Shown here: one piece after another, positions 1 through 64,000 of the stretch | How positions within the stretch are numbered: the first letter of the stretch is position 1 | Layout of the letters: each line of letters begins with the position of its first letter | DNA from: Dietzia psychralcaliphila | GTDB lineage: Bacteria > Actinomycetota > Actinomycetes > Mycobacteriales > Mycobacteriaceae | Length of the DNA: 64,000 bases | Direction: 5' to 3' | Assembly (NCBI RefSeq): GCF_003096095.1 | Contig: NZ_CP015453.1 | Coordinates: 2,294,001-2,358,000, forward strand | Translations under genes and position numbers: made by a program | Notes under the pieces: model-generated | Database searches by the model: none | Told to the model about the DNA's origin: nothing | The model's input: the letters and a program-made list of their open reading frames with translations, nothing else

Positions 1-2
1 TC

Positions 3-143
3 GGCGGGCAGGACATCGTCGACCCCGTGCGGATCGTCCGTGGCGAACCCGGCGAGTTCGTCACGCCTCGGGCGGCGACCGCCCAGAGGGGAAGGCCGCC
101 GCGGGACGCCGGTCACGACCGTCCGGCGTCGATCTCGCGCTGA
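3..143 (+). CDS. C-terminal fragment of an unidentified protein
   Basis: An open frame enters from the left edge and runs 46 codons to a TGA at 141-143. Third codon positions are about 87% G or C, which is typical of real genes here, and the translation (IVDPVRIVRGEPGEFVTP and onward) looks protein-like. The last 31 bases overlap the 3' end of the convergent DUF1801 gene. I do not recognise the family and most of the gene lies outside the window. The opposite strand also has a short open frame in this interval, so the assignment is tentative. Confidence 0.4.
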   Translation, partial: GGQDIVDPVRIVRGEPGEFVTPRAATAQRGRPPRDAGHDRPASISR

Positions 144-475
144 TGCACGCGGACGAGGTCACGGATCAGGTCGTCGGGAAGGGGCGTGGCCAGCGTGAAC
201 TGGATCGCGTGCGCGGTGGTCGTGTAGTTCTCGAGCCGATCCTTCAGCTCCTCGATCGCCCACGAGGAGGGGTAGAAACTCATGTGCTTCTTGGAGGAGG
301 TGTAGTACACCAATGCTCGGTTCTTGTACTTGAGGGTCGGCATCCCGTAACTGATCGTCTCTTCGGTGTCGGGAACGAGTTGCTTGACGAGCGCCCGGAT
401 CCGTTCGAGTTCCGCGCGGCGCGCCGGGTCGAGCGCACTCAGATACTCCTCGACGGTTGTCGCCTTCTCAGCCAT
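113..475 (-). CDS. DUF1801 (YdhG-like) domain protein
   Basis: This 120-residue protein matches the DUF1801/YdhG family of small alpha/beta proteins, some of which have been called iron chaperones. The family pattern is visible: an N-terminal helix with EYLSALDPARR, the central ISYGMPTLKY signature, and the YYTSSKKHMSFYPSS strand-turn region. Biochemical function is not established for most members. It is divergent from the YdeI-like gene at 560, with 84 bp between the starts, so the two may share a promoter region. Both families are common in stress-related or unassigned operons; no specific substrate can be inferred. Confidence 0.8.
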   Translation of the reverse strand: MAEKATTVEEYLSALDPARRAELERIRALVKQLVPDTEETISYGMPTLKYKNRALVYYTSSKKHMSFYPSSWAIEELKDRLENYTTTAHAIQFTLATPLPDDLIRDLVRVHQREIDAGRS

Positions 476-559
476 GGTGCGAGATTAGCGTGGAACCCAC
501 CGAGCGAGCGCCACGGATAGAGGACACGCTCAGGCCTCTTCACCTGACAGGCTGGGACC

Positions 560-1132
560 ATGAGCCCGACGGACAGCCCTGACGCACCATTGATCGTGGC
601 GAACATCGAACGGTGGCGCGAGTGGCTGATCACGAACGACGAGAGCTGCGACGGGATCTGGCTGATGCTCGCCAAGAAGGGGGTCACCTCACCCACCTCG
701 CTCTCCTACCAGGAGGCGCTCGAGGAGGCGCTGTGCAGCGGGTGGATTGATGGCCAGCGCAGGTCGCGCGACGAGAATACGTTCGTGCAACGGTTCACGC
801 CCCGCCGCGCTCGCTCGATCTGGTCACTGCGGAACGTCGAGATCGTCACTCGGCTCGCCGAGGAACAGAGGCTCCGGCCGCGGGGCGTCGCGGAGATCGA
901 GCGGGCGAGGTCCGACGGCCGTTGGGACCGCGCCTACGCCGGCCCCGCGACCGCACAAGTCCCCGAAGTCCTCGCCGCCGCGCTCGAGGCGACGCCGGCA
1001 GCCGGGGACGCCTTCGCCCGACTCACCCGCGCCGAGCGCTACAGCGCGATCCACCCTCTCCTGGTGGCCCCAGACGACGCCACTCTCGAGCGACACGTCG
1101 GACGGCTGATCTCGCGGCTCACGTCGCCCTGA
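560..1132 (+). CDS. YdeI/OmdA-family protein
   Basis: This 190-residue protein belongs to the YdeI or OmpD-associated family (OmdA, sometimes annotated as bacteriocin-protection protein). Supporting segments are the N-terminal REWLITNDESCDGIWLMLAKKG block, the SYQEALEEALCSGWIDGQ block that is the family signature, and the FTPRRARSIWS motif. In enterobacteria YdeI has been linked to peptide or stress resistance, but actinobacterial members are uncharacterised, so no role is assigned. The C-terminal half is alanine-rich and helical. The ATG at 560 is preceded by a short spacer from the divergent DUF1801 gene. Confidence 0.82.
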   Translation: MSPTDSPDAPLIVANIERWREWLITNDESCDGIWLMLAKKGVTSPTSLSYQEALEEALCSGWIDGQRRSRDENTFVQRFTPRRARSIWSLRNVEIVTRLAEEQRLRPRGVAEIERARSDGRWDRAYAGPATAQVPEVLAAALEATPAAGDAFARLTRAERYSAIHPLLVAPDDATLERHVGRLISRLTSP

Positions 1133-1294
1133 TCAGGTCCCCCACGCGACATGATGTGACGACGACGAGGGCGGCAGTCGCCACGGTGAGACGGCCGGCA
1201 CTGTCCGACAGTTCCCCCAGGTCCGGCTATCCAGAGCGTCGATCCTCTTGTCTACACCGTTGCAGCCGACGTGAGCCCCACTCGCCAGCCCGAT

Positions 1295-2242
1295 TCACGG
1301 GGAGTCGAGCAGCTCGATTCCGTAGTCGGCGACGACGGCCCGCACCTCAGCGAGGTAGCGCTGCGCCTGTGCAGTGAGCGGGATCCCGGAATGGCTGATC
1401 CAGCCGATCTCGATGCTCTCGTCCACGTCGAGCGGGATGGCGACGATCTCCGGGTCGAGGTCGTCGCTGATGATTCCGGTGGAGATTGTGTACCCGTCGA
1501 GACCGATCATGAGGTTGAAGATGGTCGCGCGGTCGGAGACCCTGATCTCTCTTTTGCTCGACCGGGTGGAGAGGATCTCCTCGGCGAAGTAGAACGAGTT
1601 GTTCGCGCCCTGGTCAAAGGTGAGCCTGGGCAGGTCCGCGAGGTCGTCGAGGGTGACGCGTTCCCGGGATGCCAAGGGGTTCTGCCGGGAGATGAAGATG
1701 TGCGGCAGCGCTGCGAAGAGTGGGTGGAAGACCAGGCCGGAATCGCGGAGTAGCTTGTCGATGACCTTCCGGTTGAAGTCGTTCCGGTAGAGCACACCCA
1801 CCTCGCTGCGGAGGGTCCGGACATCCTCGATGATGTCCCAGGTTCGAGTCTCACGAAGCGAGAACTCGTACTGTTCCGCCTCGCCTGATCGCACCATCCG
1901 GATGAACGCCTCCACCACGAACGAGTAGTGCTGCGCCGACACCCCGAGCAGTCGGCGGGACGGCGGCTGACCGAGGTAGCGCTGCTCCAGTAGGGACATC
2001 TGCTCGACCACCTGCCTGGCGTAGCCGAGGAATTCCGCTCCCTCGTCGGTCAGCGTCACTCCTCGGGCGGATCGGACGAGGAGGGTGCGACCCACTCTGT
2101 TCTCCAGGTCCTTCATGGAGGCGGACATGGTCGGCTGGGCGACATAGAGCAGCTCCGCAGCGCCGGTGATCGAGCCTTCCGCCGCGACCTCGATGAAGTA
2201 GTGCAGCTGCTGGAGGGTGATTCCCCTGGACTCTCGGCGCAT
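1295..2242 (-). CDS. LysR-family transcriptional regulator
   Basis: A 315-residue LysR-type regulator with a winged helix-turn-helix at about residues 8-66 (LQQLHYFIEVAAEGSITGAA, VAQPTMSASMKDLENRVG) and a periplasmic-binding-protein-like effector domain from about residue 95 to the end. Length is normal for the family. It is transcribed away from the mesX-mesD pair with 125 bp between the starts, the classic arrangement in which a LysR protein controls the divergent operon and itself. An inverted repeat lies in the gap. It may therefore respond to a methionine- or homocysteine-related signal, but that is inferred from position only. Confidence 0.9.
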   Translation of the reverse strand: MRRESRGITLQQLHYFIEVAAEGSITGAAELLYVAQPTMSASMKDLENRVGRTLLVRSARGVTLTDEGAEFLGYARQVVEQMSLLEQRYLGQPPSRRLLGVSAQHYSFVVEAFIRMVRSGEAEQYEFSLRETRTWDIIEDVRTLRSEVGVLYRNDFNRKVIDKLLRDSGLVFHPLFAALPHIFISRQNPLASRERVTLDDLADLPRLTFDQGANNSFYFAEEILSTRSSKREIRVSDRATIFNLMIGLDGYTISTGIISDDLDPEIVAIPLDVDESIEIGWISHSGIPLTAQAQRYLAEVRAVVADYGIELLDSP

Positions 2243-2275
2243 AGCTCAAGGCTATACAGATCCATAACAAATGGT

Positions 2276-2290
2276 AGTTACCCGATAACT
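2276..2290. promoter_or_regulatory. Candidate LysR operator
   Basis: AGTTA-CCCGA-TAACT is a perfect 5-bp inverted repeat in an AT-rich patch of the LysR/mesX intergenic region. It sits 34 bp from the LysR start and 78 bp from the mesX start. A T-N11-A pattern (2275 to 2287) overlaps it, as expected for LysR binding sites. Binding is inferred. Confidence 0.5.
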
Positions 2291-2367
2291 GAACTGGGAC
2301 TGCACGATGGGGACACAGACTTTCCGCAGCGCCGAGCCCGGCCGATCGAGACCCGAACTGGACGCAC

Positions 2368-3360
2368 ATGTCGAACGAATTCACTTATCGCATCACCACC
2401 ACCCGCTTCGACGAGAACTACTCACCGTCGAAGAATTCCCGAACCACCACGAACTTCGCGAACCTGGCCCGAGGCGAGCACCGTCAGCAGAATCTCCGCC
2501 GAACCCTGTCGATGATCAACCATCGGTTCAATGACCTCGCGCGCCGGGACAATCCGACCGGGGACCGCTTCTCCGTCGAGCTCGAGATCGTCTCCGCCGA
2601 GCTGCAGTTCAGCTCTGATGGCACGGACCACCGGTTCCCCCTGATCGAGGTACTGGATATGCAGATCGTCGACCGGGAGACCGGAGCCCGCATCCCCGGG
2701 ATCGTCGGGAACAACTTCTCGTCCTACGTCCGCGATTTCGACTTCAGCGTTCGGCTGCCGGCGGTCAACGAGGGCAGCTCCGAGTTCACCGTGCCCGGCG
2801 ACTTCGGCGACCTGCACGGCAAGTTGTTCCAACACTTCCTCGACTCCGAGGCCTACCGGGAGCGCTTCGAGGTGGAGCCCGTGATCTGCATCAGTGTGTC
2901 GACGAGCCGGACCTACCGCCGTACCGGACACCACCATCCGACCCTCGGAGTCGAGTACCAGCAGGACGACTATTCGTTGACCGACGAGTACTTCCGCAAG
3001 ATGGGGCTCCAGGTCAGGTATTTCCTGCCGCCCGGCGGTGTCGCCCCGCTCGCGTTCTACTTCCGCGGCGATCTGCTCAGCGATTACACCGACCTGCAGC
3101 TCATCGGCACGGTGAGCGTCATGGAGACCTTCCAGCGGATCTATCGGCCCGAAATCTACAACGCGACCTCCCCCGCCGCAGAGATCTACCGACCGACCCT
3201 GGAACACGAGGACTACTCACCCACCCCGATCATCTACGACCGTGTCGAGCGCAGTCAGCTCGCGAAGAAGCAGGGCACGTACACGGAGGAACGCTTCATT
3301 AACCCCCACCGCGAGCTCCTCGAGCAGTGGGCCGCCCGCTACCCCGTTCTCGTCGGATGA
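2368..3360 (+). CDS. mesX: DUF1852 protein MesX, partner of MesD methionine synthase
   Basis: A 330-residue DUF1852 protein. The N-terminal block TRFDENYSPSKNSRTTTNFA, with ANLARGEHRQQNLR following, is a family hallmark and fixes the ATG at 2368, although no strong ribosome site precedes it. Members of this family sit next to short MetE-like proteins. In work on folate-independent methionine synthases (Price and colleagues) the family was named MesX and found to be required, together with oxygen, for MesD activity. The downstream gene here is the matching MesD type, 20 bp away. The chemical role of MesX and the methyl donor are not known. Control by the divergent LysR protein is likely. Confidence 0.85.
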   Translation: MSNEFTYRITTTRFDENYSPSKNSRTTTNFANLARGEHRQQNLRRTLSMINHRFNDLARRDNPTGDRFSVELEIVSAELQFSSDGTDHRFPLIEVLDMQIVDRETGARIPGIVGNNFSSYVRDFDFSVRLPAVNEGSSEFTVPGDFGDLHGKLFQHFLDSEAYRERFEVEPVICISVSTSRTYRRTGHHHPTLGVEYQQDDYSLTDEYFRKMGLQVRYFLPPGGVAPLAFYFRGDLLSDYTDLQLIGTVSVMETFQRIYRPEIYNATSPAAEIYRPTLEHEDYSPTPIIYDRVERSQLAKKQGTYTEERFINPHRELLEQWAARYPVLVG

Positions 3361-3380
3361 CCACCGGAGGAAAGTCGACC

Positions 3381-4418
3381 ATGAACCAGATCCTGCCCAC
3401 GTCCACCGTCGGCAGCCTGCCCAAGCCCTCGTGGCTCGCCCAGCCTGAAACCCTCTGGGCGCCCTGGAAGTTGCAGGGCGATGAGTTGGTCGAGGGTAAG
3501 CAGGATGCGCTGCGCATCGCCGTGAAGGAGCAGAGCGACCGCGGAATCGACATCGTCAGTGACGGCGAGCAGACCCGTCAGCACTTCGTGACGACGTTCA
3601 TCGAGCATCTCGACGGGGTCGACTTCGAGCAGCGCGAGACGGTTCGGATACGCAATCGCTACGACGCGAGTGTGCCCACCGTGGTCGGTGACGTGAGCCG
3701 CTCCACGCCGGTCTTCGTCGACGACGCGAGATTCCTCCGACAGCAGACCGATCAGCCGATCAAGTGGGCACTCCCCGGCCCCATGACGATGATCGACACG
3801 CTCTACGACGGCCACTACTTCAGCCGCGAGAAATTGGCGTGGGAGTTCGCGACGATCCTCAACCAGGAGGCGCGAGACCTGGAGGCTGCGGGGGTCGACA
3901 TCATCCAGTTCGACGAGCCCGCGTTCAACGTCTACTTCGATGAGATGAAGGACTGGGGCGTGGCGACCCTGGAAAGGGCGACAGAGGGATTACGTGCGGA
4001 GACCGCAGTGCACATCTGCTACGGCTACGGGATCAAGGCGAACACCGACTGGAAGGCAACCCTCGGCTCCGAATGGCGACAGTACGAGGAGTCGTTCCCC
4101 CTCCTCCAACAGTCCAGCATCGCCATCATCTCGCTGGAGTGCCACAACTCCCGTGTCCCGATTGACCTCGTCGAACTCGTCCGGGGCAAGAAAGTCATGC
4201 TCGGGGCCATCGACGTGGCCAATGAGAAGATCGAGACTCCTGAGGAGGTCGCCGCCACCATCCGCAACGCGCTGCAGTTCGTCGACGAGGACAAACTCCT
4301 GCCGAGCACCAACTGCGGCATGGCGCCCTTCTCCCGGGACATCGCACTGGCGAAGTTGAGCGCGCTCAGCGCGGGTGCGCGCATCGTTCGTGAGGAGCTA
4401 TCGGCCGCGAAGCCCTGA
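3381..4418 (+). CDS. mesD: MesD-type folate-independent methionine synthase
   Basis: A 345-residue protein equivalent to the C-terminal catalytic barrel of cobalamin-independent methionine synthase (MetE), without the N-terminal folate-binding half. Candidate zinc ligands are present: His and Cys in AVHICYGYG, Glu and Cys in ISLECHNS, and Cys in STNCGMAP. The N-terminal TVGSLPKPSWLAQPETLW block is typical of the MesD class. The ATG at 3381 is preceded by GGAGG 11 bases upstream; an upstream in-frame start at 3327 overlaps mesX and is less likely. It would transfer a methyl group from an unknown donor to homocysteine together with MesX. No metE or metH is in this window, so whether this is the main methionine synthase cannot be judged here. 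Confidence 0.85.
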   Translation: MNQILPTSTVGSLPKPSWLAQPETLWAPWKLQGDELVEGKQDALRIAVKEQSDRGIDIVSDGEQTRQHFVTTFIEHLDGVDFEQRETVRIRNRYDASVPTVVGDVSRSTPVFVDDARFLRQQTDQPIKWALPGPMTMIDTLYDGHYFSREKLAWEFATILNQEARDLEAAGVDIIQFDEPAFNVYFDEMKDWGVATLERATEGLRAETAVHICYGYGIKANTDWKATLGSEWRQYEESFPLLQQSSIAIISLECHNSRVPIDLVELVRGKKVMLGAIDVANEKIETPEEVAATIRNALQFVDEDKLLPSTNCGMAPFSRDIALAKLSALSAGARIVREELSAAKP

Positions 4419-4440
4419 CCTATCGGCCTGAGATCGGCGG

Positions 4441-4470
4441 CGGCCCCGCCTGCCATGGCAGACGGGGCCG
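4441..4470. terminator. Bidirectional terminator hairpin between mesD and ychF
   Basis: CGGCCCCG at 4441-4448 pairs with CGGGGCCG at 4463-4470, and inside it CTGCC (4450-4454) pairs with GGCAG (4457-4461). It lies between two convergent stops (4418 and 4486). There is no T-tract, as is common for hairpin terminators in high-GC actinobacteria. Confidence 0.7.
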
Positions 4471-4485
4471 TCACTGCGCTCAGGG

Positions 4486-5565
4486 TCACACGTTGAAGCG
4501 GAACTCCACCACGTCGCCGTCGGCCATCACGTAGTCCTTGCCCTCCATGCGCACCTTGCCGGCGGCCTTGGCGGCGGCCATGGAACCGGCGGCGTCGAGG
4601 TCGGAGAAGGACACGATCTCGGCCTTGATGAAGCCCTTCTCGAAGTCGGTGTGGATCACACCGGCGGCCTTGGGGGCGGTGTCGCCCTTGCGGATCGTCC
4701 AGGCGCGCGACTCCTTGGGGCCTGCGGTGAGGTAGGTCTGCAGCCCGAGGGTGTGGAAGCCGGCGCGGGCGAGCGCGTTCAGGCCCGGCTCGTCCTGGCC
4801 GATCGACTCCAGCAACTCCATGGCGTCGTCGTCGTCCAGCTCGCGGAGCTCGGACTCGACCTTGGCGTCGAGGAACACGCAGTCGGCGGGAGCCACGGCG
4901 GCGCGCAGCTCGGCCTGACGCTCCGCGTTGGTCAGCACGGCCTCGTCGGCGTTGAACACGTAGAGGAACGGCTTGGCGGTCATCAGGTGCAGGTCGCGCA
5001 GCAGGGTGCGGTCCACCTCGTCCTGGGCCTTGAACAGGGTGCGTCCGTCCTCGAGCACGGTCTGCGCCTTACGGATCTCCTCGAGCTGCGGCAGCAGGGA
5101 CTTGTCCTTGCGGGACTCCTTCTCGAGGCGCGGGATGGCCTTCTCGAGGGTCTCCATGTCCGCCAGGATCAGCTCGGTGGCGATCACCTCGATGTCGGCC
5201 ATCGGGTCGACCTTGCCGTCCACGTGGATCACGTCCGGGTCGTCGAACACCCGCACCACCTGGCAGATGGCCTCGGCCTCGCGGATGTTGGCGAGGAACT
5301 TGTTGCCCATGCCCTCACCGGTGCTGGCGCCCTTGACGATGCCGGCGATGTCCACGAACGAGACGACCGCAGGCAGGATCCGCTCGGAACCGAAGATCTC
5401 GGCCAGGCGGGCCAGGCGGGGATCCGGCAGGTCCACGACCCCGATGTTCGGCTCGATCGTGGCGAACGGGTAGTTCGCGGCTAGCGCGTCGTTGTTCGTC
5501 AGGGCGTTGAACAGGGTCGACTTACCGACGTTGGGCAGTCCGACGATTCCGAGGGTGAGGCTCAC
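4486..5565 (-). CDS. ychF: Redox-regulated ATPase/GTPase YchF (OLA1 family)
   Basis: A 359-residue Obg-related P-loop protein of the YchF/OLA1 family. The Walker A motif GLPNVGKST lies at about residues 8-16, followed by TIEPNIGVVDLPDPR and the switch region VDIAGIVKGASTGEGMGN. A C-terminal TGS domain ends with KDYVMADGDVVEFRFNV. YchF proteins bind ribosomes and hydrolyse ATP more readily than GTP. The start is set to GTG at 5563-5565 because homologues begin with SLTLGIVGLPNVGKST; a much longer open frame upstream overlaps the divergent permease gene and is rejected. Its M. tuberculosis counterpart should be Rv1112. Confidence 0.95.
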   Translation of the reverse strand: MSLTLGIVGLPNVGKSTLFNALTNNDALAANYPFATIEPNIGVVDLPDPRLARLAEIFGSERILPAVVSFVDIAGIVKGASTGEGMGNKFLANIREAEAICQVVRVFDDPDVIHVDGKVDPMADIEVIATELILADMETLEKAIPRLEKESRKDKSLLPQLEEIRKAQTVLEDGRTLFKAQDEVDRTLLRDLHLMTAKPFLYVFNADEAVLTNAERQAELRAAVAPADCVFLDAKVESELRELDDDDAMELLESIGQDEPGLNALARAGFHTLGLQTYLTAGPKESRAWTIRKGDTAPKAAGVIHTDFEKGFIKAEIVSFSDLDAAGSMAAAKAAGKVRMEGKDYVMADGDVVEFRFNV

Positions 5566-5664
5566 GAGGCCCGAGTCTACGTCCCGCGTCTCCCGGGTCC
5601 CCTCCCCGCCACCCCGGCCGATCCCCGGGAGCGCACCCGCGTGACCTCTGACATCATGTGTGGC

Positions 5665-7197
5665 ATGAGTGACGAGCCGAAACCGCCTCCTCCAGTGGTC
5701 ACCGAAGAGGAGCACGTCGACCGGTCCGTCATCATCGGGCTCGGCGGGCGCTGGGTCTCCGACTGGGCGCTGCGACTGGCCATCCTGCTCGTGGCGGGAT
5801 GGCTGCTGATCCAGATCGGCGGCGCCCTGTGGGTCGGCATCCTGCCCATCCTCCTGGCGCTCATCGTGTCGACCGTCCTGTGGCCCCCGACGGGATGGAT
5901 GACCCGTCGTGGCGTCCCCAAGGCCCTGGCCGCGCTCTTCGCGATACTCGGATCCGTCGGGGCCATCGCGGGAGTCCTCGCGTTGATCGCCCCGTCGATC
6001 ATCGAGCAGAGCGTCCAGCTGGCGGACCAGACCTCGGAAGCCATCGGCGAGGTCCAGGACTGGTTGCGTGGTCCGCCGCTCAACATCCGGGACGAGCAGC
6101 TCGACGGTGTGCTCGGCCAGCTCAGCTCCACCCTTCAGGACCGCGGCGACCAGATCGCCAACGGTGTGTTCACCGGTGTGACCGCGGTGGGCTCGCTGGT
6201 CGTCACCTTTGTCCTGGTCCTCGTGCTCACCTTCTTCTTCATCAAGGACGGCCCCCTGTTCCTGCCGTTCGTGCGCCGGATCGCGGGTCGCAACGCCGGC
6301 CGTCATCTCACCGAGGTGCTCACCCGCAGCTGGAACACGCTCGGCGGGTACATCCGCGCCCAGGCGATCGTGTCGTTCGTCGACGCGTTCTTCATCGGAC
6401 TCGCGCTGGTCATCCTGGGAGTACCGCTGGCCTGGGCGTTGGCGGTCATCACCTTCCTGGCCGGGTTCATCCCCATCGTCGGTGCGTTCACGGCCGGCGC
6501 GTTGGCGGTGCTCATCGCGCTGGTGGCCAACGGTCTCACCACCGCGATCATCGTCCTGGTCGTGATCATCGCCGTGCAGCAGTTGGAGGGCAACGTACTG
6601 CAGCCCCTACTGCAGTCGCGGGCGATGAACCTGCATCCCGTCGTGATCCTGCTCGGAGTGGCCGCGGGCGCCACCCTGTTCGGGATCATCGGTGCGTTCC
6701 TCGCGGTGCCGATCCTGGCGGTGGTCGCGGTGATGCTCCGGTACCTCGGCGAGCAGATCGATCTCCGGACCGGGGACGTCACCGCGTCGGACCTCGCCTC
6801 CGCCACCGACGAAGGTCGGCTGACGGCGTGGCTCGGCGAGATGTCCAGTTCCCGGTTCGCGCCGCTGCGCAAGAGCAGCAGCGCGATCATGGCGGGGATC
6901 AAGGACACCCGACCGGGCCTGTCCCCGGCGCCCCATCAGGACCGGGGTGTGGCCGTCGCCGAGGTCGGTGACGGCGGGTCGGAGGGTGTCGAGGTCGGGG
7001 GTGGCTACGCCCGGGACGACGACGAGGCGGGCGCCCCGCCCGGCGCCGCCATCGACGAGTCCGCGGATCGACCCCTGCCGGAACCGGGCCCCGTCGACCC
7101 GCAGGCGGTCTCGGGCAACCGGCCCTCCCCTGCCGAGGACAAGCCCAACGCCCTGCGACGCTTCGGCAGATTCCTCGCTCGACGACTCGAGAGTTAG
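5665..7197 (+). CDS. AI-2E family transporter (PerM/UPF0118)
   Basis: A roughly 510-residue polytopic membrane protein of the AI-2E transporter/PerM family. Hydrophobic pairs near the N-terminus (LAILLVAGWLLIQIGGALWV) are followed by the conserved amphipathic region, a second cluster of helices, and the family motif VQQLEGNVLQPLLQSRAMNLHP. The last 150 or so residues form a charged, proline-rich cytoplasmic tail. Substrates are unknown for most members; some export autoinducer-2 or act as sodium/proton antiporters. ATG at 5665 is chosen; GTG 5641 and ATG 5656 are alternatives. It is divergent from ychF. Confidence 0.85.
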   Translation: MSDEPKPPPPVVTEEEHVDRSVIIGLGGRWVSDWALRLAILLVAGWLLIQIGGALWVGILPILLALIVSTVLWPPTGWMTRRGVPKALAALFAILGSVGAIAGVLALIAPSIIEQSVQLADQTSEAIGEVQDWLRGPPLNIRDEQLDGVLGQLSSTLQDRGDQIANGVFTGVTAVGSLVVTFVLVLVLTFFFIKDGPLFLPFVRRIAGRNAGRHLTEVLTRSWNTLGGYIRAQAIVSFVDAFFIGLALVILGVPLAWALAVITFLAGFIPIVGAFTAGALAVLIALVANGLTTAIIVLVVIIAVQQLEGNVLQPLLQSRAMNLHPVVILLGVAAGATLFGIIGAFLAVPILAVVAVMLRYLGEQIDLRTGDVTASDLASATDEGRLTAWLGEMSSSRFAPLRKSSSAIMAGIKDTRPGLSPAPHQDRGVAVAEVGDGGSEGVEVGGGYARDDDEAGAPPGAAIDESADRPLPEPGPVDPQAVSGNRPSPAEDKPNALRRFGRFLARRLES

Positions 7198-7208
7198 AGT
7201 CTCATCCT

Positions 7209-7700
7209 GTGAGCACACGTAGGAGCGGACGGGTCCCGGCGGACGAGAGGTCCGTCGTCTCGACCGTTCGTGGCCTCCCGGCCTGGTCCGCGGTCCTGCT
7301 GGCGGTGGCGATCGCACTCACCGGGGTGGCCATCGATTCCCTCTCCGGGGACCTCGGCACCGGGTTCACCGTGGCGTACTTCCTGGGCTGCCTGATCGCG
7401 GTCCTGGCGGTCTCCCGCCGGTCGCTGTTCGCGGCCGGCGTACAGCCGCCGATCATCATGTCGGTGCTCGTACCGCTGGCCTCGGTGATCGCCGGCGCAG
7501 GTCTGACCGCGGACGCCTTCGCGCGTTCCCAGTTGATCTCGCTGGTCCTGCCGCTGGCGACGAGGTTCCCGCTGATGCTCACCACCACGCTCGTCGTGGT
7601 GGCGATCGCGCTCATCCGGGCGTTCGTCCTCGAACCCCGCGTGACCCGCCCGGTGGCGGTCCACCGGCAGCGGGTCGCCCCGGCACACGCCCGCCGCTGA
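7209..7700 (+). CDS. DUF6542 membrane protein
   Basis: A 163-residue protein with four predicted transmembrane helices (AWSAVLLAVAIALTGVAI, GFTVAYFLGCLIAVLAV, IIMSVLVPLASVIAGAG, FPLMLTTTLVVVAIALIRAF) and basic ends. It matches the DUF6542 family found beside ispH and ychF in Mycobacteriales (counterpart of Rv1111c as I recall the map). Function is unknown. The GTG start at 7209 lies 11 bp after the permease stop, so the two are probably co-transcribed. It converges on ispH with only 12 bp between the stops. Confidence 0.8.
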   Translation: MSTRRSGRVPADERSVVSTVRGLPAWSAVLLAVAIALTGVAIDSLSGDLGTGFTVAYFLGCLIAVLAVSRRSLFAAGVQPPIIMSVLVPLASVIAGAGLTADAFARSQLISLVLPLATRFPLMLTTTLVVVAIALIRAFVLEPRVTRPVAVHRQRVAPAHARR

Positions 7701-7712
7701 GGCTCCTGCGGA

Positions 7713-8693
7713 TCAGACCTTCTTGGGGACCCGTAGTTCGCGGGGCAGCGAGAACGTGATGGTCTCCTGGGCGGTACGGACCGAGGAGACGTCGTTGTAG
7801 CCGTGGTCGGCCAGCAGGTCCACCACACCGCGCACCAGCAACTCCGGCACCGAGGCACCCGAGGTCACCCCCACGGTGTCGACGCCCTCGAACCAGGACG
7901 TGTCGATTTCCTTGGCGTAGTCGACAAGGTGCGCGTCGCGTGCGCCGGCCTGCAGGGCCACCTCGACGAGGCGCACGGAGTTGGACGAGTTCTGCGAGCC
8001 CACCACGATCACCAGGTCGCACTGCGGGGCCATGGTCTTGACCGCGACCTGCCGGTTCTGGGTGGCGTAGCAGATGTCGTCCGACGGCGGATCGATCAGC
8101 GTCGGGTACTTCTCCTTGAGTCGGCGCACCGTCTCCATGGTCTCGTCCACGCTGAGCGTGGTCTGCGAGAGCCAGATCAGCTTCTCGGTCTCCACGGGGA
8201 TGTCCAGTGCGTCGACGGACTCCGGGCCGTCGACCAGGGTCACCACGTCGGGCGCCTCGCCCGCGGTCCCCTCGACCTCCTCGTGACCCTCGTGGCCGAC
8301 CAAGAGGATCAGGTAGCCCTCACGGGCGAAGCGCTTGACCTCGGTGTGGACCTTGGTCACCAGCGGGCACGTGGCGTCGAAGGTGTTGAGCTCGAGCTGG
8401 AGGGCGCTCTCCCGCACGGCCGGCGAGACGCCGTGGGCGGAGAACACCAGGTTCGACCCGTGGGGGACCTCGTCCGTCTCGTCGACGAAGATCACGCCCT
8501 GGTCGGTGAAGGACTCCACCACGTATTTGTTGTGGACGATCTCCTTGCGGACGTACAGCGGCGCTCCGTGCTTGGCCAGGGCCTTCTCGACCGTCTCGAC
8601 GGCCCGGTCGACGCCGGCGCAATAGCCGCGCGGTTCCGCGAGAAGCACTCGCTTGGTTGCCGGTTCGGCGATCATGTCGGTCTGCTCGGTCAT
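7713..8693 (-). CDS. ispH: 4-hydroxy-3-methylbut-2-enyl diphosphate reductase
   Basis: IspH (LytB) carries out the last step of the methylerythritol phosphate pathway, reducing HMBPP to IPP and DMAPP with a [4Fe-4S] cluster. The three cluster cysteines lie in [13 protein letters not shown] near the N-terminus, [12 protein letters not shown] in the middle, and [13 protein letters not shown] in the last third. The HNKYVV and SAHGVSP motifs are also present. The ATG at 8691-8693 gives 326 residues; a longer frame upstream is not needed for the fold. It is divergent from the lipid-droplet protein gene with 72 bp between starts. It supplies precursors to the prenyl diphosphate synthase at 41.0 kb. 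Confidence 0.96.
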
Positions 8694-8765
8694 GCCCCCA
8701 GGGTACGGTTCATACTGGATTCCGACCATCACGCCTCCCGGACGCCCCCCGGCAGAGAGGTTCCC

Positions 8766-9191
8766 ATGCTCCGTCCCTTCTTCCTCACCCGTGTCTCGAT
8801 CGGGGTCGCCGCCTCCGCGGTGGAGCTCGCCGTGGAGCTCCCCGGCCGCGCGCTCCAGGCGGCTGTGACGCTGCCCGCCGTCCCCGTGAAGGTCGCCGGC
8901 AGCCTGGTGCAGTCGTACCTCCACGCCGGCCAGACCGTCGCCGGACTCGCGGTCAAGGGCGACCGGGTGATCGCGGCGGTGTTCCCCGCCCGGGAGGACA
9001 AGCCGGAATGGGCGACGTTCGACGAGGACCTGGACGCGGACAGTGCCGGAGCCGGAAACGGGGCCAGTGCCGGAGCCGGAGCCGGGGCCGGAGCCGGGGC
9101 CACGACCACGGTCGGCCCGGACGGGGACCACGGTCCCGGCGGCGACGAACCCGACGTACCTACCGGTCGCGTCACCCCGCGCAGAACGTGA
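8766..9191 (+). CDS. Lipid droplet-associated protein (MLDS-like)
   Basis: A 141-residue protein whose N-terminal pattern [20 protein letters not shown], amphipathic helices ([21 protein letters not shown]) and PEWATFDED motif match the actinobacterial lipid droplet-associated family that includes Rhodococcus MLDS. Such proteins coat triacylglycerol and wax-ester droplets. The C-terminal third is a low-complexity tail built from GGAGCC-type repeats ([17 protein letters not shown]) at about 9040-9105. GTGA at 9188-9191 makes the stop overlap the xseA start by 4 bp, so the genes are translationally coupled. The same order is seen in Rhodococcus and mycobacteria. Confidence 0.75.
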
Positions 9192-10582
9192 CCACCGGCT
9201 CCGCGAGGACCCCCAGCAGCCCCGAACAGCCTTGGCCGGTCCGGGTGGTCTCGGACCAGATCGCCAACTGGATCCACCGGCTCGGCGCCGTCTGGGTCGA
9301 GGGTCAGATCACCCAGCTGAGCCTCCGCCCGGGCACGCGGACGGCGTTCCTGACGCTCCGCGACCCCTCGGTGGACAACTCGCTGAGCCTCACCTGCCCG
9401 CCCAGGCTCATCTCCGAGGCGCCGGTGCCGGTCACCGAGGGCAGCCGGGTCGTGGTCCGTGGAACCCCCCGGTTCTACACCGGTCGTGGCTCGTTCTCGC
9501 TCCAGGTCTCCGAGATCCGCCCGGTGGGCATCGGCGAACTCCTCGCCCGGATTGAGAGGCTCAAGCAGGCACTGGCCGCGGAAGGGTTGTTCGACCCGCG
9601 ACTCAAACGCCCGTTGCCGTTCCTCCCGACCTGCGTCGGGCTCGTCACCGGTCGTGCGAGTGCCGCCGAGCGCGACGTGGTCGAGGTGGCCCGGGGTCGG
9701 TGGCCCGACGTGCGGTTCGCCGTCCGCAACACCGCGGTCCAGGGCCCGACGGCCGTGCCGCAGATCCTCGAGGCGTTGGCGGAACTCGACGCCGACCCGG
9801 TCGTCGACGTGATCATCCTCGCCCGCGGCGGGGGTTCGGTCGAGGATCTGCTCCCGTTCTCCGACGAGGCGCTGGTGCGGGCGATCTCGCGGTGCCGGAC
9901 GCCCGTGGTCAGCGCGATCGGGCACGAGCCGGACTCCCCTCTCTCCGATCTGGTCGCAGACCTGCGCGCGGCCACCCCCACCGACGCCGCCAAGCGGGTG
10001 GTCCCGGACGTCGCCGAGGAGCGCCGCCGAATCGTCGAGGCCCGCTCCCGCACCGCCCGTGCCCTGCGGGGATGGGTGGAACGGGAACGCACTCAGCTCG
10101 CGGCGATCCGCTCCCGCCCCGTGATGGCGAACCCATACGGGATCGTCGACTCGCGGGCCGAGGTGGTGGCTGAGGCGCTCCGGGCGGCCCGCCGGGACAT
10201 CACCCGGATCATCCAGACCGAGTCCACGTCCCTGGTCCACCTCTCGGCGCGCCTTACCACGCTCGGTCCGGCGGCCACCCTGGCACGCGGTTATGCGGTG
10301 GTCCAGTCCGTCGCCGGGGCCAATGACGGGCGGGTGGTCTCCTCCATCGCCCACGCCCCTCCCGGTTCGCAACTGCGTATCCGGGTATCGGACGGGGCCC
10401 TGTCCGCCGCCGTTCTCGGCTCCACCCCCGCCGCGGGACGGACGGCCGCCACCAGCCCCGTGCCCTCCGGCCCCACCGCACCCGACGCTGACCTGCCCAC
10501 CACACCCGAGCTCACTACTACAGAGCCCACCACACCCGAGCCCCCCACCACCGAGCCCACCACCACCGAGGAGCAGTCCTGA
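9188..10582 (+). CDS. xseA: Exodeoxyribonuclease VII large subunit
   Basis: A 464-residue exonuclease VII large subunit, the catalytic part of the nuclease that degrades single-stranded DNA in both directions. The N-terminal OB-fold (residues about 20-115) contains [20 protein letters not shown] and [12 protein letters not shown]. The catalytic region has [33 protein letters not shown] and [21 protein letters not shown] long helical region follows, then [10 protein letters not shown]. The last roughly 60 residues are a Thr/Pro/Glu-rich repeat tail not needed for the fold. The GTG start at 9188 overlaps the preceding stop; the stop overlaps xseB by 1 bp. Confidence 0.95.
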
Positions 10583-10809
10583 TGTCCGACGAGCCGACCC
10601 CCGTCTCCGAGCTCGGCTACGAGCAGGCCCGCGACGAGCTGATCGAGGTGGTCCGCATCCTCGAGGCCGGCGGCCAGGACCTGGACGCGTCCCTCGCGCT
10701 CTGGGAGCGTGGCGAGGAGCTCGCCGCGCGGTGCACCGAGCACCTGGACGGTGCACGCGACCGGATCGACGCGGTGTTGGGCGACGACGACGCAGGCAGC
10801 CGCAGCTAG
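10582..10809 (+). CDS. xseB: Exodeoxyribonuclease VII small subunit
   Basis: A 75-residue all-helical protein with the XseB pattern [45 protein letters not shown]. Several copies bind the long helices of XseA. The ATG overlaps the xseA stop in TGATG at 10580-10584, the usual coupling for this pair. It converges on the DUF4245 gene with a 34-bp gap. Confidence 0.95.
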
Positions 10810-10843
10810 TAGGCCGCCGCCCGGGTGACCCGAGCCCCCGCGG

Positions 10844-11407
10844 CTACCGCTGACTCGGGAGCGGTTCGGCGTCCTGGACGGCCGCGGCCAGCGCCTCGAA
10901 GTCAGAGGAGGTCGCCGACCCGGTCACGGCCACCCGGACGTCGTCCAGGTCCAGCACCCACACCGGGCGGACGTCGTCACCGGTGTACACGGTCCACTCC
11001 TGCCCGGTCACCGGCACGATCGTCCGGCTGGGTCGCGGACCGCCGTTGAGTGACCGGAAGGCCTCCTCGGGGGCGTCGGACTGGACCAGTTCGACGAAGC
11101 TGCGCTCCCCCGTCACCCAACCGACGTGGCTCGAGGTGGTGTCGGCGAAGCTCTCGACGCGACCGGAGTTGGAGGTCCACCCCTCCGGGACGTCCGGGGA
11201 ACGAACCGGGAAACCCAGGCTGCGCGCGTCCTGGCGCAGGGAGGCCTCGGCGTCGAACTCGGGGATCGCCCCCTGCTGCGGACCGGAAGGGCTGAAGGTG
11301 CACTGGCCGGCGACCCCGGCGAAGATCCCGACGATGGCCATGAGCACCACCACCGACCAGAACATGTCGCGGTTGCCCTGCAGGATTCTCGGTTTCGGCT
11401 CGGCCAC
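10844..11407 (-). CDS. DUF4245 membrane-anchored protein
   Basis: A protein of about 187 residues with a single N-terminal transmembrane helix after a basic segment (RDMFWSVVVLMAIVGIFAGVAG), then an extracytoplasmic domain ending in a segment with VWVLDLDDVRVAVTGSATSSDFEALA. This is the DUF4245 family restricted to Actinobacteria (counterpart of Rv1100). It always neighbours glpX in relatives but has no known function. GTG at 11405-11407 is chosen because homologues start just before the RILQGNRDM segment; ATG at 11437 is an alternative. Confidence 0.8.
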   Translation of the reverse strand: MAEPKPRILQGNRDMFWSVVVLMAIVGIFAGVAGQCTFSPSGPQQGAIPEFDAEASLRQDARSLGFPVRSPDVPEGWTSNSGRVESFADTTSSHVGWVTGERSFVELVQSDAPEEAFRSLNGGPRPSRTIVPVTGQEWTVYTGDDVRPVWVLDLDDVRVAVTGSATSSDFEALAAAVQDAEPLPSQR

Positions 11408-11554
11408 GGCTGCGAGTATCCCACCCACCCGGGGCATGTCGGGCGCCTGGCCCCCGGCGGGGGCCGCGAAGTGCAACAATGAGCGCCGACACCCCATCGT
11501 GACGCGAGTGGCCACGTCTACCCGCGCCCAGCTATCCGAGGAGCCCGACGCCAC

Positions 11555-12565
11555 ATGTCAGACGCCCTACGCCCCGACCGTAACCTCGCCATGGAGCTCG
11601 TCCGAGTAACCGAGGCCGCCGCGCTCGCGGCCGGCCGCTGGGTGGGCCGTGGCGACAAGCTCGGGGGCGACGGCGCGGCCGTGGACGCCATGCGTGAGCT
11701 CATCGGCACCGTCGACATGGACGGCGTCGTGGTGATCGGTGAGGGCGAGAAGGACGAGGCGCCGATGCTGTTCAACGGCGAGAAGGTCGGCACCGGGCAC
11801 GGCCCGGCGGTTGACGTGGCCGTGGATCCGATCGACGGGACCCGCCTCATGGCCGAGGGACGGCCCAACTCCATCGCCGTCATCGCGGTCGCGGAGCGGG
11901 GCTCGATGTTCGACCCCTCGGCGGTCTTCTACATGCGCAAGATCGCCGTGGGACCGGACGCGGTCGGTCACATCGACCTGTCCAAGTCCACGGAATGGAA
12001 CATCCTGTCCGTGGCCAAGGCGAAGAACATCGACGTCGGGGACATGACCGTGTGCGTCCTCGACCGGCCCCGGCACGCCGAGCTCATCGCGGAGATCCGC
12101 GCGGCGGGCGCCAAGGTCCGGTTGATCATGGACGGGGACGTCGCAGGCGGCGTGGCCGCGGCCTCCGATGACAGCTCGGTGGACATGCTCATGGGGATCG
12201 GTGGCACCCCCGAGGGGATCATCACCGCCTGCGCCATGAAGTGCATGGGAGGCGAGATCCAGGGTCAGCTCTGGCCCCAGGACGAGGCCGAGCACAAGAA
12301 GGCGGTCGAGGCCGGCCTGGATGTTGACGCGATTCTGGGCACGGACGACCTGGTCCGGGGGGACAACTGCTTCTTCGCCGCGACCGGTATCACCAACGGG
12401 GACATGGTCCGTGGCGTGAGCTACCGCGCGAACGGAGCCGTCACCAGGTCCCTGGTCATGCGCTCGAAGTCCGGCACCGTCCGGCACGTCGAGGCCCGCC
12501 ACCGCATGGAGAAGCTCCGCGAGTTCTCGGCGGTCGACTACGGCCAGGGTGCCCAGAACCAGTAA
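11555..12565 (+). CDS. glpX: Class II fructose-1,6-bisphosphatase
   Basis: A 336-residue GlpX-type phosphatase of gluconeogenesis that dephosphorylates fructose 1,6-bisphosphate. Metal and substrate motifs are clear: [23 protein letters not shown], and [13 protein letters not shown] with [12 protein letters not shown] after it. In mycobacteria this enzyme is the main FBPase and essential for growth on lipids, which suits an organism with the large acyl-CoA gene set found further along. GAGGAG about 12 bases before the ATG is a plausible ribosome site. fumC follows in the same direction after 75 bp. Confidence 0.96.
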
Positions 12566-12640
12566 TCCCGATCGACAACGAGGTCGGGCCCGCTGCGCTG
12601 GTCGCCAGCACGGGGCGGCGGGCCCGCCTACTCTGGCCGT

Positions 12641-14044
12641 ATGGCCGACCAGACTGAATTCCGTATCGAGCACGACACCATGGGTGAGGTCCGGGTCCCC
12701 GTCGACGCGCTCTGGCGCGCTCAGACGCAGCGGGCCGTGGAGAACTTCCCGGTCTCGGGGAGCGGCCTCGAGCGCGCACAGATCCGCGCGCTCGGCCTCC
12801 TCAAGTCCGCCTGTGCGACCGTCAACGGTCGCCTCGGCCTGCTGGACGGGGCCAAGGTCGACGCCATCGTCGCCGCAGCCGGTCGCATCGCCGAGGGCGA
12901 GGTGGACGAGCACTTTCCCGTCGACGTCTTCCAGACCGGATCCGGTACCAGCTCCAACATGAACGCCAACGAGGTCATCGCCTCGCTCTGCGCGGCCGAG
13001 GGCGTCACCGTCCATCCGAACGACGACGTCAACATGTCGCAGTCCTCCAACGACACCTTCCCCACCGCCACACACGTCGCCGCGACGGAGATGGCGCTGA
13101 CCGAGCTCGTTCCCGCGCTGGGAGTGTTGGCCGAGTCGTTCGAGAGGAAGGCCACCGAGTGGCGGGACGTGGTCAAGTCCGGTCGTACCCACCTCATGGA
13201 CGCGGTCCCCGTGACACTGGGCCAGGAGTTCGGCGGGTACGCGCGCCAGATCCGGGCCGGGGCAGAGCGCGTGTGCGCCACCCTGCCCCGGGTGGGCGAG
13301 CTCCCGATCGGAGGCACGGCGGCGGGCACCGGCCTCAACGCGCCGGACGGTTTCGGCACCGCCGTGGTCGAGGAGCTCCGGTCCCTCACCGGGCTCGAGG
13401 AGTTGCGTCTGGCCGAGGACCCGTTCGAGGCGCAGTCCGCCCGTGACGGTCTCGTGGAACTCTCCGGGGCGCTGCGCACGATCGCCGTCTCACTCACGAA
13501 GATCGCCAACGACGTCCGCTGGATGGGTTCCGGTCCGATGACCGGGTTGTCCGAGATCCACCTTCCGGATCTGCAGCCCGGGTCGTCGATCATGCCCGGC
13601 AAGGTCAACCCCGTGCTCTGCGAGACCATCTCCCAGGTGGCCGCCCAGGTCGTGGGTAACGACGCCGCCGTCGCCTGGGCCGGCGCGACCGGGGCCTTCG
13701 AGCTCAACACCGCTATCCCGGTGATGGCCCGCAACGTCCTCGAGTCCGCTCGAATCCTCACCACCTCGTCCACCCTCTTCGCCGAGCGCTGCATCGACGG
13801 GATCGAGCCCGACGTCGACCGGATGCGCCGCTACGCCGAGTCCTCGCCGTCGATCGTCACACCGCTCAACTCGGCGATCGGCTACGAGGAGGCCGCCCGG
13901 GTGGCCAAGCACGCCCTGGCGGAGGGGATGACGATCCGTGAGGCCGTGATCGCCCTGGGCTTCGTCCCCGACCCGCTGAGCGAGGACGAGCTGGACCGCC
14001 GCCTCGACGTGCTCGGGATGACGGGGCTCGACCGCACGCGCTGA
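12641..14044 (+). CDS. fumC: Class II fumarate hydratase
   Basis: A 467-residue class II fumarase of the TCA cycle, interconverting fumarate and malate without an iron-sulfur cluster. The N-terminal [21 protein letters not shown] block, [14 protein letters not shown], and the superfamily signature [12 protein letters not shown] with its catalytic-loop serine are present. Length matches FumC. The order glpX-fum is the same as in mycobacteria. A weak hairpin (CGGGCCCGC at 12585 with GCGGGCCCG at 12618) lies in the glpX-fumC gap, so partial read-through is possible. Confidence 0.96.
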
Positions 14045-14053
14045 CGCCGGGGG

Positions 14054-14095
14054 CTGGCGTGGGGGTTCTGGCGTGGGGGTCCGGCGTCGGGGGTC
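14054..14095. repeat. Three tandem 14-bp units after fumC
   Basis: Consecutive near-identical units based on CTGGCGTGGGGGTT occupy 14054-14067, 14068-14081 and, more degenerate, 14082-14095, directly after the fumC stop. They are G-rich on this strand. No coding role is visible. Confidence 0.7.
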
Positions 14096-14143
14096 TGCCA
14101 CACAGCGCGGACACACACCGACCGGACGCGACCACAGGCGCCA

Positions 14144-14182
14144 GGCTGCGCTGCGTGTCTGGTCCGGACACGCAGCGCAGCC
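14144..14182. terminator. Strong bidirectional hairpin between fumC and phoH
   Basis: A perfect 16-bp inverted repeat (14144-14159 with 14167-14182; arms begin GGCTGCGCTGCG) with a 7-base loop TGGTCCG. It lies between convergent fumC and phoH stops and is the strongest perfect hairpin I noticed in the window. There is no T-tract. Confidence 0.75.
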
Positions 14183-14238
14183 TCTGCTCGCCCGCGCATT
14201 CGGCCAGCGCGAGCGGCGGTGGCGCCCTCACACGGCGG

Positions 14239-15594
14239 TCACGCCGCGTGGATCCGGCGCAGCGCACCCGGCTCGCCGCCGGGGTGGAACTCCTCCAGCA
14301 TGGTGGTGACGAGCTCGGCGATGGCCGAGCGCTCCGAGCGGTTGAGGGTGACGTGCGCGAACAGCGGATGCCCCTTGAGCTTCTCCACCACCGCCTGGAT
14401 CCCGTCGTGGCGACCGACCCGCAGGTTGTCCCGCTGGGCCACATCGTGGGTGAGCACGACCCGCGAGCCCGTTCCCAGCCTGGAGAGCACCGTGAGCAGG
14501 ACATTGCGCTCGAGGGACTGCGCCTCGTCGACGATCACGAAGGAGTCGTGCAGGCTCCGGCCACGGATGTGGGTGAGCGGCAGCACCTCCAGGATGTCCC
14601 GGTCCATGACCTCGTCGATCACGTTCTCGCTGACCAGACCCTCGAGGGTGTCAAATACGGCCTGTGACCACGGGGACATCTTCTCGGCCTCGCCACCCGG
14701 CAGGTATCCGAGCTCCTGGCCGCCGACGGCGTAGAGGGGGCGGAACACCACGATCTTGCGGTGGCGGCGACGTTCGAGGACCGACTCGAGTCCGGCGCAC
14801 AGGGCGAGCGCGGACTTGCCGGTGCCGGCCCGCCCGCCGAGGGAGACGATCCCGATCGACTCGTCGAGCAGGCAGTCGATCGCGATGCGCTGCTCCGCGG
14901 ACCGGCCGCGCAGGCCGAACACCTCGACATCGCCACGGACCAGCTTGAGGCCGCCGCCGTCGGTGACGCGGGCCAGCGCCGACGACGACTCGGTCTGGAC
15001 CCGGATCCCGCAGTGCACCGGTGTCTCCCCGTCCAGGCCGGCGGCCCGGGCCGCGAGCGGAGAGGCCCCGCCGTCGGAGAACAGGGTGTCCACGAGGTCC
15101 TGGGTGGCGGGCAGGTTGGAGACCCCGCTGTAGCCGGTCAGCACCACGTCCTGGGCGTGGTACTCGTCGGCGGGCAGGCCCACCGAGCCGGCCTTGACCC
15201 GCAGGGGCACGTCCTTGGACACCAGGACGGTGTCGAGGCCTTCCGCGCGGAGGTTGAGCGCGCACGCGAGAATCCGGGCGTCCTCCCCGGTGTTCCGGAA
15301 ACCGGAGGGCAGTATCGCCTGGTCGGTGTGGTTGAGCTCCACCCTCAGGGTGCCGCCCTGGTCGGTGATGGGCAGATCGCCGTCGAGCCGTCCGTGGCGC
15401 AGTCGCAGGTCCTCGAGGAGTCGGAGTGCCTCCCGGGCGAAGTATCCGAGCTCGGGGTGGTGACGCTTGCCCTCCAACTCCCCGATCACCGCGATGGGCA
15501 GCACCACGCGGTGCTCGGCGAAGCGGGTCACGGCCCACGGATCAGAGAGCAGAACCGAGGTGTCGAGGACGTAGGTACGTACGGTGTCGGTCAC
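14239..15594 (-). CDS. PhoH-like protein with PIN domain (PhoH2 type)
   Basis: A 451-residue fusion of an N-terminal PIN ribonuclease domain and a C-terminal PhoH P-loop ATPase. The PIN part starts with [15 protein letters not shown] and keeps acidic residues in [12 protein letters not shown] and [12 protein letters not shown]. The ATPase part has Walker [13 protein letters not shown] and Walker [14 protein letters not shown]. In mycobacteria PhoH2 proteins are RNA helicase-ribonucleases related to the VapBC toxin family. No antitoxin gene is visible beside it. It is convergent with fumC and has an upstream gap of 246 bp with a possible minus-strand -10 element. Confidence 0.93.
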
Positions 15595-15667
15595 GGCGGA
15601 CTCCTGGCCCGCGGCACCGCGGGCGAGCTGGGGGTGGACCGGTCGGCTCAGGTCACCTGGTGGTGAC

Positions 15668-15686
15668 GGGGCCGGGTGCCGGCCCC
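15668..15686 (-). terminator. Possible terminator after the thiolase operon
   Basis: GGGGCCGG-GTG-CCGGCCCC is an 8-bp perfect hairpin with a 3-base loop, 155 bp after the thiolase stop and 74 bp before phoH on the same strand. No T-tract follows, so it could also act as a leader structure of phoH. Confidence 0.45.
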
Positions 15687-15783
15687 CTCCCGATCGAGTG
15701 GATCGATCATCGGCTGGGACCTCCCGACGGTCGGCTTCCCCACCGACCGTTGCGACCTACGCTACGCCGGAATCACAAGAGTG

Positions 15784-15795
15784 TGAGTTAACTCA
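15784..15795. promoter_or_regulatory. 12-bp perfect palindrome between phoH and thiolase genes
   Basis: TGAGTTAACTCA is a perfect palindrome in an otherwise GC-rich region, upstream of phoH and downstream of the thiolase stop. It has the look of a transcription-factor site. The cognate protein is unknown; the nearby GntR regulator is one candidate. Confidence 0.4.
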
Positions 15796-15840
15796 TCGTG
15801 AATTCGTGAGGCTCCTCCGGCGGCCGGGACGGCGACTACG

Positions 15841-17103
15841 TCACGACACCCTCTCGAAGGCTGCGGCCAGGCCCTGCCCCCCGCCGAGGCACATCGTCTC
15901 CAGCGCGAACCGGCCCTGTCTCCGGGCGAGCTCACGGCACACGGTGGTGAGGATACGTGTCCCCGTGGCGCCGACGGGGTGACCGAGAGAGATCCCGGAA
16001 CCGTGCACGTTGAGCCGCTCGCGGTCGGCGGTGGTGAAGCCGAACCCGGACTCCCACTCGCGCAGGCACGCCAGGACCTGGGCGGCGAAGGCCTCGTTGA
16101 GTTCGATCAGGTCGAAGTCCGCGAGGCGCAACCCGAGTGTGTCCAGCAGTTCGGCGGTGGCGGAGACGGGTCCGATCCCCATCCGGGCCGGATGCACCCC
16201 GGTCACCGACCAGCCCAGCGGTCTCACGTACGCCCGCAGGCCGAGGGCCGCAGCGCGCCCGCGGGTGGTCACGACGCACACGGCGGCGCCGTCGTTCTCA
16301 CCGCTGGCGTTGCCGGCGGTCACGGTCGCGTCGGGGTCGACGCGGGAGCGCACGGGACGCAGCGCCGCCAGCGAGTCGGCGGTGACTCCTCGTCGCGGGT
16401 GCTCGTCGGTGTCGACGACGACGTCGTCCCCCCTGCGCTGAGGGACCCGCACCGGCACGATCTCCTCGTCGAACACTCCCCCGTCCTGCGCCGCGATCGC
16501 GCGCCGCTGGCTCTCGGCCGCCAGCTCGTCCTGCTCCCCGCGGGAGATCGAGTACTCGGCGCGGAGGTTCTCGGCGGTCTCGAGCATCCCGCCGGCCACC
16601 GGGTGGTCCCGACCGCCCGACGTCACCCGGCCTCGCGCAATCCGGTCGACGAACTCCACGCGGTCGCCGCGGACCCCACCACGCAGTCCCAGCGAGTAGA
16701 ACTCACTGTTCGACATCGATTCCGCTCCCCCGGCGATCACCACGTCGCTCACGCCCACGGCCACCTGCATGGCGGCGTTGAGCACGGCCTGCAGACCGGA
16801 TCCGCACCGACGGTCGATCTGGATCCCGGGGGTGCGGATGTCCAGCCCGGCGTCCAGGGCCGCGACGCGTCCGATCGCCGGGGCCTCACCGTTCGGGTAG
16901 CACTGCCCCAGGATCACGTCGTCGACGTCCGTGGCGGCCAGACCGGTCCGCTCGACCAGTCCGGCGATCGCGGCCGCGGCGAGATCGGCGGCCCCGAGTG
17001 GGGCGAGGGCGCCGTGGCGGCGCCCCACCGCGGTGCGCACGGGTTCGCAGACCACGATGTCGGCCAGGGCCTCCGCCATGCGGGGACCGGGTCCCCGGGT
17101 CAT
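15841..17103 (-). CDS. Thiolase (acetyl-CoA C-acyltransferase family)
   Basis: A 420-residue thiolase that would cleave a 3-ketoacyl-CoA or condense acyl-CoAs. The nucleophilic Cys lies in IDRRCGSGLQAV, the active-site His in NVHGSGISLGHPVGATGTR, and the second Cys in ETMCLGGGQGLA. The ATG at 17103 is preceded by GAGGAG at good spacing, which supports it over the internal ATG at 17079. It is the last gene of the minus-strand set acyl-CoA dehydrogenase - MaoC hydratase - thiolase, which supplies the oxidation, hydration and cleavage activities of a beta-oxidation round except the 3-hydroxyacyl dehydrogenase. Confidence 0.92.
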   Translation of the reverse strand: MTRGPGPRMAEALADIVVCEPVRTAVGRRHGALAPLGAADLAAAAIAGLVERTGLAATDVDDVILGQCYPNGEAPAIGRVAALDAGLDIRTPGIQIDRRCGSGLQAVLNAAMQVAVGVSDVVIAGGAESMSNSEFYSLGLRGGVRGDRVEFVDRIARGRVTSGGRDHPVAGGMLETAENLRAEYSISRGEQDELAAESQRRAIAAQDGGVFDEEIVPVRVPQRRGDDVVVDTDEHPRRGVTADSLAALRPVRSRVDPDATVTAGNASGENDGAAVCVVTTRGRAAALGLRAYVRPLGWSVTGVHPARMGIGPVSATAELLDTLGLRLADFDLIELNEAFAAQVLACLREWESGFGFTTADRERLNVHGSGISLGHPVGATGTRILTTVCRELARRQGRFALETMCLGGGQGLAAAFERVS

Positions 17104-17163
17104 GGCGTGGCTCCTCGGGGCACCTGACGCGCGGTGCGGGGTGTCCGGGGCCGCGTCATCGAC

Positions 17164-17616
17164 TCACTCCACCATCATCCGGACGGTCTCGGCGACGACC
17201 GCCGGACGATCCCCGCCCTCGACCTCGACGGTCACCAGACTGTTGAGCTGGACACCCGAGGACTTGCGCTGGAGCGAGGTGAGTTGGATCCCCGCCCGGA
17301 TGCGCGACCCCACCGGCACCGGCGCCGGGAACCGCACCTTGTCGAGGCCGTAGTTGATCATCATCCGGAAGCCCCGGATCTCCATGACCTCCGCTCCCAG
17401 CACCGGGAGCAGGGAGAGGGTGAGGTACCCGTGGGCGATGGTGACCCCGTACGGCCCCTCCGCCGCGCGGACCGGGTCGACGTGGATCCACTGGTGGTCC
17501 CCGGTCGCCTCGGCGAACGCGTCGATCCGCTCCTGGGTGATCTCCATCCAGTCGCTGTAGCCCACGTGCCGGCCGATCTCCGCCTCGAGCTGGTCGAGCC
17601 CCTCGAACACCTTCAT
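17164..17616 (-). CDS. MaoC-family (R)-specific enoyl-CoA hydratase
   Basis: A 150-residue single hotdog-fold protein of the MaoC/NodN type. The hydratase-2 motif is visible as TGDHQWIHVDPVRAAEGPYG with IAHGYLTLSLLP after it, containing the catalytic Asp and His. It is close in length to mycobacterial Rv0130-like hydratases that act on enoyl-CoAs. The start is supported by AGGAGG just upstream and by a 4-bp overlap (17613-17616) with the preceding acyl-CoA dehydrogenase, so it probably hydrates that enzyme's product. Confidence 0.9.
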   Translation of the reverse strand: MKVFEGLDQLEAEIGRHVGYSDWMEITQERIDAFAEATGDHQWIHVDPVRAAEGPYGVTIAHGYLTLSLLPVLGAEVMEIRGFRMMINYGLDKVRFPAPVPVGSRIRAGIQLTSLQRKSSGVQLNSLVTVEVEGGDRPAVVAETVRMMVE

Positions 17617-18767
17617 GACAGTCCTCCTCGTGACACCAGTTGGGATGCGATGACGTTGCGTTGGATCTCGTTGGTGCCCTCGCCGACGATCATCAGGGGC
17701 GCGTCGCGGAAATAGCGCTCCACGTCGTACTCGGTCGAATACCCGTAGCCGCCGTGGATACGGACCGCGTCGAGTGCGATCTCCATGCCGACCTCGGACG
17801 CGAAGAGCTTGGCCATCCCCGCCTCCATGTCGCAGCGCTCGCCGGCATCGGAACGCTCGGCGGCGTGCAGCGTGAGTTGGCGGGCGGCGGAGAGCTTGGT
17901 GGCCATGTTGGCCAGATGATGGCCGATCGCCTGGTGCTTCCAGATCGGTTGCCCGAACGACTCACGCTGCTGCGCGTACGCGAGCGAGTCCTCGAGCGCG
18001 GCCGCGGCCACGCCGAGGGCGCGGCTCGCCACCTGGATCCGCCCGGTCTCGAGGCCCTTCATCATCTGGGCGAATCCACGTCCGGGCTCGCCGCCGAGCA
18101 CCTGTGTGGCGGGCGTGCGATAACCGTCGAAGGCCAACTCGCACGTCTCGACGCCCTTGTACCCGAGCTTGGGTAGATCTCTGGATACCGTCAGTCCGGG
18201 TCCGTGCTCGACCAGCACGATCGAGATCCCCGTGTGCGTGGGAGTGGCCGCCGGGTCCGTCTTGCACAACAGGGCGATGAGGCCGGAGCGGCGCGCGTTG
18301 GAGATCCACGTCTTGGCGCCGGTGATCACCAGGTCCTCGCCGTCGGGCTTCGCGACGGTGCTCATGCCCTGCAGGTCGGACCCCCCGCCGGGCTCGGTCA
18401 GCGCCATCGTCGCCCGCAGTTCACCCGTGGCCATCGTCGGGAGATAGGTGGCCTTCTGTTCCTCGGTCCCGAACTCGGTGAGGAGCTTGGCCACCACCGT
18501 GTGCCCGCCCATGGCCCCGGCGAGCGACATCCAGCCGCGGGCGAGTTCCTCGGTGACGCGCACGTAGCAGGGCATCGAGACCGGCGTCCCGCCGTACTCC
18601 TCGGGCACGGCCAGGCCGTAGATCCCGATCTGCTTCATCTGTTCGATCCAGCGCTCCGGGTACTCGTTCGCGTGTTCCAACTCGAGCACGGACGGCTTGA
18701 CGTCGCGGTCGATGAACTGGCGCACGGTCGCGATCAGATAGGACTCTTCGTCGTTCAGATCCGGCAC
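17613..18767 (-). CDS. Acyl-CoA dehydrogenase
   Basis: A 384-residue FAD-dependent acyl-CoA dehydrogenase. ATMALTEPGGGSDLQG and TKWISNAR-like (AKTWISNARRSG) signatures are present, and the catalytic Glu lies in the C-terminal VGEGTNEIQRN. The start is set to GTG at 18765-18767, with GAGG about 8 bases upstream; the longer ATG-initiated frame adds an arginine-rich leader that does not fit the family. It heads a minus-strand operon with MaoC hydratase and thiolase and is divergent from a second MaoC protein. The acyl chain specificity is not evident. Confidence 0.92.
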   Translation of the reverse strand: MPDLNDEESYLIATVRQFIDRDVKPSVLELEHANEYPERWIEQMKQIGIYGLAVPEEYGGTPVSMPCYVRVTEELARGWMSLAGAMGGHTVVAKLLTEFGTEEQKATYLPTMATGELRATMALTEPGGGSDLQGMSTVAKPDGEDLVITGAKTWISNARRSGLIALLCKTDPAATPTHTGISIVLVEHGPGLTVSRDLPKLGYKGVETCELAFDGYRTPATQVLGGEPGRGFAQMMKGLETGRIQVASRALGVAAAALEDSLAYAQQRESFGQPIWKHQAIGHHLANMATKLSAARQLTLHAAERSDAGERCDMEAGMAKLFASEVGMEIALDAVRIHGGYGYSTEYDVERYFRDAPLMIVGEGTNEIQRNVIASQLVSRGGLS

Positions 18768-18853
18768 TGTGGAACACCTCGTCGTCGTCTCGGGCCGCCC
18801 GCCCGGCGGGGCGTGGGCCCATCGTCGCAACCTCCAGCCCAATAGTCAATAAT

Positions 18854-18874
18854 CATGCGCATGGTTTGTATAGG
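18854..18874 (+). promoter_or_regulatory. Divergent promoter region with palindrome CATGCGCATG
   Basis: A 10-bp perfect palindrome CATGCGCATG (18854-18863) abuts a -10-like TATAGG at 18869-18874. The ATG at 18884 lies about 10 bases after the hexamer, which suggests a leaderless mRNA for the downstream MaoC gene. The palindrome is a candidate operator, perhaps for the GntR protein at 19903. Confidence 0.5.
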
Positions 18875-18883
18875 ATGGTGGTC

Positions 18884-19903
18884 ATGGACAGAAGCGACGC
18901 CGGTCCCGTCGGCGGCCCCTACTTCGACGAGCTGACGGTGGGGCAGGTCGTCACCGACGCCCCGTCCGTCACCTTGACGGAGGGTCTCGCCGCGGCGCAT
19001 CAGGCGATCCTCGGCGACCGACTGCGCCTTCCCCTGGACCACCACCTCGCCCACGCCGTGACCGGCGGCACGGTGGCTCACCCCGGGCTGGTCACCGATG
19101 TGGCGATAGGCCAGTCCACCGTGATCACCCAGCGCGTCAGGGCCAACCTCTTCTACCGCGGCCTGCGTCTGTTCACCGCGCCCCGGATCGGTGACACGGT
19201 GACAACCCGGACGGAGGTCGTGGGTCTCAAGTCCACCACGTCCAGGCCGGGCCGCGCCGCCACCGGGCTGGCCGCACTGCGCGTGACCACCACCGATCAG
19301 GACGGACGGACCGTCCTGGACTTCCACCGCTGCGCCATGGTGCCGCTGGCCCCGGGCGTCGACCCGGAATCGTGCGCGCACGCCGACGACCTGTCGGTGA
19401 TCGGGGCCGGGGCTGCTCGGCCGTGGGCGGCACCCGGCGGGTGGGACCTCGCCGCCTACCGCTCCGCGGTTCCCGGGGCCGGCGACACCCTCCCCGCCGA
19501 AGGCTCCGTCCTGCGCCCGGGCGCCGACGTGGTGTCGAGCGCACCGGAGCTGGCCCGGCTCACCATGAACATCGCCCAGACCCATCACGACGCCCGTGTC
19601 TCCGGCACCGGCCGGTTGGTCTACGGCGGCCACACCATCGGGCTCGCTCTCTCGCAGGCCACGCGCGCGCTGCCAGCGATGGTCACCGTGCTCGGATGGC
19701 ACTCGTGCGACCACCTGGGCCCGGTCCGCGAGGGCGACACCCTGAGCAGCGAACTCGTGGTGGGGGCCGCGGTCGGCCTGGCGGGCGGCGGCACCGCGCT
19801 GGACCTCAGATCCCTCGTCACCGCACACCGGGCGGACGGCGAGGCACCCGTCCTGGACTGGACGTACACCGTCCTCATGGCCTGCGACGGGGGACGGGGA
19901 TAA
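18884..19903 (+). CDS. MaoC-family dehydratase with two hotdog domains
   Basis: A 339-residue double-hotdog protein resembling the MaoC dehydratases that include mesaconyl-CoA (methylmalyl-CoA) hydratase. The first domain holds PYFDELTVGQVV, TLTEGLAAAHQAILGD and TVAHPGLVTDVAIG; the second holds LARLTMNIAQTHHDAR and RLVYGGHTIGLALSQA, which carry the hydratase-like residues. Which enoyl-CoA or hydroxyacyl-CoA it uses is not known. ATG 18884 is chosen from the promoter position; TTG 18866 and ATG 18875 are in the same frame. The stop TAA overlaps the regulator start in TAATG. Confidence 0.8.
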   Translation: MDRSDAGPVGGPYFDELTVGQVVTDAPSVTLTEGLAAAHQAILGDRLRLPLDHHLAHAVTGGTVAHPGLVTDVAIGQSTVITQRVRANLFYRGLRLFTAPRIGDTVTTRTEVVGLKSTTSRPGRAATGLAALRVTTTDQDGRTVLDFHRCAMVPLAPGVDPESCAHADDLSVIGAGAARPWAAPGGWDLAAYRSAVPGAGDTLPAEGSVLRPGADVVSSAPELARLTMNIAQTHHDARVSGTGRLVYGGHTIGLALSQATRALPAMVTVLGWHSCDHLGPVREGDTLSSELVVGAAVGLAGGGTALDLRSLVTAHRADGEAPVLDWTYTVLMACDGGRG

Positions 19904-20673
19904 TGGTTGTCATGAGTTCAGGCAGCGGCGGCACACGCCCGGGGGTCGGTCGACCCAAGAAGACGGCGCTCATCGTGGCCCAGCAGATCGTCGAGGACAT
20001 CTCCCGGCGCGGGAACACGGTGGGTGACCGACTGCCGCCGGAGCACCTCATGCTGGAGGAGTACGGGGTCGGCCGCGGCACGCTCCGTGAGTCGCTGCGC
20101 TACCTGGAACTCCAGGGAGTCATCATGCTCAAGCCGGGCCCGGGTGGCGGGCCCATCGTGCAGCAACCCGACGGGGGAACGCTCGCGGCCACGCTGAGTC
20201 TGCTCCTGCAGTTCGAGAACGCCCCGTTCTCCACCATCATGGAAGCCCGCGCCGCACTCGAGCCCTCCATCGCGCGGCTGGCGACCACCCGGATCGACGA
20301 CGCCGGTCTCGAGCGACTCGCCGAGAACCTCCGCGTGGCCCGAGAACAGATAGGCGATCAGGCCGTGTTCTCCGCGCAGTCCGAACGTTTCCACGAGCTG
20401 ATCGCGTGGGGCTCCGGGAACGCACTCTTCGGGTACCTCTTCGACGCCCTGACGGGCCTCATCGCCGGCGCGTCCATGGGGATCACGTACCCCCGGCGGC
20501 AGCGCGAGCTGACCTGCGACATCCACGACGAGATCTACGCCGCGATCGCCGACCGGGACGCCGATGCCGCGTCCCGGCTCATGTCGGTCCACATCCACGA
20601 GCACACCACGTATCTCGAGAAGCGGTTCCACGCCGCGCTCGCCCAGCCGATCCGGTGGGAACTCGACGGCTGA
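19903..20673 (+). CDS. GntR/FadR-family transcriptional regulator (FCD domain)
   Basis: A 256-residue regulator with an N-terminal winged helix (KKTALIVAQQIVEDISRRG, LPPEHLMLEEYGVGRGTLRE and SLRYLELQGVIMLKPGPGGG) and an all-helical FCD effector domain with the metal-binding-type histidines in RFHELIAWGSGN and DIHDEIYAA. FCD regulators typically sense organic acids or acyl-CoAs. It sits centrally among four divergent acyl-CoA gene sets and is translationally coupled to the MaoC gene, so it is the best candidate for their regulator. ATG 19903 or 19912 may be used. Confidence 0.9.
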   Translation: MVVMSSGSGGTRPGVGRPKKTALIVAQQIVEDISRRGNTVGDRLPPEHLMLEEYGVGRGTLRESLRYLELQGVIMLKPGPGGGPIVQQPDGGTLAATLSLLLQFENAPFSTIMEARAALEPSIARLATTRIDDAGLERLAENLRVAREQIGDQAVFSAQSERFHELIAWGSGNALFGYLFDALTGLIAGASMGITYPRRQRELTCDIHDEIYAAIADRDADAASRLMSVHIHEHTTYLEKRFHAALAQPIRWELDG

Positions 20674-20739
20674 TCCGGACCGAGCAGGATGCCCCGCCCG
20701 GAATACCCGGGTCGGGGCACTCGTCGCGTCCGAGGCGCT

Positions 20740-21480
20740 CTAGATGTGGCGTCCGCCGGTGATCTCGAGAACCGTGCCGGTCATGTAGCTCGACATGTCG
20801 CTGGCCAGGAACAGCACCACCTGCGCCACCTCGCTCGGCTCGGCCGCCCGCCCCATGGGGATCTCGGCCATCTTCTCGTCCCACACGTGCTGCGGCATCG
20901 CCAGGGTCATCGCGGTGCGGATGAGGCCGGGCTGGATGGCGTTGACGCGCACGTTCTTGAACGCGACCTCCTTGGCGGCGGCCTTGGTCAGTCCGACGAT
21001 CCCGGCCTTGGCGGCGGAGTAGTTGGTCTGTCCCATCAGCCCGACCTTGCCGGAGATGGAGGAGACGTTGACGATCGCCCCTCCCCCGTGCTCGCGCATG
21101 CGACCGGCCGCCGCGCGAGTGCCGTTCCACGTGCCCTTGAGGTGGATCGCGATGATGTCGTCGAACTGCTGCTCGGTCATCTTGCGCATGGTCGCGTCGC
21201 GGGTGACGCCGGCGTTGTTGACGAACACCCCGAGCGGGCCGAACTCCTCCTCGGCGACGTCGATCATCGCCTCGACCGCAGCGCCCTCCCGCACGTCGCA
21301 GTGGACATAGCGCGCCCTGCCCTGCCCACCCAGCTCGGTGACCGCGGCCGCGCCCGCCTCGTCGTCGATGTCCCCGATCACGACGCGCGCACCATTGTCG
21401 ATGAACGTCCTGGCGATCTCCAGGCCGATGCCGCGTGCGGCTCCGGTGACGACGGCGGTCTTACCCTCGAGCAGTCCCAT
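20740..21480 (-). CDS. Short-chain dehydrogenase (FabG-like)
   Basis: A 246-residue SDR with the cofactor motif TGAARGIG near the N-terminus, NNAG, catalytic Ser in NVSSISG and Tyr/Lys in YSAAKAG, and a C-terminal [12 protein letters not shown] where FabG proteins usually have DGG. Asp in [10 protein letters not shown] suggests NAD(H) preference. It probably acts as a 3-hydroxyacyl-CoA dehydrogenase or 3-ketoacyl reductase for the cluster. Its start overlaps the upstream CoA-transferase by 20 bp, making it the third gene of a dehydrogenase - CoA-transferase - SDR operon. Confidence 0.9.
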
Positions 21481-22747
21481 GATGTGTGTCCTTCTCTCGT
21501 GTCGTGTCCTGGAATCTGGAGTCGCGGCCCAGTTCGGCGAGGATCGCGTCCGTGTGTTGGCCCAGTGCGGGGACGGGCCCCATGGGCAGCTCTACGTCTG
21601 CAAAGGTCATCGGCGGCAGCAGGCCCCTGATCGGGCCGGCGGGGGTGTCGACGTCCCGCCACCGGTCCCGTGCCTCGAGCTGGGGGTGGTCCACCAGGGC
21701 GGCCACGTCGTTGAGCCGGGCGGCCGGAACCCCGAACCGGTCGAGTCTGGCCGCGAGCTCCTCGGACCCGAACCCGCTGGTCAACCTGCCGATCAGCTCG
21801 TCCACCTCCGCCCGGCGGGCCACGCGGGCGATGTTGGTGGCGAACCGCTTGTCGTCGACGAGGTCGGGCCGCCCCAACACGTCGCGGACCAGCGCCGCCC
21901 ATCCGCGGTCGTTCTGCACCCCGATCAGGACCTGCCCGTCCGTGGTGGGGAACGCGTCGTACGGGCAGATCGAGGCGTGCGACAGCCCCATCCTGCCCAC
22001 CTGCCGGTCCGCGTACATCCGGATGTACATGGGGTGACCCATCCATTCGGCGGTCGCCTCGAACATGGACACCTCGATGGTGGCACCGCGCCCGGTCCGC
22101 TCCCGCCGGAACAACGCCGACTGGATGGCCGAGAGTGCGTACATGCCGGTCGCGATATCGGAGACGGGGACGCCCGTCTTGGTCGCGGTCTCGGGGGTGC
22201 CGGTGATCGAGCACAGCCCGGATTCGGCCTGGACGAGCATGTCGTAGGCCTTACGGTCGCGGTACGGTCCGGTGTCGCCGTAGCCACTGATGGTGACGAC
22301 GACGAGGTCGTCCTTCCGCTCACGTAACGCAGCGGCCCCCAGACCCAACCGCTCCATCGCCCCGGGCGCCAGGTTGCTGAGCACCACGTCCGCGCGGTCG
22401 GCCAGTTCGAGCGCGATCTGCCGGCCGTTCTCGGAGGCCAGGTCGAGTTCGATCGACTCCTTGCCCCGGTTGAGCCAGACGAAGTGCGAGGCCAGCCCGA
22501 GGACGGTGTCGTCGTAGGAGCGGGCGAAGTCGCCCTCCCCCTGCCGTTCGATCTTGATGACGCGGGCGCCGAGATCCGCGAGGTGACGGGTGGCGAGCGG
22601 GCCGGCGACGGCCTGCTCGACCGCCACCACGGTGATCCCTTCCAGCGGGAGCATTTCGGCTCCGCTGGAGTCAGCCCCGCTCGACTCGACCGGGCTTGAA
22701 TCGCCCCTGCTCGAATCGACGCCGGCTGACTCAGGCCCGCCACTCAT
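21461..22747 (-). CDS. CaiB/BaiF family (type III) CoA-transferase
   Basis: A 428-residue class III CoA-transferase that would move CoA between carboxylic acids. [57 protein letters not shown] and the catalytic-type Asp in [12 protein letters not shown] are typical. The ATG at 22747 overlaps the upstream acyl-CoA dehydrogenase stop in ATGA. Unusually, about residues 6-30 before the conserved domain are a run of acidic/serine pentapeptides ([25 protein letters not shown]) encoded by 15-bp repeats at 22658-22732. A later internal ATG (LPLEG region) would skip the repeats, so the true start deserves caution. Confidence 0.88.
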
Positions 22748-23949
22748 CTGACGCCCGCCCCAGGGCTCCAGCCGCGGACGAGTCCCCCGCCGATGATCAG
22801 CTTCTGGATCTCGCTCGTGCCCTCGTAGAGACGCAGCAGGCGGATGTCGCGGTAGATCCGCTCGACCGCCACGCCCCGCATGTAGCCGGTGCCGCCGTGG
22901 ATCTGGACGGCCAGGTCGGCGACCTTCCCCGCCATCTCGGTGCAGTACAGCTTGGCGACCGACGGGGCGATCCGGCGGTCCTCTCCCGAGACGTACTTGG
23001 CCGCGACCTCCCGGACCAGTGCCTGTCCGGCCATCACGCCGACCTGCTGCTCGGCGAGCATCGCCTGGACCAGTTGGAAGCCGCCGACGGCCGTGCCCCC
23101 CTGTGTGGTGGTGGCCGCATAGGCCAGCGACTCGTCGAGCGCCCTCATGGCGGACCCCACGGCCACAGCGGCGATGTGGACGCGACCGCGGGCCAGTGAC
23201 GTCATCGCCGCCCGGTACCCGGCGTCCTCGTCGCCGCCCACCAGAGCCGAGGCCGGGACGCGGACACCACTGAAGCTCACCTCGGAGGTCGAGGCGCCTT
23301 CCTGGCCCATCTTCCGGTCCTTCGGCCCCACCGTGACCCCCGGGGCGTCGGCGGGGACGAGGAACACGGCGATCCCCGTCCCGCTCTCGTCGGCGGGTCG
23401 GGTCCGGGCGAACAGCACGAACAGATTCGCCACCGGCGCGTTGGTGATGAAGCGCTTGGTGCCGTCGATGATCCAGTCCCCGCCCTGTCCCCCGTCGCGG
23501 ACGGCCCTGGTCGTCAGGCCCGCGGGGTTGGACCCGGCACCGTCCTCGGTGAGGGCGAAGGAGGCGACCACCTCGCCGGAGGCGATCCTCTCGAGCCACT
23601 CGGTCTTCTGCTCGTCCGTCCCGAAGTTCACCAGGACCTGTCCGGCGATCCCGTTGTTGGTGCCGAACAGCGACCGCATGGCCAGGCAGGTGTACCCGAA
23701 CTCCATCGCCAGCTCGACGTCCTGGGCCAGGTCCAGCCCGAGTCCGCCCCACTGCTGCGGGATCGCGTACCCGAACATCCCCATCTCGGCCAGTCCGGTC
23801 CGGATGTCGTGCGGGATGGCATCGGTGTCGGCGATCTCCTGCTCACGGGGCACCACGACCGTGCGGACGTACTCCCGGGTCGCCGCGAGGATGTGCGCGA
23901 AGTCCTCCGCGTCGACCTCCGAGGTCGCTGTGATCGGTTGCCCGCCCAT
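22744..23949 (-). CDS. Acyl-CoA dehydrogenase
   Basis: A 401-residue acyl-CoA dehydrogenase with SFALTEDGAGSNPAG, GTKRFITNAPVANLFVL, QIHGGTGYMRG and the catalytic Glu in RLYEGTSEIQKL. It starts the minus-strand operon shared with a CoA-transferase and an SDR (4-bp and 20-bp overlaps). A much longer frame to 24252 runs over the divergent CoA-transferase start and is rejected; ATG 23949 fits homologues. With the CoA-transferase it would activate and desaturate one carboxylic acid. Confidence 0.92.
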   Translation of the reverse strand: MGGQPITATSEVDAEDFAHILAATREYVRTVVVPREQEIADTDAIPHDIRTGLAEMGMFGYAIPQQWGGLGLDLAQDVELAMEFGYTCLAMRSLFGTNNGIAGQVLVNFGTDEQKTEWLERIASGEVVASFALTEDGAGSNPAGLTTRAVRDGGQGGDWIIDGTKRFITNAPVANLFVLFARTRPADESGTGIAVFLVPADAPGVTVGPKDRKMGQEGASTSEVSFSGVRVPASALVGGDEDAGYRAAMTSLARGRVHIAAVAVGSAMRALDESLAYAATTTQGGTAVGGFQLVQAMLAEQQVGVMAGQALVREVAAKYVSGEDRRIAPSVAKLYCTEMAGKVADLAVQIHGGTGYMRGVAVERIYRDIRLLRLYEGTSEIQKLIIGGGLVRGWSPGAGVR

Positions 23950-24015
23950 GGTCTCTTCCCCCGTCGCCCGTGGTGGGTGTCGCGGAACGCGCATCCACTG
24001 CAGTATGGTCCCAAC

Positions 24016-24021
24016 TATTAT
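24016..24021 (+). promoter_or_regulatory. Candidate -10 element of the CoA-transferase operon
   Basis: TATTAT at 24016-24021 sits in the only AT-rich stretch of the 124-bp divergent region, 52 bp before the ATG at 24074. Half-sites TGGT and ACTA flank CCCA just upstream, vaguely like FCD-GntR sites. This is a visual assignment. Confidence 0.4.
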
Positions 24022-24073
24022 CAGGATTTCAAGCGAGGAGCAACCGTCCCCGCAGCACCCACGGGAGTAACCG

Positions 24074-25240
24074 ATGACCGGATCCGTCGCGTCTCGCCCC
24101 CTCGAGGGCATCCGCGTGGTCGAACTGTCCAGCTTCGTGGCCTCCCCCCTGTGTGGGCTCACCCTGGCCCAGCTCGGCGCGGAGGTCATCCGGGTCGACC
24201 CACTGGGCGGGGCGGCCGACGTGAACCGGTGGCCGCTCGCCCCGGACGGCACCTCGATCTACTGGACCGGCCTCAACAGGGGAAAGTCCTCGGTCACCCT
24301 CGACCTGCGATCAGACGACGGCCAGCAGGCGTTCCGGGACCTGGTGACCGCGCCCGGCGAGGGCGCGGGGATCCTCGTGACCAACTCCGGCGGCCGGGCG
24401 TGGATGGGTCACGAGCGTCTGGCCGAGACCCGGCCCGACGTCATCACCCTGGAACTGCTCGGGCGGCGCGACGGCCGCCCGGGCGTCGACTACACCGTCA
24501 ACGCCGCCCTCGGTTTCCCCGCCATTACTGGTCCCGGCTCCGGACAGGTGGTCAACCACGCCCTGCCCGCCTGGGATGTCGCCGCGGGCCTCCACGCGGC
24601 GTTGGCCGTGGTCGCGGCCGTGCGCGAGCGCGAGAGGACGGGCCGGGGACGACGGATCGTCCTCCCACTCGACGACGTGGCGCTCGCCACCGCCGGCACG
24701 CTCGGCTACCTCACCGAGCCGCAGCTGGACGGGTCCTCGCGCCCGGCGGTGGGCAACCACGTCTACGGCACCTTCGGAACGGACTTCTCGACCTCCGATG
24801 GCGGCCGCTTCATGGTCGTCGCCCTGACCACACGCCACTTCCATGACCTCGCACGCCTCACCGGCACTCGAGAGGCGGTCGACGCCCTCGAATCCGCGAC
24901 AGGCGCCGACTTCACCACCGAGGCCGACCGCTACTCCTATCGCGAGGTGCTGGCCGCGCTGTTCGCGCGCTGGTTCGCGGCCCACACCACCGACGAGGTG
25001 GCACGCACGCTCGCCGGGTCGGTCGTGCTCCACGAGCGATACCGCACCTTCGACCAGGTCGTGTCGGAGGGCGATCTCGAGGCCAACCCGCTCTTCTCCC
25101 CCGTCGACCAACCGGGGATCGGCCGGTATCTGGCCGCCGCGCACCCCGCGACGTTCGACGGCACCCACCTCGCCGCCGGCCCGGCGCCCCGACTCGGCGC
25201 GGATACCGACCGACTCACCAGCGGAGGATCATCCCGATGA
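24074..25240 (+). CDS. CaiB/BaiF family (type III) CoA-transferase
   Basis: A 388-residue class III CoA-transferase. PLEGIRVVELSSFVASPLCG, LAQLGAEVIRVDPLGGAAD and LNRGKSSVTLDLRSDDG define the family, and the expected catalytic Asp is in LPAWDVAAGLHAALAV. The middle region (GVDYTVNAALGFPAITGPGSG) is shorter and more divergent than in the partner at 21461, so the substrates probably differ. A GGGAG ribosome site precedes the ATG. The stop overlaps the following acyl-CoA dehydrogenase start in ATGA, which indicates a functional pair. Confidence 0.87.
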   Translation: MTGSVASRPLEGIRVVELSSFVASPLCGLTLAQLGAEVIRVDPLGGAADVNRWPLAPDGTSIYWTGLNRGKSSVTLDLRSDDGQQAFRDLVTAPGEGAGILVTNSGGRAWMGHERLAETRPDVITLELLGRRDGRPGVDYTVNAALGFPAITGPGSGQVVNHALPAWDVAAGLHAALAVVAAVRERERTGRGRRIVLPLDDVALATAGTLGYLTEPQLDGSSRPAVGNHVYGTFGTDFSTSDGGRFMVVALTTRHFHDLARLTGTREAVDALESATGADFTTEADRYSYREVLAALFARWFAAHTTDEVARTLAGSVVLHERYRTFDQVVSEGDLEANPLFSPVDQPGIGRYLAAAHPATFDGTHLAAGPAPRLGADTDRLTSGGSSR

Positions 25241-26424
25241 CCCACAAGCCCACCGCTCGCGCAGGCGTCCCCGTCTACCTCACGGACGAGCGGCTCGCGA
25301 TCCGAGACCTGGCCCGTGAGTTCACCGCCAAGGAGGTCCTCCCGGTCGCCAACCGTCTCGACCCGGAGCGCGGGGACATCCCGGACGACCTCCGTCAGAA
25401 GATGGCCGACATGGGCTTCTTCGGCATCATGATCCCCGAGGAGCACGGGGGGCTCGGCCTGGGCGTCTTCGAGTACTGCCTGGTCGCCGAGGAACTGGCC
25501 CGCGGTTGGTTGTCAGTCTCGGGACTGCTCGCCCGCGGCAACGGCATGGGCGGCGGATTCACACCTGAGCAGGAGGAGCGCCTGCTGCCCCGCGTCGCCC
25601 GTGGCGAGTGGCTGGGCGCCTACGCCCTATCGGAGGCCGAGGCGGGATCCGACGTCGCCAACATCTCGTGCCGTGCCGTCCGCGAGGGCGACGAGTGGGT
25701 GGTCAACGGCACCAAGATGTGGTGCACCTACGCCGACCAGGCCGACTACCTCGTCCTGTTCGCGCGCACAGACCCGGACAAGGACCCGGCCCGACCGCAC
25801 CGCGGGATCTCCACATTCCTCGTCGAGAAGGAGCGTGGCTCATTCCCCGCCGGCATCTCCGGGAACCCCGTCCGCAAGATCGGCTACTTCGGTTGGCAGA
25901 CCTGGGAGTTGTCGTGCGACGACTTCCGGATCCCGGCGTCGGCCCTGCTCGGCGAGGAGGGCCGGGGCTTCTACCTGGCGGTCTCCGGTCTGGAGGTCGG
26001 TCGCGCCCACACCGCCGCCCGCGCCATCGGTCTGGCCCGTGCCGCGCTGGAGGACTCGATCGCCTACGTCGCCACCCGCGAGCAGTTCGGTAGGCCGATC
26101 GGCGACTTCCAGTACCTGCGCTTCGAGATCGCCAAGATGGCCGCCGACATCGAGGCCGCTCGCCAGCTCATGTACTCGGTGGCCACCTCCATCGACTCCG
26201 GGCGCCGCTGCTCGCTCGAGGCCGCGATGTGCAAACTCGTGGCCACCGAGATGGCCGAACGGGTGACCTCGCAGGGCGTCCAGATCCACGGCGGGGCCGG
26301 ATACACCACCGACTTCCAGGTGGAGCGGCACTGGCGCGACGCCCGGCTGACCCGCATCTTCGAGGGCACCAGCGAGATCCAGATGCGGATCATCTCGGAC
26401 GAGCTCCTCGGCCGCAGCGGCTGA
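25237..26424 (+). CDS. Acyl-CoA dehydrogenase
   Basis: A 395-residue acyl-CoA dehydrogenase with GAYALSEAEAGSDVAN, NGTKMWCTYADQADYLVLFA, FEISKMAADIEAARQL-like segment (FEIAKMAADIEAARQL), QIHGGAGYTTDF and catalytic Glu in RIFEGTSEIQMR. It overlaps the upstream CoA-transferase by 4 bp and is followed after 14 bp by an alcohol dehydrogenase. This gives a CoA activation - desaturation - oxidation set on the plus strand. Confidence 0.92.
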   Translation: MTHKPTARAGVPVYLTDERLAIRDLAREFTAKEVLPVANRLDPERGDIPDDLRQKMADMGFFGIMIPEEHGGLGLGVFEYCLVAEELARGWLSVSGLLARGNGMGGGFTPEQEERLLPRVARGEWLGAYALSEAEAGSDVANISCRAVREGDEWVVNGTKMWCTYADQADYLVLFARTDPDKDPARPHRGISTFLVEKERGSFPAGISGNPVRKIGYFGWQTWELSCDDFRIPASALLGEEGRGFYLAVSGLEVGRAHTAARAIGLARAALEDSIAYVATREQFGRPIGDFQYLRFEIAKMAADIEAARQLMYSVATSIDSGRRCSLEAAMCKLVATEMAERVTSQGVQIHGGAGYTTDFQVERHWRDARLTRIFEGTSEIQMRIISDELLGRSG

Positions 26425-26438
26425 GTACAGTCGCCACC

Positions 26439-27542
26439 ATGAAGGCTGCGGTGTGTGTCGACACGGAATCCCCCCTGGTGATCGAGGACATCCCCATCCC
26501 CGAACCCCGGGAGGGCGAGGTCCTGATCCACAACACCGCCTGCGGGGTGTGCCACACCGACCTGCACGTGATGAAGGGCGAGGTACGGTTCCCGCTCCCC
26601 GGGGTCCTCGGACACGAGGTCTCGGGCGTCGTCGCCGAGGTCGGCCGGGGCGTGACCAACGTCCGCTCGGGCGACCGCGTGGTGGGGTCGTTCATCATGC
26701 CGTGCGGGTGGTGCGAGAACTGCGCCCGCGGGATGGAGGACCTCTGCTCCACGTTCTTCGAGTACAACCGCCTCGGCGGGACCCTGTACGACGGGGAGAC
26801 CAGGCTGCACCGCGCGAACGGTGAGCCGCTGTCGATGTACTCCATGGGCGGCCTCGCCGAGTACAGCGTCACGCCCGCCACCGCCGTGTTCGGCCTGCCG
26901 GAGGAAATCGACCTGAAGGATTCGGCGATCCTGGGCTGCTCGCTGTTCACCGCCTACGGCGCCGTGCGGAACGTCGGGGACGTGCGGACCGGAGAGTCTG
27001 TCGCGGTCGTGGCCGTGGGCGGCGTCGGGCAGAACATCGTCCAGCTGGCCGCGGTGAGTGGCGCCGAATCCGTCATCGCCATCGACGTGGACGAGGAGAA
27101 GCTCGCCCTGGCACGGCGCATGGGCGCCACTCATACGATCAACGCCGCCCAGGTCGACGCGACGGAGGCCGTCATGGGGATCACCGGGGGCAGGGGTGTC
27201 GACGCCGCCTTCGAGGCCCTGGGGTCGGCTGCCACCACCCGTCAGGCCACGGACATCGCCCGCGAGGGCGGCAGGGTCGTGGTGGTGGGCATCCCCCCGG
27301 CGGGAACAGTGTTGGACGTGGACCTCGCGCGGGTCGTGCGCCGCAAGATCCAGATCAAGGGCTCCTACGGTGCCCGCGCGCGGCAGGACGTGCCCGCGCT
27401 CATCCGGTTGCTCGCCGCCGGGAAGCTGGACCTGAGCAGCGTGATCTCCCGGTATGTGGGGCTCGACGACGCGCCGGAGACCTATCAGGCGCTGGACCGC
27501 GGCGAGGTCCTGGGCCGCGCTGTCGTCCTCACCGGCCCCTGA
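26439..27542 (+). CDS. Zinc-dependent alcohol dehydrogenase (MDR family)
   Basis: A 367-residue medium-chain dehydrogenase. Catalytic zinc ligands are Cys in ACGVCHTDLHV, His/Glu in GHEVSGVVAEVG and a later Cys. The structural zinc loop is atypical in spacing (PCGWCENCARGMEDLC). The Rossmann motif is AVVAVGGVGQNIVQLA with Asp after it (VIAIDVDEEKL), pointing to NAD. It may oxidise a hydroxyacyl-CoA or a free alcohol formed in the pathway. It is the last gene of the plus-strand operon and is followed by a 241-bp gap with repeats and a terminator. Confidence 0.9.
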   Translation: MKAAVCVDTESPLVIEDIPIPEPREGEVLIHNTACGVCHTDLHVMKGEVRFPLPGVLGHEVSGVVAEVGRGVTNVRSGDRVVGSFIMPCGWCENCARGMEDLCSTFFEYNRLGGTLYDGETRLHRANGEPLSMYSMGGLAEYSVTPATAVFGLPEEIDLKDSAILGCSLFTAYGAVRNVGDVRTGESVAVVAVGGVGQNIVQLAAVSGAESVIAIDVDEEKLALARRMGATHTINAAQVDATEAVMGITGGRGVDAAFEALGSAATTRQATDIAREGGRVVVVGIPPAGTVLDVDLARVVRRKIQIKGSYGARARQDVPALIRLLAAGKLDLSSVISRYVGLDDAPETYQALDRGEVLGRAVVLTGP

Positions 27543-27614
27543 CCCGCGCCGACTCCCACGCCGAACCCCGCGCCGACTCCCCCGCCGAACCCCGCGCCGA
27601 CTCCCCCGCCGCTG
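27543..27614. repeat. Three tandem 24-bp repeats
   Basis: Units starting CCCGCGCCGACTCCC lie head to tail at 27543-27566, 27567-27590 and 27591-27614, beginning at the base after the alcohol dehydrogenase stop. The first two differ at one position; the third diverges at its end. No spacers, so this is a minisatellite and not a CRISPR array. Confidence 0.85.
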
Positions 27615-27661
27615 GCATCCGCTCCCGCGCCCGCCGTTCCCCACCCATCCACCTCATCGAG

Positions 27662-27710
27662 AAGAGCGTTCCGCGCATTCTCACTCGCCCGATACGTACG
27701 AAACGCTCTT
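27662..27710. promoter_or_regulatory. Inverted repeat with 31-bp spacer in the convergent gap
   Basis: AAGAGCGTT at 27662-27670 is the exact reverse complement of AACGCTCTT at 27702-27710. The spacer contains the palindrome CGTACG. Its position between convergent operons suggests a structural or terminator role, but the relatively AT-rich arms could also be protein sites. Confidence 0.45.
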
Positions 27711-27729
27711 GTCGACGCGAGAACACCGA

Positions 27730-27760
27730 GACCCCGGACTCCCTGAGGGAGGCCGGGGTC
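27730..27760. terminator. Bidirectional terminator hairpin
   Basis: GACCCCGG (27730-27737) pairs with CCGGGGTC (27753-27760), with an inner CTCCC-TGA-GGGAG stem. It lies between the convergent alcohol dehydrogenase and thiolase genes. A G-rich run follows on the plus strand instead of a T-tract. Confidence 0.7.
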
Positions 27761-27783
27761 GCGGGGGGACGACCGGAGTCGGG

Positions 27784-28926
27784 TCAGAGCAGCTCGATGA
27801 TCGTGGCGTTGGCCTGGCCGCCGCCCTCACACATGGTCTGCAGGCCGTAGCGGATCCCATTGGCCTTCATGTGGTGCACCATGTCCGTCATGATGCGGGC
27901 ACCGGACCCGCCCAGCGGGTGGCCGAGGGCGATCGCGCCGCCGTTGGGGTTGAGCTTGGCCGGGTCGGCGCCGGTCTCGGCGAGCCACGCCATCGGGACC
28001 GAGGCGAAGGCCTCGTTGACCTCGAACACCCCTATGTCGTCGATCGTCAGGCCGGACTTCTCCAGGGCCTTGGCGGTGGCCGGGATCGGGGCGGTGAGCA
28101 TGATGACCGGATCGTCGCCGGCGAGCGTCGCCGTGTGGACACGCGCGATCGGGGTGCAGCCGTACCTGGCGGCCGCCTCCTCGCTCATCACCAGGATGGC
28201 GGCAGAGCCGTCCGAGATCTGCGAGGCGTTGCCCGCGTGGATCACACCGTCCTCCTTGAACGGGGTCTTGAGCCCCGCCAGGCCCTCCACGGTGCTCCCG
28301 CGGCGAATGCCCTGGTCGGCGTCGAACACGCCGTCGGGAGTGGCAACCGGGACGATGTGCCCGGCGAAGAACCCGGCGTCCTGGGCTGCGGCGGCCTTCT
28401 CGTGAGACGCCACGGCGAACTCGTCCAGCCGGGTCCGCGTGAGGCCCCACCGCTCGGCGATCATCTCGGCGCCGACACCCTGGTTGGGCATGGTGCCGTC
28501 GTAGCGTCCGAGGAAGTCCGCGCCGTACGGAATGCCCTCACCCGTGATGGAACTGCCCATCGGCTGGCGGGTCATGGACTCGACGCCGCCGGCCACCACC
28601 ACGTCGTGGTAGCCGGACTCCACCACCGCGACGGCGAAGCTCAGCGCCTGCTGCGACGAGCCACACTGACGATCGATGGTCACGCCTGTGACGGTCTCCG
28701 GCCACCCGGCCGACAGGACCGCGGTACGCGCGATGTCACCGGTCTGCTCGCCGGCCTGGGTCACACAACCCCAGATCACGTCTTCGACGATCGCCGGGTC
28801 GACCCCCGCACGCTCGACGAGTGCGTTCAGGACCTTGCCCGACAGGTCGGCCGGATGGACCCCTGCCAGCCCGCCCTTGCGTTTGCCCACCGCGCTGCGC
28901 ACGGCCTCGACGATTACTGCTCCCAT
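27784..28926 (-). CDS. Acetyl-CoA C-acyltransferase (thiolase)
   Basis: A 380-residue thiolase with nucleophilic Cys in TIDRQCGSSQQALS, His in NPNGGAIALGHPLGGSGAR and second Cys in QTMCEGGGQANA, all typical of degradative FadA-like enzymes. The ATG at 28926 is preceded by AGGAGA. It is the distal gene of a four-gene minus-strand operon (kinase - SDR - acyl-CoA dehydrogenase - thiolase) and would perform the final cleavage. The 110-bp gap to the upstream gene contains degenerate CTCTG/TTCTG-type runs but no obvious promoter. Confidence 0.94.
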   Translation of the reverse strand: MGAVIVEAVRSAVGKRKGGLAGVHPADLSGKVLNALVERAGVDPAIVEDVIWGCVTQAGEQTGDIARTAVLSAGWPETVTGVTIDRQCGSSQQALSFAVAVVESGYHDVVVAGGVESMTRQPMGSSITGEGIPYGADFLGRYDGTMPNQGVGAEMIAERWGLTRTRLDEFAVASHEKAAAAQDAGFFAGHIVPVATPDGVFDADQGIRRGSTVEGLAGLKTPFKEDGVIHAGNASQISDGSAAILVMSEEAAARYGCTPIARVHTATLAGDDPVIMLTAPIPATAKALEKSGLTIDDIGVFEVNEAFASVPMAWLAETGADPAKLNPNGGAIALGHPLGGSGARIMTDMVHHMKANGIRYGLQTMCEGGGQANATIIELL

Positions 28927-29036
28927 GATGTGTCTCCTGGTGTGGACTCGCCACAGCGACTGGTCCTGTCTCGGCGACCGGCCCAGTCTCTGCGTCTGAG
29001 TGTTTCTGCTTCTGGTTCTCGTTTGCCGGTTCTTGT

Positions 29037-30242
29037 CTAGCCGACGTACGGCGGCGTGCGCTTGAGTTCGCCGCGCGCGATGGTGCGGCGGTGCACGGCG
29101 TCGGGGCCGTCGACGATCCGCAGGGCCCGCGCCCAGGCGTAGAAGTACGCGAGGGGGGTGTCGTCGGAGACGCCGGCGCCGCCGAAGATCTCGATCGCAC
29201 GGTCGATCACGGTGCACGCGACCTGCGGTGCGATCACCTTGATGGCCGAGATCTCGAACCGGGCCTCCTTGGCGCCGACGGTGTCGATCATCCACGCGCA
29301 GTGCTGGACCTGCAGGCGTGCCTGGTCGATCTCGATACGGGAGTTGGCGATGTGCTCCTGGACCACGCCCTGTTCGGACAGGTACCCGCCGAAGGCGTGG
29401 CGCGACTTGGCTCGGTCGACCATCAGGGCCAACGCCCGCTCGGCCATCCCGATCGCGCGCATGGCGTGGTGGATCCGGCCCGGCCCGAGGCGCGCCTGCG
29501 CGATCGCGAACCCGGCGCCCTCCTCACCCAGCAGGTTCGACGTCGGCACCCGGACGTCCGAGAAGACGAGCTCGCAGTGACCGTGCTGGTCCTGGTAGCC
29601 GAACAGCGGGAGGTTGCGCTCGATCGTGAGCCCCGGGGTACCCCGCGGGACCAGGACCATCGACTGCTGGCGGTGGGTCTGAGCGGACTCGTCCGTCTTG
29701 CCCATGACGATGAAGATCTCGCAGCGCTTGTCCGCCACGCCCGTGATCCACCACTTGCGGCCGTTGATCACGTACTCGTCGCCCTCACGGCGGATGACGG
29801 TTTGCACGTTGGTCGCGTCCGAGGACGCGACGTCCGGCTCGGTCATGGCGTACGCCGACCGGATCCTGCCCTCCTTGAGCGGCTCGAGATACGCGGCCTT
29901 CTGCTCGTCGGTCCCGAACAGGTGGAAGGTCTCCATGTTCCCGGTGTCGGGCGCCTGCGAATTGATCGCCTCGGGGGCGATCACGGGCGACCAGCCGGAG
30001 ATCTCCGAGACCGCCGCGAACTCGAGGTTGGAGATTCCGGACCACTCCGGCAGGAAGAGGTTCCACAACCCACGACGCCGCGCCTCCTCCTTGAGCTCCT
30101 CCATGACGGGCGGGTGCTCGTGGTCGCCGTGCGTGCGCAGGTACTCGGCCCACACCGGCTCGGCGGGGAACACATGCTCGCGCATGAACTCCCACATGTT
30201 CTCCTGCAGCTCGGCGCTGCGCTGACTGTGCGCGAATTCCAT
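29037..30242 (-). CDS. Acyl-CoA dehydrogenase, ACAD10/11-like (Asp in place of catalytic Glu)
   Basis: A 401-residue acyl-CoA dehydrogenase of the ACAD10/11 or LvaC type. MTEPDVASSDATNVQT replaces the usual TEPGAGSD signature, and the C-terminus reads ALRIVDGPDAVHRRTIA, where ordinary members have the EGTxEIQ catalytic Glu. HCELVFSDVRVP and EIFGGAGVSDDTPLA are also class-specific. In human ACAD10/11 and Pseudomonas LvaC, such enzymes work on 4-phosphoryloxyacyl-CoAs made by a linked APH-like kinase. A kinase of that type is two genes upstream here, so the same chemistry is likely. AGGAG precedes the ATG. Confidence 0.9.
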   Translation of the reverse strand: MEFAHSQRSAELQENMWEFMREHVFPAEPVWAEYLRTHGDHEHPPVMEELKEEARRRGLWNLFLPEWSGISNLEFAAVSEISGWSPVIAPEAINSQAPDTGNMETFHLFGTDEQKAAYLEPLKEGRIRSAYAMTEPDVASSDATNVQTVIRREGDEYVINGRKWWITGVADKRCEIFIVMGKTDESAQTHRQQSMVLVPRGTPGLTIERNLPLFGYQDQHGHCELVFSDVRVPTSNLLGEEGAGFAIAQARLGPGRIHHAMRAIGMAERALALMVDRAKSRHAFGGYLSEQGVVQEHIANSRIEIDQARLQVQHCAWMIDTVGAKEARFEISAIKVIAPQVACTVIDRAIEIFGGAGVSDDTPLAYFYAWARALRIVDGPDAVHRRTIARGELKRTPPYVG

Positions 30243-30281
30243 GGTGATGTCTCCTGGGTCGAGAACTGGTGAGGAAGAGGA

Positions 30282-31121
30282 CTAGTGAAGGGTCATGCCG
30301 CCGTCGACGGTGAGGGTCGACCCGGTGATGAACGACGAGGCGTCGGAGGCGAGGAAGAGAAGGGCGGAGTCGAGTTCCGGTTGCAGCCCGAGCCGACCGA
30401 AGATCGTGCGTCCGGTGATGTCGGCGAGCATCGTCTCGGGGATCTCGTCGGTCATCTCCGAGGCGAAGTACCCGGGGGCCAGCGCATTGACCCGGATGCC
30501 CCGGCGGCTCCCCCACTGCGCGGCGAGGTCCCGGGTCAGGCCCAGGACCGCGGCCTTGGACGCCGAGTAGGCGGCCTGCGGGGCGAATCCCGCGGTCAGA
30601 CCGAGGACGCTGGCCACGTTGACGATGCTCGACCCGGGCTCCATGACGGCCGCGCACTCCTTGGCCGCCCAGTAGGCGCCGTGGAGGTTGACGTCCACGA
30701 CGCTCCGGAACTGCTCCGGTGTCTCCTTGAGCGCGGGCACTGCGGTGCCGCTGCCGGCGTTGTTGACCAGGATGTCGATCCGGCCGTGGGAGTCCATGGC
30801 AGAGCGGACCATCTCGGCACACGCCTCGGGGTCCGCGACGTCACAGGCCACCGTCGACGCCGTACCGCCGGCCGCGCGGAGCTCCTCGGCGAGTGCGTCG
30901 AGGCGCTCCCGACGGCGGGCGGCCAGGACGACCGTCGCACCGGCGGAGGACAGGGCGCGGGCGAACCCGGCCCCGAGTCCGGACGACGCGCCGGTGATCA
31001 CCGCGACGCGCCCGTCGAGGCGGAAGCGGTCGAGCACAGGCAGCGCCGTGGTCGGACCCGTGCGGGGGTCGACCGGCACGGGCGCGTCGGGGACGGGAGC
31101 GTGGGACGCGGGATCAGCCAT
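30282..31121 (-). CDS. Short-chain dehydrogenase
   Basis: A 279-residue classical SDR after a proline/alanine-rich N-terminal extension of about 30 residues. The cofactor motif is TGASSGLG, followed by NNAG, catalytic Ser in IVNVASVLG, Tyr/Lys in YSASKAA, and C-terminal LTVDGGMTLH. ARRRERL after the second strand suggests NADP(H). In the Pseudomonas lva pathway an SDR interconverts 4-keto and 4-hydroxyacyl-CoA; that role, or 3-hydroxyacyl-CoA oxidation, would fit. Its ATG overlaps the upstream kinase stop by 1 bp. Confidence 0.9.
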   Translation of the reverse strand: MADPASHAPVPDAPVPVDPRTGPTTALPVLDRFRLDGRVAVITGASSGLGAGFARALSSAGATVVLAARRRERLDALAEELRAAGGTASTVACDVADPEACAEMVRSAMDSHGRIDILVNNAGSGTAVPALKETPEQFRSVVDVNLHGAYWAAKECAAVMEPGSSIVNVASVLGLTAGFAPQAAYSASKAAVLGLTRDLAAQWGSRRGIRVNALAPGYFASEMTDEIPETMLADITGRTIFGRLGLQPELDSALLFLASDASSFITGSTLTVDGGMTLH

Positions 31122-32191
31122 CAGTTGGTGCCTTTCCGGGAGTCGAGGATCGCATGGCCGTGATCCACCAACTCGCGGATCTGAGGGCCGATGTCGCCGA
31201 AGTCCTGCCCGGCCATGTCACCGGCCTCCGAGCGGGTGGCCACACCCTGGGCGATCGCCGCGAACTTGAACGTGGCGAACGCCAGGTACCACGGCATGTG
31301 GGACGGATCGGTGTCGGTCGCCGCGCAGTACCGGTCGAGCAGCCGCTGCGGGCCGGGCCATCCGGGTTCGGTGGTCAGGCTGGGGATGAGCGGCACCGTC
31401 GGCCCGTCCGGATCGCCCCAGTACAGAACCGTCTGTGCCAGGTCGGCGACCGGGTCACCGAGGGTCGACAGCTCCCAGTCGAGGATCGCCTTGATGCGCC
31501 CCGGGTCGTCGGGGTCCACGACATAGTTGTCCATGCGGTAGTCGCCGTGGATGATCCGCGACGACGGCGAGGTGGGCATGCTCTCGCCGAGACGCGCCGC
31601 CAGGTCGGGCAGGCGTTCGGCGCGGACGGACCCGGTGGCCTTCTCCGACTGGCCCAGCCACCGGCGCAGCTGCCGCTCGAGGTAACCGTCGGGACGGCCC
31701 AGGTCGCCCAGGCCCACGGCGTCCTGATCCACGGCGTGGAGAGCGACCATCGCGTCGATCTGCGCGTCGGCCATGGCCGCCTTGTCGTCGTCGGATTCCG
31801 CGAAGCCCGGCGGCAACGCGTCGCGGATGACGTGGCCGACCACCTTCTCCATCACGTAGTACGGAACGCCGAGGTCCTCCCCGGTGGTCTCGTTGAGCAC
31901 CACCCGGGCCACCGGCACGTCCGTGTCGGCCAGACCCAGCTGGATCCGCGCCTCGCGCCCCATGTCGTGGGCGCTGGGCAGGAGCTGGCCCGTCGGCGGG
32001 CGCCTGAGGATGAGCTCCCCCGCGTCCGAGCGGAGCGTGAAGGTGAGGTTGGACTTGCCCCCCGCGATGAGCTCGGCGTCGAAGTCCCCCCACGCCTGCT
32101 CGCCGGTGGCCTCGGCGATCCTGGGCCCCACGACGTCGGGGCGGAGCAACTGGTCCAGCGGGAGGTCGGGACCATCATCCTGTGCTGACAT
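31121..32191 (-). CDS. APH-family kinase, candidate 4-hydroxyacyl-CoA kinase (LvaA/ACAD10-like)
   Basis: A 356-residue aminoglycoside-phosphotransferase-fold protein. The glycine-rich strand contains GGKSNLTFTLRSD and LILRRPPTG, the catalytic loop is IIHGDYRMDNYVV, and the metal-binding Asp lies in AILDWELSTLGDPVADLA. The PPTGQLLPSAHDMGREARIQ segment is typical of the subfamily fused to, or encoded beside, acyl-CoA dehydrogenases (ACAD10/11, fadE36, LvaA) and not of drug-resistance enzymes. It is the first gene of the operon, preceded by GAGGAG, with a TetR-type palindrome upstream. Likely reaction: phosphorylation of a 4-hydroxyacyl-CoA hydroxyl. Confidence 0.88.
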   Translation of the reverse strand: MSAQDDGPDLPLDQLLRPDVVGPRIAEATGEQAWGDFDAELIAGGKSNLTFTLRSDAGELILRRPPTGQLLPSAHDMGREARIQLGLADTDVPVARVVLNETTGEDLGVPYYVMEKVVGHVIRDALPPGFAESDDDKAAMADAQIDAMVALHAVDQDAVGLGDLGRPDGYLERQLRRWLGQSEKATGSVRAERLPDLAARLGESMPTSPSSRIIHGDYRMDNYVVDPDDPGRIKAILDWELSTLGDPVADLAQTVLYWGDPDGPTVPLIPSLTTEPGWPGPQRLLDRYCAATDTDPSHMPWYLAFATFKFAAIAQGVATRSEAGDMAGQDFGDIGPQIRELVDHGHAILDSRKGTN

Positions 32192-32220
32192 TCACTTCTC
32201 CTCGTGGACGACCCGTCGGG

Positions 32221-32236
32221 CCGAGCGATCGTTCGG
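32221..32236. promoter_or_regulatory. Candidate TetR operator
   Basis: CCGAGCGATCGTTCGG is a 16-bp palindrome with 14 of 16 symmetric positions, between the divergent kinase operon and the TetR gene. This form is typical of actinobacterial TetR-family operators. It suggests that the adjacent TetR represses both directions. Confidence 0.65.
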
Positions 32237-32322
32237 TCTGTACGGTGGAGTGTGGCCCAGGACACCAGTCCGGGTCAAGCCTCGCGCCCGAGCGGCGCTC
32301 CGCGAACCGAGGGGGAAACCGT

Positions 32323-32928
32323 ATGGCGCCGAAGGACTGGCGGGCCCCCGGGCCGGACCCGCTACCTCCCGTGCTGCGGGCCGCCCTCGAGGTGTTCGCA
32401 CGTCACGGCTACCACGGCGCGTCGATCCGCACGATCGCCGACGCCGCCGGATTGTCGGTCCCGGGCCTGTACCACCACTACCCGTCCAAGCAGGCCATTC
32501 TCCGCGCGGTGGCGGAGGCGACGATGACGGAGATGCTCGAACACACCACCGCGGCCGCCGACGATGCCGGCAGCGACCCCGCCGCCAGGTTCGACAACAT
32601 CGTGGAGTGCCTGGCCCGGTTCCACATGGCGCGCCGCGACCACGCCTTCGTCGCCTCCACCGAGATGCGCAGCATGGAGCCGGAGGTCAGGGCGAGGCAC
32701 GTGGCGCAACGAGACACTCAGCAGAAGATGCTCGAGGATGCCATCGAGGCAGGAGTGGAGTCGGGGGTGTTCGAGTGCGCCCATACGGCGGATGCCGCCC
32801 GGGCGGTCGCCTCCCTGTGCGTGTCGATCGCCTCCTGGTACCGGACGGACGGTCCGCTCTCCCCCGACGAGATCGTCCAGCGCCATCTGGGGTTCGCGCG
32901 CGGCATGGTCGGCGCGGCACGAGCCTGA
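32323..32928 (+). CDS. TetR-family transcriptional regulator
   Basis: A 201-residue TetR regulator. The DNA-binding domain covers about residues 15-62: LRAALEVFARHGYHGASIRT, IADAAGLSVPGLYHHYPSKQAIL. The C-terminal ligand domain is helical (FDNIVECLARFHMARRDHAF, ASWYRTDGPLSPDEIVQRHL), similar to fatty-acid or acyl-CoA responsive regulators. An AGGGGG ribosome site precedes ATG 32323. It is divergent from the kinase-ACAD-SDR-thiolase operon with a palindrome between, so that operon is the probable target and an acyl-CoA the probable inducer. Confidence 0.92.
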   Translation: MAPKDWRAPGPDPLPPVLRAALEVFARHGYHGASIRTIADAAGLSVPGLYHHYPSKQAILRAVAEATMTEMLEHTTAAADDAGSDPAARFDNIVECLARFHMARRDHAFVASTEMRSMEPEVRARHVAQRDTQQKMLEDAIEAGVESGVFECAHTADAARAVASLCVSIASWYRTDGPLSPDEIVQRHLGFARGMVGAARA

Positions 32929-32945
32929 CCGCACCACGGCTCCGG

Positions 32946-33665
32946 TCAGCGACGGCGCTTGCCCCGGCCCGCCGACGTCGAGCCCCGTTCAGCCCGGGCG
33001 CGCGCGGCCTTGGCGGCCGTCTTCTGCTTGGCATTGAGCTTCTGCCTCGGGGGCTCGCCCCCGCCCCGCGTGGTCGCGGCGGTCCGGCCGCGGACGATCC
33101 CGACGAACTCGTCGATCAGCTCGTCCCCCTCGCGCCGCGGCGACCACGCCACGCCCATGCGGGTGGCGGGCACGCCGTCGATCGGGCGGACCACCACGTC
33201 GCGGCGGCTCAGCGACCGCGCGTACGGCAGCGGCAAGACAAGGAGCCCGACCCCGGCCGCGACCAGGTCCACCGCGGCCGACACCTCGTCCGGGGTCGCG
33301 GCGATCGCGTCGACGGGGTCGAGCCACTGCTCGCCCTCGAGGTCCGCCACGGCCACCGTGTCGAACGCGGCCAGCTCGTGATCCTTCTCCGCCAGCACCG
33401 CCATGGTCTCGGTGTACAGCGGCACCCTGAGCAGGCCGGGCGGCGAGGATCGCGGGGCCGCGTCGGGTTCGCGGAGGAAGATCACGTCGAACCCCACGTC
33501 CCCGGCGACCCGGGCCAGCGCCGAGCGCGGATCCCCCGAGCGCCGCGCCGAGATCGGCACCTCGGGATTGCGCTCGCGCCACCGGGTGAGCCACTTGTCG
33601 GGCTGCACGCCCGGGACGTAGCCGATGGCCAGGCTCCGCCGGTCCGGACCGGTATCCTCGTTCAC
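32946..33665 (-). CDS. LysR substrate-binding domain protein without DNA-binding domain
   Basis: A 239-residue protein that begins directly in a LysR-type effector domain (SLAIGYVPGVQPDKWLTRWR, GLLRVPLYTETMAVLAEKDH, GVGLLVLPLPYARSLSRRDV) and has no helix-turn-helix. About 45 C-terminal residues are strongly basic and alanine-rich (KLNAKQKTAAKAARARAERG, then RGKRRR), which could bind nucleic acid. HTH-less members of this kind are found elsewhere in Mycobacteriales. I see no upstream sequence encoding a lost HTH. Function unknown. It converges on the TetR gene at 32323. Confidence 0.8.
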   Translation of the reverse strand: MNEDTGPDRRSLAIGYVPGVQPDKWLTRWRERNPEVPISARRSGDPRSALARVAGDVGFDVIFLREPDAAPRSSPPGLLRVPLYTETMAVLAEKDHELAAFDTVAVADLEGEQWLDPVDAIAATPDEVSAAVDLVAAGVGLLVLPLPYARSLSRRDVVVRPIDGVPATRMGVAWSPRREGDELIDEFVGIVRGRTAATTRGGGEPPRQKLNAKQKTAAKAARARAERGSTSAGRGKRRR

Positions 33666-33700
33666 CCCTCAACGGTAGCCGCTGCTCCGTGAACCCCGGA

Positions 33701-34315
33701 TCAGTGCACCAACCGTGAACAGGCATCTGCCACCGAATCGCCGATCGCGGTGAGGGGCCGCACCCCATCCGGCCGGTACCAGGTCCACACGGAGCTGACC
33801 ATTCCCAGAATCAGCCGTCCCAGCTCCTCCTCGTCCCGCCGTGGGAACTCACCGGAGTCCATTCCGCGCGCCAGCAACGAGATCCAGTCCTGCTCCACCG
33901 CGCGCGAGTGCTCCACCGCCGTCTGGCGCTCTTCCTCTTCTCGCTCAGTGGAACGCGTGGTCTCCAGGATGCCGACGTGGTGCACCAGAATTCGGGCTTG
34001 AAGCGCCTCACTGGCGGTGACGTCGTATACACCTCGCACCGCGGCCCGCAGAGCCGATTCAGCATCCACGGAGTCCTTCACGGCCTCAGAGAAGCGCCGA
34101 TGAGAGTGGTCGAGCTCGGTACTCATGATCGTGAGCAGGCAGTGAGCTTTGGATTCAAAGTAGTGATATAGCGCTGTCTGACCGATTCCCACCTCGTGCG
34201 CGATCGTCGCCCACTTGGTGTGCTCGTATCCAGCAGATCCGAAGTGGTCGACCGCGACCCGGAGAATCGCCTTCCTCTTGGACCTGGAACTCTCCATCCT
34301 GGCGTGCTGCACCAT
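33701..34315 (-). CDS. TetR-family transcriptional regulator
   Basis: A 204-residue (or 198 from the second ATG at 34297) TetR regulator with RKAILRVAVDHFGSAGYEHT, KWATIAHEVGIGQTALYHYFESKAHCL as the HTH domain and a helical C-terminal domain ending WTWYRPDGVRPLTAIGDSVA. Its target is not evident: it lies between the LysR-domain gene and glyA, with all three on the same strand. A 16-bp palindrome 25 bp upstream of the start suggests autoregulation. Its codon use is slightly less GC-rich than that of its neighbours. Confidence 0.88.
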   Translation of the reverse strand: MVQHARMESSRSKRKAILRVAVDHFGSAGYEHTKWATIAHEVGIGQTALYHYFESKAHCLLTIMSTELDHSHRRFSEAVKDSVDAESALRAAVRGVYDVTASEALQARILVHHVGILETTRSTEREEEERQTAVEHSRAVEQDWISLLARGMDSGEFPRRDEEELGRLILGMVSSVWTWYRPDGVRPLTAIGDSVADACSRLVH

Positions 34316-34339
34316 CCCTCATCCCCCTGACCGTGGCCT

Positions 34340-34355
34340 CGAACCTCGCGGTTCG
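34340..34355. promoter_or_regulatory. Candidate operator of the TetR gene at 33701
   Basis: CGAACC-TCGC-GGTTCG is a perfect 6-bp inverted repeat with a 4-bp spacer (the whole 16-mer is nearly symmetric), 25 bp upstream of the TetR start. Placement fits autorepression. Confidence 0.55.
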
Positions 34356-34422
34356 GAGTACGTCGCATCCGACTCGGAACCATCCACTCCGGCGCCCCCT
34401 GCGCTTGGCCCGCCCCCTACGC

Positions 34423-35727
34423 TCAGCCCAGGATCGTCCAGTCCTCGAGGCCCTCGTACAGCGGCTTGGCCGCGGCCAGCGCGGACACGCGTCCACGCAG
34501 GGCGGTGATGTCGGCGTCCGTACCCGCCGCGAGGGCGGTGCCGATGATGTCCGCGACCTCGCGGAAGTCCTCGGCCCCGAAACCACGGGTGGCCAGCGCG
34601 GGCGTACCGATCCGCAGACCGGAGGTCACCATCGGCGGACGGGGGTCGAACGGCACGGCGTTGCGATTGACGGTGATGCCGACCTCGTGGAGGAGGTCCT
34701 CGGCCTGCTGGCCGTCGAGGTCGGACTCGCGCAGGTCCACCAGCACCAGGTGGACGTCGGTCCCTCCGGTGAGGACGGACACGCCGGCCTGGCGGCAGTC
34801 GTCGGCCATGAGCCGCTCGGCGAGGATCTTGGCGCCCTCGATGGTCCGCTGCTGCCGCTCGCGGAACTGCTCGGTGCCGGCGATCTTCATGGCGGTGGCC
34901 TTGGCGGCGATCGCGTGCATGAGCGGCCCGCCCTGTTGACCGGGGAACACCGCTGAATTGAGCTTCTTGAACAGCTCGAGGTCGTTGGTGAGGATCATGC
35001 CGGAACGCGGCCCGCCCAGGGTCTTGTGGACCGTGGTGGACACGACGTCGGCGTGCGGAACGGGGCTCGGGTGCAGTCCCGCGGCCACCAGGCCGGCGAA
35101 GTGCGCCATGTCCACCCACAGCGTGGCGCCGACCTCGTCGGCGATCTCGCGGAACTTCGCGAAATCCAGGGTCCGCGGGTAGGCCGACCAGCCGGCGATG
35201 ATGACATCCGGCTTCTCCGCGAGGGCCATCTCGCGGACGGTGTCCATGTTGACCTGCATGGTCTCCGGGTCCACCTCGTAGGCGGCGACCTCGTACAGCT
35301 GGCCTGAGAAGTTGAGCTTCATCCCGTGGGTGAGGTGACCACCGTGGGCCAGGGACAGGCCCATGATCTTCGAACCCGGCTTCGCGAGCGCCATGAGCAC
35401 GGCGGCGTTGGCCTGGGCACCGGCGTGCGGCTGCACGTTCGCGTACTTGGCGCCGAACACCTCCTTGGCGCGGTCCCGTGCCAGGTTCTCCACCACGTCG
35501 ACGTGCTCGCACCCGCCGTAGTAGCGCCGACCCGGGTAGCCCTCGGCGTACTTGTTGGTGAGCACCGATCCCTGCGCCTGCAACACCGAGCGCGGCACGA
35601 AGTTCTCGGACGCGATCATCTCCAACGTGTCGCGCTGACGCGCCAGCTCGCCGGCCATCGCCTCGGCCACCTCCGGGTCCAACTCGGACAGGGAGGCGGT
35701 GAACACATCGGTGTTCGGGTCGGTCAT
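34423..35727 (-). CDS. glyA: Serine hydroxymethyltransferase
   Basis: A 434-residue PLP-dependent SHMT that converts serine and tetrahydrofolate to glycine and methylene-tetrahydrofolate. The PLP lysine lies in [20 protein letters not shown] (central Lys), with [31 protein letters not shown]-type substrate segment and [10 protein letters not shown] present. Length is normal. GAGGAG precedes the ATG. It is divergent from coaA, as in mycobacteria (Rv1093/Rv1092c). I examined the 136-bp divergent gap and saw no glycine riboswitch architecture. Confidence 0.96.
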
Positions 35728-35863
35728 CGTTGCTCCTCGCGCGTGGGCTTCTCACTTCGTACGAATCGTGTCGGGGCCACGGCTCGTCTCGTCGTCGTCG
35801 TCAGTCTAGTGCCAGGGCACCTGGAGGCCTCTCCCCCGTGGGCACCTGACACAATCAGCAATC

Positions 35864-36796
35864 GTGAGCAGACATGCCGGCGACTACACGCCGTACGTGG
35901 AGTTCGACCGCCGGAGTTGGCGTCGGTTGCGGCGAGCCATGCCGATGGTGCTCACCGAACAGGACCTCGAGGGACTGCGCGGCCTGGGCGAACACCTGGA
36001 CCTGGACGAGATCGCGGAGATCTACCTGCCGCTCAGCCGGCTCATCCACCTCCAGGTATCGGCCCGCCAGCGCCTGTTCCAGTCCACCAACCTGTTCCTC
36101 GGCGAGACCGTGGACGCCCCCATGCCGTTCGTGATCGGGGTGGCCGGCTCGGTGGCGGTGGGCAAGTCCACCTCCGCCCGTGTGTTGCGCGCGCTGCTGA
36201 CCCGCTGGGACTCCCACCCCCGGGTGGACCTCATCACCACCGACGGCTTCCTGTACCCCAACCGTGAACTCCAGCGGCGCCAGCTCATGCACCGCAAGGG
36301 CTACCCCGAGTCCTACGACCGGCGTGCGCTGTTGAGGTTCGTCACCGAGGTCAAATCGGGTGCCCCGGTCGTCCGCGCGCCCGTGTACTCGCACACCAAG
36401 TACGACATCGTCCCCGACGAGTTGATCGAGGTGAAGCGCCCGGACATCCTCATCGTCGAGGGACTGAACGTGCTGCAGACGGGCCCCCGCCTGATGGTCT
36501 CCGACCTGTTCGACTTCTCGCTCTACGTGGACGCGAAGATCGAGGACATCGAGAAGTGGTACGTCGAGCGGTTCCTGGAACTGCGCAGCACGTCGTTCTC
36601 CAACCCCAACTCACACTTCGCGCACTACGCCGACCTGTCCGACCAGGCGGCCCGGTTGGCGGCGCGTGAGATCTGGACCTCGATCAACCGGCCGAACCTC
36701 GTGGAGAACATCCTGCCCACCCGGCCGCGGGCGACGCTGGTGCTGCGGAAGAACTCCGATCACTCCATCCAGCGGCTGCGCCTGCGCAAGATCTGA
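35864..36796 (+). CDS. coaA: Pantothenate kinase, type I
   Basis: A 310-residue type I pantothenate kinase, the first step of coenzyme A synthesis. The P-loop [12 protein letters not shown] lies at about residues 90-101, followed by [25 protein letters not shown], and [11 protein letters not shown]. The GTG start at 35864 is 9-15 bases downstream of a -10-like CACAAT, so the message may be leaderless. CoA supply is relevant for an organism with so many acyl-CoA genes. It converges on the tocopherol-cyclase-like gene with a 17-bp gap. Confidence 0.96.
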
Positions 36797-36813
36797 CGCG
36801 CTCCCGGGCTCGT

Positions 36814-38022
36814 TCACTCAGGCGCGGCGCCCGTCTCCCCCACCGGCACGCCGCGACGCCGCAGCTCCGCCTCGGCACGATCCAGGCCACCGTGCTCGAG
36901 CGCGGCCTGGGGGCTGTGATCGCTCCAGACGTGGCGCCCGAAGCGGCTCACCTCCACCTCGAGCTCACCGGACAGGTGCTCGATCGCGCCGGCCGAGTTC
37001 CGCTTCTCCGACGGCAACGGCACGGGCAGCACGTGCGCCCTGCCAAGCGGCGCCCGCCCGGTCACACGGATCTTCCAGCCGTAGCCACTACCCTCGAGCG
37101 CCCACACGTCGTCACCGACGTCGGCGCGGACCGGCGACACCACGGGATTACCCAGCCGGATCACCCGACCATCCGGTAGCCGCACCACCAGGGCCGTGAC
37201 CTCGGTGCGCAGCGGACCCGAGTGGATCTGCCCACCGGCGAACGCCACGCACGTGTCCGGCTCGGAGAAGCCCTGCGCCTGCCCCCACCACCAGGAATCG
37301 GGGAAACCCTCGGCGCCCCAGTTCTTCTCGCCGTAGACGTCGGCGCCGACGAACTCCCAGCGCTGACCGTCCAGTTCGGCCCAGCCCCGTGCCTTCCCGC
37401 CGAGCAGCCACGGGTGCCAGTACTGGTTGAGTGCGGGCACGGACTGGAAGATGCTCGACCCGCCTACCGCACGGTGCGGCCACGCCACGGGATCGGTGAT
37501 CTCCACGTGCAGGCGGGCCCCCTCGCCCATGTCCACGGTGACGCCGTCCTGCCGGTACGCGAACAGGTCGCCGGAGCGGGCGCCCAGGCGGTCGGGGTCG
37601 GCCCACCCTTCGGGAGCGGCGGCCAGGCGTAGGGAAGACGACGTGCCTGACGGGGTGGATGGCGTCGGTGCGCCCGACGACATCGAGGACGACGGTGATG
37701 CCAACGACGGTGATGCCGACGAGGAGGTGGACCCGCCACTCGGCCGGGTGTCTCCGGTCGCCTCAGACCGGGGCGGCACGGCCCGCGGTGGCACGGCCCG
37801 GGGCGCCTCGGCCCTGGGCGGCACCTCGTCAGAGGCCAGGCCGAGCGTCGCCCAGTGCCCGTCCGGCCCCCGGTTGATCCCGATGAGCGCGATCACCGCG
37901 CGCCCGCGCTCCCGATCGGTCACCCGGAGGAAGTACCCCTCCATGTCCACCCCGTGTGCGCGGAGCGGATCTCCGAAGGGCAGGTCTGCACCGGTGGCCC
38001 GGTAGCGCCGGAGAAGTGTCAT
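36814..38022 (-). CDS. Tocopherol cyclase-like (lipocalin-type) protein
   Basis: A 402-residue protein that resembles the tocopherol cyclase/AttH-like double beta-barrel family: DMEGYFLRVTDRERGRAVIAL near the N-terminus, then HVEITDPVAWPHRAVGGSSI, YWHPWLLGGKARGWAELDG, and YGEKNWGAEGFPDSWWWGQA with conserved Trp residues. Between the first strands and the core, about residues 68-120 are a low-complexity Pro/Ala/Arg and Ser/Pro insert. Bacterial members are uncharacterised; true tocopherol synthesis is not implied. The start (ATG at 38022) faces the PH-domain gene, only about 25 bp away. Confidence 0.7.
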   Translation of the reverse strand: MTLLRRYRATGADLPFGDPLRAHGVDMEGYFLRVTDRERGRAVIALIGINRGPDGHWATLGLASDEVPPRAEAPRAVPPRAVPPRSEATGDTRPSGGSTSSSASPSLASPSSSMSSGAPTPSTPSGTSSSLRLAAAPEGWADPDRLGARSGDLFAYRQDGVTVDMGEGARLHVEITDPVAWPHRAVGGSSIFQSVPALNQYWHPWLLGGKARGWAELDGQRWEFVGADVYGEKNWGAEGFPDSWWWGQAQGFSEPDTCVAFAGGQIHSGPLRTEVTALVVRLPDGRVIRLGNPVVSPVRADVGDDVWALEGSGYGWKIRVTGRAPLGRAHVLPVPLPSEKRNSAGAIEHLSGELEVEVSRFGRHVWSDHSPQAALEHGGLDRAEAELRRRGVPVGETGAAPE

Positions 38023-38047
38023 GCCCGCTAGCGTTCCACAGGGCCCT

Positions 38048-38548
38048 ATGTTGGACACCGTGAACTCGTCACCTCTCGGACTCAGACCACCGCGCAACCG
38101 CGTCGACCCGCGGTGTCGGCACTGGTGGACCGCACAGGTCGCACTGTGGATGGTCGGCCCACTGGTCGTGGCGGTGGTTCTCGGCCTGGTCCTGTTCCCG
38201 TGGATACTCCTCGTGGCAGTGGGGTGGGCGGCCGCGACAGCCGTAGCACTCGTCGCTGTCCCGCGCGTCCGCTGGGCGATCCACCGGTGGGAGGCCACCG
38301 ACACCGCGGTCTATAGCCGTAGTGGCCTGTTCTGGGAGGAGTGGAGGGCGGCGCCCCTGTCCCGGGTGCAGACCGTCGACAAGACCCGAGGGCCCCTGCA
38401 ACGAAAGTTCGGGTTGGCCACCGTTGTCGTCACCACCGCGTCCTCGTCGGGAGCGGTCCGCATCAGCGCCCTCGACGCCGCGCAGGCGGAGGAGATGGTC
38501 GACCGGTTGACGCTGCTCGCCGAGGACGACCAGCGGGACGCGACATGA
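38048..38548 (+). CDS. Bacterial PH domain membrane protein (YdbS-like)
   Basis: A protein of about 166 residues with two adjacent transmembrane helices (AQVALWMVGPLVVAVVLGLV, FPWILLVAVGWAAATAVALV) followed by one bPH2 domain: WEATDTAVYSRSGLFWEEWR, PLSRVQTVDKTRGPLQRKFG. This is the YdbS type, encoded together with a multi-domain YdbT partner. In Bacillus that pair confers resistance to certain bacteriocins; here the function is open. ATG 38048 is one of three possible starts (ATG 38021, GTG 38060). The stop overlaps the next start in ATGA. Confidence 0.8.
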   Translation: MLDTVNSSPLGLRPPRNRVDPRCRHWWTAQVALWMVGPLVVAVVLGLVLFPWILLVAVGWAAATAVALVAVPRVRWAIHRWEATDTAVYSRSGLFWEEWRAAPLSRVQTVDKTRGPLQRKFGLATVVVTTASSSGAVRISALDAAQAEEMVDRLTLLAEDDQRDAT

Positions 38549-40092
38549 CCACGCCAGGGTCGCATCCGGTTCCCGCTGAGCCCACACCGCAGTCCGGGAC
38601 AACAGACCAGACCCTGACAACAGAGCCCACGCCCGAGTGGCTGCAGCTCGACCCGCGGACCGTCGCCGCGAGCACCGTGGTCGCCACCGGGGCCCTGGCT
38701 GCCACCGCCGTCCCCGCGGGGTCAGGGCTCCTCCTCGGCGGGGTGGGGCTGGCGTGGGTACTGCTGTGGACCATCGGTGGCACGATCCTCGGTGCCGCGG
38801 CCACCGCGGTCATCGAGACCGTCCGACTGGCCGTGACCAGATATCGCGTGGACCCCCACCGGATCGAACGCCGTGTCCGCTTCCTCTCCAGTTCCACCAC
38901 CAGCCTGTCGACCGGCCGCGTGCGCAACGTGGAGATCTCGGCGGACCTGGTGCAACGCCGGATGGGTATCGCCACTGTGAGGCTGGCCAGTGGTGAGACC
39001 GACGGGGCCCGACTCACGCTGGGCGCCCTCGATCGTGAGGTCGCCGAGGACCTGCGACGCCACCTGCTCGCCGAGCGGGCCGCCACCGACACCATCGAAC
39101 TGGTGCGCCTCGACCCGGGCTGGGTCCGCTACGCCCCCGCGAGCGTCATGACCCCACTGTTCGGCATCCTGGGCATCGGCATCGTGTTCCAGGTCGCGGA
39201 CTGGTTCGGGGCCGTCCCCGAGATGCTCGAGTGGATCTGGGGCCAGATCGGTGAGCTGCCCATCCCGGTGATCGCCATGGGGGTGCTCCTCCTCGCCCTG
39301 GTGGTGGGCACCGTCGCGTCGGTGGCGGTCTTCGTGGAGAACTGGTGGAACCTACGGCTCGACCGCCACGAGGACGGTTCGCTCGAGCTCCGCCGCGGAC
39401 TGCTCGTGGGTCGGCACACCTCCTTCGACGGCCGCCGCGTACGCGGGGTGACACTGCACGAACCACCCGGATTCCGGCTCCTCGGGGCCGCACGGCTCGA
39501 CGTGGTGGCCTCGGGGGTCGGGACCGGCAAGGACGACGACGGAAAGAAGAAGCAGAGCCCGGCGCTGGTGCCCCCGTCGCCCCGGGACGTGTCCGCCGGC
39601 GCGGCCGAGACGATCCTGGGCGAGCCCGTGCCCACGGTGCTCCGCGCCCATCCGCCCGCCGCGCGACGGCGCAGGCTCGTGCGGGCGGTCGCGGTCATCG
39701 TCGTCGTCACGGTGGCGGCTCTGGTGCCCGCAGTGATCTGGACGTGGCTCTGGTGGGTCCCGGTGGCCGCGCTCGCGCTCTCCGCGGTCGTGGCGATCTG
39801 GGCCGCGCTCGACAACGCCCGCGGGCTCGGTCACGAGGTCACCGTAGGGGTGGTGGCGCTGCGGAAGGGCTCACTGATGCGGCGCACCGACATCCTCGGC
39901 CGGGAGGGGATCCTCGGCTGGAACATCCGACGCTCGCCCCTGCAGCGGCGCGCCGGACTGGCGACGCTCGTGGGCACGACGGCCGGCGGGAGCGGCGCCT
40001 TCCGTCTGCCGGACGTGGGTCTCGGGCAGGCCCCCGAGCTGTGGCGCACCGCCGGACCGGTGTGGGACCACCTGGCCGAACCGCCTGGGTGA
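38545..40092 (+). CDS. Multi-PH-domain membrane protein (YdbT-like)
   Basis: A 515-residue membrane protein with three bPH2 modules separated by pairs of transmembrane helices. Module signatures are YRVDPHRIERRVRFLSSSTT with RVRNVEISADLVQRRMGIAT, then NLRLDRHEDGSLELRRGLL with RVRGVTLHEPPGFRLLGAAR, then GHEVTVGVVALRKGSLMRRT with SPLQRRAGLATLVGTTAGGS. Thr/Pro-rich N-terminal 30 residues precede the first helices. It overlaps the YdbS-like gene by 4 bp, and the two probably form a complex. The role may be in envelope stress, by analogy only. Confidence 0.82.
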   Translation: MTTPGSHPVPAEPTPQSGTTDQTLTTEPTPEWLQLDPRTVAASTVVATGALAATAVPAGSGLLLGGVGLAWVLLWTIGGTILGAAATAVIETVRLAVTRYRVDPHRIERRVRFLSSSTTSLSTGRVRNVEISADLVQRRMGIATVRLASGETDGARLTLGALDREVAEDLRRHLLAERAATDTIELVRLDPGWVRYAPASVMTPLFGILGIGIVFQVADWFGAVPEMLEWIWGQIGELPIPVIAMGVLLLALVVGTVASVAVFVENWWNLRLDRHEDGSLELRRGLLVGRHTSFDGRRVRGVTLHEPPGFRLLGAARLDVVASGVGTGKDDDGKKKQSPALVPPSPRDVSAGAAETILGEPVPTVLRAHPPAARRRRLVRAVAVIVVVTVAALVPAVIWTWLWWVPVAALALSAVVAIWAALDNARGLGHEVTVGVVALRKGSLMRRTDILGREGILGWNIRRSPLQRRAGLATLVGTTAGGSGAFRLPDVGLGQAPELWRTAGPVWDHLAEPPG

Positions 40093-40308
40093 TCCCGCCC
40101 ACCTGCGTGCGCGTCCTGCGTGCTGGTCCGTGCCTTCGTCGAGTGGTCACGAACGCTGCAGAATAGCAGACCGTGACCTGGGAAAACGCGAGCGGAATCC
40201 GCCTCGCGGCATGGTCGCTCGCAGAGCCGCTCACGACATGGGCGCTCGCGGCATGCTCGCTCGAGAGGACGCTCGCGGGATCTGCTCGTCGACGTCGGAG
40301 GGGTCGCC

Positions 40309-41022
40309 TCAGTCGGCGTCGGCGGGCCGGACGTCCGTGGCGGGGTCGAGCTTGCGCACCAGACTCGGTGCGAGGTCGGTGAGGCTGTACTCGGCCAGCA
40401 GGCGGCCGACCTCGTCGTCGTCGACACCGGCGAACACCCGCCCGATGGTGACGCCGTGCGAGGGCGCGGTGACCACCCGGATCTCGTCTCCCGCGCCGAC
40501 CGACCCCGGGTGCAGCACTCGCGCATACGCGCCCGGCCGCCCCGCCTCGGTGAACCGGCGCACCCACCTGGGTTTGCCGACGCGGTCGCCGAACGTCTGA
40601 CACGGGATGCGCGGGGTGGTGACCTCCAGGCGCAGAGGAGCGCGACGCCCGGTGCCCTCCCCCACCTCGAGCACCGTGCCGATCTGCAGCTGCGAGGTGT
40701 CGACGCCGGTCACGCGCAGGTTCTCACCGAAGTAGCCGGGCGGGATGGGCCCGCCGAACTCGGGCTCCCACGGTTCGACGTCGGAGTCGGAGAGCAGATA
40801 CACGGCCTTCCACACGCCGCCGTGGTGTTCGCGATCGGCCTGGACGTCGCCGTGCAGGCCGTACTCGCGGACCTGCACCGGGCCCTCGACGGGGCGCTTG
40901 TCGATCGCGGTCACCCCGACGCGGCCGGGCACGGTGAGGAGCTGTTCCACCACGCAGACGGCCTGGACGGTGAACGACTCCGGCACCGACTCCCCGGACG
41001 CGGGACTGCTCGGGGCCGGCAT
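40309..41022 (-). CDS. MOSC domain protein (YiiM-like)
   Basis: A 237-residue MOSC protein, the fold of molybdenum cofactor sulfurase C-termini. PVEGPVQVREYGLHGDVQAD, GVWKAVYLLSDSDVEPWEPE, PGYFGENLRVTG and the Cys-containing TTPRIPCQTFGDRVGKP match the YiiM/YuaD group, which detoxifies N-hydroxylated base analogues in E. coli. It is coupled to uppS by a 1-bp overlap. Downstream (40093-40308) I see no gene, only a cluster of degenerate GCTCGC-type repeats and the convergent PH-protein end. Confidence 0.85.
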   Translation of the reverse strand: MPAPSSPASGESVPESFTVQAVCVVEQLLTVPGRVGVTAIDKRPVEGPVQVREYGLHGDVQADREHHGGVWKAVYLLSDSDVEPWEPEFGGPIPPGYFGENLRVTGVDTSQLQIGTVLEVGEGTGRRAPLRLEVTTPRIPCQTFGDRVGKPRWVRRFTEAGRPGAYARVLHPGSVGAGDEIRVVTAPSHGVTIGRVFAGVDDDEVGRLLAEYSLTDLAPSLVRKLDPATDVRPADAD

Positions 41023-41789
41023 CAGTGGCCGAACCTGCGGTTGCGGGCACCGTAGTCACGCAGTGCGCGGAGGAAGTCCACGCGGCGGAACGCGGGCCAG
41101 TACGCCTCGGTGAACCAGATCTCGGAATACGCGCTCTGCCACAGCAGGAAGCCGGAGAGCCGCTGCTCGCCGGAGGTACGGATCACCAGGTCGGGATCGG
41201 GCTGGCCGGAGGTGTAGAGGTGCTCGCCGATGGCCTCCACGGTGATGCCGTCGACCAGTTCGCGCCCGGTCCGGCCCTCGTCGATCAGCTGGGCGACGAG
41301 CTCGCGGGTCGCGTCGGCGATCTCCTGCCGGCCTCCGTAGCCCACGGCGACATTGACCTTGACCCCCCGACGCCCGGTGCTCGCGCGCTCGGCGTGGCGG
41401 AGCCGTTCCGCCAGCCAGTCCGGCAGCACCTCGAGCCGCCCGACTATCCGGACGTCCCAGTTCTTGTCCGGGCCGGTGATCTCGTCCACCACGTCGGCGA
41501 TGATCTGCAGCAGCTCGTCCAGCTCCTCTGCATCGCGACCGAGGTTCTCTGTACTGAGCAGATAGATGGTGGCCACGTCCACGCCCAGCTCGTCGCACCA
41601 GCCCAGCATCTCGGCGATCTTGACCGCCCCGGCCCGGTGCCCGTGCGCCACGTCCGCGAACCCGGCCTCCTTGGCCCAACGACGGTTGCCGTCGGCCATC
41701 ACCGCGATATGCCGTGGGAGCCGGGCACCCTCGAGCGACGATCGGAGTCGCGACTCGTACAGCGAGTACAGGGGGGAGGAGGCATCCAC
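41022..41789 (-). CDS. uppS: Short-chain cis-prenyltransferase (Z-farnesyl diphosphate synthase type)
   Basis: A 255-residue cis-prenyl diphosphate synthase. The diphosphate-binding Asp is in HIAVMADGNRRWA, with YLLSTENLGRDAEELDELL, VNVAVGYGGRQEIADA and the C-terminal VIRTSGEQRLSGFLLWQ motif. Overall it resembles M. tuberculosis Rv1086, which makes Z,E-farnesyl diphosphate as a precursor for decaprenyl phosphate. Long-chain UppS is also possible. The start is GTG at 41789; a -10-like element lies just before it, so the message may be leaderless. Confidence 0.92.
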   Translation of the reverse strand: MDASSPLYSLYESRLRSSLEGARLPRHIAVMADGNRRWAKEAGFADVAHGHRAGAVKIAEMLGWCDELGVDVATIYLLSTENLGRDAEELDELLQIIADVVDEITGPDKNWDVRIVGRLEVLPDWLAERLRHAERASTGRRGVKVNVAVGYGGRQEIADATRELVAQLIDEGRTGRELVDGITVEAIGEHLYTSGQPDPDLVIRTSGEQRLSGFLLWQSAYSEIWFTEAYWPAFRRVDFLRALRDYGARNRRFGH

Positions 41790-41833
41790 TCGGCATAGGT
41801 TACCGCGCGAAGCCCCCTCACCCGAGGTCCCCC

Positions 41834-42910
41834 TTACTCAGCCCGCCGACCGCCGCGCACCCCTGCGGCGAGCGCGCGCACGCCGTCCTCGGTGGTATCC
41901 CAATCGATGCAGGCGTCGGTGACCGACTTTCCGTAGACCAGCTCCGCGGCCTCGACGGACTGGGCACCGGCCTCGATGAAGCTCTCGATCATCACCCCGG
42001 AGATCCCCTGCTCCCCCGCCCCGATCCGCGCGGCGAGCTCGGACACGACCTCGGCCTGACGCTCGTGTGACTTGCCCGAGTTGGCGTGGCTGGCGTCGAC
42101 CATGACCAGACCGGGCAGCCCGACCTTGGCGACGGAGGCGACGGCAGACGCGACCGACCCGGTGTCGTGGTTGGGTCCGCCGGAGCCGCCGCGCAGGATC
42201 ACATGGCAGTCCGTGTTGCCGGCCGTCTCCACCACCGAGGCCCGTCCCTCCGCGTCGGTGCCGAAGAAGACGTGCCGGGACGCCGCGGAGCGACACCCGT
42301 CCACCGCGACCTGCACCTCGCCGTCGGTCCCGTTCTTGAAGCCCACCGGCATGGACAGTCCGGAGACCAACTGGCGGTGCACCTGGCTCTCTGTGGTCCG
42401 CGCCCCGATCGCGCCCCAGGAGACGGCGTCGGCGATGTACTGCGGGCTGGTCGGCTCGAGGAACTCGCAGCCCACGGGCAGACCCAGGTCGAGCACGTCC
42501 AACAGGAGCTTGCGGGCGGTGCGCAGTCCGCGCGGGATGTCGTAGCTGCCGTCCAGCGCGGGGTCGTTGATCAGGCCCTTCCACCCCACAGTGGTGCGCG
42601 GCTTCTCGAAGTAGACACGCATGACGATCAGCAGGTCCTCCGAGACCTCCTCGGCGAGGGTGGCGAGGCGACCTGCGTAGTCGAGCGCGGCCTCGGGGTC
42701 GTGGACCGAGCAGGGCCCCACCACCACGAGCAACCGGTCGTCGCGGCCGGCCAGCACGTCGGCGATCTCGGTGCGACTGCGCTCGACCAGAGCCTCTCGG
42801 GCCTCGCCCAACGGTTGCTCGCCCAAGATCTCGTTGGGGGTCGGTAGCGCGGAGTAGGACAGGACGCGGCGGTCGGCGGTCTGGGTGGGGTTCTCGGCGG
42901 TGATGGTCAC
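41834..42910 (-). CDS. 3-deoxy-7-phosphoheptulonate synthase, class I (AroF/G/H type)
   Basis: A 358-residue class I DAHP synthase, the entry step of aromatic amino acid synthesis (PEP plus erythrose 4-phosphate). LLVVVGPCSVHDPEAALDYA, MRVYFEKPRTTVGWKGLIND, WGAIGARTTESQVHRQL, GFKNGTDG and DASHANSGK carry the metal and substrate residues (Cys, His, Glu, Asp). GTG at 42908-42910 is chosen, with AGGAG upstream. Over 200 bp of leader precedes it, including a short ORF rich in Tyr, Trp and Phe, so attenuation by aromatic amino acids is likely. Class I enzymes are also feedback-inhibited by Phe, Tyr or Trp. Confidence 0.95.
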   Translation of the reverse strand: MTITAENPTQTADRRVLSYSALPTPNEILGEQPLGEAREALVERSRTEIADVLAGRDDRLLVVVGPCSVHDPEAALDYAGRLATLAEEVSEDLLIVMRVYFEKPRTTVGWKGLINDPALDGSYDIPRGLRTARKLLLDVLDLGLPVGCEFLEPTSPQYIADAVSWGAIGARTTESQVHRQLVSGLSMPVGFKNGTDGEVQVAVDGCRSAASRHVFFGTDAEGRASVVETAGNTDCHVILRGGSGGPNHDTGSVASAVASVAKVGLPGLVMVDASHANSGKSHERQAEVVSELAARIGAGEQGISGVMIESFIEAGAQSVEAAELVYGKSVTDACIDWDTTEDGVRALAAGVRGGRRAE

Positions 42911-42944
42911 GGCAGTGCACTCCTGGGTTCTCGGTGGTGGCGGG

Positions 42945-43036
42945 CCGGGTGCCGTGATCCTCGTGGTGCCAGTTCCGTGCACCCGGATCCGCCGCTGGAA
43001 ATGGCGGGAGGCGGCGACCATGGTGGTCACCGCCTC
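42945..43036 (-). promoter_or_regulatory. Candidate attenuator structures in the DAHP synthase leader
   Basis: On the minus-strand transcript, a 13-bp stem (12 Watson-Crick pairs and one G-U) with a 3-base loop forms from 43036-43024 and 43020-43008. Downstream, the segment at 42979-42986 can pair either with 42965-42969 or with 42945-42952, so two structures exclude each other. No T-tract is visible. This layout suits transcriptional or translational attenuation. Confidence 0.5.
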
Positions 43037-43062
43037 TGGGCTCCGGGTGTCGGGACGTCCGG

Positions 43063-43140
43063 CTAGCGGACGCGTGCGCTCGCGGCGCGGGCTCCACCCG
43101 GAGCCCACATAAAGCGCCAATAAGCGCGAGCGATCGACAT
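43063..43140 (-). CDS. Aromatic-rich leader peptide of DAHP synthase
   Basis: A 25-codon ORF (ATG at 43138-43140, TAG at 43063-43065) lies upstream of the DAHP synthase gene on the same strand. It contains the clustered residues AYWRFMW, giving two Trp, one Tyr and one Phe within six residues, just as leader peptides of amino-acid biosynthetic operons hold the regulatory codons. A -10-like TACGGT (43148-43153) lies seven bases before the ATG, so the leader may itself be leaderless. A strong hairpin starts 26 bases after its stop. Function is inferred from composition and position. Confidence 0.65.
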   Translation of the reverse strand: MSIARAYWRFMWAPGGARAASARVR

Positions 43141-43184
43141 GCCGGACACCGTAGCAGAGGCCGCGTCTTTCGGGCCACTTGCGT

Positions 43185-43232
43185 CTCCCGCTCCGGCTGG
43201 CACCCTGCCTCCCGCCCCGGCTGGCACCCTGG
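43185..43232. repeat. Tandem duplication of a 24-bp unit
   Basis: Two head-to-tail copies (43185-43208 and 43209-43232) of a unit ending CCGGCTGGCACCCTG, differing at two bases, end directly before the DUF2784 start at 43237. Confidence 0.8.
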
Positions 43233-43236
43233 AGCC

Positions 43237-43623
43237 ATGGGGTACCGGCTGATCGCGGACGCTGCGATGGTGCTCCACGCCGCCTTCCTCGTGTACCTGG
43301 TGGTGGGCGGTTTCCTCGCGTGGCGATGGCGATGGGCGTTCTGGCCGCACCTGGCCACCGCGGCTTACGGACTGGGGATCGCCACGGTGGGCTGGGACTG
43401 CCCGCTCACCCATGTGGAGAACTGGGGCCGCGCCCGCGCCGGACAGGAGATGCTGCCCTCGTCCGGGTTCATCGACCACTACCTCACCGGCGTGATCTAC
43501 CCCGCCGAGCATCTGTTCACGGCGCAGCTCGCGGTGGCGGTTACCGTCCTGGTCTCGTGGACGGGCCTGGCGTTCCTGCACTGGCGATCCCGCGCACTCG
43601 AGACAGAGGCACCACCCTCCTGA
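43237..43623 (+). CDS. DUF2784 membrane protein
   Basis: A 128-residue membrane protein of the DUF2784 family with three or four hydrophobic helices (AAMVLHAAFLVYLVVGGFLA, PHLATAAYGLGIATVGW, LFTAQLAVAVTVLVSWTGLA). The conserved CPLTHVENWGR and GFIDHYLTGVIYP segments are typical of the family. Function is unknown. It is a single gene flanked by the tandem repeat upstream and by the DUF222 promoter region downstream. Confidence 0.82.
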   Translation: MGYRLIADAAMVLHAAFLVYLVVGGFLAWRWRWAFWPHLATAAYGLGIATVGWDCPLTHVENWGRARAGQEMLPSSGFIDHYLTGVIYPAEHLFTAQLAVAVTVLVSWTGLAFLHWRSRALETEAPPS

Positions 43624-43650
43624 CAGCGACCCCGCCACCATGGTCGGAAT

Positions 43651-43666
43651 TCGAACACTTGCGCGA
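43651..43666. promoter_or_regulatory. Candidate LexA (SOS) box 1
   Basis: TCGAACACTTGCGCGA matches the actinobacterial SOS consensus TCGAAC-N4-GTTCGA at 10 of 12 positions, with a perfect left half-site. It lies about 40-85 bp upstream of the DUF222/HNH gene. Confidence 0.45.
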
Positions 43667-43686
43667 CTGATCGACCGCCGGTAAGC

Positions 43687-43702
43687 TAGTACACACGTTC
43701 GA
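43687..43702. promoter_or_regulatory. Candidate LexA (SOS) box 2
   Basis: TAGTACACACGTTCGA also matches TCGAAC-N4-GTTCGA at 10 of 12 positions, with a perfect right half-site. It overlaps a -10-like TAAGCT (43682-43687), where repressor binding would block transcription. Confidence 0.45.
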
Positions 43703-43735
43703 GCAATGAACGACGCAGGAGGGTGGCGGGGGGGT

Positions 43736-45322
43736 GTGGTGGTGGATCCGACGATGACGACGACGAGCTCGGCGGCGTTCGGGGCGCTGCGCGCCGTGCC
43801 GGAGGCTCTCGACGCCCTGGGCACCGAGGCGTTGAGCGAGGTGGCGCGGTCGGCCACGCTGGCACAGAACCTGGCCGCGGCCACCCGGCTGCAGGCCGCG
43901 CACTTACTGGTCGAGGCGATGAGGCGGCTCGACAGGGAGGCGCATGGGCCGGACCCCGGTCGGCAGCCTGGCGATTCCGGCCCCGCTGATTCTCGTCCTG
44001 CCGAGTCTCGTCCTGCCTACGCGCGCCTGGACCCGGCCGATCGGGCTCGTGACCACCTGACCGCGGCCATGTCCCTGACCGGGTGGCACGCCGCGCGTCT
44101 GGTCACCGCCGGCGTGCAGATCCACACACGTCTTCCGCTTTTGCGCAAAGCCGTCGAGCGGGGCCTGCTACCCGAACAACTGGCCATCGACACCGCCTGC
44201 CGGCTGGCCGAGATCCCTGACCAGATCATCGCGGCAGTGGAATCGGAGATCGTCGGCGCCCTGGCCCGGGACCTGGACGGGGGCCACCGGCCCAGCCGCA
44301 CAGCCCTGGACACCGCGGTCGACGCAGCGAGAGAACGCCACGATCCCCGGTCCGCCGAGGACGCAGTGGGCGCCGCCGTCGAACAGCGCACCGTCCGGTT
44401 CCGCCCCGGCCGCGACGGCATGACCAACATGTGGGCCACCCTGCCCAGCGGCGACGCCGAGAAGCTGCGCCGCCGCATCGAGGCCGCCGCCCGCGCCGCC
44501 TCCGAGGCAGGTCATCCCCGCACCCGCGACCAACTACGCGCCGACGCCCTGTGCGCGCTCGGGGACCCGAACACCAACGACATCGGCACGGCCCTGCACG
44601 ACGCAGAGAACGCCACCGACCACGCCGACCACGCTGATCACGTTGACTGTTCAGGTCACGCCGACCCCGCCGCCGCCGGCACGGCCAGGCCGCGACCGGG
44701 TGCGTCGTGGGGCACCGAACAACCCATCCGGATCTCGATCATCGACAGCATCGCCCAGGGGCTGCCCAACCGCGTCCAGTTCATCAACGGCGCCTACGCC
44801 AGCTTCGACTGGCTGTGCGAGGAACTGCTCTCCGGCGGCGAGGCCAAGGTGCGGTTCGAACTGATCGACCCGCAGCCGGGCGTGCTGGATAAACCGGACG
44901 CGGTCCTCAAGTACTTCATCACCCCTGCGCTGGCCGAGCGGATCCGTCTCCGTGACGGGACCTGCCGCCACCCCGGATGCACCGTCGATGCCCACGACTG
45001 CGAAATTGACCACATCATCGCCTTCGACCACCTGCGCCCCGAGATGGGCGGACCCACCGCCGAGTGGAACCTGATCTGCCTCTGCCGCAAGCACCACCGC
45101 GAGAAGACCTTCGGCCACTGCGCCTACAAACCCGGACCCCTCGGCGAACTGACCATCATCACCGAGACCGGACACGAACACCGCACCACCCCACACGGGC
45201 CACTGGCCCAGGCACGCGACCGAATCCTCGACCACCGATGGCGACAACACCTCGACCGCCTCATCGCCGACGACGGCCACCTCACCAACCCACCAGGCGC
45301 CGAACGCACCCACCTCGCCTGA
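43736..45322 (+). CDS. DUF222 / HNH endonuclease protein (13E12 family)
   Basis: A 528-residue DUF222 protein with a C-terminal HNH nuclease domain, the family called REP13E12 in M. tuberculosis. The helical DUF222 part includes LTGWHAARLVTAGVQI and LPEQLAIDTACRLAEIP. The HNH part has CRHPGCTVDAHDCEIDHIIA followed by EWNLICLCRKHHREKTFG, with four zinc Cys and catalytic His. A 3 x 15-bp repeat (43973-44017) encodes DSGPA, DSRPA, ESRPA, and a His/Asp-rich linker (ATDHADHADHVD) precedes the second half. AGGAGG at 43717-43722 supports GTG 43736; ATG 43706 lies before it. Such genes are often multicopy and sometimes damage-inducible. Confidence 0.88.
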   Translation: MVVDPTMTTTSSAAFGALRAVPEALDALGTEALSEVARSATLAQNLAAATRLQAAHLLVEAMRRLDREAHGPDPGRQPGDSGPADSRPAESRPAYARLDPADRARDHLTAAMSLTGWHAARLVTAGVQIHTRLPLLRKAVERGLLPEQLAIDTACRLAEIPDQIIAAVESEIVGALARDLDGGHRPSRTALDTAVDAARERHDPRSAEDAVGAAVEQRTVRFRPGRDGMTNMWATLPSGDAEKLRRRIEAAARAASEAGHPRTRDQLRADALCALGDPNTNDIGTALHDAENATDHADHADHVDCSGHADPAAAGTARPRPGASWGTEQPIRISIIDSIAQGLPNRVQFINGAYASFDWLCEELLSGGEAKVRFELIDPQPGVLDKPDAVLKYFITPALAERIRLRDGTCRHPGCTVDAHDCEIDHIIAFDHLRPEMGGPTAEWNLICLCRKHHREKTFGHCAYKPGPLGELTIITETGHEHRTTPHGPLAQARDRILDHRWRQHLDRLIADDGHLTNPPGAERTHLA

Positions 45323-45340
45323 CCCTTTCCCTACTCGGGC

Positions 45341-46380
45341 TCAGCGGTGCCACGTCGTGGATCGCCTGGCGACCTCGTGGATCGCGTCGATCTCGCGTAG
45401 TCCCAGTCGCTGCGGTTGCGACGTGAGAAACCGCCGGATTCGACGCCGGGGAACCACCGCCACGGTGCCGTCGGTGGGCTGGCTCTTCACGGTGAATCCC
45501 CGTCGTGCGCCCACCACCGCGATCATCCCGACGACCGGGACCGGAAGCCGACCTGCTCCGCGAGCAGACGGGATGCCCGCTTCGCCTCGTGCCGACTGTT
45601 GCGGATATACGGGACCCGACTGCCGTTGACCATGACGGTGTCCCCGCCCACCCAGACCGCCGCCTTGGGGTGATTCTTGGAGTTCACGGTAAAGACGCCT
45701 CCGGGGCCGATCACCACGTGGTCGATATCGGCACCCCGCTCCCCCACGCGTACGGCGTGCAGAATCCTCCACCGAGCGTCCAATGCCGCCAGCTGTTCAC
45801 CGACCGCTTGCTCACCGTCCGCGCCGATACGCCAGGCACGCTCGTCCGTCTTCGCATCGACCAACCGGGCGAAGATGTGTCGCACCACCCCCTGCGCCTC
45901 CCGCTCGGCGAGAGCCCGCTCGCGGGCGGCCGCCCCCGCACGAGCATCGGCGAGATCGTGCCACCTCGGTCCGGATGCAGTGGTGTACGGGGTGGTGCGA
46001 GCGGTGGTGTGCGGGGTGGTGTGAGCGGCGCTGTGCGCGGTCGACGGAGTCGGCGATGGACCAGGCGCTGCTGGGATCGGCTCCGGATTCGATGACGGCT
46101 GCGCAGGTAGCGGCGGCGGCAAGGGGGACGGTGCGGGTGCACGCAACGGCGCACCGATCCCTTGCGATTGACGGCTCGGCTCCTGCGCCGACCCCCGGTG
46201 CCGCCGGGCGTCCGGGTGGTCCTCCATCGCCTGACGCAACAGCGGCAGGTTGGAGAGGTCGTCGGAGTGGTAGCGGCCCGTCGCCAGGTCGAGGTAGCCC
46301 AGGTCGGTTCCACCGGGGGTCGCGGCATAGAGCCGGTCATGGCCGAATCGGGCCCACCTACGAACGATCCACTCGGTCAC
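45341..46380 (-). pseudogene. NERD-domain protein gene with one-base frameshift
   Basis: The gene starts at GTG 46378-46380 behind AGGAGG. It encodes TEWIVRRWARFGHDRLYAAT, a Pro/Ser/Thr-rich linker (HTTPHTTARTTPYTTA), then a nuclease-related NERD domain with GADIDHVVIGPGGVFTVNSK. Its frame hits a stop at 45523. The natural C-terminus (VPVVGMIAVVGARRGFTVKS, down to RSTTWHR, stop at 45341) continues in another frame. Restoring one G near 45543 (GG to GGG on the plus strand) joins them into exactly 347 codons including the stop. NERD proteins are presumed nucleases. It is either a recent mutation or a base-calling error. Confidence 0.8.
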
Positions 46381-46497
46381 AGTGCCTCCTGATGGCAGTC
46401 GACGAATACTCACATCCGGACGTCACGGAGCGCAGGAGAACTCGCGATCCGAGAGGCGGGACGGGTGATGCGGAATACTCCCCGTCCCCCTTTTGTT

Positions 46498-46507
46498 TGA
46501 CGTGTCA
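46498..46507. promoter_or_regulatory. Palindrome TGACGTGTCA upstream of the flavin oxidoreductase operon
   Basis: TGAC-GT-GTCA lies in a T-rich patch (TTTTGTTTGACG) 46 bp before the ATG at 46553. It may be an operator or overlap a TTGACG-type -35 element. Confidence 0.4.
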
Positions 46508-46552
46508 GCAAGTTAGGATGGAACGCACCAACAGACTGAAAGGCTCGCCATC

Positions 46553-47803
46553 ATGCAGTTCGGGATCTTCTCCATCGCCGACATCACGCCCGACCCCCAC
46601 ACCGGACAGGTATCCACCGAGCACGAGCGCCTCGAGGCCGTGGTCGAGTACGCCGTTCAGGCCGAGCAGGTGGGCCTGGACGTCTTCGCGCTGGGCGAGC
46701 ACCACAATCCGCCCTTCGTCACGTCCTCCCCCACCACAACCCTCGGCTACATCGCCGGCAGGACCTCGGACATCATCCTGTCCACCGCCACGACGCTCAT
46801 CACCACCAACGACCCGGTGAAGATCGCCGAGGACTACGCCATGCTCCAGCACCTGGCCGGCGGCCGGGTCGACCTGACCATGGGCCGCGGCAACACCGGC
46901 CCGGTGTATCCGTGGTTCGGCCAGGACATCCGACAGGGATTGCCGTTGGCGATCGAAAACTACGAACTGCTCCACCGCTTGTGGCATGAGGACGTGGTGG
47001 AGTGGGAAGGTAAGTTCCGCACCGCCCTGCAGCAGTTCACCTCCACGCCGCGCCCTCTCGACGGAGTCGCGCCCTTCGTCTGGCACGGTTCGATCCGTTC
47101 GCCGCAGATCGCTGAGCAGGCCGCCTACTACGGTGACGGGTTCTTCCACAACAACATCTTCTGGCCGATCAGCCACACCAAGCAGATGGTCGAGTTGTAC
47201 CGCCGCCGCTACGAGCACTACGGCCACGGCTCCGCGGATCAGGCGATCGTGGGGCTGGGCGGACAGTTCTTCGCGCGCTCGAACAGCCAGGACGCGGTGA
47301 ACGAATTCCGCCCGTACTTCGACAACGCCCCGGTCTACGGAAACGGCCCGTCACTCGAGGACTTCACCGCACAGACCCCGCTGACCGTGGGGTCGCCCCA
47401 GCAGGTCATCGACCGCTACCTGACCATGCGCGAGCACGTGGGCGACTACCAACGCCAGATGTTCCTCATCGACCACGCCGGGCTGCCCCGTAAGACGGTG
47501 CTCGAGCAGATCGAGATCCTCGGCACCGAGATCGTCCCGGTCCTGCGTCGCGAGCTGGACGCGCTGCGACCGGCGCACGTGCCGGACGGACCCACCCACG
47601 CCGCTCGCGTCGCGGCACGTGACGCGGCGCTGGCCGCCGAGGGCGAGCCCGCGCACTCCGACGCCTACCGCTTCGGCACCGGCGACAACTGGACCGGGCT
47701 GACGGTCGAAGGTGGGCAGCGCGCGCAGGAGCAGTCGCTGGCCCGCGCCCGCCGCACCGAGACCCGGCTCGCCCAGGCACCGGCCGGAAAGGGGAACAAG
47801 TGA
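46553..47803 (+). CDS. LLM-class flavin-dependent oxidoreductase, CE1758 family
   Basis: A 416-residue luciferase-like monooxygenase. FGIFSIADITPDPHTG at the N-terminus, ALGEHHNPPFVTSSPTTTLG, TMGRGNTGPVYPWFGQDIRQ and ENYELLHRLWHEDVVEW match the CE1758 group named after Corynebacterium efficiens. Enzymes of this type use reduced FMN supplied by a partner reductase, which is the next gene (GTGA overlap at 47800-47803). The substrate is unknown. The C-terminal 70 residues are Ala/Arg/Glu-rich and variable. Confidence 0.9.
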   Translation: MQFGIFSIADITPDPHTGQVSTEHERLEAVVEYAVQAEQVGLDVFALGEHHNPPFVTSSPTTTLGYIAGRTSDIILSTATTLITTNDPVKIAEDYAMLQHLAGGRVDLTMGRGNTGPVYPWFGQDIRQGLPLAIENYELLHRLWHEDVVEWEGKFRTALQQFTSTPRPLDGVAPFVWHGSIRSPQIAEQAAYYGDGFFHNNIFWPISHTKQMVELYRRRYEHYGHGSADQAIVGLGGQFFARSNSQDAVNEFRPYFDNAPVYGNGPSLEDFTAQTPLTVGSPQQVIDRYLTMREHVGDYQRQMFLIDHAGLPRKTVLEQIEILGTEIVPVLRRELDALRPAHVPDGPTHAARVAARDAALAAEGEPAHSDAYRFGTGDNWTGLTVEGGQRAQEQSLARARRTETRLAQAPAGKGNK

Positions 47804-48501
47804 CCGCAACCCACGCACCTGACACCCGGCCTCTGCGTTTGGTGGTGATCTCGGCGGGCACCTCGGTGCCGTCGAGCACCAGGATGTTGGCCGACCGGCT
47901 CACCACGGCGACCCGCGAGGCCCTCGCCCGCCACGGGCAGGACGTCGACGTGACGGTCCTCGAGGTGCGAGGTCTCGCCCACGAGGTCGTCGACGCCACC
48001 TTCACCCGGTTCCCCGGGGACAAGTTGCGCTCCGCACTCGAGGAGATCGCCCGCGCGGACGGGGTGATCGCGGTGACGCCCACCTACAACCAGTCGTTCT
48101 CGGGTCTGTTCAAGTCGTTCTTCGACGTGATCGACCCGGGCACGTTGACCGGCGTCCCGGTGGCACTGGGGGCGACCGGCGGGACCGTCCGGCACTCGCT
48201 GTCGATCGACTTCGCGCTGCGCCCGATGTTCGCCTACCTCAAGGCCGACGTGGTGCCCACCTCGGTGTTCGCGGCCTCCGAGGACTTCGGGGCCGTCACC
48301 CCAGACGGCGACGGAGACTCGCTGGCCTCGCGCGCCGACCGCGTGGGCACGGAACTGGCCGACTTCATGCTGCGGTTCGCCGGCGTGGTGGGCGGCGCGG
48401 TGGCACCGACCCGGACCGACGAGGGCCGGGGTCGCCGGACCGACGACGACGAGTTCGGCGACTTCGTCCCGATGGGCGACCTGCTCGGTGGGGCGACCTG
48501 A
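47800..48501 (+). CDS. NADPH-dependent FMN reductase, CE1759 family
   Basis: A 233-residue flavodoxin-fold reductase of the CE1759 family. The N-terminal LRLVVISAGTSVPSSTRMLA loop and GVIAVTPTYNQSFSGLFKSF contact FMN in relatives; GATGGTVRHSLSIDFALRPM follows. It starts at GTG 47800, overlapping the monooxygenase stop by 4 bp, and presumably feeds it reduced FMN. The C-terminal 35 residues are charged. Short CTGGCTACGTGG-type direct repeats follow the stop (48505-48545). Confidence 0.9.
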   Translation: MTATHAPDTRPLRLVVISAGTSVPSSTRMLADRLTTATREALARHGQDVDVTVLEVRGLAHEVVDATFTRFPGDKLRSALEEIARADGVIAVTPTYNQSFSGLFKSFFDVIDPGTLTGVPVALGATGGTVRHSLSIDFALRPMFAYLKADVVPTSVFAASEDFGAVTPDGDGDSLASRADRVGTELADFMLRFAGVVGGAVAPTRTDEGRGRRTDDDEFGDFVPMGDLLGGAT

Positions 48502-48556
48502 CGACCTGGCTACGTGGCAGCTGGCTGCGTAAAAGCTGGCTACGTGGACAGAGCTC

Positions 48557-49609
48557 CTAGTTCCGTGCCATCTGGGGCAGCGCCCTGATGGGGTCCTCCG
48601 GGCCGATGTCGAACGTGCACTCCGTCGGCCTGGGGTCCGGGACGAACGCCCAGAGCATGGCTCCCGCAGCGCCCATCGACTCGTAGTCGTCGATGCGCTC
48701 ACCGATGAGGTCCGCACGATCCTCGAGGGACAGACACGAGCCCGCCGCTATGCCGAGCTCGGTGACCACGAGCGGCTTGTCGGTCTGGGCGAGGCGTAGT
48801 GGCAGGAATCCGGCGTTGTCGTAGTCGTGGTACTGGAGCACGTCCACGTACGGGGAATCGGCGATGAGTTTGTAGCCGTCTCCCACGAGACCACACTGGT
48901 CGCCGCCCAGGAGGCCGGCGGTGATGAGTCGGCCGGGGTCGCGCTGACGGATGAGCTGTCCGACCTCGTCGGTCCACTCGCGGAGCACCTCCGCCGAGTC
49001 GGCGGGGCAGGTCCGGTACTGCCAATGGCAGTCGGCAGTTCCGCAGACCGCGGTCTCGGGTTCCCCGATGGGCTCCCACGCCGCGATGACCGGTGAATCC
49101 GACCACCGTTCGACCGCGGTGGTGACCCAGTCCCGGTAGCTCAGCGGCATCGCGGTGGGTTGCTCCCAGCCGTCCAGGTACCAGTCGCGGTCCTTGTATT
49201 GCTCGTCCTCGCAGGCCCCGTCCTGCCCCACCAGAACGGGGATGACCATCTGCTCGTGGAGTTCTGCCGCGGCGAAGACCGCGTCGATCGGGGCGAAGTC
49301 CAGCGTTCCGGTGAACTTGTTCACGGCGAGCTGCTGGAAGACGTTGAACCTCGTGACGGCACCATCGGGAAGCGAACCGAAGTACTCGTCGAGGTCCACC
49401 ATGGCGCCGCACCCGGCGTTGACGCTCCAGTCGGTGGCCAGTTGATACGCGTTGAGGCCCGTCGGCCACCAGGGCTGGCCGTCGAGGTGGAGTTCACCCC
49501 CGGACACCGTCGCCCGCTGCGGTTGCACCTGCGACCGCGATTCCGGCGGGGCCGCGCAGGCCATCGTCATGACGAGCACGAGTAGTCCGACAAGCGAAGC
49601 GGTCTTCAT
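48557..49609 (-). CDS. Secreted GH5-like glycoside hydrolase, possible lipoprotein
   Basis: A 350-residue exported protein. The N-terminus MKTASLVGLLVLVMTMACAA is a signal peptide with a Cys at a lipobox-like, though atypical, position. The mature part looks like a TIM-barrel of the GH5/cellulase clan: LDGQPWWPTGLNAYQLATDW at the start, acid/base-type Glu in AAWEPIGEPETAVCG, QYHDY, and nucleophile-type Glu in LVVTELGIAAGS. Six or more Cys suggest disulfides. The substrate is unknown. It lies near the exopolysaccharide-type cluster (50.8-57.2 kb), where a hydrolase would parallel BcsZ in cellulose operons. ATG 49609 is preferred over 49627. Confidence 0.68.
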   Translation of the reverse strand: MKTASLVGLLVLVMTMACAAPPESRSQVQPQRATVSGGELHLDGQPWWPTGLNAYQLATDWSVNAGCGAMVDLDEYFGSLPDGAVTRFNVFQQLAVNKFTGTLDFAPIDAVFAAAELHEQMVIPVLVGQDGACEDEQYKDRDWYLDGWEQPTAMPLSYRDWVTTAVERWSDSPVIAAWEPIGEPETAVCGTADCHWQYRTCPADSAEVLREWTDEVGQLIRQRDPGRLITAGLLGGDQCGLVGDGYKLIADSPYVDVLQYHDYDNAGFLPLRLAQTDKPLVVTELGIAAGSCLSLEDRADLIGERIDDYESMGAAGAMLWAFVPDPRPTECTFDIGPEDPIRALPQMARN

Positions 49610-49705
49610 GATTTGACGATAGTCCACAATCCCACGGCATTCTGATTTCTGCCGGACTGCCGGTCTGCCGCGTCGACTGAAGACAACCGGGAGACAACGG
49701 GGGCC

Positions 49706-50677
49706 TCAGTTCATCATGTTGATCTGCTGCCCCTTGACGAGCGGGTAGGCCACGAGATCGTTGGCGTCGAGGTCCTCCTGCCGCATGTCGACTCCCGTGA
49801 TCTGGCTGTTCTCGTACGTCGTGTAGTAGTAGATGCCCTTGTCGGTGTTACAACAGGACGAGTAGATGGTGATCTCGAACTTGTCACCGATGCGTACACA
49901 TCCGCGCTGTTGCGCCGCGGAACCGAGGATCTGGAAGAACTGGCTGATCGACTCCGACTCCGACTCCCCCGATACGGAGTTCATCTTGGTGAATACCGCT
50001 TTGGCGAAACGGGACGCCGATGACAGGTCGCCGGGGAGCCCGATCGCACCCATCCCGCGACTGTAGGTGTCGAATTCCAGTTCACGGGAGAAGTTCTTCT
50101 CGGGCGGATCGATGGACAGGTGCATGTAGTTGTTCATATTAAAACTCTGGATATCGAAGGTCGGGTTGTTCGTGAGTACCCCGTAAGGATTGTCATACAC
50201 ACGAAGGCCGGACTTCACACTTTCCACGGTGATGGACTGCGTCTTGTCAGAGATAATCCAATGCAGAGGCGAGAGGGGGAAATTCTCGCTGAACTGGATG
50301 TCGACCAGATTGAGGTCTACCAACGCCGCCTTCACCTCAGCTATCGTCTCGAACTGGCCGAGAACCCACGGGACGAACTCGAACGGGGCGACGTTGGTCT
50401 TGCCATGCGCCTCAGGCTTATAGTCCGCGTTCCCCGGGAAATTCAGTCCGGCCATACTCAGGCCCTTTTCATTGGTCCCGTCGTAATACAGTGGATACCC
50501 GTCCGAGATCGTCGCCATCCCGACCATGGCGAAGTGTGTGGACAACGGCGCCAGCTTCCGGAACTCGAATTGGAAATTCCTCGGGATGACGGTGACCGTC
50601 TCGTTATAAGAGAATTCTAGATCCAGATTCCGACCGAAGTAGTGATCGTGGGTAGTGAAGCTCAATCCTGTGCACAT
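49706..50677 (-). CDS. Choloylglycine hydrolase family (bile salt hydrolase-like)
   Basis: A 323-residue Ntn-hydrolase of the bile salt hydrolase/penicillin V acylase family. After Met removal, Cys2 of MCTGLSF is the nucleophile. Arg16 and Asp19 lie in FGRNLD, Asn79 in GLSMAGLNFPGNADY, a further Asn in LTNNPTFD and Arg in SASRFAKAVF, all matching bile salt hydrolases. The start at ATG 50677 is fixed by Cys2 and by GGGAGG upstream. There is no signal peptide. The region is visibly richer in A/T than its neighbours (for example around 50130-50150), and the protein looks like Firmicutes enzymes, so recent transfer is plausible. Confidence 0.88.
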   Translation of the reverse strand: MCTGLSFTTHDHYFGRNLDLEFSYNETVTVIPRNFQFEFRKLAPLSTHFAMVGMATISDGYPLYYDGTNEKGLSMAGLNFPGNADYKPEAHGKTNVAPFEFVPWVLGQFETIAEVKAALVDLNLVDIQFSENFPLSPLHWIISDKTQSITVESVKSGLRVYDNPYGVLTNNPTFDIQSFNMNNYMHLSIDPPEKNFSRELEFDTYSRGMGAIGLPGDLSSASRFAKAVFTKMNSVSGESESESISQFFQILGSAAQQRGCVRIGDKFEITIYSSCCNTDKGIYYYTTYENSQITGVDMRQEDLDANDLVAYPLVKGQQINMMN

Positions 50678-50714
50678 ACGGATGGCCTCCCGGCGCATTG
50701 AGGGGATTCGGCGA

Positions 50715-50731
50715 GGTATGGCATGCATACC
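50715..50731. promoter_or_regulatory. Inverted repeat upstream of the bile salt hydrolase-like gene
   Basis: GGTATG-GCATG-CATACC is a 6-bp perfect inverted repeat 38 bp before the ATG at 50677. It could be an operator in the 166-bp AT-richer upstream region. Confidence 0.45.
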
Positions 50732-50843
50732 ACCGATGCGAGCCAGGAAACAGACCCTAGACCATATGAGTCGCCATAGTGTTTACCCTGTCATTACTGT
50801 GACGGGAACCATTGCGGGTGATTCTCCCCGCTGGTACGGCATC

Positions 50844-52472
50844 TCAGTCGAACACCCGCCACAGACGCCAGGTTGGCCTGTCGAGCCCCGAGTTAACCAC
50901 CTCGAAGTCCAAGGCGCCGAGCTGGGCGCCGTTCTCGTGCACAGTCGGATAGCGCAGATTGAGGGCGTCCGAGGTGCCCCGTCCCTCGGCGGGAACGGTC
51001 AGGAGAAACTGCACACCGTGTGCGGCCGGGTCGTTGAGGATCTCGACGAAGTCACGGTCTGACGGGATCACGAACTGCTCCGGTCGTGCGGTGGAGGCGA
51101 TGATCGGGAAGCCGTGGACGGTGTCCATGAGGACCGCACCCTCAGGGAGCCCGAGCGTGTCGAGGTAGTCGGCGATTCGCCGCTCCGTATCGAACGAGGC
51201 GACGATCGCCTCCTGCTCCAGGCGGAGCTCCGCGGGCCGGTCACCGAGTTCCGGGACCACTACGGCGTGCAGAGCGTGCTGTTCCTGGGATAGGGACGGC
51301 GAGAGCATTGCGATACCGCTCACCGGCACACCCGCCACGAGCAGGAGTAGCGCGACCACCGGGATAGCCACGCCCCGTCCGAGGTCGTCCCGGATCCTGT
51401 CGACGGCGCGGGCCCCGGGTCGACGGGTCCGCATCCCGCCGCTCCTCGGGAGGGTGAACACGGCCAGGATGGCGATCAGGGGGATCGCGCAGATGTAGAA
51501 GCGTAGGAAGGGAAAGGTCATCCCTCGCAGATGGGTGAGTGCGGAGAACGCGAGCACAGCGACGAGGACCAGTGCGGCGAGCGGTTCCGGATCGCGTCGC
51601 CGCGCAGACAGCACCGCACACCACATCACCAGGACTCCCAGGGCCGGTGCGAGCACCACGATCTCGGCGAGAGAGAACGCCATGGCGGACAGTCCCCCGG
51701 TCGATCCCCCTCCGGACTGCTCGAGGATCGCGGCGTTGCCGTACCTGGACGAGAACTGGGCCAGCGCACTGCCGGTCACCAACCAACTGGTCGCCGCCCA
51801 GGCAAGGAAGGCGAGTGCGGTGGGCGCGGCCAGGACGACGCCGTCGAGGATCGCGACTTCCGGCCTGCGGCTGCGCCGATAGGACACTGCGGCGACGAGC
51901 AGGGTCGCGGTGCCCGAGGCCGCAAGCGCGTCGTAGCGTGCGAGGTACGCCATGCCGAGCGCGAACCCGGCGACCATGAGATCGTGCACGTCGTCGGTAC
52001 TCATCCACCGGATGATCCGCCGCACCGCCCAGACCACGAAGAAGACGAACAACGCCTCGCTCATGCCATTCGCGCCGTAGTAGACGATCATCGGGTGAAG
52101 GCCGAAGACCAGGGTGACTCCCCAGGTGAACCAGCTCGGGCACGCGCGCTCGCGGGCGATCGCATGGACCTGGGTGACCGCTCCCGCCATCGCCGGTGCA
52201 CTGACCGCAACCGCCGTGAGACTCCATCTGGTGAGCGCGGGAAACCACTCCGACAACCCCACAAGGGGGAGCTGGGCGAGCGCGGTCAACGGGGTGAAGA
52301 TGAACCCGATGGCCGCGAGGTGCGGGTCCCTCGAGAGCAGGGCGGCACGGGTGTCGGCCACCCTGCTCAGTGCGTCCCCCTGCAGGTACCCCTCGCCTAG
52401 TGCGAGGTACAGCCCGGCGGCGAGATACAGGGCGGTGAAGACCCAGAAGATCGCCGCGGGACGAGTTCTCAT
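50844..52472 (-). CDS. Polytopic GT-C-like glycosyltransferase
   Basis: A 542-residue integral membrane protein with about ten hydrophobic helices. An acidic residue in the first loop (EGYLQGDALSRVADTR) and the long C-terminal extracytoplasmic domain (VVPELGDRPAELRLEQEAIV, FPIIASTARPEQFVIPSDRD) are typical of GT-C enzymes such as GT39/GT87 mannosyl- and arabinosyltransferases. These use polyprenyl-phosphate sugars outside the membrane. The ATG overlaps the GT2 stop by 4 bp, so it is the last gene of the four-gene cluster. The exact sugar and acceptor are unknown. Confidence 0.72.
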   Translation of the reverse strand: MRTRPAAIFWVFTALYLAAGLYLALGEGYLQGDALSRVADTRAALLSRDPHLAAIGFIFTPLTALAQLPLVGLSEWFPALTRWSLTAVAVSAPAMAGAVTQVHAIARERACPSWFTWGVTLVFGLHPMIVYYGANGMSEALFVFFVVWAVRRIIRWMSTDDVHDLMVAGFALGMAYLARYDALAASGTATLLVAAVSYRRSRRPEVAILDGVVLAAPTALAFLAWAATSWLVTGSALAQFSSRYGNAAILEQSGGGSTGGLSAMAFSLAEIVVLAPALGVLVMWCAVLSARRRDPEPLAALVLVAVLAFSALTHLRGMTFPFLRFYICAIPLIAILAVFTLPRSGGMRTRRPGARAVDRIRDDLGRGVAIPVVALLLLVAGVPVSGIAMLSPSLSQEQHALHAVVVPELGDRPAELRLEQEAIVASFDTERRIADYLDTLGLPEGAVLMDTVHGFPIIASTARPEQFVIPSDRDFVEILNDPAAHGVQFLLTVPAEGRGTSDALNLRYPTVHENGAQLGALDFEVVNSGLDRPTWRLWRVFD

Positions 52473-53926
52473 GACGCCAACCCGTGAACGGTCTTCTCCC
52501 AGTACGAGGGGTTGGCGAACAGCTGGTAGGTGCCCTTGATCGCGGCGACCGACATGAGCACCCAGTAGAGCGGAACCGTCAGGCACGCCCACCACAGGGC
52601 GGAGTTGCCCGTCTCACGGCACGCGATGAAGTTCGAGTAGAGGATCGTGGAGTTGCCCAGGACCAGACAGATCAGCGCCGGGAAGTAGACGTATGCGGGG
52701 AAGACCTCCTCCACCGCCGCGGGCTGCCCGAGGATCCAGGACAGGGTCACCAGCCAGAACACCATGTTCAGACACGCAATCACAGGGGTGCCGGCCAACA
52801 GAGTCGTGAACCGGAACATGCTCACCGTGCCAAGGGTGCGCCACAGCATGACCGGCCGCCGCATGTGCACCAGCCAGGTCTGTAGATACCCCTTGTACCA
52901 GCGTGACCGCTGCCTGATCCAGTTGATCGGATCGGGATTGGCCTCTTCCAGGGTCGTGGAGTCGAGCACGGCCGTACGGTGCCCGCGAGCAGCGATCCGC
53001 ACACCCAGGTCGGCGTCCTCGGTGACGTTGTACGGATCCCATGCGCCGATCTCGGTGAGCACGTCCGCCCTGATGTGATTCGAGGTGCCACCGAGCGGGA
53101 TGGGCGAGCTGGACTTCATCAGCCCGGGAAGAAGGAAGTTGAACCACAGTGCGTAGTCTGCGGTGAACCAGGCCGTGAGCATGTTCTGCGACCCGTTGTG
53201 GAAGGCCAGCTTCGCCTGGACGCAGACGACATCGTCGTCCAGTTCGGCGAACGCCACCGCGACCCGCCGCAGCTGGAGAGGATCCGGGCGGTCCTCGGCG
53301 TCGAAGATGGTGATGATCTCGCCGGTGGCGTAGTGCAGCGCGTAGTTGCAGGCCTTGGGTTTGGTGCGGGGGTCCGCCGGGGGGATCCGCAGGATCTCGC
53401 ACACCTCCCCCAGCCCGGCCGCCTCCGCGGCGTCGATCGTGACATCGTCGTCCGCCTCGAGAAGGAGCAGGACCTCCAGCTTGTCGGCCGGATAGTCGAT
53501 CGAACTCACGGCGTCGATCAGGTCGCCGATCACCTCGGGCTCGTTGTACGCGGGTACGAGCACGGTGTAGGTGGGCAACTCGGAGTCCGGGACCGCCAGG
53601 GCCCGCTCGTCCTCGACGTGGAGGATCGAGTCGCGCGCCAGTCCACGTGCCAGCAGCAGCAACCGGTCCGCGAGGGTGATCAGATAGACGAATGTGCTGA
53701 CCGCCGTCAGGGCGATCAGGGTCGGCGTTGTCGCGAGGACGAGGGCGAGTACCAGACCGGCGAGTGCGGTCAGTCCGGTCCATTTCTGCCAGGGAACAAA
53801 GGCAACCGCCGCGGAGGACAGAGGCTCGCGTTCGAACAACCCGTGGACCGCATCGTGCAGCGCGGCCTCGCTGCGCGCCTGCTCGGGGGTGAGCGACCGG
53901 CCGGTCGCCGTCGGGTTCGCGTTCAC
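52469..53926 (-). CDS. Processive family 2 glycosyltransferase (cellulose synthase-like)
   Basis: A 485-residue membrane GT2. Two helices (TGLTALAGLVLALVLATTPT, IALTAVSTFVYLITLADRLL) precede the catalytic domain: TVLVPAYNEPEVIGDLIDAV, LLLEADDDVTIDAA, ITIFDAEDRPDPLQLRR, VTEDADLGVRIAARGH, and QRSRWYKGYLQTW (the QxxRW processivity motif). Three or four helices follow. There is no PilZ domain, unlike BcsA. GTG 53924-53926 is the start, overlapping the preceding gene in GTGA. With the BcsB-like protein it would polymerise and export a polysaccharide. Confidence 0.88.
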   Translation of the reverse strand: MNANPTATGRSLTPEQARSEAALHDAVHGLFEREPLSSAAVAFVPWQKWTGLTALAGLVLALVLATTPTLIALTAVSTFVYLITLADRLLLLARGLARDSILHVEDERALAVPDSELPTYTVLVPAYNEPEVIGDLIDAVSSIDYPADKLEVLLLLEADDDVTIDAAEAAGLGEVCEILRIPPADPRTKPKACNYALHYATGEIITIFDAEDRPDPLQLRRVAVAFAELDDDVVCVQAKLAFHNGSQNMLTAWFTADYALWFNFLLPGLMKSSSPIPLGGTSNHIRADVLTEIGAWDPYNVTEDADLGVRIAARGHRTAVLDSTTLEEANPDPINWIRQRSRWYKGYLQTWLVHMRRPVMLWRTLGTVSMFRFTTLLAGTPVIACLNMVFWLVTLSWILGQPAAVEEVFPAYVYFPALICLVLGNSTILYSNFIACRETGNSALWWACLTVPLYWVLMSVAAIKGTYQLFANPSYWEKTVHGLAS

Positions 53927-55260
53927 TCGCTCGTCCACTGCGCCTCCACCAGATCGGTCCCCAGTTCGATGAGCATGTCGAGGTCCTTGTCCTGGGGATT
54001 GGTGTCGATGACCGCCGCCGAACCGCGCAGCAACAGGTTCACCATGCGCGCGAATGTGGACCGCGTCCCGGGAACGGTCTCGGGGAACTCCGCGTCGAAC
54101 TCGTGGTTGTCCACCGTGATCAGCGTGACCCGCTGGACCCGGTCGCCCGAGCGGCTCCACACGAAGGTCAACAGGCTCCAGGTGAGGAGATTCCCGTCGT
54201 CGATCACGGTGCGGTACCGGGCGGTGACCTCGCGACCCAGATCAACAGTCCGCGGTGGGCTGACCCGGGCCTCGCTCAGGTCGAACGTCGTCTCGAGTGG
54301 GAACACCTCGAGCACCCCGGTGTCACTCACGGTCAGCGACTGCACGGCCGCCACCCGCGGCCGCAGGAGCTCGTCCCAGTCCGCCCGGACGCGGGTGGCG
54401 CGGATCATCTGGCGATGCAGGGTCGCGGACGGGCCAAACAACTGCCCGGCCCACGGGTAGTCCACGGTGTCCATCTGCTGCCACCCCTCCGGGATGACCT
54501 GGCCCGGCCCGTCGAGAGCGGGTGGGCCCACCGCCAGGCGATCCGCGATCCCCTGTGGCAGCGGCGCCACGCCGAGCAGCAACGCCACCACGATCAGCAG
54601 TGGCGCACTCCGCCACGCCTCCCGACGGGACACCACCGTCGCCGGGGAACGGGAGTGACCGCCGTGGGATCCGGGCGCGCCCCCGGGGTCCGGGCGCCGC
54701 AGCCGACGGACCACCCCGGGCGCCGACACCGCCACCGGTCCCACAACCGCGACGAACGCGGCCATCGCGACCTGGGACCACTCCCCGCCCCCGAACGCAT
54801 ACGACGCCAGGCGGACCGCACCCGGCGGCACCAGCAGTACGATCCACGCCGGCCAGAACGCTCCCGTTCGGCGCAGACCGAAGAGGAACACGCATCCCCC
54901 CAGGAGGAAGACCCACGCCGCGAGCACGTCGAGGTGGAGTAAGACGTAACTGCCGGCGTAGCGGGGCAGCACCAACCACTGCACCATGAGGGCGATCGTC
55001 AGCACGGTCGTACCGACGATCTTGTCGCTCTGCCTGTCGTGGATCGGCAACTCGGGGCGCCGCTGCAGCGTGAGTGCCACCGCGGTGAGCGCCGCACCGA
55101 GCACCGGCGCGAGGAGCACCGCGCTCCCCGCGCCGGCGCCCTGTTCGAGAACGATCCGGACCCATGTCTCGAGGAAGCCGATCGTCAGCAGGGCCGCGAG
55201 CAGGACCCACCGCGCCGCGTGGTCCAGACGCGGCGCGCCGAGGGACAGACCGGGACTCAC
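53923..55260 (-). CDS. Conserved polytopic membrane protein of the exopolysaccharide cluster
   Basis: A 445-residue protein with about six N-terminal transmembrane helices (AARWVLLAALLTIGFLETW, GSAVLLAPVLGAALTAVALT, IVGTTVLTIALMVQWLVLP and others), one further helix near residue 235 (APLLIVVALLLGVAPL), and a soluble extracytoplasmic C-terminal half rich in beta strands (VLEVFPLETTFDLSEARVSP, LLTWSLLTFVWSRSGDRVQR). I do not recognise the family; the arrangement (helices then a beta-rich domain with Trp-containing strands) is reminiscent of exosortase/EpsI-type proteins but this is not established. It lies between the BcsB-like and GT2 genes with GTGA overlaps on both sides. Confidence 0.65.
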   Translation of the reverse strand: MSPGLSLGAPRLDHAARWVLLAALLTIGFLETWVRIVLEQGAGAGSAVLLAPVLGAALTAVALTLQRRPELPIHDRQSDKIVGTTVLTIALMVQWLVLPRYAGSYVLLHLDVLAAWVFLLGGCVFLFGLRRTGAFWPAWIVLLVPPGAVRLASYAFGGGEWSQVAMAAFVAVVGPVAVSAPGVVRRLRRPDPGGAPGSHGGHSRSPATVVSRREAWRSAPLLIVVALLLGVAPLPQGIADRLAVGPPALDGPGQVIPEGWQQMDTVDYPWAGQLFGPSATLHRQMIRATRVRADWDELLRPRVAAVQSLTVSDTGVLEVFPLETTFDLSEARVSPPRTVDLGREVTARYRTVIDDGNLLTWSLLTFVWSRSGDRVQRVTLITVDNHEFDAEFPETVPGTRSTFARMVNLLLRGSAAVIDTNPQDKDLDMLIELGTDLVEAQWTSE

Positions 55261-57172
55261 CGCCCGGAGCTCACCCGACGGCGGCGGGTCACGGCCCACA
55301 CGAGACCGGCGATCCCCGCGCCCACGACGGTGACCACGAGGCCGATCACCAGGGCCGTCCGCACGCCGCCCGCGTCAGCGGAACTCGTGGCCTCCACCTC
55401 GATGGCCTCGGCGGTCGACAGCTCGAGCGGCTCCCGGTCAGGTGCCGTGAACAGGACGTTGCCACTGAGCGTCGACCAACGACCCGGTTCGGCGTCCAGC
55501 CACTGCAGGGTGCGGTCCAGCTCGCCCGAACCGGAACTGGTGGAGGCCACCAGCAGCGCCCGCTCCCCGTCCTGGACCACCTGCATCGAGGCGAAGTCGA
55601 TGTCCTCGTAGAACCTCAGGGTCGCCGGGTCACCATCTTCCGCCCCGACCACCTCGAGGGTCCGGCCGCTGGTCAGGGTGAGGGCAGCTTGAGATCCGAG
55701 GGCGCCTGATCGGACGTGACCAGCACTCCGGGGACCTCCCCGTCCACGAGGGTCTCCATGGTCACCCACTCGGGCACGAGTGGGATGGCGGATAGCGCCT
55801 GCAGTTCGGCGAGGATCGTCACCGCTCGCGCGGTGTCCTCGAGGGAGCCGCTCACGGTGGCCACCTGCAATCGCGGCATGAGCGCCTGCGGGAGGGAACC
55901 GAACCCGGCCGGGGCCGGGGACGTCGGCTCGCCGAGTCGCACACGGGACGACCCGTCGACGAGCAGGGTCAACGGTTGGAGCACCCCGCACGCGGCGCCA
56001 GCTCCCGCCGTCTGCAGCGAGACCGAGATGTCGGTGTACCGGTCCAGCGCGCCCTCGGGGATCGACACGGTGCGTTCGATGACGCCGGACTGATCGGCGG
56101 TCCAGGAATCGAGCACCGTCTGCCCTGCGGACACCACGATGAGCCCACTGCGGTCCGAAGGCGGCGGCGAGTACGACCCGACCAGATCGATCGTCACGTC
56201 CCCGGTCACCGTGGCCAGGCTCGTCTGATCGAGCCCGAATTCCGCCTCGACCGACCCGACTGACCGGGCGGAACGCGAGCCGATCCCGAGCTCGTTCAGC
56301 GTGCCCTCTGTCACCAGCGCGCGCGGCGCCGGGAGCGGCGAATCCAGGGTCACCGAATCGGACACCGCCAGGGACCACAGGTCGCTGGTCACGGAACGCA
56401 TCTGACGACCCAGGGAGGCGGGGTCACCGAGCACGAGCACGGTGGGCACCGCATCGTCGGTCAGTTCGATCCGGGACTCATCGGACTCCCGGATCTCGGC
56501 CCGCCGGGTGAATTGCGAGTCGGACGGTCCCCTGGGGCCCGACGCCGGGAGGATCTCGACCTCCAGGTCGCGTCGCCCGAACCTCGAGGCCGCCAGGACT
56601 GCCAGCTGTGCGGCCGCCTGGGATTCCGCGATGCTGGGCTCGTCCGGGAGATAGATCTCCAACCGCTGCAGCACCGGTGGCACGAAGTCTGCCAGGACAG
56701 CGGGCGCCTCGGGCTCGCCGTCGAACTCCACCTCGGAGTCGCGCAGGACCATGGCCCGTTCCGTCCAGTCCGGGCAGGCCTCGCCGCGGGAGTGCAGAAC
56801 CGTGCGCAGGGTGAGGTCCAGCACCCCGTTGCGCACGCTCCCACGCTCGAGCGGGATGGTGACCCGGATGGAGTCCTCGTCACCGAAGAGCTCGATCCGG
56901 TCGAGGAGCAGGTCGCCGGACCACGCCTCGAGGTGGCCGCGTTCGAGATCAACGGGGATCTGAACCGTGGTCACCAGTGCCCGGGGGGTCAGACCGTCCG
57001 GGACCGGGACGGGGACCGCGACCTCTGCGCTGCGGTCACTGAACTCCAGCACCTCCGCGACACCGAGGGTCGACCCGTCAACGACGGTCTGGGCAGCGAC
57101 CGGGGCGGGGAACGCCAACGCGGCGACGACGAACAGTGAAGCGGGGACGCGACAAGCGCGGAGCGAGAACAC
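55257..57172 (-). pseudogene. BcsB-like secreted polysaccharide protein gene with one-base frameshift
   Basis: The first frame (ATG 57172 to stop 55673, 499 residues) encodes a signal peptide (RVPASLFVVAALAFPAPVAA) and a large beta-rich extracytoplasmic region like BcsB (LLLDRIELFGDEDSIRVTIP, QRLEIYLPDEPSIAESQAAA). A second frame continues with ALTLTSGRTLEVVGAEDGD and ends in a transmembrane helix (TALVIGLVVTVVGAGIAGLV) plus RRRR, stop at 55257. Adding one base near 55688 joins them into exactly 639 codons including the stop. BcsB proteins accept the glucan from the synthase. The product is probably functional if the frameshift is an assembly artefact. Confidence 0.75.
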
Positions 57173-57250
57173 GTGTGGGAACCCTACCGGGTCTGACCTC
57201 GAACGACCGCAGATCCGGGCGGGGGTACCCCGCGGGGTCCAGCGCGGGGT

Positions 57251-57574
57251 CTAGCGCGGGTCGGCGGTGGCGCCCGGGGTGCCGTCCTCGACGCCGGCAC
57301 GGTCCGTGCCCTCGTCGGCCAGTTGGTCCGGCTCGGGGTGATCCGTGTCGAAGGTCTCGGGCAGGTTCTTGATGTGCTTGTTCATGTTGCGGATCAGGAG
57401 CACCGTGGCGATCAGCAGGAGAAGGACCACCGGGATCCCGATCGGCGAGGCCTTACCGAACTCCGGGCCCATGGGGTGGTCGTTGTACCCGGGGGTGCCC
57501 GGCGACTGGTTCTGAGCGAAGACCATTACCGCCTGGTGCGCCAGGATCTGGACGTCCGGTCCCAGGGTGATCAT
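57251..57574 (-). CDS. Small membrane protein downstream of mca (Rv1083-like)
   Basis: A 107-residue protein with one central transmembrane helix ([20 protein letters not shown]) flanked by a short N-terminal segment and an acidic, Asp/Glu/Pro-rich cytoplasmic tail. The same small gene follows mca in mycobacteria (Rv1083). The start overlaps the mca stop by 4 bp (57571-57574), so the two are coupled. Function unknown; a partner of Mca is possible. GGGGTACCCC palindromic sequence lies between its stop and the BcsB-like gene (57230 area). Confidence 0.82.
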
Positions 57575-58494
57575 CTCGGGTCCTCACTCGTGCTCGGTCC
57601 GACCGGGAGCGCGACGTACGGGTCGACGCCCTCGAAGAGGTCTGACTCGTATTCTCCCTCAGCCCGCTCGGGTACGGCCACCCGGCTTGCCGCGAGCTCG
57701 AACTCCTCGGTGGGCCACACCCGCTGCTGCATCTCGACCGGGGCGGCGAAGAACCAGCCGTTGGGATCGATCTGCGTGGCGTGGGCCAACAGTGCCGAGT
57801 TGCGTTGCTCGAAGTAGTCGGCGCACTCCACCCGGGTGGTCACCCGCTCCATGATGTCGGGACGGTCACCCCAGCGGGACAGGAACTCGGCGAAGTGGCG
57901 GACGCCGTCGCGGGCGAACAGCTCGTCGTCGAGCAGCTCCAGACGGCTCTTGGGGAAACCGTGGGTGTAGTAGACCTTGGCCACCGCCCACGGCTCGCCG
58001 GTCCCGGGGTAGCGCGCGGGGTCCGCGGCGGCCTCGTAGGCGGCCATCGACGCCGAGTGCACCTTCAGGTGATCCGGGTGCGGGTACCCGCCGTTCTCGT
58101 CGTAGGTGATGATCACGTGCGGCCGGAACTCCCGGATCCTGGCGACCAGGGAGCGGGTGACCTCGTCGTCGTCGGCCAGGGCGAAGCATCCGGGAGGCAA
58201 CGGCGGCAACGGGTCCCCCTCGGGCAGACCCGAGTCCTCGTAGCCCAGCCAGTGGTGGTCGACGCCCAGGATGTCGGCCGCGCGCGCCATCTCGCGGCGC
58301 CGTACGCCCACGAGGTCCGCCACCACGTCGGGGCGGTCCATCGCCGGGTTGAGGATGCTGCCGCGCTCCCCGCCGGTACACGTCTCCACCAGTACGTTCA
58401 CGCCCTGGGCGACGTACTTGGCCATGGTCGCGGAGCCCTTGGACGCCTCATCGTCGGGGTGCGCGTGCACCGCCATCAGCCGGAGACCGGCCAT
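57571..58494 (-). CDS. mca: Mycothiol S-conjugate amidase
   Basis: A 307-residue zinc amidase that cleaves mycothiol S-conjugates into mercapturic acids and GlcN-inositol. The N-terminal [20 protein letters not shown] holds zinc ligands His and Asp; the third ligand is in [26 protein letters not shown], a [10 protein letters not shown] segment and [10 protein letters not shown] towards the C-terminus distinguish Mca from the deacetylase MshB. This gene is diagnostic for mycothiol-using Actinobacteria. It is divergent from the DUF4307 gene and greA. Confidence 0.95.
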
Positions 58495-58609
58495 CGTCCC
58501 ACCTACTGTTCTTCAGAGCTCGGTAGTTGTTGATGCCCCATTCTATGGACTCACCGGGCTCCGGTGCCCCCGGGGCGGTCCACCCACCGCCCCCGGATAC
58601 CCTGTGACC

Positions 58610-59074
58610 ATGAGTGAGCCGAGGTCGGACGCCCCGTCGGACGCCGCGTCGCAGGCCGCAGGGGCCCCGCTGACGGGGCGATACGACGACTCCGGGTCGG
58701 GCGTGACCGGCAAGGTGGTCGCCGGCTTCCTGGTTCTGCTCGTCGGCGCCCTCGTGGTGGCCGGCGCCGTCGCCGGCTATCGGCTCAGCGCCACACCCGA
58801 CATCTCCGGCGAGGTGATCGGGGTGACGGTCGTCGACGACTCGCGGACCGACGTGGTGCTGACGGTCACCCGTGACGATCCCGGAACGGCCGCCTACTGC
58901 ATCGTCCGCGCGCAGGACCAGACCAAGGGGGAGGTCGGCCGCCGGGAGGTGTACGTGCCCCCGTCGGCCAACAGCGCGATCCAGGTCGACATGTCCATCG
59001 CGACCTCGTCCCGCGCGTTCGTGGCCGACGTCTACGGCTGCGGAGACGACGTACCCGACTACCTGCGCCGGTAG
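58610..59074 (+). CDS. DUF4307 membrane protein
   Basis: A 154-residue protein with an acidic/Ser-rich N-terminal cytoplasmic part, one transmembrane helix (VVAGFLVLLVGALVVAGAVA) and a small extracytoplasmic domain (VTVVDDSRTDVVLTVTRDDP, AYCIVRAQDQTKGEVGRREV, CGDDVPDYLRR) with two Cys that may form a disulfide. It matches DUF4307, found between mca and greA in Mycobacteriales (Rv1081c). ATG 58610 is used; GTG 58604 is possible. Function unknown. Confidence 0.85.
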   Translation: MSEPRSDAPSDAASQAAGAPLTGRYDDSGSGVTGKVVAGFLVLLVGALVVAGAVAGYRLSATPDISGEVIGVTVVDDSRTDVVLTVTRDDPGTAAYCIVRAQDQTKGEVGRREVYVPPSANSAIQVDMSIATSSRAFVADVYGCGDDVPDYLRR

Positions 59075-59106
59075 GGGTTCTGCGGGCCCGATCCAGGTCA
59101 CCGCTG

Positions 59107-59115
59107 TGTTAGCAT
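59107..59115 (+). promoter_or_regulatory. Extended -10 promoter of greA
   Basis: TGTTAGCAT is an extended -10 (TGn plus TAGCAT at 59110-59115). The predicted transcription start is about 59121-59123, just before the terminator-like hairpin. No clear -35 element is visible. Confidence 0.55.
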
Positions 59116-59126
59116 CGACCCATCAG

Positions 59127-59155
59127 CACGGCTCCTTTCGCGGGGCCGTGTTTTT
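59127..59155 (+). terminator. Intrinsic terminator in the greA leader
   Basis: CACGGCTCC (59127-59135) pairs with GGGGCCGTG (59142-59150), 9 pairs including one G-U, with loop TTTCGC, followed directly by TTTTT (59151-59155). It is the only hairpin I found here with a real T-tract. It lies 41 bp before the greA ATG and after the promoter, so it would truncate greA transcripts to about 35 nt. Confidence 0.75.
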
Positions 59156-59196
59156 CGTACAGCAGCACACACACGAACAGATTGGAGTGCGCTCTC

Positions 59197-59694
59197 ATGG
59201 CCAACGACACCCAGGGCTACTGGTTGACCCAGGATTCGTACGACCGCCTCATGGCCGAGAAGGAGGCGCTGATCGCCAACCGTCCGGTCATCGCCGCCGA
59301 GATCAACGAGCGGCGCGAGGAGGGCGACCTCAAGGAGAACGCCGGATACCACGCCGCGCGCGAGCAGCAGGGTCAGGAGGAGGCCCGCATCCGTCAGCTC
59401 GATGACCTGCTGGCCACCGCCCAGGTCGGCGAGACGCCCACCGAGACCGGCGTCGCCCTGGTGGGCTCCGTCGTCCGCGCCTACTACAACGGCGACGAGG
59501 GCACCAAGGAGACCTTCCTGGTCGGCACCCGGGGCGAGGGTTCCGGCAAGGACGACCTGGAGATCTACTCCCCCGACTCCCCCCTGGGCCGTGCGATCCT
59601 CGGCGCCAAGGTCGGCGAGAGCCGTGAGTACACCACCCCCAACGGCAAGTCCGTCTCCGTGACGATCGTGACCGCGGAGCCGTACCAGAGCTGA
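59197..59694 (+). CDS. greA: Transcription elongation factor GreA
   Basis: A 165-residue GreA. The N-terminal coiled coil contains [40 protein letters not shown] and [12 protein letters not shown]; the acidic tip residues (EEGDLKEN) that reach the RNA polymerase active site are intact. The C-terminal FKBP-like domain includes [20 protein letters not shown] and [14 protein letters not shown]. It rescues backtracked polymerase. ATG 59197 matches mycobacterial GreA lengths. A 5' leader with an intrinsic terminator suggests autoregulation. Confidence 0.96.
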
Positions 59695-59786
59695 CCGGCT
59701 CCGACGGGCCCGGTGGTAGGTTCTTGACGACTATCGGGCCCGGATCGACCAGCCCGATCCCGCGCCGGCGTTTCCAGGAGTCCCAC

Positions 59787-62027
59787 GTGACAGACGGTTC
59801 CCATGACAGGCCATTCGGCCCGGCACCGAAGATCGAAGCGGCGGCCGAGCGTGTCCTGGGACCGGCGCTGCGCACCGGGCAGTCGCCCTTCGACGACCAG
59901 CTCTACACCTGGACCCCCGAGGTCGCGGAGGAGCTGGTCCGGCGGCTGGACGGCGACACCGAGGAGAACACCGGCGAGCAGCCCGGGGACTCCACCCGCT
60001 CCCCCGTGATGCAGGCCCTGCACGATCAGCTGGAGGGCGCCCCGCGTCCGGTGGTGCTGCTGGCCGCCGAACTGCTCTACATCCAGCAGTTGCCGCTGTC
60101 CACGGTCACCGCCCGACTCAAGCGGGGACGGATCCGGGACGTGTTGTCCTGGATGGACGACGCGCCGGAGATCCCCGAGGTCCTCGACGACGCGCTCGGC
60201 GAGAAGGGCCCGCTGACGGGCGGTCTCGGCTTCAACGTCCAGATGCGCGAGCACCTGCGGTGGCTGTGCACGTTCGTCATCCACTGGGCCGAGTTGGAGT
60301 CCGCCGAGCGCGACGCGGCGCTGACGGACCCGTGGGAGTTCCAGCGCGCCGCCCGCTCGACCCCCGGCGACTGGCGGGCCATCCGCTACAGCCTGCAGTA
60401 CCTGGCCTGGCCCGGGTACTTCCAGCCGATCGTCAAGCACGAGCACAAGACCCGTATCCGCGACGCCTTCGCCGAACTCATCGGCGGCCCGTCCGGGATC
60501 GACGAGCTGGACATCGACCAGGACCTCCACCGCATCGCCGAGACCCTCTCCGCCCAGCTCGGGCAGCCGGTCGACTGGTACCGGGGCGCCATCGCCAACC
60601 AGTGGCAGCGCCACCGCGACGACCACTCGCGCCGGGCCTGGTTGGTCCGCCCCGGCCGCGGCGGTGTCGGCCAGGCCGGGCAGTGGGTCGCGCAGAACCG
60701 CATCGCGCTGCCCGCCTCGCACCTGCCACGCATCCCGGCACACGCCAGCCGACTCGAGGTGTCGCAGGCCGTCGAGCAGGGCTACCCGCACCTGGACTAC
60801 CAGGCCCGGTTCCAGCTCACCGCGGAGCTGCACACCTTCCTGTCCCGGATGAGCCCGCAGGACGTGGTGGCCACGGTCGCCGACGCCAAACTGCACCTGG
60901 GCACCCTCACCGACGACCTGGGTTACGTGGAGGACGGCGGCCAGCAACTCGAGCGCTCCGTCCGGTGGCACTCGGTCACCCTCGACCTGGACACCCTTCC
61001 CAGCCCGCTCTCCGAGCTGATCGGCGAGCCCGGGACGGTCGTCGACCTCACCGACGGCCTGGACGCCCTGCTCGCCACCATGCACCCCGGCCGTCACTCC
61101 GCCGAGTCGCAGGTCGCCGAGGCCCCGGGCGCCGGGACGGTGCCCACCCTCCCCGACATCACCGACGAGCTCGCCGACAGCCTGCACATGCCCCGCAAGG
61201 AGCTGCAGGAGATCGTGGACACCCTGCAGGAGCGGCAGCAGATCGTGTTCTACGGTCCGCCCGGCACCGGCAAGACCTACCTCGCCCAGGAGCTCGCACG
61301 GTTCCTCGCCGGCGCCGACGACCCGAGCCGGGTCCAGCTGGTCCAGTTCCACCCCAGCTACGCCTACGAGGACTTCTTCGAGGGCTACCGGCCCACGCTC
61401 ACCGAGTCCGGCCAGCCCGGTTTCGCCCTGCAGGCCGGCCCGCTGCGCCGACAGGCCGCGCGCGCCACGTCCGATTCCGGGCGCGAGCACCCGAGCTTCC
61501 TGATCATCGACGAGATGAACCGCGCCGACCTGGCCCGCGTGTTCGGCGAGATGTACTTCCTGCTCGAGTACCGCGACCGCACGGTCCTTCCCCAGTACAG
61601 CCCCGACACCTCGTTCCGGCTGCCACGCAACCTGTTCATCATCGGCACCATGAACACCGCCGACCGGTCGATCGCGATGGTCGACGCGGCCATCCGTCGC
61701 CGGTTCGCGTTCATGGAACTCCACCCGGACACCCCGCCTGTCGCGGGCGTGCTGCGTCGTCACCTCGAGGCGCGCGGAGTGACCTCCGAGCCCGCGGACC
61801 TGCTGGAGGCGCTCAACTCCGAGATCGACGACTCGGACCGCGACTTGCGGATCGGCCCGTCGTACTTCATGAAGGACCGGGCCACGGCGCCCGGCGGGCT
61901 CGAGGCGATCTGGCGCTACGACCTCCTCCCGCTGCTCGAGGAGCACTACTACGGGCGACTGTCCCGCGCCGAGGTCCACGAGCGCTTCGGCCTCGCGACA
62001 CTGCGTAGGAAGATCGGCCGGGCGTGA
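59787..62027 (+). CDS. mcrB: McrB-type AAA+ ATPase of a modification-dependent restriction pair
   Basis: A 746-residue protein. The C-terminal AAA+ domain has Walker A FYGPPGTGKTYLA (about residue 490), QFHPSYAYEDFFEGYRP, Walker B FLIIDEMNRADLARVFGE (about 573) and the McrB signature GTMNTADRSIAMVD (about 620), which normally gives GTP specificity. The N-terminal 450 residues are not the EcoMcrB DNA-binding domain; they include RYSLQYLAWPGYFQPIVKHE, a module seen in other McrB-like ATPases. CCAGGAG precedes GTG 59787. It overlaps the McrC-like gene by 4 bp. CGGGCCCG repeats (59705, 59735) lie upstream. Confidence 0.88.
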   Translation: MTDGSHDRPFGPAPKIEAAAERVLGPALRTGQSPFDDQLYTWTPEVAEELVRRLDGDTEENTGEQPGDSTRSPVMQALHDQLEGAPRPVVLLAAELLYIQQLPLSTVTARLKRGRIRDVLSWMDDAPEIPEVLDDALGEKGPLTGGLGFNVQMREHLRWLCTFVIHWAELESAERDAALTDPWEFQRAARSTPGDWRAIRYSLQYLAWPGYFQPIVKHEHKTRIRDAFAELIGGPSGIDELDIDQDLHRIAETLSAQLGQPVDWYRGAIANQWQRHRDDHSRRAWLVRPGRGGVGQAGQWVAQNRIALPASHLPRIPAHASRLEVSQAVEQGYPHLDYQARFQLTAELHTFLSRMSPQDVVATVADAKLHLGTLTDDLGYVEDGGQQLERSVRWHSVTLDLDTLPSPLSELIGEPGTVVDLTDGLDALLATMHPGRHSAESQVAEAPGAGTVPTLPDITDELADSLHMPRKELQEIVDTLQERQQIVFYGPPGTGKTYLAQELARFLAGADDPSRVQLVQFHPSYAYEDFFEGYRPTLTESGQPGFALQAGPLRRQAARATSDSGREHPSFLIIDEMNRADLARVFGEMYFLLEYRDRTVLPQYSPDTSFRLPRNLFIIGTMNTADRSIAMVDAAIRRRFAFMELHPDTPPVAGVLRRHLEARGVTSEPADLLEALNSEIDDSDRDLRIGPSYFMKDRATAPGGLEAIWRYDLLPLLEEHYYGRLSRAEVHERFGLATLRRKIGRA

Positions 62028-63460
62028 TCTCCGCCTCGGCGGGCTCCGCGGCGTCGGAGACCATCGAGTTCGACGAGTTCGACCGCCGCGGCCGGCTCGT
62101 CACCCTGAGCTGGGAGGGCGCGCAACACCTGTCCCAGACCGGGCTCGTGGAGGTCCTGCCCGCCGGCCGCGACACCTGGCGACTGATCCCGAGCGGCAGC
62201 GTGGGCTCCGTCCGCGTCGAGGGTCTGTCAGTGCGGGTCCTGCCGGCGGCCAACCTGGGCCTGACGCAGTTGTTCTTCCTGCTCGACCACGCGGCCGACA
62301 ACGCATTCCTCCCGTCGGCCGTTCAGGCGAGGGACGACGACGAGCTGTGGGTCTCCGTGGCCGAGTCCATGGCCGCGTTGGCGCACCAGGCCCTGTCGTC
62401 CGGTCTGCTGCGCGGGTACCGCAGGGTCGACGAGGCGCTGACCACCGTGCGCGGCCGGATCCGTCTGGGAGACCAGATCCGCCGCCACCCGGGCATGACC
62501 ATCCCCCTGGAGGTCACCTACTCGGAGTTCACCCCGGACATCGCCGAGAACCGCATCCTGCGCACCGCCGCGCACCGCCTGCAGTTCCTGCCCGACCTGC
62601 CGGACGCCACCCGGCGGCGGCTGGCGATGGTGGACGCCCGGCTGGCGGACGCGTCGCTCATCGGCCAGGGCGCGCCGGTCCCCTCCTGGACCCCCACCCG
62701 GCTCAACGCCCGGTTCCAGAACGCGCTGACCCTGGCCGACCGGATCGTGCGCCGCATCTCGGTGGAGGTCGAGGACGGTCACGCGGCGTCCGCGGCGTTC
62801 GTCACCGAGATGCCGGCGCTGTTCGAGCGATTCGTGGAGGCCGAGCTGACCGCCGCCCTCGACGGCTGCGGCGGCCGGTTGCTGCAGAACCCCGTCGTCA
62901 ACCTGGACTCCGGTGTCGAAGAGAGTGGCGCTGGGGAGACAGGCGCTGGGGAGAGTGGCGCCGGGGAGAGAGGTGCTGCAGGGAATGGTGCCGGGGAAGG
63001 GCACGCCGACGGGGCCACCCGGAGCCGGTCCGGCCGCCACAGCGCTCCCGCCACCGAGGGCGACCACATCTCCGTGCGCACCGGACTGGTGTACGAGGTC
63101 GACGGCGAGCCGGTGACCACCTTCGTCCCCACCTACCCCACCGACCGCCGTGCCCGCGCCGCCGAACACTACCGCCTGCTGGCGGCCTGCACCGCGCTCG
63201 GCGTGGACCGCGCGTACCTGGTGTATCCGGCCCAACGACGGAACGACGCGCCACAACCCCGGCGGATCGTGCACACCGACATCTCGATCGTCGAGTATCC
63301 GGTCGACCTCTCGATGGGGCCCGCCGAGGCCCGCAGGACTATCGTCGAACTATCGGAACAGGCCCGCGAGCTCGCGGCGCAACCCCCCGCCCGCCACCGC
63401 ACCGCCGCCCGCCACCACACCGCCCGCCACCACACCGAGGGGAGACGCCACGCCAGATGA
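62024..63460 (+). CDS. mcrC: McrC-like partner with apparently degenerate nuclease site
   Basis: A 478-residue McrC-type protein. N-terminal SWEGAQHLSQTGLVEVLPAG, VRVLPAANLGLTQLFFLLDH and SLRG-like helical region GYRRVDEALTTVRGRIRLGD with PLEVTYSEFTPDIAENRILR are typical of McrC. In the PD-(D/E)xK region, the first acidic residue may persist in GDHISVRTG (about 347), but the DAKYK motif is replaced by TTFVPTYP (about 365-372), so the second acid and the Lys appear missing. HYRLLAACTALGVDRAYLVYP follows normally. A 5 x 15-bp repeat encodes ESGAG-type residues just before. The start is GTG 62024. Confidence 0.82.
   Translation: MISASAGSAASETIEFDEFDRRGRLVTLSWEGAQHLSQTGLVEVLPAGRDTWRLIPSGSVGSVRVEGLSVRVLPAANLGLTQLFFLLDHAADNAFLPSAVQARDDDELWVSVAESMAALAHQALSSGLLRGYRRVDEALTTVRGRIRLGDQIRRHPGMTIPLEVTYSEFTPDIAENRILRTAAHRLQFLPDLPDATRRRLAMVDARLADASLIGQGAPVPSWTPTRLNARFQNALTLADRIVRRISVEVEDGHAASAAFVTEMPALFERFVEAELTAALDGCGGRLLQNPVVNLDSGVEESGAGETGAGESGAGERGAAGNGAGEGHADGATRSRSGRHSAPATEGDHISVRTGLVYEVDGEPVTTFVPTYPTDRRARAAEHYRLLAACTALGVDRAYLVYPAQRRNDAPQPRRIVHTDISIVEYPVDLSMGPAEARRTIVELSEQARELAAQPPARHRTAARHHTARHHTEGRRHAR
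62921..62995 (+). repeat. Five in-frame 15-bp repeats in mcrC
   Basis: Units based on GAGAGTGGCGCTGGG at 62921, 62936, 62951, 62966 and 62981 encode ESGAG, ETGAG, ESGAG, ERGAA, GNGAG. They form a flexible linker inserted just before the nuclease-like region. Confidence 0.9.
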
Positions 63461-64000
63461 GCCAATCAGAAGATCCGGCCCGGAAGATCGTCGTCAACCT
63501 CGCCCTGGTCGCGGTGGGTACCGTCGGCGCCTACCGGGGCGCGTACGAGCTGCTCGCGCAGCAGGCCAGGATCGCCCGTCGGGTGATCCCCAAGCCCACC
63601 TCCTGGCCCTTCGATGGCGACGGCCTCTACCGGCCCGGCGCCGAGACCGCCGAGCCGTGGCGGCCCGGGATGACGTGCGACGCCCACATGATGATCTTCG
63701 GGGACTCGCTGGCAGCCGGCCTCGGTGCGGCCGATGCCGGGCAGGTCCCCGGGGTCCTGCTGGCCCGCGGGCTGGCCGAGGAGTCCGGGTGGAACGTGCG
63801 CCTGAGCAGCAAGGCGATCGTCGGCGCCACCTCCAAGGGGTTGGCCGGGCAGATCGACGCGGTCCACGTGACCGGCGGGAAGCCGGACATCTCCGTCATC
63901 CTCATCGGCGGCAACGACATCACCGCACGCAACTCCATCGGCCCCTCCGCCAAGCGCGTGGGCGAGGCGGTGAGCGCCCTCCGCGAGGCCGGGTCGTCCG
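63457..64000 (+). CDS. SGNH/GDSL hydrolase, N-terminal part (runs off the window)
   Basis: The ATG at 63457 overlaps the mcrC stop in ATGA, and the frame stays open for 181 codons to the window end. A hydrophobic segment near residues 11-22 (KIVVNLALVAVGTVGAY) suggests a signal or membrane anchor. Block I is MMIFGDSLAAGLGA with the catalytic Ser, and block III is ILIGGNDITARNS. The sequence resembles mycobacterial Rv1075c, a GDSL-type esterase, whose locus is also near greA. The C-terminal block with the Asp/His is beyond the window. Confidence 0.88.
   Translation, partial: MSQSEDPARKIVVNLALVAVGTVGAYRGAYELLAQQARIARRVIPKPTSWPFDGDGLYRPGAETAEPWRPGMTCDAHMMIFGDSLAAGLGAADAGQVPGVLLARGLAEESGWNVRLSSKAIVGATSKGLAGQIDAVHVTGGKPDISVILIGGNDITARNSIGPSAKRVGEAVSALREAGSS

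Follow-up and report, generated by a model that had tools for sequence, protein, structure and literature searches.

The kind of element described here is already known from the aroR attenuator of Corynebacterium glutamicum aroF. Passages of PMC4046766, repeated in PMC3890552, give aroF a Phe-Tyr-Phe leader, and a passage of PMC3890552 also reports about 33% leaderless mRNAs. In PMC11802643, which gives an account of the aroR study by Neshat et al. 2014, the passage concerned reports that transcription of the aroF operon goes up under Phe limitation and that Tyr supply is without effect; a passage of PMC7356990 speaks of a translational regulatory leader peptide as the product of aroR. For actinobacteria, a 2005 paper (PMC1262725) saw conserved structures upstream of Trp, Cys, Leu/Ilv and ileS and of no other pathway.

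We analysed a window of 64,000 nucleotides (the whole stretch of Dietzia psychralcaliphila DNA under study, in whose positions all coordinates are given) that holds, as in the aroR type, clustered aromatic codons upstream of class I DAHP synthase, here YWRFMW and not FYF. In our reading the locus is an attenuator of the DAHP synthase gene, with a probability of about 0.9; the full explanation, ribosome-mediated attenuation of the aroR kind acting as proposed below, we consider likely at a somewhat lower grade. The leader, its codons, the helices A:B and C:D and the conservation of all of these stand on sequence and comparison, and we infer that A:B is the ‘on’ state.

The leader ORF and its conservation

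The leader ORF comprises 25 codons plus TAG (MSIARAYWRFMWAPGGARAASARVR; 43063..43140, minus strand), and its control codons Tyr7 Trp8 Arg9 Phe10 Met11 Trp12 (UAU UGG CGC UUU AUG UGG) occupy 43105..43122 on the same strand. A -10-like box, TACGGT (43148..43153, minus), lies 7 nt 5′ of the leader ATG, and transcription probably starts at this ATG, which would make the leader mRNA leaderless. A first-pass annotation of the window had described both an ORF of this length with an aromatic run upstream of class I DAHP synthase and a -10 element placed for leaderless translation, and both are present. The class I DAHP synthase gene itself (41834..42910, minus; Pfam DAHP_synth_1, E 2.2e-88, and TIGR00034) has a GTG start at 42910, 152 nt from the leader stop codon, with a Shine-Dalgarno-like AGGAG at 42920..42924 (minus). 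After the leader TAG, the minus strand carries in order segment B, the C:D hairpin, segment E, segment F with F′, AGGAG and GTG. An undecaprenyl diphosphate synthase family gene is the neighbour downstream of DAHP synthase. The genome also holds a class II DAHP synthase (PF01474), and a control search finds PF01474 in C. glutamicum too. Divergent from the leader, a 538-aa gene with a DUF222 match lies on the plus strand (43706-45322); its C-terminal part presumably resembles HNH.

Class I DAHP synthase matches were found in 34/61 relatives, 250/301 family genomes and 172/298 order genomes. We assembled 150 upstream sequences, comprising 30 loci of the 34 relative matches, 80 from relatives and family and 40 from the order, the latter 80 and 40 being selected among the matches listed with no random draw. 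One sequence (L011) was left out for Ns, giving 149. To be scored as a leader, an ORF had to be 8-45 codons long, to hold two or more aromatics in a stretch of eight residues and to be preceded by TAnnnT at a distance of 6-8 nt from its start. By this measure 142 of the 149 upstream regions of the order have a leader (141/148 distinct loci, as L114 is the same locus as L023, counted twice), compared with 1 on the reverse strand and 0, 4, 2, 1 and 3 in five shuffles; with three aromatics required, the counts are 138/149, 0 on the reverse strand and 0, 0, 1, 0 and 0 in the shuffles. The aromatic leader ORF of 25 codons is thus real and above chance, and the check that the annotation had suggested, for an ORF with aromatic codons in related genomes, bears it out. 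The seven sequences that failed are all six f16 loci and one f14 locus. Spacing from box to start is 7 nt in 126 of the 142 leaders, 6 in 13 and 8 in 3, of which only the sharpness of the 7-nt spacing is informative because the 6-8 nt range was built into the search.

In 137/142 leaders, one stretch of eight residues contains all of Phe, Trp and Tyr; the exceptions are four without Trp and one without Tyr. Two Corynebacterium-like leaders (L080 and L081, group g3) read WRFYF, with Trp present, and a third (L082) has QRFYF; Trp seems to have been lost within this genus. In f15 g67, three loci (L121, L122 and L125) have RYQRF or SYQRF without Trp, and their sister loci L123, L124 and L126 have WYQRF. 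A divergent locus assigned to the same genus as the window (L024), whose DAHP synthase is only 69% identical, has the leader MLNARRYWFSGAPGGAAASCTA and a full U-tract; this copy may have been acquired, or the genome may be misplaced.

Codon choice is skewed as well. Tyr is UAU in 140/148 cases and Phe is UUU in 152/201 across the 142 leaders; in 47 ORFs of the window, each 150 codons or longer and with high third-position G+C, TAT makes up 36/267 Tyr codons and TTT 11/404 Phe codons. Although the leader counts come from related sequences and the background from the window only, the contrast is still large. Slow wobble decoding or an RNA constraint may underlie this UAU/UUU preference. The rest of the leader peptide is variable while the aromatic residues and their U-ending codons are retained, and this pattern speaks against a leaderless upstream ORF that merely brings in ribosomes or protects RNA without sensing aromatic amino acids. 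Such an ORF would accommodate the seven sequences in the order, and several named loci elsewhere, that have no leader, but the C. glutamicum relative responds to Phe limitation (a passage of PMC11802643), and we regard this explanation as very improbable.

Leaders extend beyond the order. A scan of named genomes, from which the best 80 loci of a longer list (at least 80) were taken, gave leaders of the same kind in Isoptericola, Puerhibacterium, a Streptomyces, Glycomyces, Catellatospora, Arthrobacter and Avipropionibacterium. Among the same best 80, no leader was found in the loci of Nocardiopsis, Murinocardiopsis, Streptosporangiaceae/-ales, Bifidobacteriaceae and Gryllotalpicola, two-aromatic ORFs in Gardnerella and one Nocardiopsis not being counted as leaders. 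In 37/80 there is an ORF in which ten residues hold four aromatics, all three kinds among them (2 on the reverse strand; 1-6 in five shuffles), a criterion that passes over three-aromatic YWRF leaders. Among the 37 are betaproteobacteria, Bradyrhizobium, Stenotrophomonas, Burkholderia and a Polyangiaceae MAG.

Thirteen loci, mostly with Comamonadaceae-like or Burkholderiales titles (L197, L200, L201, L207, L211, L214, L216, L223, L224, L225, L228, L231 and L234; for example MTSRFAFFAFYFWFSVPGGREARL), combine an aromatic cluster and GGCGG near the leader end with a CCGCC..GGCGG hairpin further downstream, directly behind which stand 5 to 9 T. Judged by eye, these betaproteobacterial leaders look like classical switches. 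They also have TAnnnT 6-8 nt before the ATG, so they are perhaps leaderless, which would be unusual there. Further aromatic leader ORFs, for example MITVATSYFWYFSYDSSLAAGGSRSI, occur in alpha- and gammaproteobacteria-titled records, Burkholderia and the Polyangiaceae MAG (L193, L198, L203, L204 and L217 (Bradyrhizobium); L218, L227; L235; L237; L226; L208). Comparison thus places the conservation of the leader far beyond what the first-pass annotation could know.

The A:B helix and the C:D hairpin

The pairing segments lie on the minus strand. Segment A (GGGCUCCGGGU; 43096..43106) can pair with segment A2 (43089..43095) or with segment B (ACCCGGAGCCC; 43038..43048), and B with A or with segment E. 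The arms of a 13-bp hairpin follow as C (5′; 43024..43036) and D (3′; 43008..43020), and the region with this stem, which had been noted in the first pass, folds better than 200/200 shuffles (z -4.3). A:B is a 10-bp helix that links the leader to downstream RNA and adjoins C:D. In the YWRF layout (for example Dietzia, Williamsia, Mycobacterium and Gordonia), B stops just before C:D; in the YFWF layout (for example Rhodococcus, Nocardia and Amycolatopsis), B runs into the 5′ arm of the hairpin that follows, and this hairpin has no U-run directly after it. The annotation had also proposed segments with mutually exclusive pairing, and alternative pairings do exist, but in the window B ends before the 13-bp stem and does not overlap it.

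Both helices are conserved as pairs. In an alignment of 52 sequences (51 distinct), mostly of YWRF type (of 92 usable references, 53 were prepared and 52 aligned, the one left out being the duplicate L114), the paired cells amount to 97.2% for A:B and 87.6% for C:D, and double changes occur at 4/10 and 6/10 of their pairs, respectively. Taken jointly, at most 3/500 shuffles reach any of five measures. Against slid versions of themselves, the two helices have 92.6% versus at most 50.7% of cells paired and a covariation score of 0.182 versus at most 0.072, with a tie in the number of further pair types. RNAalifold on the same alignment predicted A:B (8 pairs) and not C:D. One B pair is gapped in 11/51 sequences because the alignment splits two B columns. 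The A1:A2 hairpin was rejected as a selected element, and A2 is weakly supported, because no double changes were seen there.

We further compared each leader with its own downstream RNA and with that of other genera. Across 39 genera, native pairs average -32.8 versus -29.2 kcal/mol for swapped ones (z -6.5; 0/20000 permutations as good), with z -2.8 (58/20000) within 15 YWRF-type genera and z -3.7 (3/20000) within the other 24. In some genera, including g44, g9, f15g67, g43 and f14g89, native pairing has no advantage over the average swap. Covariation and the swap test together reveal the compensatory changes that the annotation had asked for, and they do so in the long-range A:B helix. The window has no Rfam match at gathering score, be it to a riboswitch, a T-box or another known RNA family; the only hit below that score is mir-769, at 18.7 bits versus a gathering score of 57, on the other strand.

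Ribosome position, sensing and read-out

In the mechanism we propose, a ribosome would load at once, since transcription probably starts at the leader ATG. Were charged tRNA-Tyr or tRNA-Trp short, this ribosome would wait at Tyr7 or Trp8 with A free, and A would pair with B; once it moved on, A would be covered and B released. We folded the RNA from the ribosome front edge, 15 nt from the A-site, codon by codon, in an equilibrium model without pseudoknots or kinetics. There, ribosome position is predicted to switch A:B against B:E, and only a ribosome at Tyr7 or Trp8 leaves A free, the Trp12 position masking A. In Dietzia foldings the exchange point shifts with the footprint assumed: 12 nt puts it between Arg9 and Phe10, 13 nt at Arg9 and 15 nt between Trp8 and Arg9. 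As the exchange point is near Arg9, Tyr7 and Trp8 should act, Phe10 would be borderline at best and Trp12 should not. We put the chances that Tyr and Trp8 are the effective sensors at about even. The idea that one leader reads all three end products of the pathway is therefore upheld in part: all three residues are conserved, but the model assigns sensing to Tyr7 and Trp8, with Phe10 at the margin. In the Corynebacterium-like leader L082 (QRFYFGGAP), which is not established as that of C. glutamicum, the first Phe stands five codons before the segment-A GCU, the position of Trp8 here, and so fits the Phe response reported for C. glutamicum.

How the A:B exchange would be read out differs among relatives. 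A U-tract follows C:D in most YWRF relatives, across several families, and is absent in g41 and g45. At its site in the window (42997..43007, minus) stands CCGCCAUUUCC, and Dietzia loci have UCCCGCCAUUU or similar in its place; no U-run follows C:D in the window or in Dietzia loci, except in the divergent L024. Comparison across these loci indicates that the U-tract was lost in Dietzia. The first-pass annotation had pictured a classical attenuator whose 13-bp stem is switched by a competing helix, and this part of it fails for the window: the hairpin is present and the U-run absent, no helix was found that excludes C:D, and C:D has a probability of 0.96 at every ribosome position (0.96-1.00 in other YWRF-type loci folded). 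Since C:D forms at every position, the window gives no support to a textbook antiterminator, which was discarded. An extension of A:B into C was likewise rejected: it is conserved only partly and would be situated beneath the stalled ribosome.

The two layouts part ways in the same model. With RNA ending before D and the ribosome at Tyr or Trp, the C arm of YWRF-type loci is only 0.00-0.29 paired. In five YFWF loci, the hairpin 5′ arm is 0.67-0.83 paired upstream while the ribosome occupies the first aromatic codon; for a ribosome at the stop the values are 0.00 in three loci and 0.31 in L101, the latter resting on another hairpin, and L104 has no value at the stop. Judged by C-arm pairing, YFWF thus looks like a classical switch and YWRF does not.

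Most relatives of the same layout would probably be read out by termination at C:D with its U-tract; how A:B could block C:D without overlap is a guess, the helix and the stalled ribosome acting against the hairpin. Dietzia may terminate without a U-tract or may use a translational relay. If Dietzia too used transcription attenuation, C:D would have to act as a terminator although it lacks a good U-tract, unaided or helped by a factor such as NusG or Rho, and A:B would have to interfere with it, either sterically or by extending into C. In favour, Dietzia conserves the hairpin, both C:D and the U-tract are retained in relatives sharing the layout, A:B is partly extendable into C, and in YFWF loci the arm is paired upstream when the ribosome occupies the first aromatic codon; on the other side, C:D is indifferent to ribosome position in the folded YWRF loci, C is free with the ribosome at Tyr or Trp, and the U-run is missing from all Dietzia loci but L024. 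We put this explanation at somewhat less than even odds.

The relay would act on the start codon. Segment E (GGAUCCGGGUGC; 42979..42990, minus) resembles A through UCCGGGUG and can pair with B or F; segment F (42939..42957, minus), with F′ (UCACGGC, 42957-42951), resembles B through CACCCGG. Released B would pair with E, freeing F, and F′ would cover the start codon; ribosome position would thereby select A:B with E:F (start free) or B:E with F′:start (covered). The start region GCCGUGA has its complement in F′ over 7 nt in 18/20 Dietzia loci and over 6 nt in L021, but L006, which has an AUG start, has no such match. The 20 Dietzia loci of the relay foldings exclude L024, which is included in the genus means for complementarity and genus-group pairing; five loci (L029, L055, L063, L078 and L119), for which the automatically assigned gene start was wrong, are outside the genus-group means, the B:E complementarity test and the Shine-Dalgarno exposure set.

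The Dietzia foldings match the relay. With RNA ending after F and no ribosome, or the ribosome at Tyr, E:F exceeds B:E in 20/20 loci; from Phe onward, B:E exceeds E:F in 15-20/20 with footprints of 12 and 13 nt and in 16-20/20 with 15 nt, except at the stop codon (5/20). With the start region included, mean pairs for A:B, B:E, E:F and F:start are 10.6, 0.5, 5.0 and 5.5 with the ribosome at Tyr, 0, 11.7, 0.2 and 8.1 at Phe, and 7.2, 4.1, 7.2 and 3.8 without a ribosome. B:E complementarity against shuffled E has a mean z of -4.2 in the Dietzia group (-3.2 in the window; -0.4 to -3.2 in 14 other groups), and native B:E lies above the shuffled mean in 19/20 Dietzia loci. In the means of 14/14 genus groups, B gives up A:B in favour of downstream partners, but start-region pairing rises clearly in only some (g1, g46 and g51).

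The controls are mixed, and we offer the relay as a hypothesis. Freed B also pairs with shuffled downstream RNA (mean 11.1 native versus 5.6 shuffled), and the knock-on loss of downstream pairs is hardly above that of shuffles (7.1 versus 6.3). The window's own B:E is matched by 8/25 shuffles, which is not significant, and that of L012 by 15/25; F:start energy z is weak (-1.1 for the Dietzia group mean, -0.9 for the window), and F:start pairing occurs with the ribosome at Tyr as well as at Phe. Exposure of the Shine-Dalgarno and start region at equilibrium has no consistent dependence on ribosome position in 18 YWRF-type loci and was dropped as a read-out; in YFWF, 4/5 loci (L028, L094, L104 and L107) lose some exposure past the first aromatic codons. 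The description of the aroR product as a translational regulatory leader peptide (passage in PMC7356990) favours translational control, but taken together we think a start-codon relay in Dietzia unlikely. Slightly less probable still is the broadest version: a three-aromatic leaderless attenuator shared, by descent or transfer, by many actinobacteria and some proteobacteria, with Tyr and Trp as sensors, whose terminator Dietzia would have exchanged for a ribosome-driven A/B/E/F relay on the start codon.

The leader among known attenuators

DAHP synthase is the entry enzyme of the shikimate pathway, so the leader would act at the start of a branched pathway, and one peptide sampling three aromatic tRNAs would, if the reading is right, be a simple logic gate for entry into it. 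The conserved leaders form a natural variant series, with and without a U-tract, with B overlapping or abutting the hairpin and with and without Trp. Such a series would permit transcriptional and translational attenuation to be compared on one gene, and it predicts sensor codons from their distance to segment A.

Our literature search, which covered freely accessible papers, returned no title or abstract start on a three-aromatic leader or on conservation outside Corynebacterium, and the passages seen of PMC8079986, PMC13236596 and PMC4633059 do not name such a leader; because of that scope, these negatives are weak evidence of novelty. In this sense the three-aromatic reading, the UAU/UUU preference, the wide conservation and the loss of the U-tract are new within the searched literature.

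Among described systems, aroR of C. glutamicum aroF shares with this locus a short aromatic leader ORF before class I DAHP synthase, and the Corynebacterium-like loci (g3) share A:B and C:D with the window. In the passages concerned, aroR has Phe-Tyr-Phe without Trp, whereas the leader here has Tyr-Trp-Arg-Phe-Met-Trp; unlike in the aroR kind, the hairpin here lacks a U-tract. The E. coli trp and, in a passage of PMC13236596, M. tuberculosis ilvB1 attenuators resemble it in end-product leader codons and alternative helices, but in the window, unlike in attenuators of the trp/ilv type, no helix that excludes C:D was found and there is no U-run. The LEU element of leuA in Actinobacteria (passage in PMC1262725) likewise has a leader ORF, long-range pairing and an implicated translation start, yet its leucine codons pair with the Shine-Dalgarno box, whereas here it is A, beyond the control codons, that forms the helix with B. 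Cysteine-responsive short ORFs of mycobacteria (Canestrari et al. 2020, as cited in a passage of PMC13236596) are also leaderless leader ORFs; they are described there as translation attenuation, for cysteine and other genes, and the relay put forward for Dietzia is a proposal.
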